A DNA stretch of 64,000 bases from Limisphaerales bacterium (GTDB lineage Bacteria > Verrucomicrobiota > Verrucomicrobiia > Limisphaerales > UBA1100), in contig JACNJL010000043.1 of NCBI GenBank assembly GCA_014382585.1, positions 1 to 64,000 on the forward strand, given 5' to 3'. A program made the translations under genes and the position numbers. Each line of letters starts with the position of its first letter. Position 1 is the first letter of the stretch. The notes beneath the pieces were generated by a model. That model was given only the letters and a program-made list of their open reading frames with translations, had not been told where the DNA came from and searched no databases. Below, piece by piece: positions 1 through 64,000 of the stretch.

Positions 1-361
1 GGGTGTTCAGCCGTGGGTGCTCCGGATGAAAGCGGGAGGAATATGGGGGGTGTGGGGGGGCGTGGTCGTGAGGGGGGGGAAGGGAGTGGGGGGGGGGGGG
101 GGTGGGGGTGGGTGGGGGGGGGGGGGGGCGTGGGGGGGGGGGGGGGGGGGGGGCGGGGCCGCGGGGGGGGCGGGGCGGTGGTGGGCTGGCTGCGCGGGCG
201 GGTTTGCTCGGGGGCGGCGGGCTGGCGGTTGATTGCGTTGGTTGGCTGGCGGGCACGGTGACCTTGGCGCTGCACGAGGGGCACGCAAAGGATTGGCCGG
301 CCGCGGTGTCGTCCACGGTCAACTCAGTCCGGCAGGTTGGGCATGCAAATTTTAGATCCAT
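1..361 (-). CDS. Zinc-ribbon protein with poly-proline linker, 5' part only
   Basis: Reading the minus strand from the ATG at 361 gives an open frame to the window edge. It starts MDLKFACPTCRTEL and continues through DDTAAGQSFACPSCSAKV, so two CxxC pairs form a compact zinc ribbon in about the first 35 residues. A Ser/Pro/Ala-rich linker then turns into almost pure proline. This N-terminus is common in verrucomicrobial and planctomycetal membrane proteins whose later part is a transmembrane domain; that part is outside the window. The function is unknown. The reading frame beyond about position 180 depends on exact counts in very long G runs, so it may be wrong there. No good Shine-Dalgarno sequence precedes the ATG. 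Confidence 0.75.
   Translation of the reverse strand, partial: MDLKFACPTCRTELTVDDTAAGQSFACPSCSAKVTVPASQPTQSTASPPPPSKPARAASPPPPRPPRGPAPPPPPPPRPPPPPPTPTPPPPHSLPPPHDHAPPHPPYSSRFHPEHPRLNT
41..180. repeat. Near-homopolymer G tract (poly-proline codons on the minus strand)
   Basis: Almost every base here is G, with runs of more than ten. On the minus strand it encodes the proline linker of the zinc-ribbon gene. Such a run is prone to replication slippage and to sequencing or assembly error, so its true length is uncertain. It could form G-quadruplex structure on the plus strand. Confidence 0.85.
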
Positions 362-454
362 TTTGGGGCTAAAGCACCAGCGGAGGTTGCCAAAAGTCTA
401 CCGGAGTTGTGACGCAAATTCAATCATCAACCGTGCAGGGGGCTGGCGTGTTGG

Positions 455-1120
455 TTAATACCCGTTAGGGTTTTCCGTGTCGCCCACAATCGCCACACCG
501 CCGGAGGTGCCCAATCGCGTGGCGCCGGCCTCGATCATCGCACGCGCATCGGCGGCATTGCGAATGCCGCCGGCGGCTTTCACGCCGGCGAATTGGCCCA
601 CCGTCTCGCGCATCAGCTGCACGTGTTCCAGCGTCGCGCCCGCGCTGCCGAAGCCGGTGGAGGTTTTCACAAAATGCGCCTGTGCTTGGACAGCCAGTTT
701 GCACGCTTGCACGATTTCGTCATCAGAAAGCAGGCACGTTTCCAGGATTACTTTCACCACGCGGTCATCCGCCGCTTCCACGACATCGCGAATCTCGCGC
801 ACGATAAAATCGTGGTCGCCATCCTTGAAGCGGCCCACGTTCATCACCATATCAATCTCACCCGCGCCCGCGTCAATCGCTGCTTCGGTTTCGTAGCGCT
901 TCACATCCGCCTCCGTCGCCCCCAGCGGAAACCCCACCACCGTGGCTACCTGCACGTCGCTATCCTCCAGCAACGAATATGCCAATTCCACCCGACTGCC
1001 ATTCACGCACACGGTGGAAAAATGATGCTCGGCGGCTTCGGCGCACAAAGTTTCAATCTGCGCCCGAGTGGCGTCAGGCTTCAGCAGCGTGTGGTCAATA
1101 AATTGGGCGAGGTCGGACAT
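455..1120 (-). CDS. deoC: Deoxyribose-phosphate aldolase
   Basis: Class I aldolase of deoxynucleoside catabolism: 2-deoxyribose 5-phosphate gives glyceraldehyde 3-phosphate plus acetaldehyde in the cytoplasm. The 221-residue protein has the family length. It starts MSDLAQFIDHTLLKPDAT, has EIDMVMNVG in the barrel, the Schiff-base lysine in FVKTSTGF, and the phosphate-binding KAAGGIR and GTSGG loops. The gene lies 77 bp downstream of mdh on the same strand, with an inverted repeat between them, so it may be transcribed separately. No clear Shine-Dalgarno sequence precedes the ATG. Confidence 0.96.
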   Translation of the reverse strand: MSDLAQFIDHTLLKPDATRAQIETLCAEAAEHHFSTVCVNGSRVELAYSLLEDSDVQVATVVGFPLGATEADVKRYETEAAIDAGAGEIDMVMNVGRFKDGDHDFIVREIRDVVEAADDRVVKVILETCLLSDDEIVQACKLAVQAQAHFVKTSTGFGSAGATLEHVQLMRETVGQFAGVKAAGGIRNAADARAMIEAGATRLGTSGGVAIVGDTENPNGY

Positions 1121-1135
1121 AGATTGTTAAAATGG

Positions 1136-1213
1136 ATTGAACACAGATGTTCAGGATGCTCAGGAATTTTTGAAATGAATCCTGAATATCCTGCCTATCA
1201 GTGTGAATTCAAT
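1136..1213. repeat. Intergenic inverted repeat (AGGAT/ATCCT type)
   Basis: The left arm starts at ATTGAACACAGATGTTCAGG and the right arm ends with TCAGTGTGAATTCAAT. They are imperfectly complementary over roughly 30 bases and contain repeated TCAGGA / TCCTGA words. The element fills the mdh-deoC gap and covers the mdh stop codon. It probably folds in RNA and may act as a terminator or RNA stabiliser; there is no long T run. Confidence 0.6.
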
Positions 1214-2199
1214 AGATTGGCCACCATCGTTTTCTCTTCCTTCAGTTCATTCACTGAAGCATCGATTTTGGCGCGGCTGAAATCGTCGATGGCGACATCC
1301 TGCACAATCCCAAATGAGCCGTCGCGATGGGCGCAGGGGAAAGAGGAAATCAATCCGGATTCCACATCGTAGCTGCCATCGGAGCAAACACAGACGCTGT
1401 GGAAATCACCTTTGGCAGTAGGCTCGGTGATGGAGCGCACGCTGCCCACAATCGCATTGGCCGCACTGGCGGCGCTCGAGAGGCCACGGGCTTTGATGAT
1501 CGCCGCGCCGCGCTTTTGGACGGTGCTGATGAACTCACCTTCGAGCCATTCGCGATCGGCGATGGTGTCGGTGGCGGGTGCGCCGTTGATTTGCGCGTTA
1601 GTAAAATCCGGATACTGCGTCGCCGAGTGGTTGCCCCAAATGCACATATTAGAAATGGCGGTGACCGGCACACCGGCTTTTTGGGCGAGCTGCGTTTTGG
1701 CGCGGTTTTCGTCCAGGCGCGTCATGGCAAAGAAGCGGTCGTTGGGCACGTCCGGCGCGTTGTTCATGGCGATCAGGCAGTTGGTGTTGCACGGATTGCC
1801 GACGACCAACACGCGTGTGTCGCTTGCGGCGTGGTTGTTGATGGCCTGACCTTGGCCGGTGAAAATTTTGCCGTTGATGCCCAGCAAATCGCCGCGTTCC
1901 ATGCCGTCCTTGCGCGGAACACTGCCGACGAGAAGCGACCAGTTGACGCCGTTGAAGCCGGTGTTCAAATCCGCGGTGGGCACGATGTCGGTGAGCAGTG
2001 GAAAGGCGCAATCGTCCAGCTCCATACACACGCCGTCCAGCGCGGGCAGGGCGGGTTCGATCTCAATGAGGTTCAGCGCCACCGGTTGATCCGGCCCAAA
2101 CATTTGGCCCGAAGCAATCCGGAATAAAAGTGCATAACCAATTTGACCGGCCGCACCGGTCACCGCAATTCGAATAGGAGTTTTGCTCATTTCAGTCAT
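1198..2199 (-). CDS. mdh: Malate dehydrogenase (NAD-dependent)
   Basis: Oxidises malate to oxaloacetate in the TCA cycle. The sequence resembles the cytosolic-type enzymes of about 330 residues: the Rossmann motif [17 protein letters not shown] is near the N-terminus, followed by [24 protein letters not shown] and the catalytic-histidine segment [13 protein letters not shown]. The frame is open further upstream, but that extension would run into the M50 gene, so the start is placed at the ATG at 2199; the ATG at 2190 (MSKTPIR) is equally family-like. A promoter ending about 11 nt before 2199 supports the first ATG with a very short leader. The other TCA genes in the window (gltA, sucC, sucD) lie far away. 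Confidence 0.95.
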
Positions 2200-2210
2200 T
2201 AAAGGTGCGG

Positions 2211-2239
2211 AGTATGCCCGTCGGCTGCACCGCGTGCAA
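2211..2239 (-). promoter_or_regulatory. Sigma70-like promoter of mdh
   Basis: On the minus strand TTGCAC (2239-2234) and CATACT (2216-2211) are separated by 17 bp. The -10 box ends 11 nt before the ATG at 2199, so transcription would begin about 4-5 nt before the start codon. The promoter lies just after the M50 stop codon. Confidence 0.55.
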
Positions 2240-2242
2240 GCG

Positions 2243-2908
2243 TTAGCCTCGGCCCAGCCCAAACAATGACAGATAAGCGTCCATCACATTGTTGGCGATG
2301 CCGAAGGGATTGTATTCATACGGCGCATTCCACAGAATCATAAACACGATGAAGAGCATCCAAGTGGGATTGCCTAACGAGTCGAGCCAGCGCTTGTACG
2401 CGGGCACAAAATTTCCCAGCACCGTCGAGCCATCCAGCGGCGGCACGGGCAGCAGATTAAAAATGCCAAGGGCAATGTTGGTGATGCCGAAAATTTGCAG
2501 GAAGTATTGACCGTTTCGCGCCGTGCCTTCAATCGCGCCGCCTGCAGTGTTTATCCAAATCGCAAGCGCGGTGAGGGCGATGAATGCTAATAGAAAATTC
2601 ATCGCCGGGCCCGCCGCTGAAACCAGCGCATCGCCATAGCGACTGCGGAAGTTACGCGGGTTCACCGGCATCAACCCGAACGCCATGCCCACCAGTACGA
2701 GCATCAGGATCGAAAACCCGCCCATGTGCACCATGGGATCCGCTGTCATATGGCCCATTTGGCGCGGGGTATCGTCGCCCTGCCAGATGGCGGCCCAGCC
2801 GTGGGCCAGCTCGTGCAGCACAATGGAAATGATGACCGTGACCACCACGCAACCGAAAAACAGTTGCTTCTCGGGCTCGAATAGATTTTGGATGAAGAAC
2901 GCAAACAC
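2243..2908 (-). CDS. Site-2 protease-like M50 family membrane metalloprotease
   Basis: Integral membrane zinc protease of 221 residues with several hydrophobic segments. The HExxH motif is in VLHELAHGW near residue 32, and the second metal-binding motif is [11 protein letters not shown] near residue 155. The short form, without a PDZ domain, matches the minimal bacterial M50B group of unknown substrate. The start at 2908 leaves a 12-bp gap to the divergently oriented Ppx/GppA gene. It ends 43 bp before mdh, which has its own promoter. Confidence 0.9.
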
Positions 2909-2920
2909 GCGCGCAATCTA

Positions 2921-3859
2921 ATGGACACTCCCCCTGAACACCAAACCCAAAACCGCCGCGCCGTGATCGATGTGGGCAGTAATTCCGTGAAACTCCTCGT
3001 TGCCGATGTGTCGGCAGGGCAAGTCTTGCCCGTGAAGGCAAAGGGCAAACAAACCCGGCTGGGCAAAGGGGTGTTCGAAACGGGCAAACTGCAACCGGAG
3101 CGCATCGATGAAACTGCCCGTGTGATCGGCAAATTTGCCGCAAAAGCATCCGAACTCGGCGCGGGATCTCTTCGGGTGCTCGCCACCAGCGCCGCCCGCG
3201 AGGCGGCGAATGGCGCGGACTTCGCGCGGGCGGTTGCCGCGTATGGGCTCGAGTTGGAAATTATCTCGGGTGAAAAAGAGGCGAACCTGATCCTCCGTGC
3301 GGTGCGCACGCATCCGGATTTTGCAGACGGAACAGTGGCGGTGATGGACGCCGGCGGGGGAAGCACCGAGCTGCTCGTGGCCAATGAGAGCAATTTGCTC
3401 ACACAGGCAAGCCATCCGCTCGGCACGGTGCGCTGGCTGGACAAGTTTCCCCCCCAAGATCCGCCCACTGAGGCCGACCGATTGGCGGTTCGCAATTCCA
3501 TCATTGAATTTCTACAAACTGCCGTTGTGCCGCAATTGCGCGGCATCCCATTGCCTAGTATGCTGGTAGCTTCCGGCGGTTCGCCGAAGTTTCTCACTCG
3601 GCTCCTGGAAGGAACACGTGATCTGTCGATCGAACAAATCGAAAAGCGCGAGGTGACCGTCGGGGAAATTCGACAGCTCGCGGATAAGCTCTGGTCGCTG
3701 CCGCTGGCGGCGCGCCGGGAACTCCCGGGCATGTCCGCCAATCGGGCCGATGTTCTGCTCATGGGAGCCGCCATTTACGAAGCGGTCATGGAGCAGTTCG
3801 GATTTCAAACGCTGCGCCCATCAATGCGCGGCGTGCGATACGGCGCGCTGTTGGATTAA
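2921..3859 (+). CDS. Ppx/GppA-family phosphatase
   Basis: Exopolyphosphatase / guanosine pentaphosphate phosphatase family (ASKHA fold). The first phosphate loop is AVIDVGSNSVKLLVAD near residue 15, the second is VMDAGGGSTELLV near residue 140, and LATSAAREA lies between them. At 312 residues it holds only the Ppx/GppA catalytic domain and lacks the C-terminal HD-like domain of long Ppx proteins. The ATG at 2921 is preferred because an ATG at 2888 would overlap the start of the divergent M50 gene. It may hydrolyse polyphosphate or pppGpp; the sequence does not say which. Confidence 0.88.
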   Translation: MDTPPEHQTQNRRAVIDVGSNSVKLLVADVSAGQVLPVKAKGKQTRLGKGVFETGKLQPERIDETARVIGKFAAKASELGAGSLRVLATSAAREAANGADFARAVAAYGLELEIISGEKEANLILRAVRTHPDFADGTVAVMDAGGGSTELLVANESNLLTQASHPLGTVRWLDKFPPQDPPTEADRLAVRNSIIEFLQTAVVPQLRGIPLPSMLVASGGSPKFLTRLLEGTRDLSIEQIEKREVTVGEIRQLADKLWSLPLAARRELPGMSANRADVLLMGAAIYEAVMEQFGFQTLRPSMRGVRYGALLD

Positions 3860-3892
3860 TCATAGAGGCCTAGAGTGCGCAGAGGAGAAATG

Positions 3893-3976
3893 GTAGGGCG
3901 GTTTCTCCGAAACCGCTACGGCGCGCTCGGAGAGCACGCCCTGCCTCACGCCCGGAGAGCACGCCCTGCCTCACGG
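3893..3976. repeat. REP-like element: hairpin plus two direct repeats
   Basis: A perfect inverted repeat GCGGTTTC-TCC-GAAACCGC (3898-3916) is followed by two copies of CGGAGAGCACGCCCTGCCTC. The element fills the gap between the convergent Ppx/GppA and dgt genes and could stop transcription from both sides. Confidence 0.6.
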
Positions 3977-3983
3977 CGTTTAC

Positions 3984-5126
3984 TTATAGCCCTAACCGCT
4001 CGTGTTCGATGACGACGTAGCGATCGGTCATGCCGGCGAGGTAATCGCAGATGGCGCGGTGTTGCCCTTCGCTTTCGATGCGGGCGCGGGATTGGCTGCC
4101 GATTTGTTCGGGGTGTTCCAGAAAATACGCGAAGAGTTCCTCAAGCAATTTCACGCCGCGTTTGTTGGGCTCGTGCACGACGGGGTTGAAGTACAGATTT
4201 TCGTAAAGATACTCGCGCAATTCGAGATTGGTTTCGCGGCGTTGGGCGCTGTATTGGATGAGGGGGTTTTCCTGCAGCCGCACTTCGTCAACGCTCAACA
4301 CGCCGGCTTTGTGGATGAGCGCGCCGCTGGTTTCCACGACGTCGTGCACTTGGCTGTCGATGAGGCAGCGGATGATGAAGTAACGGCGGCATTCGTCGGC
4401 GAGTTCGCCGTGCTCGGCGCGGATGGCGGCATCGGCGTCGCGCCAGAGTTTGACGTTCGTTTTGAGTTCCTCTTCGGAAAGTAAATTTGCGTCGAGGCCG
4501 TCGTCGAGGTCGTGGCTGTAATAGGTAATCTCATCGGCGAGGTTGGCGACTTGCGCCTCGAGCGAGCTGGATTTGGCGTCGAAGCCTTCGCGTTTGCTGG
4601 GGTGATCGTAGGCGGTGTAATGTTTGATGAGCCCTTCGCGTGTTTCCCACGTGAGATTGAGGCCGTTGATATTGGGATATTTTTGCTCCAACTCCTCGAC
4701 GATGCGGAGACTTTGGCGGTTGTGCTCGAAGCCGCCGTGATCAGCCATCAAGGCGTTGAGCGCACTCTCGCCTTTATGCCCGAATGGCGAGTGGCCAAGA
4801 TCGTGCGCGAGCGCGATGGCCTCGGCGAGGTCTTCATTGAGGCCGAGCGCGCGGCTGATGTTTCGCGAGACGGCGGCAACTTCCATCGTGTGCGTGAGCC
4901 GCGTGCGCAGGTGATCGCCAGTGCCATTCAAGAAAACCTGCGTTTTATATTCCAACCGCCGAAACGCGCGGGAGTGGATGACGCGATCGCGGTCGCGCTG
5001 ATAATGCGTGCGCCACTGATGCGGCTCCTCGGCGTGCGCCCGCCCGCGGGAATCAGCGCTGAACTGCGCGAAGGGCGAAAGCGTCTTGCGCTCGTTGTCT
5101 TCGAGTTGGGAACGGGAATAGGGCAT
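3984..5126 (-). CDS. dgt: Deoxyguanosinetriphosphate triphosphohydrolase-like HD protein
   Basis: HD-domain hydrolase that removes triphosphate from dNTPs. The N-terminus carries the family motif RDRDRVIHSRAFRRLEYKTQ, then the metal ligands in LTHTMEV (H) and ALAHDLGHSPFGH (HD), and the later D in NLADEITYYSHDLDD. At 380 residues it matches the shorter dGTPase-like group. It lies 5 bp downstream of ispH, so co-transcription with ispH is likely. GAGGG just before the ATG may serve as a ribosome-binding site. Confidence 0.92.
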   Translation of the reverse strand: MPYSRSQLEDNERKTLSPFAQFSADSRGRAHAEEPHQWRTHYQRDRDRVIHSRAFRRLEYKTQVFLNGTGDHLRTRLTHTMEVAAVSRNISRALGLNEDLAEAIALAHDLGHSPFGHKGESALNALMADHGGFEHNRQSLRIVEELEQKYPNINGLNLTWETREGLIKHYTAYDHPSKREGFDAKSSSLEAQVANLADEITYYSHDLDDGLDANLLSEEELKTNVKLWRDADAAIRAEHGELADECRRYFIIRCLIDSQVHDVVETSGALIHKAGVLSVDEVRLQENPLIQYSAQRRETNLELREYLYENLYFNPVVHEPNKRGVKLLEELFAYFLEHPEQIGSQSRARIESEGQHRAICDYLAGMTDRYVVIEHERLGL

Positions 5127-5131
5127 GGCCC

Positions 5132-6373
5132 TCAGCTGGAAAGAAATTCATCCGCCGATGAACCGCGCAATTCGAGCAATCGGCAAATCACATCCTCAAT
5201 AAGATTATTCGGGCACGAGGCGCCGGCGGTGACGCCGATGGTCAACGTGCCGTCCGGCAGCCAGTTGCGGGTTTCGTCCACTTGATTGGTGTGCTGATTC
5301 CAATGGCGGATCAAATTGGCATCCGCCATCTCGTCGGCGTTCTTGATAAAAAATGTCGGCAGCACGCCTTCGCCCATCTCGGCGAGGTGCGCGGTATTGG
5401 AGGAATTGTAGCCGCCGATGACGAGCAAAAGGTCCATTGGTTTTTGCAGGAGCACGTCCAGCGCGTCCTGTCGTTCCTGCGTGGCACCGCAGATGGTATC
5501 GAAAAATCGAAAATGGTCTTCTGCTTTCTCTTCGCCAAACTTGCGTTCGATGGCGGATTTGATGCGGCGCTGCACCTCCTCGGTTTCGTTGCGCATCATC
5601 GTGGTTTGGTTGGCGACGCCCACGGCTTTCAAATGTTGATCGGGATCGAAGCCTTCCGAAAATGCGCCCTCAAATTTTTTCAGAAACGCCGCCTTGTCGC
5701 CGCCGTTTTCGATGTAATCACAAACGTAATCCGTTTCATCCAACGTGAGCACCACGAGATAATGGCCGTTCTTGGCGGTCGCCTGACTGCTCGTGGCTTT
5801 GGTTTCCTCGTGATACGCCTTGCCGTGGATAATGCTCGTGACCTCCTCCTTGGCGTAATTACGCACACGCTTCCAAACACTCATCACATCGCCACAGGTC
5901 GTATCCACAAACTGGCAACCTTTCGCCTTGAGCTTCTCCAACGTGGCCACCTCCGTGCCGAACGCCGGAATAATCACCACGTCATCCGCGCCGAGATCAT
6001 CAATATCCGCCACCTTGTTTGGGCCCGAAAGAAAGCGAATCCCCATATCGCGAATCTGATCGTTCACCTCGGGGTTATGAATAATCTCGCCAAGAATATA
6101 AAGCGGCTTGTCCGGGAAAACCTTCAACGCCGCATACGCCAAATCAATGCAACGCTCCACCCCGTAACAAAACCCAAACTCCTTCGCCAACTTAATCGTC
6201 ATCCGCGCGTCAACGCTCGTCACTTCGCCTGTGGCCCGCAGTCGATCGACCAAGTCACTGCGATAATGCGTCAGCACCTGCGCCTTCACTTGCTCCATGA
6301 TATCCGGCCGGCGCAGGTTAATGCGCTTGGGCTTCGGTTTGGATACGGGTTGATTGGGGGCTTCAGGGGCCAT
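5132..6373 (-). CDS. ispH: 4-hydroxy-3-methylbut-2-enyl diphosphate reductase, plant/cyanobacterial type
   Basis: Last enzyme of the MEP isoprenoid pathway; a [4Fe-4S] enzyme that forms IPP and DMAPP. The three cluster cysteines are in GFCYGVERC, DTTCGDVM and DTICGATQ. At 413 residues with extra segments it resembles the long cyanobacterial and plant form rather than the roughly 315-residue E. coli form. The frame is open upstream to 6760, but that part overlaps argF in another frame and reads as low-complexity Arg/Pro. The ATG at 6373 (MAPEAPNQPVSK) is therefore chosen, leaving a basic extension before the core. It sits 47 bp after argF and 5 bp before dgt. Confidence 0.93.
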   Translation of the reverse strand: MAPEAPNQPVSKPKPKRINLRRPDIMEQVKAQVLTHYRSDLVDRLRATGEVTSVDARMTIKLAKEFGFCYGVERCIDLAYAALKVFPDKPLYILGEIIHNPEVNDQIRDMGIRFLSGPNKVADIDDLGADDVVIIPAFGTEVATLEKLKAKGCQFVDTTCGDVMSVWKRVRNYAKEEVTSIIHGKAYHEETKATSSQATAKNGHYLVVLTLDETDYVCDYIENGGDKAAFLKKFEGAFSEGFDPDQHLKAVGVANQTTMMRNETEEVQRRIKSAIERKFGEEKAEDHFRFFDTICGATQERQDALDVLLQKPMDLLLVIGGYNSSNTAHLAEMGEGVLPTFFIKNADEMADANLIRHWNQHTNQVDETRNWLPDGTLTIGVTAGASCPNNLIEDVICRLLELRGSSADEFLSS

Positions 6374-6420
6374 CGGCGTCAGCTTGGCACAGTGTCTTTG
6401 GCAGGGTCGAGATGAATCCC

Positions 6421-7317
6421 TTAACTCACCAACCAATTCAAAATCGATTTCTGCGTGTGCAGGCGGTTTTCGGCTTGGGTGAAGATGGTGTCGGCGTGGG
6501 CTTCGAGGGTGGGGGCGTCGATTTCCTTGCCGCGGTAGGCAGGGAGGCAGTGCATGACGAGGGCCCCTTCGTTGGCGCGGGCGACGAGGGCTTGATTGAT
6601 TTGGTACCCGGCGAAGTCTTGCTCGCGTTGGGCAGTTTCCTCTTCCATGCCCATGGAGACCCAGACATCGGTGTATAGTAGGTCGGCTCCTTCGGCGGCG
6701 GCGTTGCAGTCTTCGGTGACGGTGATATTGCCGCCGGCCTTGGTGATGAGGTCCGGGCAAGGCTGGTGGGCTTTGGGTGCGGCGATGCGCAGCTCGAAGC
6801 CGAGTTTATCAGCGGCCCAGATCCAGCTGATGGGCACGTTGCAGGCGCCGTCGCCGATGAAGGTGACGGTCTTGCCGGCGATCGGGCCGCGGGCTTCCTG
6901 GTAGGTGAAAATGTCAGTCAAGATTTGGCAGGGATGCTCGGCATCGGTTAGGGCGTTGATGGTGGGGATGCCGGAGTGTTCCGCGAAATCCTCCACATCG
7001 CTCTGGGCAAAAGTGCGGATGACGGCGCCGTGCACCATGCGGCCGAGCACGCGGGCGGTGTCTTGGATGGGTTCGCCACGACCAAGTTGCAGGTCGTTGG
7101 CGTTGAGAAACATTACGCCGCCGCCGAGCTCGCGGATGCCGGTCTCGAAGGACACGCGGGTGCGCGTGGAGGATTTGGTGAAAATCATCGCCCACGTCTG
7201 GCCGGCGAGCGGTTGGTGTTGGCTGTCGCCGCGTTGCGCCTTGATGACAGTGGCATTTCCCAGAATGGTCTCGATGGACGCGGTGTCCATCGCCTCAATG
7301 CTTAACAGATGTTTCAT
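6421..7317 (-). CDS. argF: Ornithine carbamoyltransferase
   Basis: Makes citrulline from ornithine and carbamoyl phosphate in arginine synthesis. The carbamoyl-phosphate motif is FTKSSTRTRVSFE near residue 47, followed by HPCQILTD near residue 128 and the ornithine-site MHCLPAYRGKEI near residue 255. The length of 298 residues fits the family. Its ATG overlaps the argD stop codon by 4 bp (ATGA), which indicates translational coupling with argD. Confidence 0.97.
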   Translation of the reverse strand: MKHLLSIEAMDTASIETILGNATVIKAQRGDSQHQPLAGQTWAMIFTKSSTRTRVSFETGIRELGGGVMFLNANDLQLGRGEPIQDTARVLGRMVHGAVIRTFAQSDVEDFAEHSGIPTINALTDAEHPCQILTDIFTYQEARGPIAGKTVTFIGDGACNVPISWIWAADKLGFELRIAAPKAHQPCPDLITKAGGNITVTEDCNAAAEGADLLYTDVWVSMGMEEETAQREQDFAGYQINQALVARANEGALVMHCLPAYRGKEIDAPTLEAHADTIFTQAENRLHTQKSILNWLVS

Positions 7318-8555
7318 GATGCTAGTTCCTTAATGACACCCTCGATGATGGCGAGACCTTCATCGGCGTCGGTTTGCGAAAGGTTCAATGGCGGCAACAG
7401 ACGAAAGACCCGCGCGCCGGCTGGGATGGTGAGCAGACCAGCGTCGTGGAGTCGCTCGACGATTTGCACGGAAGCGGGCCGTTTGCTATCGGCAAAGGCG
7501 GGGATGCCCTCGGCCAATTCGATGCCGATCATCAGGCCGAGCCCGCGCACTTCCTTCAGCACGGTGGGATGCGCCTCGATCAGCGTTTGGATTCTCCCGG
7601 CCAAATGGTTCCCCAGCGTCACGGCGTGTTGCGCGAGGCCGTCGCGCTCGATGATCTCCAGCGCCTTGAGTGCATGCGCGCTGACCAGCGGCGTGCCGCC
7701 AAAGGTGGTGCCGTGCGTGCCCGGGCCGAGCACATCCTGCAACGGTTCGCTCGCCCAGATCGCGCCCATCGGCAGACCGGCTGCGAGGCTTTTGGCCATC
7801 GAGCAGGCGTCCGGCGCGAAGTCCGGATGCGCGCTCATGATGGTTTGCCAGCCGAAAAAATTGCCTGTTCGAAAATGGCCGCATTGCACTTCATCGAGCA
7901 ACAACAGCAGATTACGTTCATTGCACAACGCGCGCAGGCCGAGCAGATACTCGGGCGTGGCGCAATTGATGCCGCTCTCGCCTTGGATTGGCTCCAGAAG
8001 AATCGCGCCAGTCGCCGGCGTGATGGCCGCGCGCATGGCGTCCAGATCGCCATAGGGCACATGCCGGAAGCCTTCCAGGGCTGGCGCAAACCCGTCCTTC
8101 ACCTTCTGTTGGCCGGTGGCCGCAATGCCCGCGAGTGTGCGCCCGTGAAATGAGCCGAGTGTGGTTAGGATTTCAAACTGACCCTCCTCATGGCCGCGCA
8201 GTCGCGCGAGTTTGTAGAGTGCCTCGTTGGCTTCGGCGCCGCTGTTACAGAAAAACACTTTGCCTTTGCCGCCCGCGAGCGTGGTGAGTTTCTTCGCAAG
8301 CAATCCCTGCGGCTCGGTGTAGTACAGATTGGAAATATGCGTCAGCTTGCCTGCTTGTTCGGCCAGAGCATCGGCCAGTTCAGGATGGCCGTGGCCGAGG
8401 CAGGCGGTGGCAATGCCCGCGCCCAAGTCGAGCAACCGTCGGCCTTCGGCCGTGTGCACGTGGCTGCCTTCGCCGTGAGTGATGGCGATCGGGAAACGCG
8501 CATAAGTCGGGATGACGTGGGCGTCAATGCGTTGTTGGATTTTTGAGTCGCTCAT
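7314..8555 (-). CDS. argD: Acetylornithine aminotransferase
   Basis: PLP-dependent class III aminotransferase that converts N-acetylglutamate semialdehyde to N-acetylornithine. Visible motifs are NSGAEANEALYKLAR (phosphate loop), the PLP-aspartate segment LLLLDEVQCG, and the Schiff-base lysine in SMAKSLAAGLPMGA. The length of 413 residues is normal. The gene lies between argB and argF. The 90-bp gap to argB contains an ACCACAGAG-type inverted repeat, so readthrough from the arg promoter may be partial. Confidence 0.96.
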   Translation of the reverse strand: MSDSKIQQRIDAHVIPTYARFPIAITHGEGSHVHTAEGRRLLDLGAGIATACLGHGHPELADALAEQAGKLTHISNLYYTEPQGLLAKKLTTLAGGKGKVFFCNSGAEANEALYKLARLRGHEEGQFEILTTLGSFHGRTLAGIAATGQQKVKDGFAPALEGFRHVPYGDLDAMRAAITPATGAILLEPIQGESGINCATPEYLLGLRALCNERNLLLLLDEVQCGHFRTGNFFGWQTIMSAHPDFAPDACSMAKSLAAGLPMGAIWASEPLQDVLGPGTHGTTFGGTPLVSAHALKALEIIERDGLAQHAVTLGNHLAGRIQTLIEAHPTVLKEVRGLGLMIGIELAEGIPAFADSKRPASVQIVERLHDAGLLTIPAGARVFRLLPPLNLSQTDADEGLAIIEGVIKELAS

Positions 8556-8564
8556 TTTAATTTT

Positions 8565-8634
8565 ACCACAGAGACACAGAGAGCGCAGAGAAGTTCATTT
8601 TCAAAACCTCTGTGTTCTCTGTGCCTTTGTGGTG
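8565..8634. repeat. ACCACAGAG-type inverted repeat, copy 1
   Basis: The left arm begins ACCACAGAGACACAGAGAGC and the right arm ends TTCTCTGTGCCTTTGTGGT. They can form a long imperfect hairpin in the argB-argD gap. The same word family occurs at 27298-27340 and 48731-48856, which makes this a dispersed intergenic repeat. Confidence 0.75.
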
Positions 8635-8645
8635 AGAAATGGTTT

Positions 8646-9506
8646 TCATTTTACAATTTCCGTCCCCACGCCTTGGTTGGTAAAAATTTCCAGCAACACC
8701 GCGTGATGAATTCTCCCGTCGACGAGGGCGACTTTGTCGACGCCGGCGTTGATGGCAGTGACGGCGCTGTCGACTTTGGGAATCATCCCGCTGGCGATGA
8801 TGCCGGCTTGTTTCAGTTCATCAACTTCGGCGATGTCGAGGTGCGAAATGAGCGTGGCATCGTCGTCAGGATCGCGCAGCAGCCCGCGCACATCGCTCAT
8901 GAACACCAGCCGCTTGGCGGCCAGCGCAATGGCGGCTTGGGCGGCGGCGACATCGGCGTTGCAGTTGTAAATTTGTCCGTTCGCATCGCGCGCGGTGGGG
9001 GAGATCACCGGCGTGATGCCTTGGGCGATGCATTCCTCCAGCGGCGCAGTGTTCACGGCAGTGACCTCACCGACAAAGCCGTAATCCTGATTATCGGGGG
9101 CATGCCGGGTGCAGGTGAAAATATCCGTGCCGGCAAAGCCCTTGGCCACGCCGCCGAGCGAATTGATCATCTCCACGATCTCGGCATTGATTTCCTGCGA
9201 CAACACCTGATCAACCACCGCCACGGAATCGGCATCCGTGTAGCGCAAACCATTGACGAAGCGCGTCTCCACGCCGGACGCTTCCAGCGCGCGGCTGATG
9301 CGTTTACCACCGCCGTGCACCACCACCGGATTGATCTCGACCGCTTCTAGGAACACCACATCCCGCGCAACACCCGTGCGCACGGCTTCGTCCGGACTGT
9401 CCATGAAACTGCCCCCGTACTTCACTACGAACGTTGCCCCGGCAAAACGCTGAATGTACGGCAGCGCTTCGAGCAATGTGGCGGCTTTGGAGATGAGTTC
9501 CTGCAT
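8646..9506 (-). CDS. argB: Acetylglutamate kinase
   Basis: Phosphorylates N-acetylglutamate in the second step of arginine synthesis. The amino-acid-kinase fold shows in FVVKYGGSFMDSP near residue 26, the glycine loop VVVHGGGKRIS near residue 62, SLGGVAKGFAG, and the C-terminal IPKVDSAVTAINAGVDKVALVDGR (shown in part). It has 286 residues. It begins 1 bp after the argJ stop and has a GGAGG Shine-Dalgarno sequence about 5 nt before the ATG. In many bacteria this enzyme is the arginine feedback point; whether that holds here cannot be seen. Confidence 0.97.
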   Translation of the reverse strand: MQELISKAATLLEALPYIQRFAGATFVVKYGGSFMDSPDEAVRTGVARDVVFLEAVEINPVVVHGGGKRISRALEASGVETRFVNGLRYTDADSVAVVDQVLSQEINAEIVEMINSLGGVAKGFAGTDIFTCTRHAPDNQDYGFVGEVTAVNTAPLEECIAQGITPVISPTARDANGQIYNCNADVAAAQAAIALAAKRLVFMSDVRGLLRDPDDDATLISHLDIAEVDELKQAGIIASGMIPKVDSAVTAINAGVDKVALVDGRIHHAVLLEIFTNQGVGTEIVK

Positions 9507-9507
9507 G

Positions 9508-10824
9508 TCAGCCTCCGAGCGATGTGGGGTCGCTGATGTCGCCCTTGTTGAATTCCACGTATTCCTCGGTGAGATCGGCGGCGTAGAGCGTGGCCTGGCC
9601 TTTTCCGAGATTCAGGTTAATGTGCAGGTCAAACTCCGTCGGCGCGACGGCCGCGCACAAGGTCTCAAAGGTCGTCCGAGTGGGTCTGCCTTTCTTGAGG
9701 GAATAGGTTAGCTTCTTGGTTTCGGGCGCGCTGTAGGCGATGTCGACTTTTTCCTCCACCACCTTCGCAGACGAATAGCCAAGGGTATCGATGATCCGGC
9801 CCCAGTTTGGGTCGCCGCCGTTCCAGCTGGTTTTCACCAACGCACTGTTGCCCACTGCACGCGCGGCAGCATCGGCTTCCTTCTGCGTCTTGGCGCCGCG
9901 CACCCGCACGGTGACCAGTCGCGTGACGCCTTCGCCATCGCGTACCATCATTTTGGAAAGCTCGAGGCAGACGTGATTCAGGGCAGCCTGAAATGTTTTC
10001 AAGTCGCGCGCGCTGAGTTTTTTGTTTCCAGCCAAACCGTTGGCGAGCAGGAGCACAGTGTCGTTGGTGCTCATGTCGCCATCCACGGTGATGCAATTAA
10101 AACTGCTGGCCACGGCCTCGCGCAGGCACTTGCGCAATGCGCCGGCGGGAATTTTTGCGTCGGTTGTGAGGTAGGCGAGCATGGTGGCATGCAGAGGCAT
10201 GCTCGCGGGCCGCACGCCGGTGGGACTCATGCCGGGCTGAATCATGCCCGCGCCCTTGGCAATGCCGCCGAGCCGCACGGTTTGGCCGCCGAGCTGAAAT
10301 TCCACGGCGATCTCTTTCGGCCGCGTGTCGCTGGTCATGATGGCCTCAGCGGCGTGGTGCGCCGCGGTGGGGGAATCATCGAGTTCCTTGACGATCTGCC
10401 GGATGCCGGCGCGGATGTTCGGCATGGGCAGCTCCAGACCAATCCGGCCTGTGCTGCCGACGAGTACATCCTCCGGTTGGAGCAACAATTCCTCGGCCAA
10501 GAGCGCAGTCATTTCCTGCGCATCCTTCAATCCGCGCGGGCCGGTGCAGGCATTGGCGTTGCCGGAATTGATGACGACCGCCTGCGCCTTTCCGTCGGCG
10601 ATGTGGTCCACGCACACCTTCACCGGTGCGGCGCAGATTTGATTGGTCGTAAACATCCCCGCCGCCGTGGCCGGTACCTCGGAGACAATCACGGCCAGAT
10701 CGCGTTTTTGCCCTTTGTTGCTGCCTTTGCCGGTGCCGAGCCGTTTAACATCACAAAACAACCCAGCCGTCAGGAAACCTTGCGGGGCGATAATGGAACC
10801 ATCAATGGAATGAAAAGATTTCAT
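9508..10824 (-). CDS. argJ: Bifunctional glutamate N-acetyltransferase / ornithine acetyltransferase
   Basis: Recycles acetyl groups from N-acetylornithine to glutamate. ArgJ proteins cut themselves before a threonine in an ATML motif; here that is Ala213-Thr214. Residues 193-199 read GMIQPGM, where the family has PNM followed directly by ATML. Here 13 residues (SPTGVRPASMPLH, 200-212) intervene. The remainder is standard, with IAPQGF at the start, NSGNANACTG near residue 88 and NDTVLLLANG after the cleavage site. It is the first structural gene of the arg cluster and lies 51 bp after the Arg-rich leader peptide. Confidence 0.94.
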   Translation of the reverse strand: MKSFHSIDGSIIAPQGFLTAGLFCDVKRLGTGKGSNKGQKRDLAVIVSEVPATAAGMFTTNQICAAPVKVCVDHIADGKAQAVVINSGNANACTGPRGLKDAQEMTALLAEELLLQPEDVLVGSTGRIGLELPMPNIRAGIRQIVKELDDSPTAAHHAAEAIMTSDTRPKEIAVEFQLGGQTVRLGGIAKGAGMIQPGMSPTGVRPASMPLHATMLAYLTTDAKIPAGALRKCLREAVASSFNCITVDGDMSTNDTVLLLANGLAGNKKLSARDLKTFQAALNHVCLELSKMMVRDGEGVTRLVTVRVRGAKTQKEADAAARAVGNSALVKTSWNGGDPNWGRIIDTLGYSSAKVVEEKVDIAYSAPETKKLTYSLKKGRPTRTTFETLCAAVAPTEFDLHINLNLGKGQATLYAADLTEEYVEFNKGDISDPTSLGG

Positions 10825-10840
10825 CTCTTTGGGAGGGGGA

Positions 10841-10871
10841 GCATTGGGAAAAGAATAGGAGAACCCAACGC
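10841..10871 (-). promoter_or_regulatory. Hairpin between the Arg leader peptide and argJ
   Basis: On the minus strand GCGTTGGG (10871-10864) pairs with CCCAATGC (10848-10841), 8 bp with one G-U pair and a 15-nt pyrimidine-rich loop. The 5' arm can instead pair through GCGTTG with CGACGC (10890-10885), which are the second and third arginine codons of the leader. The two pairings exclude each other, as in attenuators. No U tract follows the 3' arm. Confidence 0.5.
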
Positions 10872-10875
10872 AACC

Positions 10876-10923
10876 TTAACGGCGGCGTCGACGCGAAGAC
10901 TTGGATTGAGTCTGCAGGTTCAT
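10876..10923 (-). CDS. Arginine-codon leader peptide of the arg cluster
   Basis: A 15-codon frame reads MNLQTQSKSSRRRRR and ends TAA; the last five codons are CGT CGA CGC CGC CGT, all arginine. It lies between the EamA gene stop (10986) and argJ (10824), on the same strand, directly behind a near-consensus promoter. Transcription would start 0-3 nt before its ATG, so it is probably translated from a leaderless message. Known leader peptides of this kind (his, trp, leu operons) make the ribosome stall when the matching charged tRNA is scarce and so control the genes downstream. That an arginine run precedes arginine genes makes the same logic likely here. The mechanism is inference. Confidence 0.7.
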   Translation of the reverse strand: MNLQTQSKSSRRRRR

Positions 10924-10932
10924 TCGGCGGGA

Positions 10933-10961
10933 AATATAGGCGGGAAGGCGGGGGGTGTCAA
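10933..10961 (-). promoter_or_regulatory. Strong sigma70-like promoter of the arg cluster
   Basis: TTGACA (10961-10956) and TATATT (10938-10933) are separated by 17 bp on the minus strand. The -35 box is a perfect consensus and the -10 box is 5 of 6. The -10 box ends 9 nt before the ATG of the leader peptide, so the transcript should start at or just before that ATG. Confidence 0.8.
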
Positions 10962-10985
10962 TTTGGAATTTGGAATTTTCAACGA

Positions 10986-11945
10986 TCATTGGGACTGGGT
11001 CAAAACCACCATCCCGACTACGCCGCCCACTGCGATCACTCCGCCAATCAATGCGCGCCAGCTTGGCTTTTCTTCTTTCATTAAAATAGCAAACGGGATG
11101 ACGACGAGCGGGGTGATGGCGACGATGGGGAGGACGACGCCGGTGGGGTTGTTGAGCAGGGCCCATTGGTAGCAGGTGACGCCGAAGGCGGGGCCGGCCA
11201 GGGCGTTGAGGATGAGCCAGCGGCGGCCGGCGCGCCAGTCGCTGGCGGGGTTGGTGAGGGCGCGGGCGCTGGGGGAATCGGGGTGACTCTTTATATAAGT
11301 GCGCAGCGCCCACAGGCAAAGGCCGGTGAAAACCATGCCGCCTAGCTGGCGCTGGACGGCGACGGTGAGGCCGGCGTGGAAGGCGTCGCTGCCGGTGAGG
11401 GTGTTGAATTCGGTGAAGGACTCGGTGATGACGCGCACGAGGACACCCGCGCCGAAGCCTTGGCCGAAGGCGGCGACGAGTCCCCAACCGATGCCCTCCC
11501 AAAGAGTGCGACGGTCGAGGTGGAGGTTTTCGCGCGGTGCGAGCGCGATGGCCACGCCAGAGAGGATGACGACGGCGCAGATGATTTGCGGGAGCGAAGG
11601 CAGCGTATCGAGCCACGCGAACTCAATGCCCACCGCCAGCGGTACGGAGACGCAATGGACGATGAGCACCGTAAGCCGCGAGCCGATGCGTTGGAGGGCC
11701 TGGAAGAGCGCGATGTCGCCAAGGCCAAAGCCGACGGCGCCGCTTAAAAAGAGCAGCCAGAAAATGTCTGGCTGAAAATGTTTCGCGCCAATTGCAAAAA
11801 AGAGAAACGCGATGGCGGAGAGCACGATGGGAGCGAAGATCAGCCGCGTGAAGTTGGCTTCGGTGCCGCCGATGTGCTCGGTAGTTTTCCGCGCCGAAAC
11901 GGCGGAGGCGGAAAACAAAACCGTGCACAATAAAGCCGCTAACAT
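10986..11945 (-). CDS. EamA/DMT-family transporter
   Basis: Integral membrane protein of 319 residues with about ten hydrophobic segments in two repeats, as in drug/metabolite (EamA) transporters. The N-terminal half has GDIALFQALQRIGSRLT, and the second half ends in a helix pair with ITPLVVIPFAILMKEEKPSW, a typical EamA C-terminal signature. The substrate is unknown. It lies just upstream of the arg cluster on the same strand. Because the arg promoter is downstream of its stop codon, shared transcription is not required, and a role in amino-acid export would be speculation. Confidence 0.88.
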   Translation of the reverse strand: MLAALLCTVLFSASAVSARKTTEHIGGTEANFTRLIFAPIVLSAIAFLFFAIGAKHFQPDIFWLLFLSGAVGFGLGDIALFQALQRIGSRLTVLIVHCVSVPLAVGIEFAWLDTLPSLPQIICAVVILSGVAIALAPRENLHLDRRTLWEGIGWGLVAAFGQGFGAGVLVRVITESFTEFNTLTGSDAFHAGLTVAVQRQLGGMVFTGLCLWALRTYIKSHPDSPSARALTNPASDWRAGRRWLILNALAGPAFGVTCYQWALLNNPTGVVLPIVAITPLVVIPFAILMKEEKPSWRALIGGVIAVGGVVGMVVLTQSQ

Positions 11946-12024
11946 CGCGCGAAGGGGTACGCGGTTGCGGGCAGTTTGTCACGGGTTTAACATTGAGTTG
12001 CAGGATTGGGGCCAGGGTTTTGGG

Positions 12025-12052
12025 TTGCGAATGGTGGACAAGTGGTTAGAAT
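12025..12052 (+). promoter_or_regulatory. Promoter of the first TPR gene (leaderless type)
   Basis: TTGCGA (12025-12030), a 16-bp spacer and TAGAAT (12047-12052). The start codon follows after 7 nt, so the message would begin at the ATG. No Shine-Dalgarno sequence is present. Confidence 0.55.
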
Positions 12053-12059
12053 TTTGCCG

Positions 12060-12944
12060 ATGAAAGTTTTTTGGATTTTTTTGGCGTTGATGATGAACTT
12101 GAATGTTAATTGCGTGCAGGGGGGGGATAAAGATGGGGCGGCGCTGAAATTTGTGGAGGCGGCGGCGAAGGCGTTTCGCGAAGGGAAAACGGACGAGGCG
12201 CTAAAGCTGGCGGCGAAGGCGGTGGAGGTGGAGCCGAAGAATGCGAATTTGCACTATTTCAAAGGGCAGCTCCACAGTAAACTGGGTCAGCACGCTAAAG
12301 CCGCGGCGGAATACACGAAGGTGCTGGCGTTGAAGCCGGAAAATGATCGCGTCGCCGACACGCATCAGGAACGCGGCGAGGCGTATTTTAAGCTGGGAAA
12401 AATCAAGGAATCGATTGCGGATTTCGACGTGTTTATTAAAGCGTATCCGCGACAAGACCCGCATCATTGGCAGCGCGGCATTTCGTATTATTATGCGAAC
12501 GAATTCAAGAAAGGCTACGAGCAATTCGAGCGGCACCAAACGGTGAACCGCAATGACGTGGAAAATGCGGTGTGGCATTTTTTGTGTTTGGCACGGGCGA
12601 AGGGAATTAAAGAAGCGAAGAAAAAACTCATCCCCATTGTGGGCGATGGCCGCGTGCCGATGATGGAAGTGCTGGCGCTCTTTGGCGGCAAGAGCACGCC
12701 GAAAAAAGTTTTGGCCAAGGCGCGCGCGGGCGGGGTGAAGGGTGCGCGATTGGAACGGCAATTATTTTATGCGCATCTTTATCTTGGGCTTTGGTACGAG
12801 GCGACGGGGGAAAAGAAACTGCGCGACCAATACATTGGCCTCTCCGCGGCGGTGGCGGATAATCATGGCTATATGGGTGACGTGGCGCGAGTGCACGCGG
12901 AGTTGAATAAAATTCCAATCCCAAAAACCAAAGTCGAAAAATAA
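12060..12944 (+). CDS. Exported TPR protein
   Basis: 294 residues: a hydrophobic N-terminus (MKVFWIFLALMMNLNV) that looks like a signal peptide, then TPR-type helices from about residue 25. The second half has a conserved block with HWQRGISYYYANEF and DVENAVWHFLCLARA. The next gene (13036) shares this block and the overall order, so the two are tandem paralogues. The TPR part probably binds protein partners in the periplasm; the function is unknown. The start at 12060 is supported by the signal peptide and by a promoter ending 7 nt before it. Confidence 0.85.
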   Translation: MKVFWIFLALMMNLNVNCVQGGDKDGAALKFVEAAAKAFREGKTDEALKLAAKAVEVEPKNANLHYFKGQLHSKLGQHAKAAAEYTKVLALKPENDRVADTHQERGEAYFKLGKIKESIADFDVFIKAYPRQDPHHWQRGISYYYANEFKKGYEQFERHQTVNRNDVENAVWHFLCLARAKGIKEAKKKLIPIVGDGRVPMMEVLALFGGKSTPKKVLAKARAGGVKGARLERQLFYAHLYLGLWYEATGEKKLRDQYIGLSAAVADNHGYMGDVARVHAELNKIPIPKTKVEK

Positions 12945-12952
12945 CTGAAAGT

Positions 12953-12989
12953 ATTCACCATTGTGATCATTTATATTCACCATTGTGAA
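12953..12989. promoter_or_regulatory. Two palindromic operator-like sites, 22 bp apart
   Basis: ATTCACCATTGTGA occurs at 12953-12966 and again at 12975-12988. Each core is a dyad TTCAC-CATT-GTGA(A/T). The 22-bp period, two helical turns, puts both sites on the same face of the DNA, just upstream of the -35 region of the 13036 gene. This is the expected layout for cooperative binding of a dimeric regulator. Confidence 0.6.
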
Positions 12990-12999
12990 TAGCTTGACC

Positions 13000-13028
13000 T
13001 TGGCGGGGTGGGGTTAACGCCTTAGATT
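13000..13028 (+). promoter_or_regulatory. Promoter of the second TPR gene (leaderless type)
   Basis: TTGGCG (13000-13005), a 17-bp spacer and TAGATT (13023-13028), then 7 nt to a GTG start codon. The arrangement copies that of the paralogous gene at 12060. An alternative -35, TTGACC at 12994, would need a 23-bp spacer. Confidence 0.5.
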
Positions 13029-13035
13029 CGCACCG

Positions 13036-14169
13036 GTGAGGGGAGGTTATTCCAAAATAATTTGTGCGATCGTGCTGTGCTTTGCGGTAGGCGTGGCGGC
13101 ACAGCAATTTCAGGCGCAGCAAAATGGCCAGCGCGATCAGAAGCCGGTGGCTTTTCCCAAGGTGGAACAGGAGGAGTTTTTCCTGCAAGCCATCGACGCC
13201 TTGCAAGCGGGCAATACCAACGCGGTGCTCGAGTTGGTGGACCGCGCGGTAGGCGTGGATGTCACCAATCGTTTTGCTTACATCAAGCGTGCGCAATTGC
13301 TGGATATCTTCAGCCTCGATGAACGCGCGGTGAAGGATTATACCATCGCCATTTCGTACGACCCTACTTTTGCCGACGTGTATCAACTGCGCGGTTGCAA
13401 CCACTTCAAGGCCGGGCGATTGGAGGATGCGGTGGCGGATTGGAATCTGTTTATTAGCCTTAAACCTGAAAAGGAGGCGTTGCACTGGCAGATCTGCGTG
13501 GCCTACGCGTTGCAAGGGCAGTTTAGTGAAGGGCGTAGTCAATTCGAGTGGCACTGGACGGCGAACACCCAAGACGTCGAAGTGGCGTTGTGGCACTTTA
13601 TGTGCACAGCGCGTTTGGATGGATTAGAAAAAGCGCGTGGCGCGATGATGGAAGTGAATCTGAGCGAGGACAAACGCGTGCCGATGGAGGCGCTTTATAA
13701 TTTTTATGCGGGCAAACTCACCGAGGCTGATGTGTGGCTGGCGGTGGAGCAGGGCGCGCCCGATGCAACGGAGCGCTCCAAGCGCGAATTTTTTGCAAAT
13801 TATTACATTGGCGTCCATCGACAGGCCGAAGGCAAACTGGTGGAGGCGCGTGAGTCTGTGGAAAAAGCGCTTGGCATCGCCTATCGCAATGAAGGCTTCA
13901 TCGGCAACAGCCCCGGTGGCCAAATCCGCGCGGGCGATATGGCGCGCGTGCATCTGGGCATTCTCGACACGCAAATCAAAAACGCCAAAGCCTTGGCGGC
14001 GGCGCAATCGCCCGAGGCCCTCGCGGCGCGGCGGCGGATGATGTTATTGAGTGTCGGAGGGTTGGTGGGGCTCGTTGGGTTTGGTGTTTTTCTACAACGC
14101 CGTCGCCCAAAGATTGTCGCTGTGCCTGAGCTGGACGACGCCGAATTGGCTGAGAAAAGCTCGACTTAA
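13036..14169 (+). CDS. Exported TPR protein with C-terminal membrane anchor
   Basis: 377 residues from a GTG start: a signal peptide (ICAIVLCFAVGVAAQ), TPR-like helices, the same HWQ...VALWHFMCTARLDG block as the gene before it, and a C-terminal transmembrane segment (LLSVGGLVGLVGFGVFL) followed by RRR. It is probably periplasmic and anchored in the inner membrane. The GTG is chosen because no ATG gives the signal peptide and a promoter ends 7 nt before it. The two operator-like palindromes upstream suggest that this copy is regulated separately from its paralogue. Confidence 0.82.
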   Translation: MRGGYSKIICAIVLCFAVGVAAQQFQAQQNGQRDQKPVAFPKVEQEEFFLQAIDALQAGNTNAVLELVDRAVGVDVTNRFAYIKRAQLLDIFSLDERAVKDYTIAISYDPTFADVYQLRGCNHFKAGRLEDAVADWNLFISLKPEKEALHWQICVAYALQGQFSEGRSQFEWHWTANTQDVEVALWHFMCTARLDGLEKARGAMMEVNLSEDKRVPMEALYNFYAGKLTEADVWLAVEQGAPDATERSKREFFANYYIGVHRQAEGKLVEARESVEKALGIAYRNEGFIGNSPGGQIRAGDMARVHLGILDTQIKNAKALAAAQSPEALAARRRMMLLSVGGLVGLVGFGVFLQRRRPKIVAVPELDDAELAEKSST

Positions 14170-14216
14170 TCGGCCGACTGGTTTTCATCCTTCGCGTTCA
14201 CGCGATCATCGATCAT

Positions 14217-15620
14217 ATGAGCTTACCCACAGACATTCGCGCCATAGGCGCGGCACTTTATTTTCTACCTGTCCACACCCGCATGCCGCTGAAGTTTGGC
14301 GGGGAGACGGTGACGTACGTCACGTGCGCCCGCGCGCGGGTGACGGTTCGCGATGCCGCCGGTCGCACCGCGGACGGCTGGGGCGAAACACCGCTGAGCG
14401 TCACGTGGGTTTGGCCGAGCACGTTGGGTTACAAGGAGCGGCACGAGGCGATGAAAGCCTTTTGTGAAACACTGGCCGGCGCGTGGGCGGACTTTTCCGC
14501 GAGCGGGCATCCGATGGAAGTGGGGCAGGATTTTATTGAAGGCGTTTTGCCGGGGCTGCTCGAGCAGCACAACGAAGGAGCAACGGAGCCGATGCCGTGG
14601 CTCGGGGCGCTCGTGTGCAATTCACTTTTTGATATCGCGCTGCACGACGCGTTTGGAAATTTGCACGGGCGGGATGTTTACAAAACGTACAATGCCGAGT
14701 GGATGAATCGTTCGCTGGAGGAATTTTTGGAGCCGGCGGCAGAGTCAGTTTCCTTCGCAGGAAAATATCCGGAAGATTTTTTTGTGGCCGAACCGTCCAC
14801 GCAATTACCCGCGTGGCATCTCGTCGGCGGGGTGGACCCGCTCGATGAAAGCGAGTTGACCGGCAACGAACCGGATGACGAGCATCCGGTGTTGCTCGCC
14901 GATTGGATAAAAACCGACGGCCTCAAGTGCCTCAAAATAAAACTGCGCGGCACCGATGCAGCGTGGGATTACGCGCGCATTGTCAAAGTGGGCGAGATCG
15001 CAGTAGCCGGCGGCGTGGAATGGTTGACCACCGATTTCAATTGCACCGTCACCGAGCCGGAATATGTGAACACGATTTTGGATGACCTGCGCGCTGAGCA
15101 CCCGAAATTGTTTGAGATGCTTTTGTATGTCGAGCAACCGTTCCCGTACGACCTCGAGCAACACGCCATCGACACCCACAGTTGCAGCAAGCGTAAGCCC
15201 CTGTTCCTAGATGAAAGCGCGCACGATTGGCAACACGTGCGGCTGGGACGCAAACTGGGCTGGACCGGCGTGGCGCTCAAAACCTGCAAAACCCAAACCG
15301 GCGCACTGCTATCAGCGTGCTGGGCGAAAGCACACGGAATGGGGCTGATGGTACAGGATTTGACCAACCCAATGCTCGCGCAAGTGCCGCATTGCCGACT
15401 GTCCGCACAGATGGGCACAATTATGGGCGTGGAAACGAATGCGATGCAGTTTTATCCTGCGGCTTCCACCGTCGAGGCCGCGGTGCATCCGGGGCTGTAT
15501 CAGCGGCGCGGGGGCAAGGTGGATTTGTCCACGTTAGGGGGGAGTGGTTTCGGCTATGGCGAGGCGATTGGCGTGCGCGAATTGCCAGAGGCCGCGGCGG
15601 TGTGCGGCGAATGTGAATAA
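14217..15620 (+). CDS. Enolase-superfamily protein (mandelate racemase / muconate cycloisomerase-like)
   Basis: 467 residues. The N-terminal capping domain is followed by a TIM barrel with the superfamily ligands: the Lys-x-Lys motif in CLKIKLRG, Asp in TTDFNCTV, Glu in YVEQPFPYD and Asp in LFLDESAHDW. These enzymes abstract a proton next to a carboxylate on a Mg2+ ion; acid sugars are common substrates. The protein is longer than typical members (about 370-400 residues) because of an insertion before the barrel. Many verrucomicrobial relatives accompany sugar-degrading genes. The substrate cannot be told from sequence. A terminator-like hairpin follows at 15742. Confidence 0.83.
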   Translation: MSLPTDIRAIGAALYFLPVHTRMPLKFGGETVTYVTCARARVTVRDAAGRTADGWGETPLSVTWVWPSTLGYKERHEAMKAFCETLAGAWADFSASGHPMEVGQDFIEGVLPGLLEQHNEGATEPMPWLGALVCNSLFDIALHDAFGNLHGRDVYKTYNAEWMNRSLEEFLEPAAESVSFAGKYPEDFFVAEPSTQLPAWHLVGGVDPLDESELTGNEPDDEHPVLLADWIKTDGLKCLKIKLRGTDAAWDYARIVKVGEIAVAGGVEWLTTDFNCTVTEPEYVNTILDDLRAEHPKLFEMLLYVEQPFPYDLEQHAIDTHSCSKRKPLFLDESAHDWQHVRLGRKLGWTGVALKTCKTQTGALLSACWAKAHGMGLMVQDLTNPMLAQVPHCRLSAQMGTIMGVETNAMQFYPAASTVEAAVHPGLYQRRGGKVDLSTLGGSGFGYGEAIGVRELPEAAAVCGECE

Positions 15621-15741
15621 CCTTTCAATATTTTTCCGGTGTGTTATGGGCAGGAAACCGCTTTGATGCGCCGGTCTGCTGTCGAATTCGTTGAAAGGAA
15701 TTGATGGGATTCACCGTTCGTTACGTCGAATTTTCCAGCTG

Positions 15742-15782
15742 TCCCGCGTTGATACGTACACGCGGGATTGCGAGTTTTTTTT
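15742..15782 (+). terminator. Rho-independent terminator
   Basis: The 8-bp stem TCCCGCGT/ACGCGGGA (15742-15749 and 15760-15767) is followed after 7 nt by eight T. It lies in the 207-bp gap after the enolase-superfamily gene and separates that gene from the TPR/ExbBD operon. Confidence 0.65.
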
Positions 15783-15827
15783 GATAAAAACGGTTGCCGA
15801 AAAAACAAACTGGAACGACCTTATACT

Positions 15828-18719
15828 ATGGAGACCCTTGCACCTTGCCAAACCTCCCCCCGCGGATTGGGCTGGCACGCGCGTGCATTGCTTTTCCTCG
15901 CCGTTATTTTCCTTGCCGCGCCCGATTCCGTCTCCGCTCAAAACGGGAGCGATCCGAATCTTAACATATTCCTTAAAGCCAGAGATTATTACGACAAAGG
16001 AAACTTCCCGCTGGCGGTTCGGGAGCACCGGAGATTTCTCAAAGCCGCACCAAAACATCCGCGGGTTCCCGATTCCAAATGGGGATTGGGGCTTGCGTAC
16101 ATTCAGTTAAAGCAATGGGCATCAGCCGCTGCGCTCATGGGCGAGTTGGCGGTGAGCAAAACTTCAACGGACCAAGCCGGCGCATACTATTATTGGGGCC
16201 AAAGTTTGCTGATGTTGCGCAAGCCAGCCAACGCCGAAGCGGCTTTCCTCGCGGGCCTTAAGCTGAAACCAACGGCGCGCCTGGATGGCTTTCAGATGGG
16301 GTTGTTGGAAGCGCGATTCCAGCAGAAAAAATGGGAATCAGTAAAAGCCACGGTGGCCGCATTGCCCGCAGAACAGCGCGCCGATGGGCGGGTATTATTT
16401 CAGACCGGTTACGCGAGTTTTATGCTGCGTGATTTCAAATCATCAGCCAAAGAACTGGGCGCGTTGAAGCAAAGAGTTGGCGCGGCGCCCTTCGCGCATC
16501 AAACGCGATTCTTCCTCGCGGAATCACTGCGCGAGTTGGGCCAAATCAAAGAGGCAATCCCTGAATACGCAGCGGCGCACAAACTGCCCGGCGAGTACGC
16601 GGCCGACGCGCTGTACCGCGAAGGGTTTTTAAATTTCCAAATCAAGAACTACCGGGAAGCCGCCGGGTTATTTGGCAAATTTCGCGATCAATATCTGCAA
16701 CACCGGCTCCGCAGCGCGGCGGGATTGAGCCTCGGGCAGGCTCATTTAGAAAATCGGAATTACAAAGAGGCGGACTTTGTCTTCATCGGTTTGGCTATGG
16801 AACGGGGGGCGAATGCGTCAATCGCCCTGTGGCACAGCCGGGTATTCAAGCGGCAAAAAAAATACGCTGCCGCAGCGGCAATTTTGGTGCCCGCGGTAAA
16901 ACAATTTCGCGGTGATGTTTTGATGGGTCAATTGCTTTTGGATTTGGCGGAAAATTATTTTGGCGCCGAACAGTACGTTGAATCCGCCACGGCGTTTGAA
17001 CGGCTGCTGAAAGACTACCCGAAACACCGCCAACGGGAAATGATCCTGCGCCTCAGCGCCCAAGCTCAATTCCGCACCGGTCGCTATGCTGCCGCGCTGG
17101 CATTGTGCACGAATTATCTGGAGGCGTACCCGAAGCATCTTGAGGCGGCGGCGGTGGTTTTTCTACAAGGTGAGAATCAGTTTTTCCTCGAAAAATATGG
17201 CGACGCAGCTGAAACCTTTGAGCAATTTCTCAAAGCCCATCCGAATCACGCCCAAGCCCGAGCAGCACAAATGCATATTGGCGAATGCCATTTCTTTGGC
17301 GAACGATGGAAGGATGCACGGGCAGCATTGGAAAATCTGGCAGACAAAAAACGCATCGGCAATTCGTTCCAACAATACGATTTCTTGATGGGCAGTTGCC
17401 ATTATCGATTGGAAGATTGGGCAAAGGCTGTGGATTCTTTCCAACTTTTTATCACGCGTTTCCCCACCGCCCCCAATGCGGATGTGGCGTTGATCCGCAC
17501 CGCGCACGCGCTGGAAGCTCAAGAGCAAACTGACAATGCGCTGGCTGTTTACGAACAGCTTGCCGAGGATTATCCCAAGAGCACTCATCACTCCCACGCC
17601 GCGGTAATGGCCGGCCGGATTTATTTTGAAGCCAAACAATACGCCAAGGTGCGGAACGTACTGAAGTCCACGGCGCAAAAGAAAGGCGATCCCAATCAGT
17701 CGCTGGCAATTTATTATCTGGGCTATTCCGAAGCAGCCGCGGGGCAATCGGACGAGGCGATCGCGTTGCTCGAACAACTCGCCAATGATTTCCCTAAAGA
17801 CACGAATGCCGCCGATGCGCGATTAAAGGTGGGTGAGTTGCAACTCAGCACTGAGAAATTTGAAGCCGCACAAAAATCTTATGAGGGATTTTTCAACGCA
17901 TTCCCGAATCACAAACGGGCGGATGACGCGCATTTCTTCCTCGCTCAAGCGCAGGCGGGGCAGGAGCAATGGGATGCGGCCATCAAAAGCCACCTTGCGG
18001 TGGGCGACAAATCCGAATGGAAGGATGAATCCCTTTACCAATCCGCCTGGTGCGAACGCAAGGCGGGCCGAGTGGCGGATGCCCGGAAGAAATACGAGGC
18101 GTTGATTTCCAATCATCCCGAGAGTGACAAAGCACCTGACGCCAAGCTGGAATTGGCCGAGCTGGAATACGAAACCGGAAAATATAAAGAGGCCGTCGGC
18201 CGGTTGGGAAAAATTATCGAGGAGGACACCGATCGGCGGCGGTTGGCATTGGCTCAGTTTCGCCTCGGCCATTGTCATAGTCAGTTGAAGGATTGGGAAA
18301 AAGCTGACGAAGCATTTCAATCCTTTCTCACCAAAAATGCGCGTCACGAACTCACCCGCAAAGTTCGGCTCGGACTGGGGCGGGTGCAAATTGAGCAGGG
18401 CGAAGACGACGACGCGCTTCGTTCGCTGTCATCCGCAGTGCGGGGCGCGGAAGGCGATGAAGTGGGTGCGGAGGCGCAGTTTTTGCGTGGCGAAATTTAC
18501 CGTGCTCAGGAAAAATTTGATGAAGCGATTGTCGAGTACGCGAAGGTGGACGCCTTTAAGCTCCACGAGCCTTGGCGGGCGGATGCGCTTTTAGGACAAG
18601 CATTGGCCCTCGAAGGCAAAGGCGATGCGGCGGAGGCCACGGAAAGATTAAATAAACTGCTCACCCAATTTCCAAACTCCAGCGCCGCTGAAAAGGCGAA
18701 GGAAAAATTGAACCCCTAA
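15828..18719 (+). CDS. Giant periplasmic TPR protein, first of the ExbBD operon
   Basis: 963 residues: a signal peptide (ALLFLAVIFLAAPDSVSAQ), then TPR repeats over nearly the whole length, many of the BamD/YbgF-like form with a TPR helix pair ending in FP..A..A. Examples are EQFLKAHPNHAQARAA and EQLANDFPKDTNAADA. The absence of any other domain suggests a scaffold. The ATG at 15828 gives the signal peptide; a Shine-Dalgarno sequence is not visible. The gene lies 17 bp before a second TPR gene of the same kind and upstream of exbB and exbD, so its partners are probably these envelope proteins. The function is not known. Confidence 0.85.
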   Translation: METLAPCQTSPRGLGWHARALLFLAVIFLAAPDSVSAQNGSDPNLNIFLKARDYYDKGNFPLAVREHRRFLKAAPKHPRVPDSKWGLGLAYIQLKQWASAAALMGELAVSKTSTDQAGAYYYWGQSLLMLRKPANAEAAFLAGLKLKPTARLDGFQMGLLEARFQQKKWESVKATVAALPAEQRADGRVLFQTGYASFMLRDFKSSAKELGALKQRVGAAPFAHQTRFFLAESLRELGQIKEAIPEYAAAHKLPGEYAADALYREGFLNFQIKNYREAAGLFGKFRDQYLQHRLRSAAGLSLGQAHLENRNYKEADFVFIGLAMERGANASIALWHSRVFKRQKKYAAAAAILVPAVKQFRGDVLMGQLLLDLAENYFGAEQYVESATAFERLLKDYPKHRQREMILRLSAQAQFRTGRYAAALALCTNYLEAYPKHLEAAAVVFLQGENQFFLEKYGDAAETFEQFLKAHPNHAQARAAQMHIGECHFFGERWKDARAALENLADKKRIGNSFQQYDFLMGSCHYRLEDWAKAVDSFQLFITRFPTAPNADVALIRTAHALEAQEQTDNALAVYEQLAEDYPKSTHHSHAAVMAGRIYFEAKQYAKVRNVLKSTAQKKGDPNQSLAIYYLGYSEAAAGQSDEAIALLEQLANDFPKDTNAADARLKVGELQLSTEKFEAAQKSYEGFFNAFPNHKRADDAHFFLAQAQAGQEQWDAAIKSHLAVGDKSEWKDESLYQSAWCERKAGRVADARKKYEALISNHPESDKAPDAKLELAELEYETGKYKEAVGRLGKIIEEDTDRRRLALAQFRLGHCHSQLKDWEKADEAFQSFLTKNARHELTRKVRLGLGRVQIEQGEDDDALRSLSSAVRGAEGDEVGAEAQFLRGEIYRAQEKFDEAIVEYAKVDAFKLHEPWRADALLGQALALEGKGDAAEATERLNKLLTQFPNSSAAEKAKEKLNP

Positions 18720-18736
18720 TAGAAAACTAAATCGGA

Positions 18737-21493
18737 ATGAAAACCCCCTCAACGAACTCTCACGCAACACTTCACTGGATCAGTGGGGTGCTTCTGACAC
18801 TGATGGTGCTTTTGCCTTCATCCACAATTGCCGCCCAAAACAAGGCAGCCGAAGCCGCTTACGAAGGCGCGGCCGGGTTGGTGGGACTGGGTCTGTGGGA
18901 GCCGGCGGCCAAGGGATATCTCGAATATTTTAAAAAATTTCCCAAGCACGAAATGGCGGGCCACGCGCATCACGGACTTGGGCTTTGCTATTTTAATATG
19001 AAAGACTACGCGGCAGCCGCGCGGGAATTAGAAGCGGCGGCCAACAGTCGCGGACCAAATCTGCCTAATCCGGTGGGGGTGAATTTATTGTTAGGACAGG
19101 CGCTGATGAAAAAAGTGCCGGCTGATTTTGGAGATGCGGAGGACGCGTTTGAAACCAGCCTGAATTCGCTGGGCTTCTCCAAATCTGGAATCTTTAGCCG
19201 GTCTTGGGATGAGGGGAATGTTAAGAAATGGCTGGGCGAAAATAAGGATGCAGAGCGGAAGCAAATTGCGGCGGATGTGTTTCTGGGCCTAATAGAGGCG
19301 ACCTATTTCCAGAGCGACTGGAAATCGGTTCTCAATAAAGCAGCCGCATTTGAAGCGTTGATTCAAAAGACCGGTGCGGAACAACGCGTGCGGGTGTTCA
19401 CGGGCGAAGCCTTCGAGCGGACAGGGAATTTCAAGGCCGCCGCCGAGGCATTTGCGTTAGGCGCGAAGCTGGAAGGCAATGACGCATCAAGTGCCTTGTT
19501 TAGTTTGGGGATGATTCGCCTGAACCAACTCAAAGATTATATGGGTGCGGCGAAGGATTTTAAATCCTTCACGGTCAAATTTAGAAACAATGAAAGGCAA
19601 CCGGACGCCGCCTACAATGAGGCGCTCTGCTATTTCCACAGTTATTACACTGGAAAAGACGAACACTTAATCGAAGCGGTTGATCGTTTCAATGCGTTTG
19701 CCAAGGCCAACGCCCGGCATAAGTTGGCCGATACGGCGCGGTTTTACGCGGGCAAGCTGCAGCATTCGCAGAAGCAATGGGAAGCTGCATTGGCCTCGTT
19801 GGAACCGATCCTTGGCAACAAGGAACCGGCGTTGAGCCAGTTGGTATTTCTGGTGGCCGACAGCCATCATCGCCTTCAACATTGGGACAAATCGGCAAAG
19901 TTATATATGGCGTTTGCCAAGGGAAACGAAACGGCATTAAACGCTGATGTGGCGTTGCACAACGCGGGGATGGCGTTCTCGGTTCTTGATCGACCGGATT
20001 TTGACAAAGCCATCGCGGCGTATGAATTGCTGGAACAAAAATGCCCGCGCAGTCCGACGCTACCCAGCGCGCGATTGAAGCTGGGCATCATTCATTTTAA
20101 CGCCGGTCGGTTTGAAAAAGCTCAGGAGCCGCTTGATAAAATCCCGGCGCGCCATCCGCTTCGCGCCGATGCGGATTATTTTTTGGCGTGGTCGGATTTG
20201 AATAATCGAAATCCTGCCGGGGCTGCGAAACGATTTGGTCAATTGAGTGACGGATTGAAAAAATCAGCACCGGGGCACCGGCTTATCCCGCTCGCCAAAT
20301 TGTATCAAGGCATCGCCGAATATGAGCGGGGCCGTTTTGGTGCAGCGGAGAAAATTCTGGCCGAATTCATCGCTGAATTTTCAGAGCACAAAATGTTTTA
20401 CGAAGCCGCCTTCAACCTTGGGCAGGCGCAAATGGAATTGAAAAAGTGGGGCGACGCCATCAGGAGTTACAAGAAGGTGTCGGAGGATTCGCCTTTGCAC
20501 CATCGGGCCTTATATCAATCCGGCCGAAGCAAGCGCTTTGGCGGCAAGGACGCCGAGGCGATTCCTTTCTACAAGGAGTTTTTAGAGCAATACGCGAGCC
20601 ACCCAATGGCGAATGATGTGGCCTTTGAACTTGCGGAACTGGAATTTGAAAAAGGCGGCCAGAATGGCGGGGACGCCGCGGTGAATCGGCTCACGGCGTT
20701 GTTGGACAAAAAACCCAACCCGATGTTGCGCCAGAAAACTCTGTTTAAGCTGGGGATCGTGCATTTTTCGGAGAAAAACCACGAAGCTTCTGCTGAGGCA
20801 TTTGAGGAAATGCTAAAGGGTCCGCCGGTGGGCTTGGCCATCGATGCCGCATGGCAAGCGGGCGAAGCGCGGCGGTTGGTGGCGATTTCGCAAGAAGGAG
20901 ACGCCAGAGACAAAGAGAACAAGGCCGCACTCAAAAATTATAAATCGGCATTGAACGCCAAAGCCCCGGCGAAAGCTGGGCCGGCACGGATACAAGAACT
21001 GGCGCGATTCCAGCAACAGGCACTCATTCGAATTGGAGAAACCGAAGCCCGACTGGAACAGTGGCCGGCGTCCCAAAAATCGTACGAACAATTCATTAAG
21101 GACAATCCGAAACATGTTTTGATTCGCACGGCTTACCAAGGGCTGGGTTGGGCGATGCAGAATCAGGAAAAGTATCCGGGCGCAATTGACTCCTTGGAGA
21201 AAGCCGTGGCCGACGGTACCCGGGATGATGTGGCCGCGCGCGCGCAGTTTCTGCTCGGCGAATGTTATCTGGAGATGAAAGAGTTTGATAAGGCGATCAT
21301 TGAGTTTTCCAAGGTGGAAGCGCTCTACGCATTTCCCGCCTGGCAATCCAAAGCGGCCTACGAAATGGCACAGTCCTTTTTGCGGCAGGATAATCGGGAT
21401 CGCGCTCGTCAGCAATTTCAACGCTTAGTGAAAACCTACCCTGACACCCCCGCCGCCACTGCGGCCAAATCCCAACTGAAGCGCCTTAATTAG
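18737..21493 (+). CDS. Giant periplasmic TPR protein, second of the ExbBD operon
   Basis: 918 residues with a signal peptide (GVLLTLMVLLPSSTIAAQ) and tandem TPRs to the C-terminus, similar in style to the gene before it (for example PAAKGYLEYFKKFPKHEMAG and FQRLVKTYPDTPAATAAKS). The two genes probably arose by duplication followed by strong divergence. It starts 17 bp after the first TPR gene and ends 8 bp before exbB. Co-transcription with exbB and exbD suggests it works on the periplasmic side of the same complex. Confidence 0.85.
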   Translation: MKTPSTNSHATLHWISGVLLTLMVLLPSSTIAAQNKAAEAAYEGAAGLVGLGLWEPAAKGYLEYFKKFPKHEMAGHAHHGLGLCYFNMKDYAAAARELEAAANSRGPNLPNPVGVNLLLGQALMKKVPADFGDAEDAFETSLNSLGFSKSGIFSRSWDEGNVKKWLGENKDAERKQIAADVFLGLIEATYFQSDWKSVLNKAAAFEALIQKTGAEQRVRVFTGEAFERTGNFKAAAEAFALGAKLEGNDASSALFSLGMIRLNQLKDYMGAAKDFKSFTVKFRNNERQPDAAYNEALCYFHSYYTGKDEHLIEAVDRFNAFAKANARHKLADTARFYAGKLQHSQKQWEAALASLEPILGNKEPALSQLVFLVADSHHRLQHWDKSAKLYMAFAKGNETALNADVALHNAGMAFSVLDRPDFDKAIAAYELLEQKCPRSPTLPSARLKLGIIHFNAGRFEKAQEPLDKIPARHPLRADADYFLAWSDLNNRNPAGAAKRFGQLSDGLKKSAPGHRLIPLAKLYQGIAEYERGRFGAAEKILAEFIAEFSEHKMFYEAAFNLGQAQMELKKWGDAIRSYKKVSEDSPLHHRALYQSGRSKRFGGKDAEAIPFYKEFLEQYASHPMANDVAFELAELEFEKGGQNGGDAAVNRLTALLDKKPNPMLRQKTLFKLGIVHFSEKNHEASAEAFEEMLKGPPVGLAIDAAWQAGEARRLVAISQEGDARDKENKAALKNYKSALNAKAPAKAGPARIQELARFQQQALIRIGETEARLEQWPASQKSYEQFIKDNPKHVLIRTAYQGLGWAMQNQEKYPGAIDSLEKAVADGTRDDVAARAQFLLGECYLEMKEFDKAIIEFSKVEALYAFPAWQSKAAYEMAQSFLRQDNRDRARQQFQRLVKTYPDTPAATAAKSQLKRLN

Positions 21494-21501
21494 TTTTACA
21501 A

Positions 21502-22419
21502 ATGATTCCAATGGAAATTCTTAAATCATCCTTACTCATCGGAGCGTGCTCCGCGGCCTTCCTGTTTGTCCTGCCCGGGCTTTCGGCCCAACCCAGCAAC
21601 AATCCGGCAGGAGCGGGCGGAGAGACGGTGAATTCCACCCTCGTTGAGGAACAACCCGAGCAGGTGTCGATGGAAAAGAAAACTCTGTGGGAGTTGATCA
21701 AAAACGGCGGATTAATGATGTGGCCGCTGGCGCTTTTGGCTTTGTACGGTTTCTTCAAAGCGGGCGTGCAGGTGTACGTCATAATTTTATCGAATAACGA
21801 AAAACGCGATGAGACGTTAATGGCGCATTTGAATCCGCACGTGATGCCCTTTGATGATTTGAAAAGCGAAATCGAATCAGACATCAGTCAGCGCCCGCAA
21901 GGGGCTTTTCCAAAAATATGCCAGGCGGCGCTGGCGCGACTTTATGAAGGCGAAGGGGCGGTGGAAGATGCCTTGACCCGCGAAGGCTCAATGCAGATGG
22001 GCCGCCTCAAGCGCGGCTTGAAGCCCCTGCAAAGCGTGGTTACTGTGGCGCCGTTGCTGGGGTTAATGGGCACGGTGTACGGAATGATCGCTTCCTTCCA
22101 AAGCCTGGGCGCGGCAGGGGACAAAGTGGAGATTTTGTCCAAGGGCATTTACGAGGCCCTGGTCACCACTGCAGCGGGGCTGACGATTGCTATTCCGTTC
22201 CTGTTTATTTACCAATGGCTCAACCATCGGGTGGATGAAATTGGCGAAAATTTAAATCGACAAGCGGAGGCTTTCTTGGGAAAATTCTATCCCTTTGGAG
22301 GAGGAGATACGCCGGAACAGGACATCCAAGAAAGTTCGCAGACGGACTCGGGCTTCGATAATGAAGCGGAGGCAACTGCGGAAACCGAACCCTTGGTGAC
22401 AGACATAAACGTGAAATGA
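21502..22419 (+). CDS. exbB: ExbB/TolQ/MotA-type proton channel subunit
   Basis: 305 residues. An N-terminal signal peptide (LLIGACSAAFLFVLPGLSAQ) and a short periplasmic stretch come before the three core helices: MMWPLALLALYGFFKAG, PLLGLMGTVYGMIASFQSLG and EALVTTAAGLTIAIPFLFIY. The last two carry the MotA/TolQ/ExbB family signature. With ExbD it forms a proton-driven stator-like motor in the inner membrane. The C-terminus is acidic. Its stop overlaps the exbD start by 4 bp. The extra signal peptide, absent from E. coli ExbB, is frequent in this phylum and its relatives. Confidence 0.9.
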   Translation: MIPMEILKSSLLIGACSAAFLFVLPGLSAQPSNNPAGAGGETVNSTLVEEQPEQVSMEKKTLWELIKNGGLMMWPLALLALYGFFKAGVQVYVIILSNNEKRDETLMAHLNPHVMPFDDLKSEIESDISQRPQGAFPKICQAALARLYEGEGAVEDALTREGSMQMGRLKRGLKPLQSVVTVAPLLGLMGTVYGMIASFQSLGAAGDKVEILSKGIYEALVTTAAGLTIAIPFLFIYQWLNHRVDEIGENLNRQAEAFLGKFYPFGGGDTPEQDIQESSQTDSGFDNEAEATAETEPLVTDINVK

Positions 22420-22832
22420 AGTTAATTGCGCCACAGGAAGAATCAGAATCGCGGGTCGATGTCGCTCCGTTGATCGACATTCTGTTCACGCTGATTATTT
22501 TCTTTTTGGTCACCTCCACTTTTGAGAAAGAGGAGAAGGAAGAGAAAGTCCAACTGCCGCGTCACGGAGGATCGTCCTTAACAAGCAAAGAGCGCCCCTA
22601 TTACATCAATGTCCTGCAGGACGGATCCTATCGCGTGCAGGGGGAGACTGTGGATTTGGATCACCTCCGTGTGAAACTCATTGACCGGTTCAAGGAAAAG
22701 CCCGAGCAACGGGTAGTGATTCGCGGTGACGCCAAGGCCTTTCACGGCCAAACGACTGCCGCTCTCGCCGCCGCCGGCCAAGCGGGGTTTCCTTCCGCGA
22801 ATATTGCCTGGGATACCAGCCCCATCGAGTAA
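22416..22832 (+). CDS. exbD: ExbD/TolR biopolymer transport protein
   Basis: 138 residues: a short cytoplasmic N-terminus, one transmembrane helix with the motor aspartate in VDVAPLIDILFTLIIFF (Asp21), then a periplasmic domain with VVIRGDAKAFHGQTTAALAAAGQAG as in ExbD/TolR (the last part given only to mark the fold). The aspartate is the proton-carrying residue of the family. It overlaps exbB by ATGA. No TonB with a recognisable C-terminal domain follows; instead the next gene is the repeat-stalk toroid protein. Confidence 0.92.
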   Translation: MKLIAPQEESESRVDVAPLIDILFTLIIFFLVTSTFEKEEKEEKVQLPRHGGSSLTSKERPYYINVLQDGSYRVQGETVDLDHLRVKLIDRFKEKPEQRVVIRGDAKAFHGQTTAALAAAGQAGFPSANIAWDTSPIE

Positions 22833-22859
22833 CCGAAACATACCGACCCAACTCCGCTA

Positions 22860-25800
22860 ATGAAAATTCGATTCAAAGGAATTTTGGAACTCATCGAATG
22901 GGGGTTTGAATCCTTGGCCGATCGGCTCGGCATCAAGCGGCGGCACATCATGTTTGGGTTGCTCGTCCTGCTAATTTCCGCGCTGTTCACCGGTTGGTAC
23001 ATTTATGAAAAAGATTGGTTCATTGAAGGCAAACGCAAAGCCGGTCGCAGCGAACAGCAATTGACCATTTCCCTCAATGGCGAGGATTCCGCCGTCCAGG
23101 AAATGAGCGAGGAAATTCGAGACTCCATTCTTGAGACGCCGATGGCCTCCGCCTCTGCCTCGCAAGCGGCCGCCCAATCCTCCGCCAATATGAATGCCGC
23201 GCGGAGCAACCCCAACAGCGCATCTTCGCAATCCGCCTCCGCCAGCGGCGCCCAATCCTCCTCCGCCGCCAGTGCGGCGGGATCGAGCAGTTCCTTTTCG
23301 CCCTCGGTTACCACGCCCAATGCCTCGGTGCAGAGCGGCCAAGCCCGCGCGCAAAACAGCCAAAGTATGACCCAAGCTTCCGCGCAATCCGCGGCTCCAT
23401 CCGCATCCACGATGAGTGCTGCCCGCAGTAACCCGCAAAGTTCCGCCGCGCAATCCGCAGCCGCCCAAAGCGCGGCTGCGCCCGGTTCGCCCGCCGCCGC
23501 GGGTGCGAGTAGTGCCTTGGCACCCTCCGTTTCGCAGGCGGCCAACTCCACGGTGCAATCCAGTCAGCCAAGGGCTGAGTCCAGCCAAACGATGAGTGCG
23601 GCATCCGCGCAATCGATGGCGCAGATGGCGCAATCTGCAAGCGGAATGAGCGCCGCCCGCAGCGCGCCTTCAACTGCGGCCGCGCAGTCCGCTTCCGCCA
23701 ATAGCGCGAATTCGCCCACTTCAGTGAGTGCCTCGGGCGCGAGCAGTGCTTTATCGCCCTCCAGCCCGCGCGCAGCCACTTCCACCGTGATGACCCAACG
23801 AAGCGCCCAATCCTCGCCGGGTCAATCAATGGCTCAGGCGACCGCGCAATCGATGGCCCAATCCGCCACCGGCAGCAGCAGCTCGGCTCGCAGCGCCCCG
23901 AGTGCATCCTCAGCCGCCAACGCTTCCAGTGCACCGGCAAACAGCGCGAACATTTCCGGCACCGTGGCCGCTGCGAATTCCAGTAGCTCATTTTCCCCGC
24001 AAGTTTCCTCCAACAGTGCCTCATCCTCCAACGTGCGCAGCAGCCAAGCCCGCGCGGAATCCGGCTGGGATATGTCCAGCGCCTCTTCCTCTTCGCAGTC
24101 ATTGGCCCAAGCGGCCACTGGCTCGCGCGGCACATCGCGGAACAGCCCAAGCCAAACCTCGGGCTCCGGCACCGGTTCGGCACAGGCATCCAATTCTAAT
24201 TCATCGGTTAGCGGCTCTGGCACGGGTGCTTCATTTTCGCCATCAGTTTCCGGAGCCAGCGCATCCACATCCGGTGTGGCGAGTAACGGCGCGCGTTCCG
24301 AGGCAGGCCGAACGATGTCGGGCGCGTCCGGGCAATCGATGGCCCAAGCGGCCACTGGCTCGCGCGGCACATCGCGGAACAGCCCAAGCCAAACCTCGGG
24401 CTCCGGCACCGGTTCGGCACAGGCATCCAATTCTAATTCATCGGTTAGCGGCTCTGGCACGGGTGCTTCATTTTCGCCTTCGACACCGGGAGTTTCAGGA
24501 ATTGGCTCTGCGCTCGGCGGTGTTAATAATAGTGGCGCGCGCGCGGAAGCTGGCCGGGGAATGGCCAGTGCCTCCGGGCAATCGATGACGGGTGTCGCAA
24601 CTGGCGCGCGGGGTTCTGCAAGGAGCGGGCCATCGGGCACTTACGGCACGGGAGCCGCCGCTGGCTCGGCGCGTGGCATGCATCAAGTGGCTGGCATATC
24701 CGGCACGGGGAGCAGCCGAGCCTTTGCACCATCACTTTCCGGTTCACGGGGAAGTTCACGAGTGGTAATGGAAAGCCCCACGCCCTCAGGGATTGAAAGC
24801 AATCCTTCAGTCACGGCACCGGCGGCAGCATCCGGCGGGGGATTGACTTTGGGCGGAGACCCAACCAACACGGATCAGGTGATGGCGCAAGCGCGGATCA
24901 ATTCGGTATCACAGCCGGTTCATTTTGCTGGTGCGCGGCGTCATCCGTTGCGGGCTTATGCGAGCCGCCCCAATGAATCTCAACCCTCCGCCGCACCAGT
25001 TCGCGTGGCTATGAGCGGCAACCCAGGCAGCCGCGCTTCATTTTCCCCCACGGTCACACGGACGCCACAAACGATTCCCACGTTTCAAGTGGTGAAGCCG
25101 AATCCCCAACCCGCTTTGGTGGCAAACGAACCCGGGGCTGAATTGGCCGAATTACCGCCACTGGCGAATCCGTACGAACTGCGCCTCACCCCCAAGCTGC
25201 GTGCCGACTTCGTGAAACGCCAAGGCGGTGGCCCTGAAACTGAAGCCGCCGTTGCGCTCGCACTGGAATGGCTCAAACGCAATCAAAGCAAAAATGGCTA
25301 CTGGAATCATCGCTCCAGTCACACCACCGCCGCCACTGGTGCGGCGATGTTGGCCTTCCTGGGATGGGGCACCAAACACAATGAGCCCGGCCCCTATCAA
25401 CAAACTCTTTCGCGCGCCATTGACTGGATGTTGAGCGTCGAGAAAAACGGCGATCTGCGCTATCGCGGAAATATGTACGACCACGGCATCGCCTCGATTG
25501 CCCTGATGGAAGCATACAACCTGACCAAAGACGAACGCCTACGCGCGCCAGCCGAGCGCATTCTTGAATTCACCCTCAAGGCACAAAACCCAACGTCCGG
25601 CGGTTGGCGCTATAAACCCCACCGCGAAGATCCCAGTGAAAAGGGCGACCTCTCCATTAGCGGTTGGCAAATGATGATCCTGAAAAGCGCGCGATTGGGC
25701 GGGATGAAAGTTCCTGAAGAAGCCTTCACGAAAGCGCGGAAATTCTTGGATGGAGTCGGCGTTGAGGGAAAAGGATTTCAATATCGCCCTGGCTGGACGC

Positions 25801-26189
25801 CTTCCTCAGCAATGATTGCTGAAGGATTATTTTGCGAGCAAATGCTGAGCGCCGGGGTTAAGAACGCGAAAATGGAACAGTGCCTCAACCTCATTCAGAA
25901 GCAATTGCCCAGCAACAATCGGGTGGACTATTATTATTGGTACTACGGTAGTCTGGCGATGCGTCAGGCCCAAGGTCAGGATTGGCAAAGCTGGAACGAC
26001 AAGCTGAAACCCATTTTGCTCGGCAAACAAATCAAGCGCGGCAACAACCGCGGCGCCTGGGAGCCGGAAGGCAAAAACGCCACGGCCGCCGGCCGCGTGG
26101 TCACCACCGCGTTGGCGGCGCTTTCGTTGGAAGTATATTACCGCTACTTGCCGTTGTACTCGCCGGAGTTGTCCAAAGCGGATAATTAG
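22860..26189 (+). CDS. Membrane-anchored Ser/Ala/Gln repeat protein with alpha-toroid (prenyltransferase/squalene-cyclase-like) domain
   Basis: 1109 residues. One transmembrane helix (about 30-48, MFGLLVLLISALFTGWYIY) has its N-terminus in the cytoplasm. Residues about 95-650 are low-complexity Ser/Ala/Gln/Gly repeats with recurring words such as SFSPSV, ARAES and QSMAQAATGS. After a linker, residues about 780-1100 form alpha/alpha repeats of the prenyltransferase/squalene-oxidase type, with QW-like motifs (QSKNGYWN, QNPTSGGWRYKP). A cyclase DxDD acid motif is not seen, so it is probably a binding domain. The N-terminal helix plus a long flexible stalk resembles the layout of TonB. It follows exbD by 27 bp. 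Confidence 0.8.
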   Translation: MKIRFKGILELIEWGFESLADRLGIKRRHIMFGLLVLLISALFTGWYIYEKDWFIEGKRKAGRSEQQLTISLNGEDSAVQEMSEEIRDSILETPMASASASQAAAQSSANMNAARSNPNSASSQSASASGAQSSSAASAAGSSSSFSPSVTTPNASVQSGQARAQNSQSMTQASAQSAAPSASTMSAARSNPQSSAAQSAAAQSAAAPGSPAAAGASSALAPSVSQAANSTVQSSQPRAESSQTMSAASAQSMAQMAQSASGMSAARSAPSTAAAQSASANSANSPTSVSASGASSALSPSSPRAATSTVMTQRSAQSSPGQSMAQATAQSMAQSATGSSSSARSAPSASSAANASSAPANSANISGTVAAANSSSSFSPQVSSNSASSSNVRSSQARAESGWDMSSASSSSQSLAQAATGSRGTSRNSPSQTSGSGTGSAQASNSNSSVSGSGTGASFSPSVSGASASTSGVASNGARSEAGRTMSGASGQSMAQAATGSRGTSRNSPSQTSGSGTGSAQASNSNSSVSGSGTGASFSPSTPGVSGIGSALGGVNNSGARAEAGRGMASASGQSMTGVATGARGSARSGPSGTYGTGAAAGSARGMHQVAGISGTGSSRAFAPSLSGSRGSSRVVMESPTPSGIESNPSVTAPAAASGGGLTLGGDPTNTDQVMAQARINSVSQPVHFAGARRHPLRAYASRPNESQPSAAPVRVAMSGNPGSRASFSPTVTRTPQTIPTFQVVKPNPQPALVANEPGAELAELPPLANPYELRLTPKLRADFVKRQGGGPETEAAVALALEWLKRNQSKNGYWNHRSSHTTAATGAAMLAFLGWGTKHNEPGPYQQTLSRAIDWMLSVEKNGDLRYRGNMYDHGIASIALMEAYNLTKDERLRAPAERILEFTLKAQNPTSGGWRYKPHREDPSEKGDLSISGWQMMILKSARLGGMKVPEEAFTKARKFLDGVGVEGKGFQYRPGWTPSSAMIAEGLFCEQMLSAGVKNAKMEQCLNLIQKQLPSNNRVDYYYWYYGSLAMRQAQGQDWQSWNDKLKPILLGKQIKRGNNRGAWEPEGKNATAAGRVVTTALAALSLEVYYRYLPLYSPELSKADN
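24103..24478 (+). repeat. Perfect 139-bp direct duplication inside the repeat-stalk gene
   Basis: 24103-24241 and 24340-24478 are identical base for base; the offset is 237 bp or 79 codons, so the frame is kept. The copy encodes the part ending SGTGASFSPS. The other repeat units of the stalk are diverged, so this is the most recent unit gain, or recombination between units. Confidence 0.9.
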
Positions 26190-26206
26190 TAACGTCCACT
26201 CAATTT

Positions 26207-27289
26207 ATGAAATCCGGTTTCTTATTTTTAATTGGGGCCTTGGCGTGCGCTGATGCCATCACTGCGGCTGAACATTTCGAGCTGCTCTTCAACGGCAAAA
26301 ATTTTGACGGCTGGCACAATGTCAATTGCGGCCCCAAAACGTGGACGATCAAGGAGGGGATGATTCATTGCACCGGTAAACCCATCGGCGAACTACGCAC
26401 CACGCGCATGTACGAGAATTTCATTCTCGAGCTCGAATGGCGCCACCTCAAACCGCGCGGCAACGCCGGCATTTTTGTGTGGGCCGATGCCTATCCCGCC
26501 AAGGGCCAACCCTTCCATCGCGGCGTGGAAGTGCAGGTGCTTGAAAACAAATATGGCAACACCCGTGGCTACACCACCCACGGCGACATCTTCCCAATCC
26601 ACGGCGCACGCATGACGCCTGTCAACGGACGTGGTGGCCAACGCGCCTTCCCCACCGAAAACCGCAGCAAACCTTCGCCGCAATGGAACCACTACCGCAT
26701 CGTGTGCAACAACGGCGACATTTCGCTCGCGGTGAACGGCAAGGTCGTCACGCGTGGCAAGGCGGCGAGTCCGCGCAAGGGTTACATCTGCCTGGAGTCT
26801 GAAGGGTCGCCCGTGCAGTTCCGCAATATGAAAATCAAGGTGTTGCCTAGCACGAACCCAAAGCCGGAGGAGATCGCCGAGGCGGAGGCGGGGTTTCATT
26901 CACTGTACACCGGCATCGATCTCGCCGGCTGGATAGGCAAAGGCTGGACCGCCAACGACTGGCGCCTCACCACCCAGGGCGGCAGTGCGCTGCGCACGGA
27001 AAAGAAATTTGCGAGTTACGAGATGTTTGCCGACTTCCGTGGCAACGGAAAAGAAGCGCCGTTTGAATTGCCCAACGTCGGCGCATTGGGCGAGATGAAA
27101 AACCTCTCGAAGGGTTGGAATCGCGTGCGAGTCACCCGCCGCCCGGGTTCGAACACCATCGAGCTGAACGGCAAGGTGGTCGTTCACGAGAAAATTTGCG
27201 AGAGCGGGCCGTTAAAGCCTGCCCCGTTTATTCTCAACCCCAAGGAGCCAACGCAGTTCGCCAATATCTTCGTGAAGGAGTTGAAATAA
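26207..27289 (+). CDS. Exported DUF1080 protein with two domains
   Basis: 360 residues with a signal peptide (FLFLIGALACADAITAAE). The first DUF1080 (3-keto-disaccharide hydrolase / concanavalin-like) domain runs from FELLFNGKNFDGWH to about residue 210, with ELEWRHLKPRGNAGIFVW and GVEVQVLENKYGN. A shorter second domain starts at FHSLYTGIDLAGWIGKG. Members of this family act on glycosides with 3-keto sugars or bind glycans. It follows the toroid gene by 17 bp and is followed by an inverted repeat, so it may be the last gene of the ExbBD operon; a functional link is uncertain. Confidence 0.85.
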   Translation: MKSGFLFLIGALACADAITAAEHFELLFNGKNFDGWHNVNCGPKTWTIKEGMIHCTGKPIGELRTTRMYENFILELEWRHLKPRGNAGIFVWADAYPAKGQPFHRGVEVQVLENKYGNTRGYTTHGDIFPIHGARMTPVNGRGGQRAFPTENRSKPSPQWNHYRIVCNNGDISLAVNGKVVTRGKAASPRKGYICLESEGSPVQFRNMKIKVLPSTNPKPEEIAEAEAGFHSLYTGIDLAGWIGKGWTANDWRLTTQGGSALRTEKKFASYEMFADFRGNGKEAPFELPNVGALGEMKNLSKGWNRVRVTRRPGSNTIELNGKVVVHEKICESGPLKPAPFILNPKEPTQFANIFVKELK

Positions 27290-27297
27290 CTTTTTTA

Positions 27298-27340
27298 ACC
27301 ACAGAGGGAAAAATCTCTGTGGTCTCTGTGCCTCTGTGGT
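27298..27340. repeat. ACCACAGAG-type inverted repeat, copy 2
   Basis: ACCACAGAGGGAAAAATCTC begins the element and CTCTGTGCCTCTGTGGT ends it. It lies between the convergent DUF1080 and Gfo/Idh genes and could terminate both transcripts; a T run precedes it at 27291-27296. Confidence 0.7.
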
Positions 27341-27348
27341 GAATTGGT

Positions 27349-28647
27349 TTAAACCCCTTTCGGCGTCCCCCAGTGCTCGCGATACTCCCGCCGCACGAGC
27401 TTGTCCGCCTTGGCATTCTCCACCATCTGTTCCTTCTTCGGATCGAAATGCAGCATTTCTTCCGTCCTAATGGCGATGTTGCCCAGGTGGCAGAGGCTTG
27501 AGGAAAGGTGCCCAATCTCAATGTCCGCGCGCGGCTTTTTCCCTTCGCGAATGCACGCGAGAAAATTGAGATGATGCCCGCCCAAGTTCGGCCCGCCGCC
27601 GCCTTCCTTCACCAAGCGGTTGCGCTCGGCGTACATCTTCCAGCCTTCCTTCTTGCCCAGCACCATCATTCCCTTCGTGCCGTAAAACACATTCCCGTTC
27701 TCCATGCCCTGCTGCTTGTACGGCGACCAAATGCGCATCTCAAAAATCAACTGCTTGGTCCGCCCGTCCTTGTCCGGCTCGTACTCGAACAGGCAGTTTT
27801 GGGTGTCCGGCCATTGCATGTCGTCATTGAAAACATACTTGCCGCCCATCGCGCAAATCCGTGACGGGTGCGTGTCCACGCCCAGCCCCCAGCGGGCGAG
27901 GTCGATGTCGTGCACGCCATCATTGCCCATGTCGCCCGTACCAAAGTCATGCCACCAACGCCAAATGCCGTGCAGCATGTTCGGCCGAAACGCCACCTTC
28001 GGCGCCGGCCCGAGCCACGTGTCGAAGTCCAGCTGCGCGGGCGGCGTGCCGGGCTTGCTTTTGCCAATGCTGCCGCGCCGTTGGCTGTTCCACGCCTTGG
28101 CCACGAGCACCTCGCCAATCGCGCCGTCATTCAACAACTCCATCGCCTCGCGAATGCCCTCGGAGCTGCGCGTCTGGGTGCCCACCTGCACGACGCGATT
28201 GTTGCGTCGCGCGGCTTCCACCATCAGCCGACCTTCGCGCAGATTGTGGCTGGCGGGTTTTTCGACGTACACGTGCTTGCCCGCGTCGCAGGCGAGGATG
28301 GTTGCCGGCGCGTGCCAATGATCCGGCGTGGCAATCCAAACCGCGTCCACCGCTTTGTCCTCGAAGATTCGCCGCATGTCGCCCACTGCCTTGGGCGCCT
28401 TGCCCTTGGCTTTTTCAACGGTTGCCTTTGCGCGCGCAGTCCGCCGCTCGTCCACATCGCACACGTAGGCGATGTTCACCGCGCGGTTGTGGCTTAAGGT
28501 GCCCAAGTGCGCGTTGCCCATCCCGCCCGGGCCGATGATGCCGACGGTGATTTTTTCGTTGGCCCCGACTGCGCGGGCCGCCAGCGGCAGCGACAGGGCG
28601 GCGGCGGAGGAGGATTGGATGAATTTGCGTCGGGTGGGAGATTTCAT
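27349..28647 (-). CDS. Tat-exported Gfo/Idh/MocA-family oxidoreductase
   Basis: 432 residues from the ATG at 28647. The N-terminus carries a twin-arginine signal (PTRRKFIQSSSAAALSLPLA). The Rossmann motif GIIGPGGMGNAHLGT follows, then the dehydrogenase motif VEKPASHN near residue 135 and the C-terminal substrate domain with WRWWHDFGTGDMGNDGVHD, which contains the conserved catalytic HD pair. Such proteins oxidise or isomerise sugars with bound NAD(P). This Tat-exported subgroup is large in Verrucomicrobiota and Planctomycetota and is often found with ThuA and DUF1080 proteins, as here. Confidence 0.9.
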   Translation of the reverse strand: MKSPTRRKFIQSSSAAALSLPLAARAVGANEKITVGIIGPGGMGNAHLGTLSHNRAVNIAYVCDVDERRTARAKATVEKAKGKAPKAVGDMRRIFEDKAVDAVWIATPDHWHAPATILACDAGKHVYVEKPASHNLREGRLMVEAARRNNRVVQVGTQTRSSEGIREAMELLNDGAIGEVLVAKAWNSQRRGSIGKSKPGTPPAQLDFDTWLGPAPKVAFRPNMLHGIWRWWHDFGTGDMGNDGVHDIDLARWGLGVDTHPSRICAMGGKYVFNDDMQWPDTQNCLFEYEPDKDGRTKQLIFEMRIWSPYKQQGMENGNVFYGTKGMMVLGKKEGWKMYAERNRLVKEGGGGPNLGGHHLNFLACIREGKKPRADIEIGHLSSSLCHLGNIAIRTEEMLHFDPKKEQMVENAKADKLVRREYREHWGTPKGV

Positions 28648-28659
28648 TTTTGTAAATTT

Positions 28660-28740
28660 CCAATGACCAAAACCCAATATCCAAGGAACCCTCAATTCCC
28701 AAACCCCAAGGTCATTGGGATTTGGTCATTCCTTGGGTTT
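28660..28740. repeat. AATGACCAAA-type inverted repeat, copy 1
   Basis: CCAATGACCAAAACCCAA on the left and TTGGGATTTGGTCATTCC on the right are imperfect reverse complements, and CCAAGGAA/TTCCTTGG forms an inner pair. The element fills the gap between the Gfo/Idh and ThuA genes. The same words recur at 51388-51480. Confidence 0.6.
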
Positions 28741-28742
28741 TT

Positions 28743-29684
28743 TCATTTCTTTTTCAGCACACTCACCTTGTCTGCTGTCGGGAAACTATTGGGGATCTTC
28801 GTCGTCACTTTTCCCGTGGCGAGCCATTCGCAGGCGCGGTTGAGCGTGGTGATGAAGCCGACGCATTGGAGCGACACGCCGTTCTCGTGTCCCATCGGGG
28901 TGTGGAAAATTTTGCCTTTGCCGTAATCCAGCACCATCATCATCGGTTCGTGGCGTTTGCTTTTGGTGCTCCATGCGGTGGCCAGCACCTGCATGTTATC
29001 AGCCGGGCCCCGCAGGGAATCGTAGAGTTCATCCTGTGCGTGCTTCCATTCGGCGGGCATTCCATTTGTGACCGGATGCTTGGCGTCGCGGATTTTAATG
29101 GTGAATTCGTGCTGTGCACCGTGGCTGCCGCCGCGGCCTTTCTGAGTGTCGCGCACAAGTTTTTCTGTTTCGTCGTAGTAGACGTATGGGCCGTGTTTTT
29201 CAGTGCGTCCGCCCCAACCACCGAGGCCGATCATCTTGTTATACTCAAGCCAATTGGGGAATGAATTGTTTGCCGCGTGCACGCAAATGAAACGACCGCC
29301 TTCACGCATGTATTTCTCAAACGCCGCCATTACGGGCTTCGGCCATTCTTGCCCGTTGTAATTGCTGATCACGACGTCATATTTTTCAAACGCCGGATTC
29401 CATTGATTCCAGGCTTTGGCGTTCAGTTCATTAGCCGCTTTTTGTGCCTTGGCGCGTTGTTCTTTAGTCAGATTGCGCGGAGGGTTTACGCGTTGGGGTG
29501 AGGTGGAAACGGCAACGGTGTACATGCCGGTTTTTTCAAGCTGCCCCTTCATGAACGGCGTCATTGCTTTCCAGTTATGATTATTCTGGCCATCGACGAT
29601 GAGGATGGAAATGGCTTTGGCGTGCAGGCCAAACGAGCAAACCGCCACGGCGGCCACAAAGAGGAATCGGGAAATGAGTTTCAT
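28743..29684 (-). CDS. Exported ThuA-like protein
   Basis: 313 residues with a signal peptide (FLFVAAVAVCSFGLHAKA). The ThuA/glutamine-amidotransferase-like fold is visible in ISILIVDGQNNHNWKAMTP, YDVVISNYNGQEWPKP, GGRFICVHAANNSFP and KIFHTPMGHENG. ThuA proteins are linked to degradation of trehalose and other disaccharides in the 3-keto pathway, together with Gfo/Idh and DUF1080 proteins, which lie next to this gene. A possible promoter, TTTGCA-16-TACACT (29722-29695), ends 10 nt before the ATG, which would leave a leader of 3-4 nt. Confidence 0.87.
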   Translation of the reverse strand: MKLISRFLFVAAVAVCSFGLHAKAISILIVDGQNNHNWKAMTPFMKGQLEKTGMYTVAVSTSPQRVNPPRNLTKEQRAKAQKAANELNAKAWNQWNPAFEKYDVVISNYNGQEWPKPVMAAFEKYMREGGRFICVHAANNSFPNWLEYNKMIGLGGWGGRTEKHGPYVYYDETEKLVRDTQKGRGGSHGAQHEFTIKIRDAKHPVTNGMPAEWKHAQDELYDSLRGPADNMQVLATAWSTKSKRHEPMMMVLDYGKGKIFHTPMGHENGVSLQCVGFITTLNRACEWLATGKVTTKIPNSFPTADKVSVLKKK

Positions 29685-29725
29685 GCGTGCGCCAAGTGTA
29701 GGCGTCTGCGGGCCCGTGCAAAGAA

Positions 29726-32035
29726 TTAATTGCCTCTATTTTTTTCCGGTTGCGCCAGCAGACGTTTCGCTTCATCAAGTAGGAATCTCGGAGCCATGAA
29801 GGGTTCGTAGCTGATTTCCTGCCAGCGCACTTTGCCGTGGGCGTCGATGAGGAAGGTGCCGTGCAGGGGCGTTTCTTCAAAATCATCGTAGGCGCGGTAT
29901 TTTTTGAAAGTCTTCAAGGTGGGGTCGCTGAGCAGGGGGAAATTGAAATGTCGATCCTTGGCGTCGTAGCCGATAAAGGTGTCGCGTAATCCAGTCGGAG
30001 TATCGGTGCTGATGGCGAGCAGCGTGATGCCTTGTTTTTCAAACTCCGCCGCCACGGGGTCAAAGGCATTGAGTTGATCCATACAATGCACGCAGCCTTT
30101 GCCGAGATAAAAAATCAGCACCACCGGTTTGCCTTGCAGCGCGCCGAGGGAAAATTTTTGTTGATTGCGATCTTTGAGTGACCACTGCGGCGCAGGGAAA
30201 GGTTGCCAGCGAAAGGGGCCGAGGTCGTCAAGGTTTGGCCGCAAGCCGACATCTTGGGCGGTGGGCTGTGCCTTGCGCCAATCGGCGGGGTGGCCGAGGG
30301 ATTTGGCCAAGGGCGCGAGGCGGGCGAAGCATTCCACATCCAAATCGAGTTCCGGCGCAACGCGACGCAGGTGTTCGAAGGCGGCCTTGGCCTCGGCGGG
30401 TTTATTGGTCATGTGAAGCAGGTAGGTTTGCACGGCCAGCGGGCGGGCTTGTTCTGCGCCGGATTTGACCGCCGCGGCGGCTGATTTCAAAGCAGCCTCG
30501 GTGTCGCCTGTGTGAAATTGCAGAAGCGCTTTGCGGTCGCCACGGATGTCCGATGCTTTTTCCAGAAAACTTTTGGCGGCGGCTTGCTCGCCCTTTGCCA
30601 GCGCGCGGTACATTTTGGCTTCGGCAATGCCTCGGGTGAGCGTGTTGATGGCGGTGTTGTACGGGCGTTCGGCGTCGCTTTTGGCTTTGCGAATTTCACT
30701 GTCTTTTTTCTTGGCAGCTTTGGCTTTGGATTCTGCGGCAGTGCCAGCTTTGGTTTTTCCGGTCTGTTGCGTGGTGAGTAATTTTTCCATTTGGACTAAA
30801 AGCGCTTCACTTTCGGCAGGGTTGCCCGTGTTGATATGGGCGGAGGCAAGGAGTCGCCAGTACTTGGCTTGGTCGGCGGCGGTTTTACCGGGTTGCAGGT
30901 AATGGGTGTCTTTGAGCGCGATGATTTCGTTCCAAAGTTCGTAATTGATGAGAAGCGTGTTGAGGTGGCGTTTGCCGTAGGTGTAGCTGCCTCGGGAGGA
31001 AACGGTCCACGTGCCATTGGTTTTAACGGAAGGGAGGCGCGGCAATTCGATCATGTTTTTGGCCATGGTGATCCCGTGCCGCACGCGGCCGGCGTGGCCA
31101 AGATTGCGGGTGAGCCATTCGTTGTTATGGGCGAAGTTGTGGATGCGGTCGGGCATCACGCGGTCGCGCATCATTTGGGCGTGGTCCACACGGGCGCTGG
31201 CTTCCTGTTGCCACGCGGCGTCGTTATAGCGTTTGAGGCGCGAGAGGATGTGGCCGGGCATGTGCCACATATGAGCGATACCGGGCGCGGCTTGGCCGCA
31301 GAGGCCGATCGAGGGCACGGCACGTTTGGGATCTTTATAGTCCCAAAGATGAATCCGATAATGATGGCAGGGGTGGTTGGGGTTTTTGGCGAGGACTTTT
31401 GCGATTTGTTTTTCAATCGCCTCGGTATTTTTTTTGAAACGGGAATCGTGGTACATTCGCAGCGCGAGAAATGCCTGAGCTTCAAGGTCATCAGGGAATT
31501 TGGCGGCGAGTGCTTGAGCGGATTTTAGTAGACCGGCCTTGCGTTTTTTGGAATCGGATTCGTTTTGATATGCGGCCATCGCGTCGATCCACATTTGTTC
31601 GCGTTCGCTCACGCGGCTCTTGCCAGCCACAGCTTTGGCAATGAGCGGCTTGGAGCGGGTCCGGTTTCCCGCGTTGGCCATCGTGATGCCCCAGTAGGCC
31701 ATCGGATGGCCGGGATCTAGTTTGAGTACTTGGCGGAATGAACGTTCGGCTTCGTGATACCAAAAGCCGTGAATCTGTCCCACGCCTTGGTTGAAAAATT
31801 TCTGCGCTTTGGGTGAATCCGTGGTGATGGGAAATGTAACGTTGCTGGTGGTGCCCATCAAATACGCGGCTTGGCGCGGTCCTTTGTTGAGCTCCGTGCC
31901 GTGGCTGGAATGCCCCGCAGGCGGCCCCGATGGGTCGAAAGTGTATTCGGCCTGTTCAATGACCGGCGACGAAGGGGTGGAACACCCTGCGGCAATGAGT
32001 GCCGCAATCGGGAAAAAGTGTTTAATCGTTTGCAT
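29726..32035 (-). CDS. TPR lipoprotein fused to a thioredoxin/AhpC-like domain
   Basis: 769 residues. The N-terminus has a lipoprotein signal with the lipobox cysteine in LIAAGCS (Cys18). Residues about 80-600 hold TPR-like helices beginning FFNQGVGQIHGFWYHEAERSF, a family found with chain lengths near 500 on its own. Residues about 625-769 form a redoxin domain with the active-site CVHC (648-651) and the family segments FYLGKG, LLAISTDTPT and FLIDAHGKVRW. It is probably anchored in the envelope and exchanges disulfides or reduces peroxides on a TPR-bound partner. It starts 2 nt after the argC stop on the same strand. Confidence 0.85.
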   Translation of the reverse strand: MQTIKHFFPIAALIAAGCSTPSSPVIEQAEYTFDPSGPPAGHSSHGTELNKGPRQAAYLMGTTSNVTFPITTDSPKAQKFFNQGVGQIHGFWYHEAERSFRQVLKLDPGHPMAYWGITMANAGNRTRSKPLIAKAVAGKSRVSEREQMWIDAMAAYQNESDSKKRKAGLLKSAQALAAKFPDDLEAQAFLALRMYHDSRFKKNTEAIEKQIAKVLAKNPNHPCHHYRIHLWDYKDPKRAVPSIGLCGQAAPGIAHMWHMPGHILSRLKRYNDAAWQQEASARVDHAQMMRDRVMPDRIHNFAHNNEWLTRNLGHAGRVRHGITMAKNMIELPRLPSVKTNGTWTVSSRGSYTYGKRHLNTLLINYELWNEIIALKDTHYLQPGKTAADQAKYWRLLASAHINTGNPAESEALLVQMEKLLTTQQTGKTKAGTAAESKAKAAKKKDSEIRKAKSDAERPYNTAINTLTRGIAEAKMYRALAKGEQAAAKSFLEKASDIRGDRKALLQFHTGDTEAALKSAAAAVKSGAEQARPLAVQTYLLHMTNKPAEAKAAFEHLRRVAPELDLDVECFARLAPLAKSLGHPADWRKAQPTAQDVGLRPNLDDLGPFRWQPFPAPQWSLKDRNQQKFSLGALQGKPVVLIFYLGKGCVHCMDQLNAFDPVAAEFEKQGITLLAISTDTPTGLRDTFIGYDAKDRHFNFPLLSDPTLKTFKKYRAYDDFEETPLHGTFLIDAHGKVRWQEISYEPFMAPRFLLDEAKRLLAQPEKNRGN

Positions 32036-32037
32036 CT

Positions 32038-33111
32038 TTATAAGGTTAACCCCGTGGTTTCATCAAATTCGTAGAGCAAATTGAGGCTTTGGACGGCTTG
32101 GCCGCTGGCACCCTTCACTAGATTGTCGAGGGCGCTTGTCATAATGAGGCGTCCGGTGCGGCGATCGAGGCGGAAGGCGAGGTCGAGGTAATTGGTGTGG
32201 GCGACGTTTTTGGTGTCGGGCAACAGGTCGGGCGGGAGGAGCCGCACGAAAGGTTCGTCGCCATAAGCGGTGGCGAGGCAATCAGTGATTTGTTCGGCCA
32301 GCGCGGTTTCTTCCGCTTCGGTTTCAAATTTTGGGGTGGGAGCCAAGTAGAGCGTGGTGAGGATACCGCGATTGATGGGGATGAGATGCGGGGAAAACTG
32401 AAGGGTAACTTTCGCTTCGGCGGCGAGCGAAAGTTCCTGTTCAATTTCTGATAGGTGCCGGTGTTTTGGGATGCCGTAGGGCCGCGCGCTTTCGTTGCAC
32501 TCGGTGTACATAAAATTCGCGCTGACATTTCGGCCGGCTCCGCTGACACCGCTGAGGCTGTCGGCGATAATGCCGGTGGGTTTAATGATCCCCGCGCGCA
32601 GCAAGGGCACGGTGGGCAGCAAAATACTGGTGGGATAACAACCGGGCGAGGCGATGAGTTGGGCGTTGCGAATGGCGGCGCGGTGCAGCTCGGGCAGGCC
32701 GTAAACCGATTGCTCCAAGAGCGCGGGTTCGGGGTGTTTGTTGCCGTAAAATTCCTCGTACACGGCGGCATCACTCAACCGAAAATCAGCGGAGAGATCG
32801 ATGACCTTCGTGCCCGCCGCGAGGAGTGGCTTGGCGAAATCCACTGCCACGCCGTGGGGCAGGGCGAGGAACACCACTTCGGCAGTCTCCGCCAGCGTTT
32901 CCACATTTGGCTCGATGAATTGCAGCGAGTCGGCCACGGCATTGCCGGCGAAGCGTGGAAAGATCGCGGACAAGGGTTGCCCGGCGTATTGGCGTGAGGT
33001 GACGGCGGCGAGTTCTGCGCGCGGATGGCCGAGCAGCAGCCGCACGAGCTCTTCGCCCGAATAGCCGGAGGCGCCCACAATGGCGGTTTTTACTGTTTGA
33101 GCTGCGCTCAT
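32038..33111 (-). CDS. argC: N-acetyl-gamma-glutamyl-phosphate reductase
   Basis: Third step of arginine synthesis, NADPH-dependent. Motifs are AIVGASGYSGEELVRLL at the N-terminus, the catalytic cysteine in IASPGCYPTSILLP near residue 148, and the histidine segment KHRHLSEIEQE near residue 207. The ATG at 33111 (MSAAQTVKT) is preferred over an upstream ATG at 33153 that adds a non-conserved tail. It is 357 residues long. Unlike in many bacteria it is about 20 kb away from argJBDF, behind rplM-rpsI, and no arginine-codon leader is visible before it. A strong terminator lies between rpsI and argC. Confidence 0.96.
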   Translation of the reverse strand: MSAAQTVKTAIVGASGYSGEELVRLLLGHPRAELAAVTSRQYAGQPLSAIFPRFAGNAVADSLQFIEPNVETLAETAEVVFLALPHGVAVDFAKPLLAAGTKVIDLSADFRLSDAAVYEEFYGNKHPEPALLEQSVYGLPELHRAAIRNAQLIASPGCYPTSILLPTVPLLRAGIIKPTGIIADSLSGVSGAGRNVSANFMYTECNESARPYGIPKHRHLSEIEQELSLAAEAKVTLQFSPHLIPINRGILTTLYLAPTPKFETEAEETALAEQITDCLATAYGDEPFVRLLPPDLLPDTKNVAHTNYLDLAFRLDRRTGRLIMTSALDNLVKGASGQAVQSLNLLYEFDETTGLTL

Positions 33112-33191
33112 ATCGATTGTGTTGTGCGTTTTTTTGAGGGCAATTGAAATCAAAAATTGAAAACAAAAACCCCGCCGACGAACCAGCGGAT

Positions 33192-33227
33192 AAAAAAAGA
33201 ACCCCCGCTGTTGAACCAGCGGGGGTT
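33192..33227 (-). terminator. Rho-independent terminator after rpsI
   Basis: On the minus strand an 11-bp perfect stem AACCCCCGCTG/CAGCGGGGGTT (33227-33217 and 33210-33200) with loop GTTCAA is followed by C and seven T. It is a textbook terminator for the rplM-rpsI transcript. Confidence 0.92.
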
Positions 33228-33245
33228 GCGAAAGCGTTTTTGAGT

Positions 33246-33647
33246 TTAGCGTTTGCTGAACTGGAAGTGCTTGCGCGCACCGGGCTGGCCGGGTTTTTTG
33301 CGCTCGCGCACGCGGGAGTCGCGATGCAACAAGCCCTCGGCCTTGAGGGTGGGGCGCAGCTCAGCGTCGTACTCCAGCAGCGCGCGGGAGATGCCCAGCC
33401 GCACGGCATCGGCTTGACCGGCTTGGCCGCCGCCTTGGACGTTTACGCGCACATCAAATTTTTCAACATTCTCCGTGGCCACAAAGGGCTCGCCCACAAT
33501 GAGACGGTGCGATTCGACAGGGAAATAATTGTCAAACGCGCGACGGTTGACGGTGATGGTTCCGTTGCCGGGTTTGATTCGCACGCGGGCGGTCGCTGCT
33601 TTGCGACGGCCGGTGCCGAGGAATTCTCCAGTGATTGCGTCAGGCAT
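33246..33647 (-). CDS. rpsI: 30S ribosomal protein S9
   Basis: 133-residue uS9. Typical segments are GTGRRKAATARVRI near the N-terminus, NVQGGGQAGQADAVRLGI in the middle and the basic tail RERKKPGQPGARKHFQFSKR, whose SKR end reaches the ribosomal P site. It lies 1 bp after rplM, the universal rplM-rpsI pair. Confidence 0.98.
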   Translation of the reverse strand: MPDAITGEFLGTGRRKAATARVRIKPGNGTITVNRRAFDNYFPVESHRLIVGEPFVATENVEKFDVRVNVQGGGQAGQADAVRLGISRALLEYDAELRPTLKAEGLLHRDSRVRERKKPGQPGARKHFQFSKR

Positions 33648-33648
33648 C

Positions 33649-34080
33649 TTAATTTAAAGTCATCGGTTCAGGGTTTTGTGCGGCGTGCGGATGTTCGCTG
33701 CCTTTAAACACCTTCAACTTGGTGAGCATCTTCGAGCCCAGTCGGTTGCGGGGGAGCATGCCTTTTACTGCAGCCATGATGATGCGTTCGGGGTGTTTGG
33801 TGCGCATTTCTGCAAAGGGGATGCGCTTGAGCCCGCCGCGCCAGCCGCTGTAACGCTGGTATTCTTTGGCGTCTTCTTTGTTGCCGGTCACCTTGATTTT
33901 CTCAGCGTTGATAACGATGACAAAATCGCCGGCATCAAGATGGGGCGTGTACGTGGGTTTATTGCGACCCCGCAGAACGTTGGCGATCTTCTCGGCGAGG
34001 CGCCCAAGCACCAGTCCTTCGGCATCCACCACGTGCCAGCCACGCGTTTGCATATCTATTTTTGGTAAAAAAGTCTTCAT
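33649..34080 (-). CDS. rplM: 50S ribosomal protein L13
   Basis: 143-residue uL13 with [19 protein letters not shown], the [20 protein letters not shown] block (20 residues) and [11 protein letters not shown]. The ATG at 34080 (MKTFLPKI) is chosen over an upstream one because it begins with the usual N-terminus. A promoter ends 22 nt before it. First gene of rplM-rpsI. Confidence 0.98.
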
Positions 34081-34102
34081 TTCTATGATCGAAGGGGCGA
34101 GG

Positions 34103-34130
34103 AAAATACCAGAAAACACTGGCGGGTCAA
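34103..34130 (-). promoter_or_regulatory. Promoter of rplM-rpsI
   Basis: TTGACC (34130-34125), a 16-bp spacer and TATTTT (34108-34103) on the minus strand. Transcription should start near 34096, giving a leader of about 16 nt. Confidence 0.55.
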
Positions 34131-34146
34131 CAGGTTTCTGGTGGTT

Positions 34147-35271
34147 TTATACGTTTTTTTCTGCAGCTAATTCAGCGGCAGCAGCGATTTTGGCTGCTTT
34201 TGCTTCTTTTGCAGCTTCCGATTTGGCTTTGGATTCGGCTAGTTCTTCGGGGGTCATGATGCGTGGTTTGGCAAATTTTTCAAACCGGTTGTAGCGCCGC
34301 AGTAAATCCGGCAGTTTTTGCAGGGCCAATAACTGGCGTTTCATTTGTTTATCCGGCTGGGCGGGGGTGCCCCACCATTTGCCGCCATCATTGATATCAC
34401 GCATCACGCCGCTCTGCGCAGCAATGGTTACGTGATTGCCAATCCGCAAATGCCCTGCGATTCCCACTTGCCCAGCGATCGTACAGTAATCGCCCAACTT
34501 GGTGCTGCCCGCGATGCCGGCTTGGGCGACGACGAGGCAGTTTTCACCGGTACTTACGTTGTGAGCAATTTGCACGAGGTTATCAATTTTGGTGCCTTTG
34601 CCAATGTGAGTGGGGCCGAGCGCACCGCGGTCAATGGTGACATTCGCGCCAATCTCCACATCGTCGTCAATCACCACGTTGCCGATTTGCGGTACCTTTA
34701 AATGTTTGCCACCTTCCTGCACGTAGCCAAAGCCGTCACTGCCGATGATGGTGCCGGCGTGAATCCGCACGCGATCGCCCAGCTCGGTGCGTGGGTAAAG
34801 TGAGACATTATGAAAAATTGCGCAGTCTTCGCCAATGATGCAGTTTTCATCCACATAATTGTTGCCGTGCAAAACGGTCCGTGCGCCGATTTTTGCGTCG
34901 TCGCCGATGATGACGTGCGCGCCTACACACGCCTCGGGGTGAACCTCGGCTTTTTCGGAAATGATGGCGGAAGGATGGATGCCGGTGGGCGGGCCGGGCT
35001 CGGGATAAAAGAGCGGCACGACTTTTGCAAAGGCAATGCGTGCACTGGGCACGCGGATGAGCACTTTGCGCTCGGAGGTGAAGTTTTTATCAATGATGAT
35101 CGCGCTGGCAGCGCTTTGTTCAGCGCGCTCGAAGAAGGTGCGGTTCTCGGCGAAGGTGAGGTCGCCGGCGCGTGCGCGGTCGGCGGCTTGAAATCCGGTG
35201 AGTGGCATGGTGCGGTCGCCCAGCACGTTGCCGCCCAGTTTTGCAGCGATATCTCCCGCTGTGAAGAGCAT
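34147..35271 (-). CDS. lpxD: UDP-3-O-acylglucosamine N-acyltransferase
   Basis: Third step of lipid A synthesis, so the cell makes lipopolysaccharide. The N-terminal uridine-binding domain (residues 1-100) precedes a left-handed beta-helix of hexapeptide repeats, with the catalytic histidine in LVQIAHNVSTGENC and the segments IGSDGFGYV and DRGALGPTHIGKG. The 374 residues exceed the usual 340 because of a C-terminal Ala/Lys/Glu tail (EELAESKAKSEAAKEAKAAK and on) that looks like a charged helix. It lies 44 bp downstream of panD on the same strand. Confidence 0.96.
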   Translation of the reverse strand: MLFTAGDIAAKLGGNVLGDRTMPLTGFQAADRARAGDLTFAENRTFFERAEQSAASAIIIDKNFTSERKVLIRVPSARIAFAKVVPLFYPEPGPPTGIHPSAIISEKAEVHPEACVGAHVIIGDDAKIGARTVLHGNNYVDENCIIGEDCAIFHNVSLYPRTELGDRVRIHAGTIIGSDGFGYVQEGGKHLKVPQIGNVVIDDDVEIGANVTIDRGALGPTHIGKGTKIDNLVQIAHNVSTGENCLVVAQAGIAGSTKLGDYCTIAGQVGIAGHLRIGNHVTIAAQSGVMRDINDGGKWWGTPAQPDKQMKRQLLALQKLPDLLRRYNRFEKFAKPRIMTPEELAESKAKSEAAKEAKAAKIAAAAELAAEKNV

Positions 35272-35315
35272 GGCGAAAGCCTTTCTGTTTGGTTAATGTT
35301 GTGGCGCTAAAACGC

Positions 35316-35672
35316 CTAACGGGTGGTGATGATACCGTTATTTTCGCCGAGTACAATCACATTCGGTTTCCAGTCGGCTACTTCCGCATTATCCACGTTG
35401 GCGAAGGACATGATCGTAAGGCGATCGCCCATCTTGCCGAGGTGCGCTGTGGCGCCATTGAGAATGATCGCGCCGCTGCCCGCTTCGCCCGCGATGGCGT
35501 AGGTTTCAAAGCGTTCGCCATTGGCGAGGTTTCCGCAGAGCACTCGCTCGTACTGGCGAAGGCCCACGCGATCCATCAACTCGCGGTCGATGGTGATGCT
35601 ACCCTCGTAATTCACGTTGGCATCGGTCACCGCTGCGCGGTGGATTTTCGATTTGAGCAGTTGGATTTGCAT
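35316..35672 (-). CDS. panD: Aspartate 1-decarboxylase
   Basis: Makes beta-alanine for pantothenate and CoA. The enzyme is a pyruvoyl protein that cuts itself between Gly and Ser; the site is VNYEGSITID near residue 24. The rest fits the family, with VLCGNLANGERFETYAI and ATAHLGKMGDRLTIMSFA. It has 118 residues from the ATG at 35672. It is divergent from the Gfo/Idh gene, with 100 bp between the start codons that contain a strong promoter for the other direction. Confidence 0.96.
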   Translation of the reverse strand: MQIQLLKSKIHRAAVTDANVNYEGSITIDRELMDRVGLRQYERVLCGNLANGERFETYAIAGEAGSGAIILNGATAHLGKMGDRLTIMSFANVDNAEVADWKPNVIVLGENNGIITTR

Positions 35673-35694
35673 GGTCACACAAGGTCAAACACCG

Positions 35695-35723
35695 TTGACT
35701 TGGCGAAGGGCGGTCAATATAAA
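35695..35723 (+). promoter_or_regulatory. Promoter of the second Gfo/Idh gene
   Basis: TTGACT (35695-35700), a 17-bp spacer and TATAAA (35718-35723). Transcription would start near 35730, leaving a leader of about 43 nt. Confidence 0.7.
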
Positions 35724-35772
35724 GGCCGCGCAACCGGTTACAATCTCTTTTCGTGTAATCACCCAAAAAATT

Positions 35773-36936
35773 ATGAGCAGAAAAATTCGTTACGGAATGG
35801 TTGGCGGCGGTCGCGGCGCGTTTATTGGCGCGGTGCACCGGATTGCCGCGAACATAGACGGCCAAATGGAACTCGTGTGCGGCGCGTTCTCCAGCAGTCC
35901 ACGCAAATCCAAAGCCAGCGGCAAAGATTTGTTCCTACCCGCCAAGCGCTGCTATGGCACGTTTGAGGAGATGATCTCCAAGGAATCCGCGCTGCCCGCT
36001 GATGAGCGGATGGATTTTGTGTCCATCGTCACGCCGAATCACATGCACTTTCCGCCCGCGAAAATGGCCTTGGAAAATGGCTTCCACGTGCTGAGCGACA
36101 AGCCCGCCACCTTCAACCTCAAGGAAGCTAAGGCGTTGGAGAAGCTCGTCAAAAAATCCAAATGCCTATACGGCCTCACGCATAATTACACCGGTTATCC
36201 GCTGGTGAAAGAAGCGCGCGATATGGTTGCCAATGGCAAGCTGGGCAAGATTCGCAAGGTGGTTGTGGAGTATCCGCAAGGCTGGCTGGCCACGCGGCTG
36301 GAATTGACCGGCCAAAAACAAGCCGGCTGGCGCACCGACCCCAAACGCAGCGGCGCCGCCGGTTGCATTGGCGACATCGGCACGCACGCGGAAAACCTCG
36401 CCGAGTATATCACCGGCCTGAAAATCAAGGAACTCGCCGCCGACCTCACTGCCTTCGTCAGCGGCCGCAAACTTGATGACGACGGCAACGTGCTGCTGCG
36501 TTTTACCGGTGGTGCCAAGGGCGTGCTACACAGCTCACAGATTTCCGTTGGCGAGGAAAATAATCTTTGCATCCGTGTTTATGGCGAACGCGGCGGCCTT
36601 GAGTGGCATCAAAACGACCCCAACAGCATGCTCCTAAAATGGCCCGACCAGCCGATGCAAGTCTACCGCACCGCCAACGGCTACCTCAGTTCCGCCGCCG
36701 CCAATGCTTCCCGCACACCGCCCTCGCATCCCGAAGGCTACCTCGAAGCATTCGCTAACATTTACGTCAACTTCGCCAACCATATTCGGGCCAAGCTCGA
36801 TCGCCGCAAACTCACCAAGGACGATCCCGCGCTGGACTACCCCAAAATCAAAGACGGCATCCGGGGAATGGCCTTCATCGAAGCCGTCGTGAATTCCTCC
36901 CAAAACAACGCACGCTGGACGAAGTTGAATGTGTAG
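35773..36936 (+). CDS. Gfo/Idh/MocA-family oxidoreductase (cytoplasmic)
   Basis: 387 residues without a signal peptide. [19 protein letters not shown] is the nucleotide-binding motif; [18 protein letters not shown] holds the conserved lysine, and [20 protein letters not shown] holds the catalytic D..TH pair. It is typical of the sugar/inositol dehydrogenase-like members. It starts at the ATG at 35773. Frames extended upstream would overlap panD on the other strand. A strong promoter lies 50 bp upstream. An NSS symporter follows and a TIM-barrel isomerase is convergent, which suggests a small sugar-use locus. Confidence 0.92.
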
Positions 36937-36997
36937 TCGGAATAACTTCCCCTTCCAAAACTACTAATAATCGACACTAATCCGCAGGAGGATTCGC

Positions 36998-38881
36998 ATG
37001 AACACCCCAGATTCTTCAGAAGAAAATCGCGGCCAATGGGGATCCAAGCTCGGCTTCATTCTGGCCGCCGCCGGCTCCGCGGTGGGGCTTGGCAATATTT
37101 GGCGGTTCCCTTACGTCACCGGCGAAAACGGCGGCGCGGCATTTGTCTTCGTTTATCTCGCGTGCGTTTTGTTTATCGGGCTGCCATTGATGTGGGCCGA
37201 ATTGGCGTTTGGCCGGCTCACGGGCAAGAACCCCGTGGATGCCTTTCGCGACACTGGGGAGGCCAAGAATGTCTGGCTCTACAAATTTGCCGGACCGGCA
37301 GTGGGCTGGCTTTGCTTGGCAGCGTGTTTCTGTGTGCTCAGTTACTACGGAGTCATTGCCGGTTGGACGATCGGTTACATTTACGACACGCTCGCGAAGG
37401 CCGGCTTGGAATTCAAATCCTTTGCCGCCAATCCCAATTGGGTGATCCCATTATTCGCCGTGTTTATTTGCGGCACGATTTATATCGTGCAAGCCGGCAT
37501 CGAAAAGGGCATCGAGAAATGGTCAAAGATTCTGATGCCGCTGCTACTCACGTTGGTGTTTGTGGTCATTATCCGAAGTCTCACTTTGGAAGGTGCATCG
37601 GAAGGAGTTAAATGGTTTCTCTCGCCGGACTTTTCCGCCTTGAATGGCAAAGTCGTTCTGGCGGCGCTGGGGCAGGCGTTCTTTTCTCTGAGCGTGGGAT
37701 GGGGGCTCATGATCACCTACGGCTCGTACATGCCCAAGAGCCAGAACATCGTGTCCAATGGTTTCTGGGTGGCTTTGATGGATACCGGGGTGGCACTGCT
37801 GGGCGGTTTGATGGTTATTCCGGCGGTGTTTGCACTGGGCTTTCCGGTGGATGCCGGGCCAACACTCACATTCGAAACTCTGCCCGTGGTGTTCGAGAAA
37901 ATGCCCTTCGGCATTGTTGTCGGTGGTTTATTCTTTTTACTGCTCACCGTGGCTGCGCTCACCTCATCCATCTCTATGCTGGAGGTGCCCGTTTCATATT
38001 TTGTTGATGGCAAACGCGCCACCCGCAAGAAGGCGGCTATCTTGGTTGGTATCGTTGCCTTTGCGGTTGGCTTGCCCTCGGCTTTGTCGTTTGGTGGCTC
38101 AGAGACGTTTAGCAAAATCGTTACGACTGATGAATCGACCATCAAGCTTTTTGGCATCGATGGCAAGGTGGCAACGCCGCAACGAATGTCCACAGTTTTC
38201 AACGATGCAAATGCCTCGGTAGGTCCGATGAATTTTTCGGTCGTTAAACTGGAAGATTTAAAATTCGCGGTTCCAGCTTCTGAGCACAATACCACGCTGT
38301 CGATTATCGCCACGCTCAAAACCAACCAGCTGAAACACTTGAGCCATGCCGAAAGCAGCAACGGAGACTGGGTGGAATTCACGCTCGTTTCCGTGGATGG
38401 CGGCAGAAAAGCTGTGGCGGAAGTTCGCCGGGCGTTGGCGAGAAAGGACATTCGCATTCCCGAAAGTGCCGTCAGCTTGTCCCCCACTTCCGACAGTGCC
38501 AAAGCTAGAACGGATGTATCCTTTACCGTACCACACTCAAATACCAATGCAGTTTACTCTGCACTCGTCGAAAACAAAGCCGCGCTGGGCTTTGCCTCCA
38601 TAGATTTGTCGACCGAGTCGACCACCTTTTTTGACATCATGGACAAATATTTTGGCACGCTTTGCCTAGTGATCATATCGTTGTCAGTCAGCCTTTATGT
38701 CGGCTGGATGATGGATTCACGGAAGATGGTGTCCGAAATGGAGCAAGGTTGTGCCGGTTTCACTAAACCCATATTTGGAAATGTGGCCCCGGCGGATATT
38801 TGGGTTTTCTTCCTGCGGATTGTGTGTCCGATTGTAATATTTGTGGTGTTGCTTGGGAAATTCGGTGTCGAAATCTTTTAG
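36998..38881 (+). CDS. Sodium-dependent (NSS/SNF-family) transporter with inserted periplasmic domain
   Basis: 627 residues, against about 450-510 for most bacterial NSS proteins such as LeuT and MhsT. TM1 has the unwound sodium/substrate site GSAVGLGNIWRFPY, TM6 has FFSLSVGWGLMITYGSY and TM8 has ALTSSISMLEVP. After TM9 (VGLPSALSFG) about 178 residues (366-543) with no hydrophobic helix are inserted before TM10 (FFDIMDKYFGTLCLVIISL). In LeuT topology this loop faces outward, so the insert should be periplasmic. A strong AGGAGG Shine-Dalgarno sequence lies 6 nt before the ATG. The likely substrates are amino acids or related amines. Confidence 0.9.
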   Translation: MNTPDSSEENRGQWGSKLGFILAAAGSAVGLGNIWRFPYVTGENGGAAFVFVYLACVLFIGLPLMWAELAFGRLTGKNPVDAFRDTGEAKNVWLYKFAGPAVGWLCLAACFCVLSYYGVIAGWTIGYIYDTLAKAGLEFKSFAANPNWVIPLFAVFICGTIYIVQAGIEKGIEKWSKILMPLLLTLVFVVIIRSLTLEGASEGVKWFLSPDFSALNGKVVLAALGQAFFSLSVGWGLMITYGSYMPKSQNIVSNGFWVALMDTGVALLGGLMVIPAVFALGFPVDAGPTLTFETLPVVFEKMPFGIVVGGLFFLLLTVAALTSSISMLEVPVSYFVDGKRATRKKAAILVGIVAFAVGLPSALSFGGSETFSKIVTTDESTIKLFGIDGKVATPQRMSTVFNDANASVGPMNFSVVKLEDLKFAVPASEHNTTLSIIATLKTNQLKHLSHAESSNGDWVEFTLVSVDGGRKAVAEVRRALARKDIRIPESAVSLSPTSDSAKARTDVSFTVPHSNTNAVYSALVENKAALGFASIDLSTESTTFFDIMDKYFGTLCLVIISLSVSLYVGWMMDSRKMVSEMEQGCAGFTKPIFGNVAPADIWVFFLRIVCPIVIFVVLLGKFGVEIF

Positions 38882-38887
38882 CCACCC

Positions 38888-39703
38888 TTAATCGGCAAAA
38901 GCCTCTTTCAAATTTTCCAAGCTTTGAGCGGCAATCACCTCCGGCCCTTCGTCGAATTTGAATACTTCTACAGACACGACGCCATCGTAGTTGACTTCCT
39001 TGAGCGCGGCGCCGATGGGCTTGAAATCTACGTCTCCAAAGCCGGGCCCTTTGAGGTTTTCGTCGTTGGCGTGGAAGTAGCCGAATTCACCGGCGCTCTC
39101 GCGGATGATTTCGGGGATCGGCTTGCCCATGGAACACATGGCTTTCACATCGAGGATCACTTTGAAATTGGGGCTCTCAAGTTGCTGCACAAACTGGATC
39201 GCCTCGGTGTGGGTGTTCACGAAATTAGTTTCGCTCGGAGCCAGGGGTTCGAAGTTGATCACCACATCGCGCTCGGCGGCATGCTTGACGCTGTCTTTGA
39301 ACACGTCGGTGGCCCATTCCCACGCTTGCTCGTAGCTCACGCCTTCCATCAAGTTGCGCTGGTACGGCGAACCGACGATGATGGAGCGACCGCCGAAATC
39401 GGCGCAGCAATCCACAAGGTCCACGAAGTAACTCGCGGTCTTTTCGCGGATACTCGCGTCGGTATGGGTCATGTGCATGCCTTCGGCCTTCACGAGCACC
39501 CAGTGGATGCCGGAAATCTCGATGCCGGTTTTGGTCGCCAAATCTTTCACGCGCTGGCGTTCGGTGGCGGAGATGTCGGTGACGTAATTGGAAATCGTGA
39601 AGGGCGCAATCTCCAGGCAGTCGTAGCCGGTTTTCGCTGCGTAGGTCATAGTGTCTTCCATTGACCAGCCCTCAAAAATCTCGTTGCAGATACCGAATTT
39701 CAT
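38888..39703 (-). CDS. Sugar-phosphate isomerase/epimerase-like TIM-barrel protein
   Basis: 271-residue xylose-isomerase-like TIM barrel (AP endonuclease family 2 fold). Metal-binding-type residues are in VINFEPLAPSETNF (Glu), VILDVKAMCSMG (Asp), FGYFHANDENLKG (His) and VVSVEVFKF (Glu). Relatives include hydroxypyruvate isomerase and ketose 3-epimerases. The gene is convergent with the NSS symporter (6 bp between stop codons) and divergent from a DUF2007 gene. The substrate is unknown. Confidence 0.88.
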   Translation of the reverse strand: MKFGICNEIFEGWSMEDTMTYAAKTGYDCLEIAPFTISNYVTDISATERQRVKDLATKTGIEISGIHWVLVKAEGMHMTHTDASIREKTASYFVDLVDCCADFGGRSIIVGSPYQRNLMEGVSYEQAWEWATDVFKDSVKHAAERDVVINFEPLAPSETNFVNTHTEAIQFVQQLESPNFKVILDVKAMCSMGKPIPEIIRESAGEFGYFHANDENLKGPGFGDVDFKPIGAALKEVNYDGVVSVEVFKFDEGPEVIAAQSLENLKEAFAD

Positions 39704-39750
39704 TGGCGCAATCTCGCCGTGTGGGCAAAGTTTTGTCCAGCAATTTTGTA

Positions 39751-39969
39751 ATGGAAAATCATCGGCTTTTTTACACCAGTCCCGTCAACGACGCCGAGTT
39801 GTTGGCGGTAATGCTCGAAAAGCACGGCATCAACGCCCAGGAAAAAATGATCGAGCCGATGCCAGAAGGAGAAGATGAATTTAGTCGCCCGGTGGAAGTA
39901 TGGGTGCCCAAAGCGGATTACGATCGCGCGCACCGACTGTTTTTCGGGGACAGCGAGGACGAGCTTTGA
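39751..39969 (+). CDS. DUF2007-like small protein
   Basis: 72 residues from the ATG at 39751: MENHRLFYTSPVNDAELLAVM, then MLEKHGINAQ and ending VWVPKADYDRAHRLFFGDSE. The alpha/beta pattern with a final V.V...DYDRA is that of DUF2007, small proteins called putative signal transducers. The upstream in-frame ATG at 39661 would overlap the divergent isomerase gene. The function is unknown. Confidence 0.75.
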   Translation: MENHRLFYTSPVNDAELLAVMLEKHGINAQEKMIEPMPEGEDEFSRPVEVWVPKADYDRAHRLFFGDSEDEL

Positions 39970-40009
39970 ATGACCAAAGAATTCCCATATGCCATACGCC
40001 GATTGCCGC

Positions 40010-40039
40010 GGTGTGATAACCGGTCTGCTGCATCACACC
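40010..40039. other. Hairpin in the 130-bp gap after the DUF2007 gene
   Basis: GGTGTGAT (40010-40017) and ATCACACC (40032-40039) form an 8-bp perfect stem with a 14-nt loop. No T run follows. It may be a weak terminator or RNA end. Confidence 0.4.
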
Positions 40040-40062
40040 CCCAAAACCTCTGGTCGTCCCAT

Positions 40063-40091
40063 TTGACAAGATTTGGTCGGCACGACATCCT
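40063..40091 (+). promoter_or_regulatory. Promoter of the DUF1549/DUF1553 gene (leaderless type)
   Basis: The -35 is a perfect TTGACA (40063-40068), then a 17-bp spacer and CATCCT (40086-40091). A GTG follows after 7 nt and begins a signal peptide, so the message would be leaderless. Confidence 0.6.
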
Positions 40092-40098
40092 TCGGTTG

Positions 40099-42717
40099 GT
40101 GAAACGACTGCTTGCATGGATGTTGCTGGGGCACGGCCTGCTGATCAGTCTGACAGCGCAGCAACCGCATTGGTCCCTGCGCCCCGTCACGCGACCGGCC
40201 GTGCCGCCGGCCAAGACGACCCACGCCATTGATGCCTTCATTGGGCAACGCCTCAAGGAGGCCCGGCTCAAGCCGTCCGCGTTGGCCGACCGGCGCACGC
40301 TGATTCGTCGGCTGCATTTTAATCTGCATGGACTGCCGCCCACACCGGCGGCCGTGGAGGCGTTTGTGCGCGATCCTGATCCCAAGGCCTACGAGAATCT
40401 CGTCGATCGTCTGCTGGCCTCGCCGCATTTCGGCGAACGCTTTGCCCGGCACTGGCTGGACATTGCCCACTACGCCGACACGCACGGCTTCGAGCGCGAC
40501 AAGCTCCGGCCCAACGCCTGGCGCTATCGCGATTACGTGATCGCCGCCTTCAACGCCGATAAACCGTACGCCCGTTTTCTGCAGGAACAAATCGCCGGCG
40601 ACATTCTATGGCCGGACGATCCGAATGCCGTGATGGCCACCGGCTTTCTGGCGGCCGGCCCGTGGGATTTTGTGGGTCAGGTAGAAACCAAAAGCCCCAT
40701 CCTGCGCCGCAGTGCCCGTGCGCTGGATCTTGATGACATGGTTACGCAGGTGATGTCCGCTACCACGGCGATGACCGTAAACTGCGCTCGGTGCCATGAC
40801 CACAAACTCGACGCCATTCCGCAGGAGGATTACTACCGACTCACCGCCGTGTTTGCCGGGTTGAAGCGCGGCACGCGCAATATCAGTGACGCCGCGCTCG
40901 CGCAGCATCAAACGTGGAAACAGGCGATTCAGGACAAGCTGGACCAGGCACTGTTTGCCATCGGCGAACTGGAAGGCCGCGGCGTGGATCTGGCCGATGT
41001 GGTTGGCGGCGGCAATGGCTTTGGGACGGGACGGAAAGGCATCGGGCTGGACGCGCGCACCGGCAAAGTGCAGGAACGCCAGTTCGGCAACCTCGGCAAC
41101 GTGAAGCCGGGCCACTATGCCAAGAGCACGACCGATTTTGTGGATGGCGTATTCGTCCCGGCTGAGGGCGAAACGCAAATCAGTTCTACCGGATTAAAAG
41201 CCACCGGTCTCCCCGCCAATGCCGGCAAGGCGTGGGACATGATTCGCAACGGCCCCGTGGCCAGCCAGTACTCCACAACATGGGGCGGCGTGGACTACGC
41301 GCAAGCCGGCCATTCGCTGCTCGGCCTGCACGCCAATGCCGGCATCACTTTTGACCTCGCCGCCATTCGGCAAGCCACCGGCCTGAAGGCGCTGCGCTTC
41401 AGCACGGTAGTTGGCTATGGAGGCCAGCCCGCGCCGCCCAGCGCGGAGTTTTGGGTGTTGCTCGATGGCAAACGCATGGCGCACCAACGAATCGGCCGTA
41501 ACGACGCCGTGCCGGTAAAATTCAACATCCCCGCCAGCGTGCGATTTCTCACATTGATTTCGACCGATGGCGGCAACGGTTATTCCCACGACCAAATCAG
41601 CTTCGGCGACCCTCGACTGGTGCCGGTGACTCCCCGCAGGTTGACGGAAGCCGAACAACAGAAGCTGGAACGGCTCCGCCAACAAGCCGTCCAACTGGAA
41701 AAGGAACTCGCCACCCTCGGCGAGCCGCCGAAGTTTTATGGCGTGATCGCCGAGCAACCGCCGGTTGTTAAGGTGCTGCAACGCGGCAATCCCGAGGCGC
41801 CGCGCGCAGCTGCCACGCCGGGCACGCTGCGTTGGGTGGAAGAGCTCAAGCCCGACTTCGGCGATCACGACACCCCCGAAGGCAAACGCCGTGCCGCGCT
41901 CGCCAAGTGGATCACCCATCCGGATAACCCATTGACCCACCGCGTGATGGTCAATCGCCTGTGGCAATGGCATTTCGGACGCGGCTTAGTGGAGACGCCC
42001 AGTGATTTTGGGCGCGGCGGCCAGACGCCCTCGCATCCCGCCCTGCTCGATTGGCTGGCGGTGGAGTTGCACGCACAAAACGGTTCGCTCAAGGCCATCC
42101 ACCGGCTCATCCTCACCAGCGCCGCCTACCGGCAAGTGTCCCACACCGACCACGGCACGGCCACCGATGCGGATAACCGTTTGCTCTGGCGGCAAAACCC
42201 GCGCCGACTGCAGGCCGAAGCCATGCGGGATGCCGTGCTCGCCACCAGCGGCAAACTCAACCTCAAGGCCGGCGGCCCGGGCTATCGCGACTTCAAATAC
42301 ACCGAGGCGTACGCCCCCATTTACCAGTACCTCACGCCGGACACTCCCGACCTCTGGCGGCGCAGCATTTATCGGTTTGTCGTCCGCACCACGCCGCATG
42401 AGTTTCTCACCACGCTTGATTGCCCGGATCCCGCCAACCTCACGCCCAAGCGCCTCACCACCACCACCCCCCTGCAGGCGCTCACGCTCAGCAACAATCC
42501 GTTTATGCTCAAGCAGGCCGGTTACTTTGCCGCGCGCTTGAAACAGCAGGCCGGCGCAAATACTGCAGATCAAATCGACCAAGCCTTCCGACTGGCCCTC
42601 GGTCGTCCGCCGGTACCGTCTGAAGCCAAGGCCGCGCTGCACACGGTCCGCGCCAAGGGGCTATTCGCGCTCTGCCACGCGCTGCTCAACGCCAATGAAT
42701 TCGCCTATGTCGACTAG
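40099..42717 (+). CDS. DUF1549/DUF1553 (planctomycete PSD1-type) exported protein with NPCBM-like domain
   Basis: 872 residues from a GTG start, which gives a good signal peptide ([20 protein letters not shown]). The frame is open 43 codons further upstream but that part lacks signal features. The DUF1549 domain (about 45-270) has [20 protein letters not shown] and a heme-like CARCHDHK. A beta-rich insert near residue 400-510 resembles NPCBM carbohydrate-binding domains. DUF1553 (about 590-850) has [20 protein letters not shown]. It lacks the N-terminal cytochrome domain of its counterpart at 45579. It overlaps the following DUF1501 gene by 11 bp. Confidence 0.88.
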
Positions 42718-44104
42718 CTCACGCCGAGAGTTCCTCCGCCATCTGGGTGGCGGCTTCGGCCTGATGGCGCTGGGCGATCTGTTGGCACGCGCGCCGCAAG
42801 CCGTCGGCCATCACCCCGCCAAAGCCAAGGCGGTCATCCAAATTTTTTGCCCGGGCGGCATGAGTCAGGTGGATACATGGGACCACAAACCGGAGCTAGC
42901 CAAGCGCACCGGCACCCCGTTCGATCCCGGAGGTCATTTACAATTCTTTGCGTCCAAACCCGGTAATTGTCAGGGCAGCCACTGGGCGTTCCAAAAACAC
43001 GGCGCCTGCGGTCGGCCCATGAGCGCGCTTTTCCCGCGGTTGGCCACCTGCGTGGACGACATGGCCTTCGTGCATTCCATGCACAGCAAATCCGCGCTGC
43101 ACGGCCCGGCGATGTTCATGATGAACAGTGGCTTCATCCTGCCCGGCTTTCCCTCGATGGGCGCGTGGGTGACGTATGGGCTCGGCAGTGAGGCGGATAA
43201 CCTGCCGGCATACGTCGTCCTGCCCGATCCGCGCGGTTTGCCGCCCGGCGGGGTGCTCAATTGGGGCGCCGGTTTTCTCCCCGCCAAGCAACAAGGGACC
43301 CCCATGCAAACCGCCGCAGACAAACCGCCTTTGGCTGATTTGTTTGCGCCCGAGGCCTTCAAGAATCACCCGCGCGATCATCAACTGCTCACTCTCCTCA
43401 ATCGCCGTCACGCGCAGGAGCGCCCGGGCAATTCCGAGCTGGAAGCGCGCATCAAAGCTTATGAGATGGCCGCCAAGCTGCAGATGAGCGCCCCGGAAGC
43501 CACACGCATCACCGGCGAAAGTGCGGCCACCCAAAAGCTGTATCAGCTGGAAGATGCGGACATCGGCCCCTTCGGCCGCCAATGCCTGCTGGCCCGACGG
43601 TTGGTGGAGCGCGGCGTGCGGTTCGTGCAAATTTTCTGTGGCGCGGAAAACACCACTGCGCGCAAAATCCGACCCAACTGGGACAGCCACGAGGATCTCC
43701 CGCGCGATCATGGTTACTGGGGCCGCGTCCTCGATGGCGGCGCCGCCGCGCTCCTCAAGGATCTCAAGGTGCGCGGGCTACTCGATGAAACGCTCGTGAT
43801 CTGCACCACCGAATTCGGCCGCCAACCCGCCGCCCAAGGCAGTAAAGGCCAAGGCCGCGACCACAATGCCGGCGCCTTCACCGCGTGGCTGGCCGGGGGC
43901 GGCATTCAGGGAGGAACAAGCTATGGTGCCACGGATGAACTTGGCTGGAAAGCGGCGGTGAACCCCACCTACTCCTACGATTTTCACGCCACCGCACTGC
44001 ACCTACTCGGCATTGATCACGAACGGCTGACGTTCTACCACAACGGCATCGAGCGCCGGCTCACCGATGTGCACGGCCACGTGATCAAGGAGTTGATCGC
44101 TTAA
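42707..44104 (+). CDS. DUF1501 protein (Tat-exported, sulfatase/phosphatase-like fold)
   Basis: 465 residues from the ATG at 42707 (an ATG at 42695 is also possible). The N-terminus [17 protein letters not shown] is a twin-arginine signal. DUF1501 belongs to the alkaline-phosphatase/sulfatase superfamily; FCPGGMSQVDTWDHKP holds the expected metal-binding Asp, and TTEFGRQPAAQGSKGQGRDH the later motif. DUF1501 and DUF1549/1553 genes form pairs in Planctomycetota and Verrucomicrobiota, and the 11-bp overlap with the gene before it indicates coupled expression. The substrate is unknown, perhaps modified polysaccharides. Confidence 0.9.
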   Translation: MSTSSRREFLRHLGGGFGLMALGDLLARAPQAVGHHPAKAKAVIQIFCPGGMSQVDTWDHKPELAKRTGTPFDPGGHLQFFASKPGNCQGSHWAFQKHGACGRPMSALFPRLATCVDDMAFVHSMHSKSALHGPAMFMMNSGFILPGFPSMGAWVTYGLGSEADNLPAYVVLPDPRGLPPGGVLNWGAGFLPAKQQGTPMQTAADKPPLADLFAPEAFKNHPRDHQLLTLLNRRHAQERPGNSELEARIKAYEMAAKLQMSAPEATRITGESAATQKLYQLEDADIGPFGRQCLLARRLVERGVRFVQIFCGAENTTARKIRPNWDSHEDLPRDHGYWGRVLDGGAAALLKDLKVRGLLDETLVICTTEFGRQPAAQGSKGQGRDHNAGAFTAWLAGGGIQGGTSYGATDELGWKAAVNPTYSYDFHATALHLLGIDHERLTFYHNGIERRLTDVHGHVIKELIA

Positions 44105-44113
44105 TGATCGCGC

Positions 44114-45577
44114 CTACGCCATCAGCGCCTTGATCGGGTGCACTTCCTCCACGCCGGTCAGGCGTTGGTCCAGTCCTTGGAACGGATACGTGAAGCGCGA
44201 GTGATCGATGCCCATCCGATCGAGGAGGGTGGCGTTCAACTCGTTGAGGTGTACGGGATCGCGAGTGATGTTGTAGCTGAAATCATCAGTAGCACCGTGG
44301 GTGATGCCGGTCTTAATGCCGGCGCCGGCGACCCACATGCAGAAGTTACGCGGATGATGATCGCGCCCGTAATTTTCGCGCGTGAGTTTGCCCTGGCAGT
44401 ACACGGTGCGACCGAATTCGCCACCGAAGACCACGAGCGTGTCATCCAGCAAACCACGTTGCTTGAGATCCTTCATCAACGCGGCGGTCGGTTGATCGGT
44501 GTCCATGCACTGGTTCTTGATCTGCGCGGGCAACGAGCCGTGCTGATCCCAGCCGCGATGGAGAATCTGCACCACGCGCACGCCGCGCTCCATCAATCGC
44601 CGCGTGAGCAGCGCCGAGTGGGCGTAGGTGCCGGGCTTGGTAGCGTTCGGGCCGTACATTTCCAAAGTGGCCTTACTCTCGCCGCTAAGATCGGTGAGGT
44701 CCGGCACGCTTGACTGCATACGAAAGGCCATCTCGTATTGCGCAATGCGCGTTTGCGTCTCGGGATCGCCAAAGCGTTCGAAGGTCTTTTGGTTCAACTG
44801 ACCGAGCGCATCCAGCATCGTACGCCGGTCGCCGGGATTCACGCCGGGAGGATTTTTTACGTACAACACCGGATCACCACTGCCGCGCAGTTTCACGCCA
44901 TCGTACTTGGACGCCAGAAAACCGCTGGACCACATGCGCGTGAAGAGCGCCTGACTGGGATTCTTGACGGTGGGCGTAAACACCACGAACGCCGGTAGGT
45001 TTTGGCAATCACTGCCGAGCCCATAGCTGAGCCAGGAACCGAGGCTGGGTTTGCCGGGCACCTCGCTGCCGGTCATCGCAAAGGTGCAAGCCGGATCGTG
45101 ATTGATCGCCTCGGTGTGCACGGAACGAATCATCGTGATGTCGTCCGCAATGGTTTTCATGTGCGGCAACAGCTCGCTCATCTCAATGCCCGACTGGCCG
45201 CACCGCTCGAACTTGAATTTGCTCGGGGCCACCGGAAACCGCTTTTGGCCACTGGTCATCGTGGTGATGCGCTGGCCGTTGCGGATGGAGTCCGGCAGGT
45301 CCTGATCGAAATGATCGGTCAGTCGCGGTTTATGATCGAAGAGATCAATCTGCGACGGCGCGCCGTTCATGTGCAGGTAGATCAGCCGCTTAGCCTTGGG
45401 CGCAAAATGTGGCAGGTCGGGCAGGGCCGGATGCATGTCCTCACCGGCCCCGGTCTGGGCGCCCCACGCGCGTTGGCCAAGCATGGAGGCCAACGCGATG
45501 CCGCCCACCTTGAGGCCGGCGCCCTGGAAAAATTGCCGGCGGTTCTGCAGTTGGAAAAATTCGTTTGCGGGATTCAT
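44114..45577 (-). CDS. DUF1501 protein, second copy
   Basis: 487 residues with a twin-arginine signal ([20 protein letters not shown]). Family motifs are [18 protein letters not shown] and [16 protein letters not shown] followed by GRDHHPRNF. It is the partner of the DUF1549/1553 gene directly upstream (1 bp between them). It is convergent with the other DUF1501 gene, 9 bp between stop codons. The two DUF1501 proteins differ widely, so they are not a recent duplication. Confidence 0.92.
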
Positions 45578-45578
45578 G

Positions 45579-48500
45579 TCAGTTTTTGTTCACGACCTCG
45601 TCGAGGTTTAAAAGGAGATTAGCCACCAGCGTCCACGCCGCGAGATCCACAGGCGCGAGTTCGGGGTCGGCCTTGCTTTCGCCAAAGGCAATGAGTTGCT
45701 TCGCCGCCTCGGTGTCCTTGGCAAAGCGCGCGCGATGACCAGCCAGTACGTTGGTGATGATCTGGGTCTCTGCCGCGGCGGGATGCCGGGCCGTCGCCAC
45801 GCGCCACGCCCAGCGGACGCGGGCATCGGCGTCCTCGCCGCCTTCCTTGAGAATGCGCTGGGCCAGATTGCGCGCCGCCTCAACATGCTGCACATCATTC
45901 ATCAGCTGCAACGCCTGCATCGGCGTGTTGCTCCGGCCGCGTGCGGCGCAGCTTTGCTCGCGATTCGGGCCATCAAAGCTGGACATAAAAGGCGGCGGCG
46001 CAGTGCGCTTGAGGAAGGTGTAGATGCTGCGGCGATACAGTTCGTCGCCCGTGCCCTGCTTGTAGTTGCGCGTGTTGCTACTGGCAAACCCGACCGGCTC
46101 CCAGATGTTGGGCGGCTGATAAGGATTCACCCCGCGTCCGCCGAGCGTGGGCACCATCAATCCACTGAGGCTCAGCACCTGATCGCGCAACACCTCGGCA
46201 TCCAGCCGATGCCGCGGGCCACGGGCCAGCAGACGGTTTTCCGGATCCTTCTCCAGCAACGCCGGCGTGACGGCGGAGCGTTGGCGGTAGGCGTGGCTGG
46301 TGAGCAGTCGCGTGATCAGCCGTTGCATATCCCAGTCGTCCTCAACGAATTGCACGGCCAACCAATCGAGCAACTCGGGATGGCTCGGAAGATCGCCCTG
46401 CGTGCCAAAGTCCGCGCTCGTTTTCACAAGGCCTGTGCCAAAGAACTGCTGCCACATGCGGTTCACCGCCACGCGCGCGGTGAGCGGATGCTGACCGCTG
46501 ACCAGCCAGTTGGCGAAATCCAGCCGGTTGTAATCGCGATCCTTCGGCTTGGCCGGCAGCGACGGCAGGAAAGCCGGCACATTGCGACTGACCTTTTCCC
46601 CGCGGACATTGTATTGGCCGCGAACCATCACGTAGCTCTGGCGTGGCTTGGGCAGGTCCGCCATCACGAAGGTGATCGCAGTATTCTTGCTGATAGCCTC
46701 CATCTCGCCCGCGAGCGCGGCCTTTTCATTTTTCAAATCCGCCAAGGCCTTTGGCGGATTGGCGTACACGCGCTCGACCCATAACAGGAAGGCTTCCTTC
46801 TGCTCGGCCTCCGTCCACTTGTCCGGTGTCTTGCCGCGCAACCGGCGCCACACCGCATCGGGCAAATCCTTTTTGCGGACGTTTTCCGGCTGCGCTTTCC
46901 ACGTCGTCCATGAGAACGCAGGATCGCCCACTGGATCGGTGACGGACGCTACGCCTGCCTTGTCCCAGTACACTTTACCGGCGAATTGTGTGAACGCCCA
47001 ACCGTTCAGTTTCGCGCCCGGCTTCAGCCCCACTTTGGCGGCGTCCACCTCCAAGCGCACCCACTTGCCCACCTCCGGCAGATCGCCGAGGCGTTGGCGG
47101 CTGACCGATTTGTCCGTGCCCCACTCGATCTTGTTTTCGCCCCAGTACGCGCGATGCTCCCAAGTGCCGTCATTGAATTGCAGCATGATCTGCTTGGGCG
47201 GATTGAGCGTATCCAGATACACGTGCGCGAACAGTTTCATGCCTTTCTCAACGATCAACGGCGGGTTGGCGCCGGTGAAGAAATGCTGACTCAACCCTGC
47301 CGCCTCGCGCACCGTCGCCTTGCTGCCGCTGAACACCGGCTCCGGGTTGCTCACGAATTTCCACGGCGTATTGCCCTGCGCCGCGCCTTTCGCAGGCACG
47401 GCATCCTCGATCCACACATTCTCTTTGACGATCGGCGAGGGCGGCACGTCGAGCTGCGCGGGATCAATATAAGCCACCTTCAATGCCGCTTCGCTAATGC
47501 GTTTCTCCATCGCCTCAATTTTCTTTTCCAATGCCGCGAGCTTTTCCTGATCGCCCGGACGCGGCACGCGCAGGATCGGCGGCGTGTCCTTTTTATTGCC
47601 GTCCATCGCCGGATCGGCCGCACTGTGGAAGAAGGAGTACATCGAGTAAAATTCCTTGGTCGAAAGTGGATCAAACTTGTGATCGTGGCACACCGCGCAA
47701 CCAGCCGTGAGACCCATCCACACCTCCACCGCCGTTGAGGTGCGATCGACCGCGTACCGGTAAATCCATTCCTCCCCGATGCTTCCGCCCTCGCTGGTGC
47801 TTACATTGCAGCGGTTGAAGCCCGAGGCAATCTTCTGGTCCAACGTCGGTTCCGGCAACAAATCCCCGGCCAACTGCCAGCGCGTAAAATCATCGAACTT
47901 GATGTTCTGATTGAACGCCCGCACCACCCAATCGCGGTACGGCCACATGGACCGTTCGTTGTCGAGGTGCAGCCCGTGCGTGTCCGCATACCGCGCGAGG
48001 TCGAGCCAATACCGCGCCATGTGCTCGCCATAAGCCGGCCGCTTCATGAGACCGCTGATCAACCGCTCCAGCTTGTCCGGCGATTTGTCTGCGAGAAAAG
48101 CATCAACCTCCTTGGGCGTGGGCGGCAATCCCGTCAGATCCAAAAACACGCGCCGCACCAACGTCTCCGGCGTGGCCAAGGGCGCGGGTTTCAGACCTTC
48201 CCGAGTCAGACGCTGTTGCAAAAATGCATCAATCGGATTCGGCGCGCCTTTCGGTGCCGCCGGTTTCTTCGGCGCAATGAAAGCCCAGTGCTCCTCGTAC
48301 TTGGCCCCCTGCTCGATCCATGTTTTGAGCGTTTGTTTCTCTTCGAGCGTGAGGAATTTTTTCGTTTTCAGCGGCGGCATCACTTCATCCGAATCCGTTG
48401 AATTAATCCGCGCCCACAATTCACTTTCCGAAACATTCCCCGGCACAATCGCTGCCGCTCCATTTTTGGATGCAAACGCGCCGTCCGCAGTGTCCAGCCG

Positions 48501-48653
48501 CAGCTTACCCTTCCGCTTCTTCGCATCCTGCCCGTGACACGAGAAACAGTTTTTCGACAAAATCGCCCGCACATCGCGGTTAAACTCCACCGGTGCGGCC
48601 CACGCGCAGCTCGCCGCCAAGCACAAAACCATCGCCTGTCTAATACTGTTCAT
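45579..48653 (-). CDS. Exported cytochrome-domain DUF1549/DUF1553 (PSD1) protein
   Basis: 1024 residues with a signal peptide ([13 protein letters not shown]). A PSCyt1 cytochrome-c-like domain at residues about 20-110 carries the heme motif CFSCHG and an axial-type [13 protein letters not shown]1549 follows with [16 protein letters not shown] and a second CAVCHDHK. The middle (about 420-610) is a jelly-roll (LamG-like) region and the C-terminus is DUF1553 with [20 protein letters not shown]. The start at 48653 is supported by the signal peptide and a promoter ending 6 nt before it. It is paired with the DUF1501 gene at 44114. Confidence 0.9.
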
Positions 48654-48659
48654 GCCAAA

Positions 48660-48687
48660 AGAATAATCCGTTTTCAGATTCAATCAA
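48660..48687 (-). promoter_or_regulatory. Promoter of the PSD1 gene (leaderless type)
   Basis: On the minus strand TTGATT (48687-48682), a 16-bp spacer and TATTCT (48665-48660), then 6 nt to the ATG at 48653. There is no Shine-Dalgarno sequence. Confidence 0.55.
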
Positions 48688-48730
48688 GCTTTCCAAGGGA
48701 GACGTATTGGTTTCGACGATTGTTCAAATT

Positions 48731-48856
48731 AACCACAGAGACACAGAGAGCACAGAGGAGAAAAAACGGACTCGCAAGTTCACCCTTTCAGTGCGCCTCA
48801 ATGGAGGGACGAGCTTGCGAATCCGCGACCTGAACATCTCATGCTCTCTGTGGTAA
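48731..48856. repeat. ACCACAGAG-type inverted repeat, copy 3, with internal hairpin
   Basis: The outer arms are AACCACAGAGACACAGAGAG and CTCTCTGTGGT. Between them lies about 80 bp with its own inverted repeat, GGACTCGCAAG and CTTGCGAATCC. The element separates the start region of the PSD1 gene from the end of recN. Confidence 0.7.
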
Positions 48857-48860
48857 AAAA

Positions 48861-50525
48861 TTACCTCAACAATTCCTCCGCATGCTTGCGGGCGGCGGTG
48901 GATTGGCCGCCGAGCATTCGGGCGAGTTCGTCGACGCGGGCTTGGGCGTTGAGGGGGGTGATGTTGGATTCGGTGCGGCCGTCGATGACGGCTTTGCTGA
49001 CGACGTAATGGGCCTGCGCCGCGGCCGCAACCGGCGCTAGGTGCGTGATGCAGAGGACTTGACGTTGGTCAGCAATTTGTCGCATGCGTTCGCCGACGGC
49101 ATGGGCGGTTTCGCCGCCGACATTGGCGTCGACTTCGTCGAAGATCAAAACGGGAATGGAATCTTCAGCGGCGAGCACGGTCTTGAGCGCCAGCATCACG
49201 CGGGCGAGTTCGCCGGAGGAGGCAATGGCTCGCAACGGACGGGCAGGTTCGCCGGGGTTGGGCGCGAATTGAAACTCCACGGTGTCCAGCCCGGAGGCCT
49301 TGACCTCGGCGGGGCGATCGGTGGAACTGAGCGCGACATCGAGCTGGCTTTGGGCAAAGCCGAGGTCGTTGAGATGGGAGGTGACGGCCTTGGTCAGCTT
49401 GGGGATGAGCTTCTGGCGTTGGGCGGATAGTTTTTGGCCGCTTTGGATGAGGTTGGTCTCAAGTGAATTCAACTCGGCATTCAGCCGCGCCAATTCCTCA
49501 TCGCGGCTCTCGAGCGTGGCGAGCTTCTGCGCGGCTTCTTCGCCGAAGGTATTTACCGCCTCGATGCTGCCGCCGTACTTGCGCTTGAGCGATTGCGCGA
49601 GGTTGACGCGTTCCTCTAGCGAGGCGAGTTGGGCGGGATCAATGTCCACGCGATCGGCATAAACGGTCAGGGCACTTTGCAGTTCCTGTAAATTGGCGCG
49701 GGCTTCTTCGTGCAATTCCACCAGTCCGGCAGCGCTGTCATCGACCTGCTGCAGATCGGCCAGCACCCGGCCGAGATCACCGGAACGGTCGAGCAGGGAT
49801 CCTTCGTTTTCACTGACCAACTGTAAGGCGCCTTGGCATAACTCTAGCAAACGTGCGGCGTTACTGGAGCGTTGGTAATCGGCTTCGAGATTTTCCTCTT
49901 CGGCGGGGTCCAACGCGGCACCGGTGATTTCCTTGACCTGAAACCGCAGCAGATCGAGCTGTTGCGCGTAGGTGGCCTCATCGACCACGAGATCGGCCTT
50001 GGCCTGCTCAATCTCGGTGCGGCGCTGGAGCAGGGTGGTGAAGGCGGCGCGCGGTTGCTGCAGTCCGCCAAAGGCATCGAGTATGGCAAGCTGTCGCGCG
50101 GGATGCAGCAGCGACTGATGATCGTGCGGTCCGTGCATGTCCACCAGCCATTCGCCAATCCGCTTGAGCACAGCCAGAGTGGTGGCGCTACCATTGACGA
50201 ACTGGCGATTGCTGCCGGCGGTCGTGAACGTGCGTTTGAGGAGCAATTGGTTTTCCTCGCAGGGTTCCAAACCGTGCTCTTCCAGAAACCTGGGCAGTGG
50301 CGCATCGAGTTGGGCTACATCGAAGTTGGCCTCGACGGTGCATTGATCAGCCTCGGCGCGGATGAGCGTACGATCGGCGCGTTCGCCCAGCACAAGATTG
50401 AGAGCACCGATGAGGATCGACTTGCCCGCGCCCGTCTCGCCACTGATGGCATTGTAGCCGGGCCCGAGCTCCAGTGTGAGATCGGTGACCAACGCCAGAT
50501 TTCGAATTCGCAGCGTGTCTAACAT
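48861..50525 (-). CDS. recN: DNA repair protein RecN
   Basis: SMC-like ATPase of recombinational repair, 554 residues. The start [20 protein letters not shown] is typical, so the ATG at 50525 is used and an open upstream extension is rejected. Walker A is [14 protein letters not shown] near residue 30, a coiled coil spans about 150-380, and the ABC signature [14 protein letters not shown] precedes Walker B in [17 protein letters not shown]. The signature has SSGE where most RecN proteins have SGGE. It is divergent from the MBL-fold gene. Confidence 0.96.
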
Positions 50526-50604
50526 CCGCGGGCATTGTGCCGATAAACGTGCGCGGGAAAATAAAATTGTGTTCACCGGCGCATTCGGGCATCCCTGCGG
50601 GCGC

Positions 50605-51393
50605 ATGGCGTTTGAGTTCACATTTTTGGGGACGGGTACTTCGCAGGGGGTACCGGTGATTGGGAAGGAGTATCCGCCGGAGTTTTTGGCAAACCCCAAG
50701 AATCATCGGCTGAGGAGTTCGATTTATGTGGTCACTGATGAAGTGAAACTGGTAGTGGACACGACACCGGATTTTCGTACGCAATGTTTGCGCGAAAACA
50801 TTCGCTGGCTGGACGCGGTGCTGGTGACGCATGCGCACACTGACCACATCATGGGCATGGATGATTGCCGGCGGTTTTGTGATCTCCGAAAAGGGTCGCT
50901 GCCCATTTATGCGAACGCGACGACAATGGGCCACTTGCGCCGCGTGCACGCACATTCGTTTCACGACGGCGAAATGAAGAAGGGGTATTTTAAGCCGGAA
51001 CAAAATGTCGTCGACGGGCCGTTTGAAATTGGCGATCTGCGCATCACGCCGGTGGATTTGCCACACGGCGATATGGGGTCCACGGGCTATTTGTTCGAAC
51101 AGGGCGGAGAGAAGAAGCTGGCTTACCTCACCGATGCCAAGGCCGTACCGAAGGAAGTGGTGCAGGCGGTAAAGGGCGTGGAGGTTGCCGTACTCGATGC
51201 CTTGCGACCGGAGGAACATTGGACCCACATGAGCACGAGAGAGGCACTAGCGGCCGCCGAACAGATTGGCCCGAGGGAAACGATTTTCACACATCTGACT
51301 CACTACTATGACCACGATATCGATCAGGCCAAGCTGCCGGAAGGCGTGCGGTTGGCGTGGGATGGGTTGAGGGTGGTATCCAATTCTCAATGA
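50605..51393 (+). CDS. MBL-fold metallohydrolase (PhnP-like)
   Basis: 262 residues. The metallo-beta-lactamase motif is [16 protein letters not shown] near residue 78, and the later ligands are in [12 protein letters not shown] (His), [11 protein letters not shown] (Asp) and [11 protein letters not shown] (His). The N-terminal [15 protein letters not shown] is typical of PhnP-like phosphodiesterases. The ATG at 50605 is used; upstream frame overlaps recN. A weak promoter TTGTGT-17-CATCCC (50567-50595) ends 9 nt before the ATG. Confidence 0.92.
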
Positions 51394-51480
51394 CCAAATC
51401 CCAAGAACCAATGATCAAGAATCCATTGGGGTTTTGTTGATTGGTTTTTCCTTGGTCGTTGGGTTTTGGGAATTGGTCAT
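51388..51480. repeat. AATGACCAAA-type inverted repeat, copy 2
   Basis: CAATGACCAAATCCCAAGAA on the left and TTGGGAATTGGTCATTAAA on the right are reverse complements, with GATCAAG.. and ..TTGATTGG pairing inside. It covers the stop codon of the MBL gene. The same words occur at 28660-28740. Confidence 0.7.
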
Positions 51481-51482
51481 TA

Positions 51483-51534
51483 AAAAACGGCCGCCGATGG
51501 CGACCGTTCTGATAAGACTGTATCGGCCGTTTTT
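51483..51534. terminator. Bidirectional terminator
   Basis: AAAAACGGCC (51483-51492) and GGCCGTTTTT (51525-51534) are perfect reverse complements. Each arm supplies a T run in one direction, so it can end both the MBL gene (plus) and the isomerase gene (minus), whose stop codon it overlaps. Confidence 0.7.
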
Positions 51535-52586
51535 CAGGCTCCCATTTCGTCTTCGAAGGAGCCTTCGGAAACCGGGAAGCAAAGTTGGTCGCGGACGTAT
51601 TGGATGCCTTCGATGGCGGTGGCGTCCGGATCGCGGTAGTTGCTTTCAGTCTCAGCGATAAGCGGGGCGGTTTCGGTGCCCATAATCTTATTGTAACGGG
51701 CGGGGTAGCCGATGTTGATGAGCGTTTCCACGTAGCGCACCATGTTGAGATCGCCACTGCCGAGGTCGGTGAACTGCATGGCCCGGTTGCGCCAGTTGCC
51801 GTCCATGCGGCGTAAGGGCACGTTCGGGCGAACGACGAAATTCTTCACGTGGCAGGCGTACACACGATCTTTCACGGCCGCGTGAGTGAAACGCGTTTCC
51901 CAATCTTCGCCTTCCCAGCAATGGGAGGGATCAGCGTTGACGGTGAGGGTTTTATCGCCATCACAAATTTTCACCAGATGGCCAAACTCCTCCGCGCACA
52001 TGGCGGCGGTGCCGGGGTGAATCTCGTGGGCGAGATAAATGCCGAGGCTGTTGGCGTGAGCGCGAATCTTGGCGGTCTTGTTCACGAACCGCTCATCGCC
52101 TTCCTTGTTGAGATCGCCGCCGTCCGGGGAGGTCCAGAATCCCCACGGATAACCCGTGGCCAATTCCCAGCCGTGGGAAACGCCCCAAAACATCGGTAGA
52201 ATCTTGATGCCCAACTCGGCGCAGAGATCCATCATGCGGAGCAGGTAATCCTCGTACCATTGCTCCAGCTCTTCCGGGCTTTTATCCTGATTTTGCCCGT
52301 GGATAAACGCATGGCCACTCTTGGTGCCGGTCCAAGCGCTGGTGTGTACCCAGAACGCGCAGTGGCCGCTGACGCCGTCGAGCTTGAGGCCGTTTTTCTC
52401 AAACGCTTCTTTGATGTCGGAGGCGCTGCGAAATTTCGAGCCATCGGAGCCGTCCTCCTCCAACATATAATTGCTCGGCTGCGCGCCCGCGGCACCGGCT
52501 TCTTTGGCGAACTTCAGAAAGCCATCGAGTCCCTTGCCGCCGTGCTGGGCGCCTTCAATACTGCTGTGGTAGATAGGTTTAGCCAT
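51534..52586 (-). CDS. Xylose-isomerase-like TIM-barrel protein
   Basis: 350 residues of the sugar phosphate isomerase/epimerase group. Metal-binding-type residues appear in IYLAHEIHPGTAAM (Glu), LTVNADPSHCWEG (Asp, His) and YACHVKNFV (His). It has a good Shine-Dalgarno sequence (AAGGA, 7 nt before the ATG). Such genes are numerous in Verrucomicrobiota and usually serve use of uncommon sugars. No operon partner is nearby. Confidence 0.9.
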   Translation of the reverse strand: MAKPIYHSSIEGAQHGGKGLDGFLKFAKEAGAAGAQPSNYMLEEDGSDGSKFRSASDIKEAFEKNGLKLDGVSGHCAFWVHTSAWTGTKSGHAFIHGQNQDKSPEELEQWYEDYLLRMMDLCAELGIKILPMFWGVSHGWELATGYPWGFWTSPDGGDLNKEGDERFVNKTAKIRAHANSLGIYLAHEIHPGTAAMCAEEFGHLVKICDGDKTLTVNADPSHCWEGEDWETRFTHAAVKDRVYACHVKNFVVRPNVPLRRMDGNWRNRAMQFTDLGSGDLNMVRYVETLINIGYPARYNKIMGTETAPLIAETESNYRDPDATAIEGIQYVRDQLCFPVSEGSFEDEMGA

Positions 52587-52669
52587 AAGAATCCTTGAAT
52601 AGGGTTATTGGGTGGCGAAAAGTACCGAGAAAAACCCGAGAAGGCAACCTGAATTCGGCACCGGAAAAA

Positions 52670-53653
52670 TCAGCGTTTTTGCTGTTTCGCGCGCTGTTCC
52701 TGCTGGAATTTCTGCAGGGCCTTGCGGGATTCGACCGCGCGCATGGAAATCCATGTGTGCCAGCCTTTTTCGAGTAACGGGATGCCGCCCTGCCAGTGGC
52801 GGTTGATGGCCTGAGCAAATTCCTGTTCCATTTTGCCTATGAGCCCGCGGGCGCGTTGCACTTTGGGATCGTTGATGATGGCACCCAAAAACCGCATCGC
52901 CTGGCCATTTGGATCGGCCTTGATGAAGAAATCAAAAACCGACCATCCCACATCGTAGCCCTGGCCGATGTTGCCCTTAAACATTTTATCCCAATCTTCG
53001 TATTCCTTTGTGAGCAGATAAGTTTGCAAGCGGGGCAGTTGGCCCTTGCGCCGCATTTCGTCGAGCCGAATCCAGCGCATGTGTTGGTCGTTGCGCAGGC
53101 CGTTGCTTTTGAGCAGCCACGCGGGTGCTTCGCCAAACCAATCGGCACTGCCTTCGATCATCCAGAAGGGCAACTGGCCGTACATCTCGTCCATGATCGC
53201 GTGGCAGCTTTCGTGCAGCAGCGTGGGCACCAGTCGCCACCTGAGATGAGCCTGTTGTTTCCAGGTGACAATTTCCCGCGCACTGGGGCTGAAATAGCCG
53301 AGGATGCCTTTGGTCACGTTTTTTTTGTAGCGCAGGCGTGAGTAAGTTTGGTAGTCCTCGAATGTTTCAAAAATCCGAAATCGCACATTAAAATTGCGAC
53401 CGACTTTGCGTGGAGAAAAAACCGTTTCATGCGCCGTGATTAGCTTGGCGATACCAAAGTTCAGGGCATTCACCATGGGTGCATCGAGTTTGAATTTGTG
53501 AACCGCAAATTGCGCATGGCCACCGGAGGCCTTGAAATCGCGACCTTGGAACATTTCGCGCGTGAGTTCCAGCGCAGTGACCGCGGGCACTATGCTCATC
53601 ATCAGCGCCAGAAAGCCGGTGCGTTGGAGTTGGAACAGTCTGGAAAAAGTCAT
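52670..53653 (-). CDS. Exported HExxH metallopeptidase-like protein
   Basis: 327 residues with a signal peptide (GFLALMMSIVPAVTALE). The zinc motif is TLLHESCHAIMDEM near residue 153, followed 10-15 residues later by MIEGSADWFGE, whose Glu fits the third ligand of gluzincins and DUF1570-type peptidases. A C-terminal helix is rich in Arg, Lys and Gln. It probably cuts peptides in the envelope; the substrate is not known. The ATG at 53653 is chosen because it begins the signal peptide. It is divergent from tatD. Confidence 0.82.
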   Translation of the reverse strand: MTFSRLFQLQRTGFLALMMSIVPAVTALELTREMFQGRDFKASGGHAQFAVHKFKLDAPMVNALNFGIAKLITAHETVFSPRKVGRNFNVRFRIFETFEDYQTYSRLRYKKNVTKGILGYFSPSAREIVTWKQQAHLRWRLVPTLLHESCHAIMDEMYGQLPFWMIEGSADWFGEAPAWLLKSNGLRNDQHMRWIRLDEMRRKGQLPRLQTYLLTKEYEDWDKMFKGNIGQGYDVGWSVFDFFIKADPNGQAMRFLGAIINDPKVQRARGLIGKMEQEFAQAINRHWQGGIPLLEKGWHTWISMRAVESRKALQKFQQEQRAKQQKR

Positions 53654-53734
53654 CTGATTTGTTGCACCCCTCACGAGTCAATATGCACCTGTTTGGGGAG
53701 TTTGTAAAGAGCGGGTTGTGCGCAAATCGCGGGA

Positions 53735-53763
53735 TTGCCGTGCGCGATCTTCGTCGTCACAAT
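53735..53763 (+). promoter_or_regulatory. Promoter of tatD
   Basis: TTGCCG (53735-53740), a 17-bp spacer and CACAAT (53758-53763); the leader is about 11 nt long. Confidence 0.5.
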
Positions 53764-53781
53764 GCGCCTGCCGTAACCAAG

Positions 53782-54588
53782 ATGGAAACTTTTTTCGACA
53801 CCCACGCCCATTTAACTTTCCCTGATTTTGAGAGGGATATTTCTGGGCTGCTCCAACGCGCCGCCGCTGCGGGCATCACGCGCATCATCACCATCGGTAC
53901 CGATCTCGAAAGCAGCCAACGCGCCGTGGCTCTCGCCGAGGCACACGCGCCGGTGTACGCCGTGGTGGGCTGGCATCCCAATGATCTCGCCGAAGCGCCC
54001 GAAGATGTGCGGCCCGAATTGCGCGAGCTGTGTGCGCATCCCAAAGTGGTGGCCATCGGCGAAACGGGCATCGACCATTTTCAGCTGCCCAGCACCAACG
54101 GCGGTACCGAGGCAGAAGATGTCATTTGGAAGGCTCGCCAAGTGAACATCTTCCGCCAGCAACTTGAGTTGGCCGCGGAATTAAAACTCAACGCCGTGAT
54201 TCATCAACGCGCCGCGCTGGAGCCCACGCTGGAAATTTTTGAGGAATTCGCTGACCGCGTGCGGGGGCAGTTTCATTGTTTCGTGGATGACGCGGCGAGT
54301 ATGCGGCGCATTCTTGACCTCGGCTCGCTGGTGAGCTTCACCGGCATTGTGACCTTTAAGAACGCGCAGGAAGTGCGCAACACTGTCGAGGCCACGCCAC
54401 TCGATCAATTGATGGTGGAGACTGACAGCCCCTTTCTCGCGCCAATGCCCTTTCGCGGCAAACGCTGCGAGCCCGCGTACACGCGCCACACCGCCGAGCG
54501 CGTGGCGGAAGTGAAGGGCGTGTCGCTGATTGAATTGAGCGAAGCCACCTGCGCGACGGCTCACACTTTTTTTCCGAAGCTGGGTTAG
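53782..54588 (+). CDS. tatD: TatD-family metal-dependent DNase
   Basis: 268-residue TIM-barrel hydrolase. METFFDTHAHLTFPDF holds the HxH ligands, AIGETGIDHF the bridging Glu, AVIHQRAA and QFHCFVDD the middle histidines, and ETDSPFLAPMPFRGKRCEP the last Asp with the family tail. Members act as 3'-5' exonuclease or tRNA-related hydrolase. It ends 4 bp inside the stop region of the convergent YggT-like gene. Confidence 0.95.
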   Translation: METFFDTHAHLTFPDFERDISGLLQRAAAAGITRIITIGTDLESSQRAVALAEAHAPVYAVVGWHPNDLAEAPEDVRPELRELCAHPKVVAIGETGIDHFQLPSTNGGTEAEDVIWKARQVNIFRQQLELAAELKLNAVIHQRAALEPTLEIFEEFADRVRGQFHCFVDDAASMRRILDLGSLVSFTGIVTFKNAQEVRNTVEATPLDQLMVETDSPFLAPMPFRGKRCEPAYTRHTAERVAEVKGVSLIELSEATCATAHTFFPKLG

Positions 54589-55394
54589 TGCAGCAAGCTC
54601 GCTACGTGTTCCGGCGTGAGCGCGTGGCTCAATCCGTAGGCGATCGCCAAGGCCACGATGGGGGCGAAATCCATCTTGCGTGTTTCCCACGGCAGAATGC
54701 GCAGGGGCGCGAGGAGGCGCTTGCCGGATTCATCCACGGTTTTCCAAACAGTCTGTTCGCCGAAATACACAAAGCAGTTCAATAAATATAACGCGAGCAG
54801 CACCATGATTAAATAAATCATTGCCCGCAAATCCAGCAGCACCAGTAGAGGGAGATGGTTTGTGGGGATGTTGATTGCCTCTAGCGATTCAATCCAGCTT
54901 GCCTCGACAAATCGAAATCCAACGGCGAGCGCCAAGACTCCCAACCATTGCGCGGGCACCGGCAACCCGCCCGGCCATCCGAATTGCGCTATGAGAAATT
55001 CGCGCCATTGACCGGTGACCTCGGAGCGCGGTTGCACTGTGCTCAGCAGCGCGAGGCAAAAATACAGTGCCGCCAGCCAGTGCGCGAAGCTGAGCGCCGA
55101 GTAGGCCAACGCGTGCGGAAGCGAATCGCTTTTAAAGGGGTGAAATACGTCAAGTAAGTTGAGGTGCGGATACCAATCCAGTCCCGGGCCGAATTGATTG
55201 TAAAAAACCGCGCGCCCGCCCAGCAACGCCAGCAGCACGAGCAGGTAAATCCAAGAATGCCGATACACCGGGCCTTGGCGGGGCGTGGGGCCGGCGAGGT
55301 TGCGCGGGGGTTGGCTGCGCGGCATCGTGCCTGTCCGCCAACTGACCCACAGTAAGAGCCCGGCGAGATTCAGGATTCCATGCAGCCAGTCCAT
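54585..55394 (-). CDS. YggT-like integral membrane protein
   Basis: 269 residues with about six hydrophobic segments. The C-terminal part matches the YggT motif: RAMIYLIMVLLALYLLNCFV, then ESGKRLLAPLRILPWE and MDFAPIVALAIAYGL. An N-terminal half with three or more helices has no recognised family. The ATG at 55394 (MDWLHGILNLAG) is used because the open frame further upstream lies inside sucD. It starts 20 bp after sucD, so it may be the last gene of the sucCD transcript. The function is unknown; YggT proteins are implicated in osmotic stress and division in other organisms. Confidence 0.75.
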   Translation of the reverse strand: MDWLHGILNLAGLLLWVSWRTGTMPRSQPPRNLAGPTPRQGPVYRHSWIYLLVLLALLGGRAVFYNQFGPGLDWYPHLNLLDVFHPFKSDSLPHALAYSALSFAHWLAALYFCLALLSTVQPRSEVTGQWREFLIAQFGWPGGLPVPAQWLGVLALAVGFRFVEASWIESLEAINIPTNHLPLLVLLDLRAMIYLIMVLLALYLLNCFVYFGEQTVWKTVDESGKRLLAPLRILPWETRKMDFAPIVALAIAYGLSHALTPEHVASLLH

Positions 55395-55414
55395 GCGTTC
55401 ATCCGGCGCGGGGG

Positions 55415-56305
55415 CTACATCATTTTCAGTAGCGTGTCGGCCATTTCCGAGGGCGTTTCGGCCACGCCGATGCCCGCTTCGCGGAAGGCTTCCTGTTTGG
55501 CTTCGGCGGTGCCTTTGCCGCCACTGACGATCGCGCCCGCGTGACCCATGCGGCGTCCGGGAGGCGCGGTGGCACCGGCGATAAATCCGGCGATGGGTTT
55601 GGTGCAATGTGCTTTGGCCCACGCGGCGGCTTCTTCTTCAGCGGTGCCGCCGATTTCGCCGATCATAATGATGCCCGTGGTTTCGGGGTCATCATTGAAA
55701 AGTTTTAACACATCGAGATGCGTCATCCCCGGCACGGGATCGCCACCAATGCCCACGCAGGTGGATTGCCCCACACCGCGGCTGGTGAGCTGCCACACCG
55801 CCTCGTAAGTGAGCGTGCCGCTGCGGGAGACGACGCCGATGTTTCCCTTTTTGTGAATGTACCCCGGTGCAATGCCAATGCGACAACCGCCGTGCGAATC
55901 CTCGCCCTCGCCGGGTGTCACCACGCCGGGGCAGTTAGGGCCGAGCAACGTGGTGGAGCTGTCTTTCAACGCCTCTTTTACCGAAATCATATCGCGCACC
56001 GGAATGCCCTCGGTGATACAGACCACCAAATCCAATCCCGCCGCCGCCCCCTCAAGAATGGCATCGGCCGCAAAAGGCGGCGGCACAAAAACCGCACTCG
56101 CCGTGGCTCCGGTTTCGGCCATCGCTTCGGCTACGCTGTCAAAAATAGGAACCGTGTCGGCAAACATTTGTCCGCCCTTGCCGGGCGTGACGCCGGCCAC
56201 GAGCTGGGAGCCGTAGTCGAGGCTCAGCTGCGCGTGTCGACCGCCAAAGCCACCGGTGATGCCTTGGATGAGAAATTTGGTGTCGGGTTTTACGAGAATG
56301 GACAT
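55415..56305 (-). CDS. sucD: Succinyl-CoA synthetase alpha subunit
   Basis: TCA-cycle enzyme subunit of 296 residues: [20 protein letters not shown] binds Co[15 protein letters not shown] is conserved, and the phosphorylated histidine is in [19 protein letters not shown]. It lies 5 bp after sucC on the same strand. Confidence 0.97.
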
Positions 56306-56310
56306 AGGAA

Positions 56311-57513
56311 TTATCTTACTGCGGCTACCGCTTTTTCGGCGGCTTCCGACAGGCTTTCAGCAGTGATGAGCGTTAGCCCTGATGCGGCGAGGGTGGCGCG
56401 GCCGGCTTCGACGTTGTTGCCTTCGAGGCGCACTATGAGTGGGAGTGTAAGTTGGGTTTCCTGCACGGCGGCGACGATGCCTTCGGCGATGGTGTTGCAA
56501 TTCATAATGCCGCCAAAAATGTTTACAAGGATGGCTTGTACGTTGGGGTCGCCCACGATGATTTCGAAGGCGGCTTTCACCTGTTCCTTTGTGGCACCGC
56601 CGCCGACGTCTAGAAAGTTTGCGGGATCGCCGCCGTAATGTTTGATGGCGTCCATAGTGGCCATCGCGAGGCCGGCGCCGTTGACGAGGCAGGCGATGTT
56701 GCCGTCGAGCTTGATGTAGTTGAGGTCGTGCTCGCCGGCCTCTACTTCGAGTGGGTCTTCCTCGGATAGATCGCGCATCGCGACGATGTCCGGATGGCGA
56801 AAGAGCGCGTTGCTGTCGATGGACATTTTGGCGTCCAGCGCCACCACCGCTTCGGTGTCGTCTTCATTCGCGATGTGCGCCAATGGATTGATTTCCAGCA
56901 TCGAGGCATCGCAATCGTGCCACGTGTTATAGAGCGCTTGCAACAATCCGGCGGTTTGCCCGATGAGGCGACCGCGCAGCCCCAGCGCGATGGCAACCTT
57001 GCGGCCTTGGTGCGGTTGCAATCCCAGCGCGGGGTCAACGACTTCTTTGATGATTTTCTCGGGTGTCTTATCCGCCACCTCTTCGATGTCCATGCCGCCC
57101 TCGGCGCTGGCCATGACGATGGGTTTGCCCAGCGCGCGGTCGAGCAGCACGGCCACGTAAAATTCACTTTTGATTTCCTGTGCGGAAGTGATCAACAACC
57201 GGTTGACTTGTTTGCCCGCCTCGCCGGTTTGTTTGGTGACCAACACGTTGCCGAGCATTGCCTCGGCCTTGACGGTGGCATCCTCCACGCTATCGGCCAA
57301 ATGTACCCCGCCTTTGAAGCCGTCTTTAAATGTGCCTTTGCCACGGCCGCCGGCGTGGATTTGGGATTTTACGACCACCCGTGCGTTGCCCGCGTCAAAA
57401 AGTTTCGCAATGGCCGCCTTGGCTTCGTCGAGGTTGGTGGCCGGTTCGCCCGGCGGCACTTTCACGCCGTGGCGTTCCATTAATTGTTTGGCCTGATATT
57501 CGTGGAGATTCAT
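56311..57513 (-). CDS. sucC: Succinyl-CoA synthetase beta subunit
   Basis: 400-residue ATP-grasp subunit: [20 protein letters not shown] start, [17 protein letters not shown] nucleotide-binding segment, LEINPLAHI metal site, and the C-terminal [15 protein letters not shown]. Together with SucD it makes ATP or GTP from succinyl-CoA. A rho-independent terminator and an overlapping weak promoter (TTGCCA-17-CATAGC, 57562-57534) sit directly before the ATG, separating it from gltA. Confidence 0.97.
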
Positions 57514-57517
57514 AGGT

Positions 57518-57550
57518 AAAAAACAGCGCCCCTGCTATGCGACAGGGGCG
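57518..57550 (-). terminator. Rho-independent terminator between gltA and sucC
   Basis: The 8-bp stem CGCCCCTG/CAGGGGCG (57550-57543 and 57534-57527) has an 8-nt loop and is followed by a run of six T (57523-57518) on the minus strand. The T run ends 4 nt before the sucC ATG. Confidence 0.8.
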
Positions 57551-57590
57551 GGAGTGTGGCAAGAAATTTGTGTGTTCGCCAAAGTGCCGG

Positions 57591-58742
57591 TTAACGTTGG
57601 CTCAAGGCGACCCATGCCTTGCCATCGTCACCAGCGTATTGGGCGCGAGGGCGAATAAGGCGGTTGCCGTCGAGATGTTCGAGGACGTGGGCGGTCCAGC
57701 CTGCCGTGCGCGCAATGGCAAAGATGGGGGTGAATAAATCGGTCGGAATGCCGAGGCTGTAATAGACGGTGGCAGAATAAAAATCGACGTTGGCGTTGAG
57801 GTTCTTTTTCTCAAGCATCAATTCGGCGATGCGCTCGCTCATTTGGATCCACTTGGGTTCGCCCAATTCTTTGGTGAGTTTTTGCGCCATCCGCTTGAGG
57901 TGCGGCGCGCGGGGGTCGAGCGTGGTGTAAACGCGATGGCCAATGCCCATGATTTTGCGTTTGTGCGTGAGGCAATCTTCAACGTAGGCGTCTACTTGAT
58001 CCAATTCACCAATCTCGTGCAGCATTTTAATGACGCCTTCGTTGGCACCGCCGTGGAGCGGTCCTTTCAACGTGCCGATGGCGCTGGTGATGGCACTGTA
58101 CACATCGCTGAGCGTGGCGATCGTCACACGGCTGCTGAAGGTGCTGGCGTTGAAGCCGTGGTCGGCGTGGAGGATGTAGCAAATATCAATGGTGCGCTCC
58201 ATGTCGGCACTGGGTTTTTCGCCATTGATGAGCCAGAGAAAGTTTGCGGCTTCGCCAAGCGAAGGATCGGAGGCGAGTAATTCCTTGCCTTGCCGTTGCC
58301 GGTGAAAGGTGGCGATGAGAACCGGGATTTGCGCGATGAGGGTTAAGGATTTTTCGCGCGCGAGGGCGATGTTTTCACCCGTTTCGGGCTCGGCATCGTA
58401 GCAGCCCAACGCACTGACGGCGGTGCGCAGCACGTGCATCGGCGCGGCCTCAGCGGGCATCGCACTGATGAGGTCGATGACGCCCTGCGGGATTTCGCGT
58501 CGGCAGGCGAGGTCTTGTTTCAGCGTAGCGAGTTCGTCCGGAGTGGGCAGGCGATTGTGGTACAGCAAATGAATGACTTCTTCAAACGAGGCGTTTTCCG
58601 CAAGGTCATTGATGTTGTAGCCGCAATAAACCAACTCGCCGAGATCGCCGCGCACGTCGCTCAGTTCCGTTTCGGCGGCCACCACGCCAGCCATTCCTTT
58701 GTCGATCGGTTCCGCTGTCATTCCTGATTCGCTCATTGTCAT
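57591..58742 (-). CDS. gltA: Citrate synthase
   Basis: Condenses acetyl-CoA and oxaloacetate. 383 residues of the shorter citrate-synthase type. ELSDVRGDLGELVYCGYNI opens the core, HADHGFNASTFSSRV has the first catalytic His, LKGPLHGGANEGV the second, and MGIGHRVYTTLDPRAPHL the conserved block with the Arg/His pair. The ATG at 58742 has a GGGAG Shine-Dalgarno sequence about 9 nt upstream; the ATG at 58736 is an alternative. Confidence 0.96.
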   Translation of the reverse strand: MTMSESGMTAEPIDKGMAGVVAAETELSDVRGDLGELVYCGYNINDLAENASFEEVIHLLYHNRLPTPDELATLKQDLACRREIPQGVIDLISAMPAEAAPMHVLRTAVSALGCYDAEPETGENIALAREKSLTLIAQIPVLIATFHRQRQGKELLASDPSLGEAANFLWLINGEKPSADMERTIDICYILHADHGFNASTFSSRVTIATLSDVYSAITSAIGTLKGPLHGGANEGVIKMLHEIGELDQVDAYVEDCLTHKRKIMGIGHRVYTTLDPRAPHLKRMAQKLTKELGEPKWIQMSERIAELMLEKKNLNANVDFYSATVYYSLGIPTDLFTPIFAIARTAGWTAHVLEHLDGNRLIRPRAQYAGDDGKAWVALSQR

Positions 58743-58805
58743 AGCTATTTGCTCCCAAAAACAGGGGGTTGAGGTCGGGGAACTTAAAAAAATCAACCCG
58801 TCGCG

Positions 58806-59462
58806 TCAAGCTTTCCGCAATACCAGAAACAATTCATCACCCACCTGTTTGCGGGATTTTAAGGTGAATTGCGTGGCGTTTTTGAGCGGTGCAAAACCAA
58901 GGCCATCGGCGATCGTGGGTGCATCCCGCCCTCCGAATAAACGCGGGCACACCGTGAGGTTTACCTCATCGACCACGCCCGCACGGAAGAGCGAATCATT
59001 TAATTGCCCGCCTCCTTCGCAAAGCAGCCGTTTCACGCCCCATTTTTTGCTGAGCCAATCGAGCGCCTGTTTGAAACTAATAGCTTCGGTGCCGCAAATT
59101 TCCACCGCGTTGGCTGCGGCCTTCAAATGCGTCAACCGCTTTGGGCTGATGCCTTCGGTGGTGAGCACCAACACAGGCGCGCCTTTGGACCGGAAAATTT
59201 TATGGCGCGTATTAACTTGCCCGCTGCCGCTGGCAATGATTCGTAGAGGCGGTTTGGGTTTAGATTTAGGGCCTGGGCCGAGGATGATTTCGGGCTGAGC
59301 GTTGAGCGTGCCCGCGCCGGTGAGGATGGCGTCAGCTTGATCGCGCAGGGCGAGCAAATGTGCATGGTCCGCGCGACTGCCGAAACTGGTCACTTCGCGG
59401 TTGGCGCTGGCGATTTTGCCATCGGCGGTCATCGCCATATTGATGGAAACGTGCGGACGCAT
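58806..59462 (-). CDS. RibD C-terminal-like reductase (dihydrofolate-reductase fold)
   Basis: 218 residues: RPHVSINMAMTADGKIA at the start, DAILTGAGTL as nucleotide site and LLCEGGGQLNDSLFRAGVVD, all typical of RibD C-terminal / pyrimidine reductase proteins. It reduces a ribosylamino-pyrimidine in riboflavin synthesis or a related compound. Its ATG overlaps the queA stop (TGATG), so it is translationally coupled to queA. No deaminase domain is attached and no other rib genes are near. Confidence 0.9.
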   Translation of the reverse strand: MRPHVSINMAMTADGKIASANREVTSFGSRADHAHLLALRDQADAILTGAGTLNAQPEIILGPGPKSKPKPPLRIIASGSGQVNTRHKIFRSKGAPVLVLTTEGISPKRLTHLKAAANAVEICGTEAISFKQALDWLSKKWGVKRLLCEGGGQLNDSLFRAGVVDEVNLTVCPRLFGGRDAPTIADGLGFAPLKNATQFTLKSRKQVGDELFLVLRKA

Positions 59463-60562
59463 CACAGAATCAACATCGCATCGCCGTAGCTGAAGAAGCG
59501 ATACTTTTTGCGGATGGCCTCGGCGTACGCTTCGAGCATCCATTGGCGTCCACTCAATTCGCCTGGCACCGCGAAGGCGCTTACCAGCATCAGCAGCGTG
59601 GATTGCGGTAAATGAAAATTAGTGAGCAATCCATCCACCACTTTGAACTCGCGTGGCGGATAAATGAAAATATCCGTGCTGCCCGAAGTGGCGGAGAGCG
59701 ACTCTTGTTGTGCCGCCACACTTTCGAGCACGCGCACGGTGGTGGTGCCCACGGCAATCACGCGCCGCCCTTCAGTTTTGGCAGCATTGATGGCGGCGGC
59801 GGTTTTGGCGGGCAAGGTAAAGCGCTCTGAATGCATTCGATGCTCCGCCAATGCCTCCGCTTTCACTGGCGCAAATGTCCCAAGGCCAACGTGCAAGGTC
59901 ACCGTGTGTGTTTCTACTCCCTGCGCGCGGAGTTGATCAAGGAATGGCTCCGTGAAGTGTAGCCCCGCGGTGGGCGCGGCAATGGAACCGGTGGGTTTGG
60001 CGTACACCGTTTGGTAGCGCTCGGCATCTTCACCCGATTTCCCGTGCGTTTCACGGTGGATGTAAGGCGGCAATGGTATTTCGCCGAGGGCATCCAATTC
60101 CGCGAGCAAATGATCGGTGCCCTCGAAGTGCAGGCACGCGTGGCCTTCTTCATTTTTTTTCAGCACCTCGGCGGTGAACGGGGTGGGGCGGCCTTGGTTG
60201 TCGAGAATTTCGATTTGTGTTTTGGGTGGCAGACGTTTGCCGGGGCGTACCATCGCCCACCACGTGGCATCGGACGCAGGCTCGGTGAGTAGGATTTCCA
60301 CTGCGCCACCGCCAATTGCTTTGCGTCCGCGCAGGCGGGCAGGGATCACGCGGGAATTGTTCATCACCAGCACATCGCCCGCGCGCAGGAATTGCGGGAG
60401 ATCGAGGAATTGATGGTGGGCGAAAGTGCCCTCAACCCTCTTTACATTCAGCAAGCGTGAGCCATCACGCGCAGGTGCCGGGTTTTGAGCAATCAACTCA
60501 GGGGGTAAACTGAAGTTGAAATCCTCAGTTTTCAGAGGTTTTTCCTGATTTTCCGTGCTCAC
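59462..60562 (-). CDS. queA: S-adenosylmethionine:tRNA ribosyltransferase-isomerase
   Basis: Forms epoxyqueuosine in tRNA anticodons. 366 residues: FNFSLPPELIAQNPAPARDG at the start, VLVMNNSRVIPARLRGRK, the PTAGLHFTEPFLDQL block (GLHFT is conserved) and HLPQSTLLMLVSAF near the end. It begins at a GTG; the next in-frame ATG is well inside the domain. It is divergent from mraZ. Confidence 0.97.
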   Translation of the reverse strand: MSTENQEKPLKTEDFNFSLPPELIAQNPAPARDGSRLLNVKRVEGTFAHHQFLDLPQFLRAGDVLVMNNSRVIPARLRGRKAIGGGAVEILLTEPASDATWWAMVRPGKRLPPKTQIEILDNQGRPTPFTAEVLKKNEEGHACLHFEGTDHLLAELDALGEIPLPPYIHRETHGKSGEDAERYQTVYAKPTGSIAAPTAGLHFTEPFLDQLRAQGVETHTVTLHVGLGTFAPVKAEALAEHRMHSERFTLPAKTAAAINAAKTEGRRVIAVGTTTVRVLESVAAQQESLSATSGSTDIFIYPPREFKVVDGLLTNFHLPQSTLLMLVSAFAVPGELSGRQWMLEAYAEAIRKKYRFFSYGDAMLIL

Positions 60563-60584
60563 GGCCGGAATTGAGGCATTTTTT

Positions 60585-60667
60585 GTGAATAAACGCGAGC
60601 CTCAGGCGAATTGGGTGAATAAAAATAACCCAAAAATCCCAACAAAAATGTTGACGAATGTGAATAA
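60585..60667. promoter_or_regulatory. Three GTGAATAA direct repeats in the queA-mraZ gap
   Basis: GTGAATAA is found at 60585-60592, 60615-60622 and 60660-60667; the starts are 30 and 45 bp apart. The third copy lies inside the -35/-10 spacer of the mraZ promoter, so a protein bound there would block transcription. A related TTGTGAATA occurs at the 12975 operator. Confidence 0.5.
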
Positions 60668-60680
60668 GTGTCACTAAAGT
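60651..60680 (+). promoter_or_regulatory. Promoter of mraZ
   Basis: TTGACG (60651-60656), an 18-bp spacer and TAAAGT (60675-60680). The start would be near 60687, inside the box repeats. Confidence 0.5.
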
Positions 60681-60715
60681 GTTGCGCTGTGTGGCGAAGT
60701 GGGTTAAAGGTGCAT
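60676..60715 (+). promoter_or_regulatory. Phased MraZ-type box repeats
   Basis: Ten-base units begin at 60676 (AAAGTGTTGC), 60686 (GCTGTGTGGC), 60696 (GAAGTGGGTT) and, less clearly, 60706 (AAAGGTGCAT). The GTG core repeats every 10 bp in the first three. E. coli MraZ binds TGGGN direct repeats with this same period in its own promoter, so autoregulation is likely. Confidence 0.5.
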
Positions 60716-60725
60716 CACGCAAACG

Positions 60726-61190
60726 ATGTCAGACGAAACGGACAACGTGGCAGTTTATTACAATTCGCTCTATCGACATGGAGTGGATGGCAAGCGGCGT
60801 GTGCAGGTGCCGGCAAAGTGGCGGCCGTCGCGGCCGGACGTAGAATTTACTTTGATCGTTTGGCCGAAGTCGACGCACGGCCCGTGCTTGCGGGTTTTGC
60901 CGCCGGAACAGATGGGCCACTTGATGGCGGATATTAACGCGATGAGCAATGACGACCCAAACAAGGTAGTGCTCAAACGTTTTATCGGAAGCGAGAGCGC
61001 GCAAGTGCCGTTGGACAAGGCGGGCCGAATTTGTTTGCCGGAAGAAATGGTGAAGGCGGCCGGCATCAAAAAGGATGCCGTGCTGGTGGGCTTGCTGGAT
61101 CGTTTTGAAATTTGGAACCCGAACCGATACGGCGCCGTGCGCGGCGAAGATCAAGTGATGGCCGGCGCGGCTTTCACGTTGATGGAGTAA
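60726..61190 (+). CDS. mraZ: Transcriptional regulator MraZ
   Basis: 154 residues with two AbrB/SpoVT-type domains: YYNSLYRHGVDGKRRVQVPA at the N-terminus and VPLDKAGRICLPEEMVKAAG in the second half, then RFEIWNPNRYGA. MraZ normally heads the division and cell-wall (dcw) cluster and controls it. Here no rsmH, ftsL or ftsI follows within the window; the next gene encodes a secreted giant protein. The upstream gap holds phased boxes and GTGAATAA repeats. Confidence 0.9.
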   Translation: MSDETDNVAVYYNSLYRHGVDGKRRVQVPAKWRPSRPDVEFTLIVWPKSTHGPCLRVLPPEQMGHLMADINAMSNDDPNKVVLKRFIGSESAQVPLDKAGRICLPEEMVKAAGIKKDAVLVGLLDRFEIWNPNRYGAVRGEDQVMAGAAFTLME

Positions 61191-61250
61191 CGGCGGGTGA
61201 GGATGTGTTCTGCCATTCGGTAGACGCCAAGGAGGTGGGTAACGTGGTGG

Positions 61251-61270
61251 CCGGGGCAAGGGCCCCGGTC
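61251..61270 (+). other. GC-rich hairpin after mraZ
   Basis: CCGGGGC (61252-61258) and GCCCCGG (61263-61269) form a 7-bp stem with a 4-nt loop. No T run follows, so termination is uncertain. It lies 20 bp before the start of the next gene. Confidence 0.45.
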
Positions 61271-61290
61271 ATCGCGGCCCCATTATTAAA

Positions 61291-64000
61291 ATGAGGAAGA
61301 ATTGGAAAAACCGATGCGGCCTTGCCTTTGTGTTGGCGGCGCTGTGCCTGTCGCCGTTCGGGGCGCGGGCGTTTGTGTTAATCGGGCCTACCAATCCGTC
61401 CATTGCATCGGGCGGGCGATTGCAGGCTCCCAATGGCGTGGGCACGGCCACAGTGCCGAATGTGAACATGGATGACCCGATGGGGCGCCCCACGCCGGTG
61501 AAGGAGTTTAACCGCTGGAATTATCCGGAGCTTACGTATGCGTTCGACAGCACATTCATTCGATACTTCGGTCACAACGGGATGGCAGCGATCAGTAATG
61601 CGTTTACTGTGCTGAATGATTATTTTGAGCCTACGGATAAGGCGTACACAAACGGTGTAAGTTCGTTGAACTTGATCACTGAATTCGACCAGCATTTTTC
61701 AACGTGGGAATTCAATCCGTCGGCCAACATTAATAGCGTGACGGATATGGAATCCATTACGTTGGGATTGCTGGTAAACCATTTAGGGCTAGGGAACCCG
61801 CATCGTTACTGCTTCGTGATTCACGATGTGATGGGTTATAACACAGCAAATAACGCTGGCACATTTCAGATTTCGATGCGGAATTTTGATCCGTATACCT
61901 ACCAGCCGACGGCGGTGATTAATGGGGTGTCGCATAGCTACTGGTTATATAATAATAGCCCGGCCAATACGGCTAATATTACGATTTGGGATGCGGTTGA
62001 GTACACAATTGGAAATGATAACCAATATAGCGCCATCGCCGCGATTCGGGATGTCATCAACTTCGGCGGGATGCCTTGGCCTTCGGTGGCGCCAACGGTG
62101 TTCCGCACGCCGGGCGTTTTCTTTCGTCCGGACTATTCAGGGAATCTCCCGGCCCCTCCAAATGTGGGAGGCAAATCACGTGATCAGCCCCGTCATACGC
62201 TAACTTTTGATGACGCGGGTGGGTTGAAATACCTTTACCGCACAAATAACGTGGTGTTCGAGGCGTTGGATGCATCCGTCACGTTGGTGACCCCTGCGAA
62301 TATGAATCCAGTAACTTCCGCTCAAACTGGAGCCGTGCCGCCAAATTCACCGTTCCTGACACCGCAAAGGCGGGCGATTGTTGGAATTGTGGCCGCTGGT
62401 TTTACGCCGGTGGCACCGACAGGGGGAAATATACGGCCAAACCCAACTGGATTGGTAGGTGGTGCGGCTGCCGGGGCTGTATCAGCCAATGCATTACGTG
62501 GAGGAATTAACAAAATTAAATTTGTCTATCGGGCATTTGATTCGTTGATTGGCCAGGATTTTCTTCCGTACTCAACAGTGTGGACGGATGTGTTCATCAC
62601 AAATGCCGTTCAAAATGCAGCGATGGTGCACGGAACGCCTCCTTATTTTTCACAGTTAGTTTCAAGAACAACAACGATCCCGGACATCATTTTTATAGCT
62701 AATGATTTGGGGGTGGCGGGCAATACCATTCCAGTAATTTCGCTTCCCGATACAGCGGGGTGGACATCATTAACCGCTCCAAATACTCAACAGGGCAGTG
62801 TGGCGGTAATGCAGGGGCCCGGTACAATTTTGAGGCCAGCACCGACGCAATCCATCCAATTTATCTACACAACACGTGCGCCATTCCATCAAGTCGTATG
62901 GACAGGTGAGCCTGGTATTGAGGGAAATTTTGTGACGCAATTTCAATGGGGATGGGTCACAAACACGGGCCCTGAAGATTACATAACTTTTCCAGAGTCA
63001 GACATTACCCAAATGGAAGCAGTTACGGCACCGTCGGGGACGGTTGCGTCAATCGCGCACATCGATATTTTATCCGGAGTGACTGGGGAAATTCGAACGG
63101 ACAGCACAATTAATCGGACCCGCGACACAATTTATATTTACGGCTCGAGAACGGATACGGTTACCGAAATCCAAATTTTAGATACGACAGGATTGGTCAT
63201 CTTACAAAAGATAAATCCGCGGGCTTACATTTTGAGTGATCAGCTCATTAAACTGCCGCCGGGTGTTCTGGGGAGCGTGACAGAAGGCGCGACACGATTG
63301 ATTCGGTTGATCAATCCGAAAGGTGAAAGTGCATTATATAATTTTGCAACAATTAACGCCGGGTATCCAATTGTTCAAAGTACTCAATACGACGGGCTGC
63401 CGTTGAATACCCGAAAAAGTTTGTTGATCCGAGGAAGCGGATTCATCACGGCAGCAGGTGCGGTCGCAAATCAGATCGAGTTCTATGATGATAATAATGT
63501 CACGAATTATGAACTTGATACACCCAATTATAATATTATCACGGCACCGGACAATAATGCGAGTGGTAGGAAATGGACCGTGACGGACACGACAATATAC
63601 ATTCCAGCAGATTACTTTTCAGAAAATAATTCAACAGCCTTTGGTTCAGATATAGGGTTGGCAAATACAAGAATTCGTAGTGATGGGAACAATTCAGATG
63701 TAACGCGTAATACGTTTGGAAGGAATATACGGGTAACGCGGTCAGATGGTCAGCGGAGTCCGGCGCGACCCAATGCGCATAAATTTACGCACTTGGGTGT
63801 GGGTGGCGAACGCGCGGTTACGGGGCAAACTTGGCCGGTGATTAAGGAGGTGTTCACCGTGTCGACGATTCCAACAGGGTTGACTGTTGACGATGGCAAC
63901 AGGACTTGGACGCGTGGAAATAACGCTGATATATTAACCATTAGAGGGTCTGGGTTGGATTTGGCGCTATCAATTGAGTTCGTTGATGGAAGCGGAAATT
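61291..64000 (+). CDS. Very large exported protein with Ig/TIG-like repeats, 3' end outside the window
   Basis: The frame from the ATG at 61291 is open to the window end, at least 903 codons. A signal peptide (CGLAFVLAALCLSPFGARA) is followed by a first region with LTYAFDSTFIRYFGHNG and HRYCFVIHDVMGYN, a pattern I associate with uncharacterised exported verrucomicrobial proteins. From about residue 590 several beta-rich units of Ig-like or IPT/TIG type appear, such as IYIYGSRTDTVTEIQILD, KSLLIRGSGFI with IEFYD, and ADILTIRGSGLDLALSIEF. It is rich in Thr and Asn, and the DNA is visibly more A+T-rich than the genes around it. It is probably a surface or adhesion-like protein. Confidence 0.85.
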   Translation, partial: MRKNWKNRCGLAFVLAALCLSPFGARAFVLIGPTNPSIASGGRLQAPNGVGTATVPNVNMDDPMGRPTPVKEFNRWNYPELTYAFDSTFIRYFGHNGMAAISNAFTVLNDYFEPTDKAYTNGVSSLNLITEFDQHFSTWEFNPSANINSVTDMESITLGLLVNHLGLGNPHRYCFVIHDVMGYNTANNAGTFQISMRNFDPYTYQPTAVINGVSHSYWLYNNSPANTANITIWDAVEYTIGNDNQYSAIAAIRDVINFGGMPWPSVAPTVFRTPGVFFRPDYSGNLPAPPNVGGKSRDQPRHTLTFDDAGGLKYLYRTNNVVFEALDASVTLVTPANMNPVTSAQTGAVPPNSPFLTPQRRAIVGIVAAGFTPVAPTGGNIRPNPTGLVGGAAAGAVSANALRGGINKIKFVYRAFDSLIGQDFLPYSTVWTDVFITNAVQNAAMVHGTPPYFSQLVSRTTTIPDIIFIANDLGVAGNTIPVISLPDTAGWTSLTAPNTQQGSVAVMQGPGTILRPAPTQSIQFIYTTRAPFHQVVWTGEPGIEGNFVTQFQWGWVTNTGPEDYITFPESDITQMEAVTAPSGTVASIAHIDILSGVTGEIRTDSTINRTRDTIYIYGSRTDTVTEIQILDTTGLVILQKINPRAYILSDQLIKLPPGVLGSVTEGATRLIRLINPKGESALYNFATINAGYPIVQSTQYDGLPLNTRKSLLIRGSGFITAAGAVANQIEFYDDNNVTNYELDTPNYNIITAPDNNASGRKWTVTDTTIYIPADYFSENNSTAFGSDIGLANTRIRSDGNNSDVTRNTFGRNIRVTRSDGQRSPARPNAHKFTHLGVGGERAVTGQTWPVIKEVFTVSTIPTGLTVDDGNRTWTRGNNADILTIRGSGLDLALSIEFVDGSGN

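Follow-up and report, generated by a model that had tools for sequence, protein, structure and literature searches.

In the window, by which we mean the whole 64,000-nucleotide stretch analysed here, the arginine biosynthesis cluster argJBDF is preceded by a short, promoter-anchored open reading frame that ends in a run of arginine codons. We conclude that this leader probably senses arginyl-tRNA and controls the cluster (probability roughly 0.8), in the absence of expression, 5′-end or ribosome-profiling data. The best reading of the element is arginyl-tRNA-dependent, ribosome-mediated attenuation from a leaderless leader ORF, a mechanism that remains untested.

The leader element and the four genes all lie on the minus strand, and the genes, which run in one direction, were identified with profile HMMs. 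argJ (9508–10824) matches PF01960 (E 4e-134) and scores over the cut-offs of NF003802 and TIGR00120. The products of argB (8646–9506) and argF (6421–7317) score over the cut-offs of TIGR00761 and TIGR00658, respectively, and that of argD (7314–8555) over the cut-off of NF002325, with a TIGR00707 score (391.9 bits) below the cut-off of 410. An EamA-type transporter gene (10986–11945, minus strand) lies upstream of the leader. The nearest database records are Verrucomicrobiota MAGs, many of them marine.

The region 6421–11000 is itself a mosaic. argJ and argB are ∼90–93% identical at the DNA level to a genome of the sister genus (G010), and argJ is only ∼80% identical to a congener (G004), yet the leader region (10800–11000) is 99% identical to that same congener. 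Judging from these identities, either recombination or a chimeric assembly may be responsible, with a breakpoint near the leader–argJ junction. In the region 32044–33500, argC is located apart from the cluster, preceded by rpsI and by a canonical-looking intrinsic terminator that lies between the two genes (near 33230–33190). In one clade of the order (f2), argC directly precedes argJ, behind rpsI in the cases inspected, and there is no leader. No promoter-anchored arginine leader was seen in the regions upstream of argC and argG in 19 genomes.

The predicted promoter of the leader consists of a −35 box, TTGACA (10956–10961), and a −10 box, TATATT (10933–10938), separated by a 17-nt spacer. 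Both were read directly and recovered by a promoter scan, which counted 11 of 12 consensus matches and for which 0.1 promoter-like sites are expected per shuffled region. Nine nucleotides after the −10 box, an ATG at 10923 opens a 15-codon ORF (10876–10923) encoding MNLQTQSKSSRRRRR, which is supported by direct reading, by its recurrence in relatives and by a whole-element RNA model. Its codons are ATG AAC CTG CAG ACT CAA TCC AAG TCT TCG CGT CGA CGC CGC CGT TAA (10923–10876), and the stop codon (10878–10876) is followed after 51 nt by the argJ ATG at 10824. A preliminary description of the locus had reported this promoter, the frame with its five arginine codons and the spacing up to argJ, and all these details were found to be correct on direct reading. 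The presumed sensor, CGT CGA CGC CGC CGT (10879–10893), accounts for 5 of the 15 leader codons, which meets the expectation that an attenuator is enriched in codons for the amino acid of its pathway. In an alignment of nine sequences, codons 11 and 12 are invariant, codons 13 and 15 undergo synonymous changes only, and codon 14 specifies arginine or serine.

The distance from the −35 box to the leader start codon is near-constant in 20 leaders, including those of the relatives (35–42 nt). Based on this, the leader mRNA is predicted to be leaderless or near-leaderless; the transcription start has not been mapped. In a separate set of lineages (L015, L020, L064, L065, L067, L074 and L080), argJ itself starts 40–43 nt after TTGACA and is predicted to be leaderless, with no leader ORF. 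The −10 position in these lineages is often occupied by a TTTCCG-like sequence rather than TATAAT, and this sequence may represent an unusual −10 element.

To define leaders in relatives, argJ and its upstream DNA were gathered from across the order, giving 129 non-redundant upstream regions. A leader was scored where an ATG or GTG lay 34–42 nt after a TTGACA-like box with at most one mismatch and opened an ORF of 10–25 codons that ended 20–100 nt before argJ and had two or more arginines within a stretch of six codons. Nineteen of the 129 regions qualified, against a mean of 1.45 and a maximum of 4 in 20 dinucleotide shuffles; the reverse strand gave 1, and of 759 windows taken elsewhere in these loci 4 qualified. 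When at least four arginines in six codons were required, 9 of 129 regions remained against 0.15 expected. Selection on arginine was then dispensed with: all ATG or GTG ORFs of at least 10 codons that start 35–42 nt after an exact TTGACA and end before argJ contain arginine, and all except one (L027, MQLCGTEVSVFPQRF) contain at least two. On these counts, the arginine-rich, promoter-anchored short ORFs before argJ are not due to chance. It could still be argued that the ORF is fortuitous or encodes an unrelated micro-protein, its arginine codons being a by-product of a GC-rich hairpin, since the stem falls within CGN codons, which have a high GC content. This explanation is difficult to reconcile with the excess over shuffled DNA, with the additional use of AT-richer arginine codons (AGA, CGA and CGT) in some leaders, and with the retention of the start codon and its distance from the promoter, and we give it almost no credence.

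Because several of the 19 leaders come from close relatives, they are not all independent. Seven belong to the window's own genus and its sister genus, and the others come from further genera and families; the window's family is represented among the bearers, as are four more (f8, f21, f22 and f48). Within the window's family, the promoter spacing, start codon, arginine codons and alternative pairing recur, and in other families the same plan recurs with unrelated peptide sequences. The preliminary description would have been refuted had relatives kept argJ without a conserved start codon, arginine run or promoter at this place, and the element survived that comparison. Most genomes of the order have no promoter-anchored arginine leader before argJ, and neither do 20 of 20 sampled genomes from outside the order. 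When 293 sampled genomes of the order were searched with a covariance model built on the complete element (R1), ten of them, belonging to two genera, yielded a single copy each, always at the argJ upstream position, and the others yielded none. R1 closely follows the sequence of the window's family and therefore misses the more distant leaders. The leader bearers occupy several separate clades of an ArgJ tree (FastTree), with 6 changes compared with ∼19 when labels were shuffled (L078 was not counted as a bearer in this recount). The leader may be an old trait with losses or may have been gained repeatedly; the deep branching is too weakly supported to decide between the two.

Arginine makes up ∼27% of leader residues compared with 6% of codons in the window's long ORFs, with the reservation that most leaders were selected partly on arginine. 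The peptides of the window's genus are MNLQTQSKSSRRRRR or variants ending in RRRSR. Those of the sister genus are MTLKTKHKSVRRRSR, MTHKTKHKSVRRRSR and MNRRTKQKSIRRRSR, and elsewhere in the family we found MQLDLTTHSVFRRA, MFSLAKSERSQPRG and MTRLAHGECDAQRG. In other families, the peptides are MMKLDAKANYSFRRE, MTVSTNSRLRRRTSL, MFAKSHQREFSRRARL, MTVLASSYRQRRRANR, MIFRTKKRLRRYSRSKRLR, MKLDAKANYSFRRE, MIIKSRERHYRHSRSRRLH, MVQILNARIVRARS and MNLVVTSRGSRIQQF. Two relatives (L011 and L018) have isolated arginine codons only and no run. Between families, arginine is the sole residue that the peptides have in common, and the other residues are not conserved; sensing through codons and tRNA is therefore favoured over peptide-specific arrest. 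Such arrest, modelled on the fungal arginine attenuator peptide, would have the nascent chain respond, inside the exit tunnel, to free arginine or to a metabolite related to it and halt the ribosome when arginine is high. The short peptide with basic residues near its stop would be compatible with this, but arrest peptides normally conserve specific residues, and no residue except arginine is common outside the window's family. We regard nascent-peptide arrest as very unlikely.

Three RNA segments can form two alternative hairpins. Arm A (10881–10891) lies within the arginine codons, arm B (10865–10875) directly follows the stop codon, and arm C (10841–10848) is an alternative partner of B at positions 10864–10871. 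The segment GCGTTGGG (10871–10864) pairs with CCCAATGC (10848–10841) to form B:C; extended to an 11-position stem, it pairs with the arginine-codon segment 10891–10881 to form A:B. The A:B stem contains one C–U mismatch in the window's genome and two congeners, and the position is an A–U pair in the other six relatives. Across the nine-sequence alignment, 94.9% of cells are paired in A:B and 98.6% in B:C, compared with 22–48% and 40–57%, respectively, when the arms are slid. As these sequences are similar, compensatory changes within the family are few and covariation is slight. Arm B is common to both structures in the window's family, so the mutually exclusive hairpins expected of an attenuator are present.

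All 20 leaders are able to fold into the stop-spanning A:B hairpin, in which the apical loop contains or adjoins the stop codon and arm A falls in the last codons. The z score of this hairpin is negative in all 20 when the coding part is kept and only the DNA after the stop is shuffled, and the Stouffer z over 10 representatives is −5.2. For B:C, the Stouffer z over the same ten is −2.5. This pairing is also clear in L132 (GGTTTTGG/CCAAAACC) and L073, is weakly supported or lacking in several of the distant leaders, and on this evidence appears to be the less certain half of the RNA switch. It had been proposed that the hairpin arm can pair either with a downstream segment or with the arginine codons. 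Both pairings exist and are kept in the window's family, but the one conserved most broadly is the stop-spanning A:B rather than B:C, which had been described first. The sequences thus lend support to the promoter spacing, the ORF, the arginine codons, A:B and, within the family, B:C.

Between arm B and argJ lies a pyrimidine-rich, G-poor stretch (10825–10863) that contains arm C and could serve as a Rho loading site or as an imperfect U-tract. The 25 nt after B average 37% C, 41% U, 10% G and 11% A in 20 leaders, compared with 28% C, 27% U, 24% G and 22% A at positions −60 to −10 of other argJ loci. No intrinsic terminator-like site was found in 10700–11100, so the terminator that a classical attenuator carries before its gene is missing. 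Because only the CU-rich tract is present, we do not class the element as a classical intrinsic-terminator attenuator. Rho is encoded, with two Rho RNA-binding domain matches in the window's genome; a C-rich, G-poor RNA after the leader in a genome that encodes Rho is what a Rho-dependent attenuator would require, and this is met here, Rho dependence itself being inferred. At the element, Rfam gave no match near its gathering score, and no Rfam T-box match was obtained even at E ≤ 5, so the element does not qualify as a T-box.

The preliminary description had remarked on the lack of a U tract and suggested control by translation or Rho. The absence of a canonical terminator stands, and the translational route now appears less likely given the CU-rich tract and the lack of a Shine-Dalgarno match at argJ. 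On that route, the same sensor would act through a fold or a parked ribosome that changes access to the argJ start. It could draw on the position of this start, in a CU-rich stretch and without a Shine-Dalgarno match (argB and argF have 5-nt matches), and on the arginine leader of Staphylococcus rbfL, which occludes a downstream ribosome-binding site (PMC13009471). However, stalling would either form B:C beside the argJ start or block reinitiation and so lower expression during shortage, which is the wrong sign where the operon is biosynthetic, and arm C stops 16 nt short of the argJ ATG, leaving the start itself free. We consider translational control unlikely. Based on the CU-rich tract before a gene with no Shine-Dalgarno match, termination by Rho or at an imperfect intrinsic terminator is the likelier outcome than sequestering of a ribosome-binding site.

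Under transcriptional attenuation, we envisage that transcription would start at or a few nucleotides before the leader ATG and that a ribosome would load on the 5′ end. With sufficient arginyl-tRNA, the ribosome would complete the leader and leave, and A would pair with B. The CU-rich tract before argJ would then be exposed, and transcription would stop there, either through Rho acting on the exposed RNA or with A:B serving as an imperfect intrinsic terminator followed by a C-interrupted U-tract. When arginyl-tRNA is short, the ribosome is inferred to stall on the arginine codons and cover A, allowing B to pair with C. Formation of B:C would make A:B impossible and enclose part of the CU-rich tract in the B:C loop, and polymerase would read into argJBDF. 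The assignment of B:C as the ON state and A:B as the OFF state is an inference, drawn because starvation is when a biosynthetic operon is expected to be ON and because stalling would cover A; we consider it, together with control at the level of transcription, somewhat more probable than its alternatives. Between the inferred routes of termination, Rho is somewhat favoured because no terminator was scored and because the ribosome on a leaderless message follows closely behind RNA polymerase, which would hinder timely folding of a hairpin that has the stop codon in its loop. Our case for Rho in particular is nevertheless tentative.

A search for the ArgR repressor domain detected it in 9 of 14 control genomes but in none of the 58 genomes of the order that were examined. 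No convincing histidine- or tryptophan-rich leader was found upstream of hisG or trpE. Upstream of leuA, 11 of 20 related genomes, many of them in the window's family, have a leaderless, leucine-rich leader, and none was found in the window's own genus. In one example, MRNGLNLPLQRALLLGSRAVGV, a GTG lies 35 nt after TTGACC. The C-terminus of these peptides is mostly AVG(V/F), and a GC-rich hairpin with a U-tract follows (GCCCCATCGCCAAGCTGGCGGTGGGGTTCTTTTTTT). The leuA cases (L303, L305, L307, L311, L314, L319, L321 and L322) are apparent leucine attenuators, a designation made from sequence alone. These leaderless leaders with canonical terminators before leuA suggest that leaderless leader-peptide attenuation is at home in this group. 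The arginine element differs from them in having no intrinsic terminator.

Amino-acid leader attenuators, such as the his, trp, leu, thr and ilv leader peptides, are classical. Like them, the arginine leader combines a short ORF rich in codons for the end product, mutually exclusive hairpins and a biosynthetic operon directly downstream. It is unlike them in its arginine codons, its predicted leaderless start, the lack of a canonical terminator and a hairpin, built with the sensor codons as one arm, whose loop contains or adjoins the stop codon. Leaderless polycysteine short ORFs that act as attenuators in mycobacteria were reportedly described by Canestrari in 2020. These mycobacterial systems are cited in PMC9094748 and PMC13236596, and predicted cys leaders without a terminator, with pyrimidine-rich stretches proposed as possible Rho sites, appear in PMC1262725. 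As far as citing papers allow comparison, the polycysteine leaders share with the arginine leader a leaderless ORF, which in the arginine case is a prediction, a run of codons for one amino acid near the stop, pyrimidine-rich stretches and no obvious terminator; the arginine leader differs in amino acid, operon and phylum, and in a stop-spanning hairpin kept across families.

Arginine codons are also read in two other leaders. In Salmonella orf34-speF, arginine-dependent ribosome progress over consecutive arginine codons selects between mRNA folds, with involvement of Rho (PMC6386406). The arginine codon run and the folds set by the ribosome are alike, whereas orf34-speF has an ornithine decarboxylase target, two arginine codons, a long leader RNA and an RNase G step. 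In Staphylococcus aureus, rbfL is a short leader with arginine codons that senses arginine limitation (PMC13009471); it differs in being Shine-Dalgarno-led, in its biofilm regulator target and in that low arginine lowers downstream translation. Neither speF (PMC6386406) nor rbfL (PMC13009471) is an arginine biosynthesis operon. For arginine in bacteria, the only RNA-level control named in PMC1262725 is by T-boxes, which govern arginine genes in other species, and that study found no arginine element in Actinobacteria. T-boxes and ArgR resemble the leader in providing arginine-responsive control of arginine genes, but the leader has no T-box or credible Rfam match, and our sample of the order yielded no ArgR domain. 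A carA leader peptide is reported in Pseudomonas aeruginosa, with attenuation linked to pyrimidines, according to PMC4997734. In the open literature, which does not cover subscription papers, we found no arginine leader before an arginine biosynthesis operon and none for Verrucomicrobiota.

A leaderless arginine leader would explain how an arginine operon can be controlled without ArgR where this repressor was not found, and would extend leaderless attenuation beyond mycobacteria. The promoter-to-gene cassette spans only ∼140 bp and is directly testable. We put forward, as a speculative proposal, that the stop-spanning hairpin exposes a Rho loading site that the antiterminator hides, and that a leaderless arginine leader without an intrinsic terminator controls arginine biosynthesis in a part of Verrucomicrobiota in which ArgR was not found. 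If this is true, then together with the leaderless leucine leaders it would make leaderless attenuation a general mode of amino-acid control in this group.
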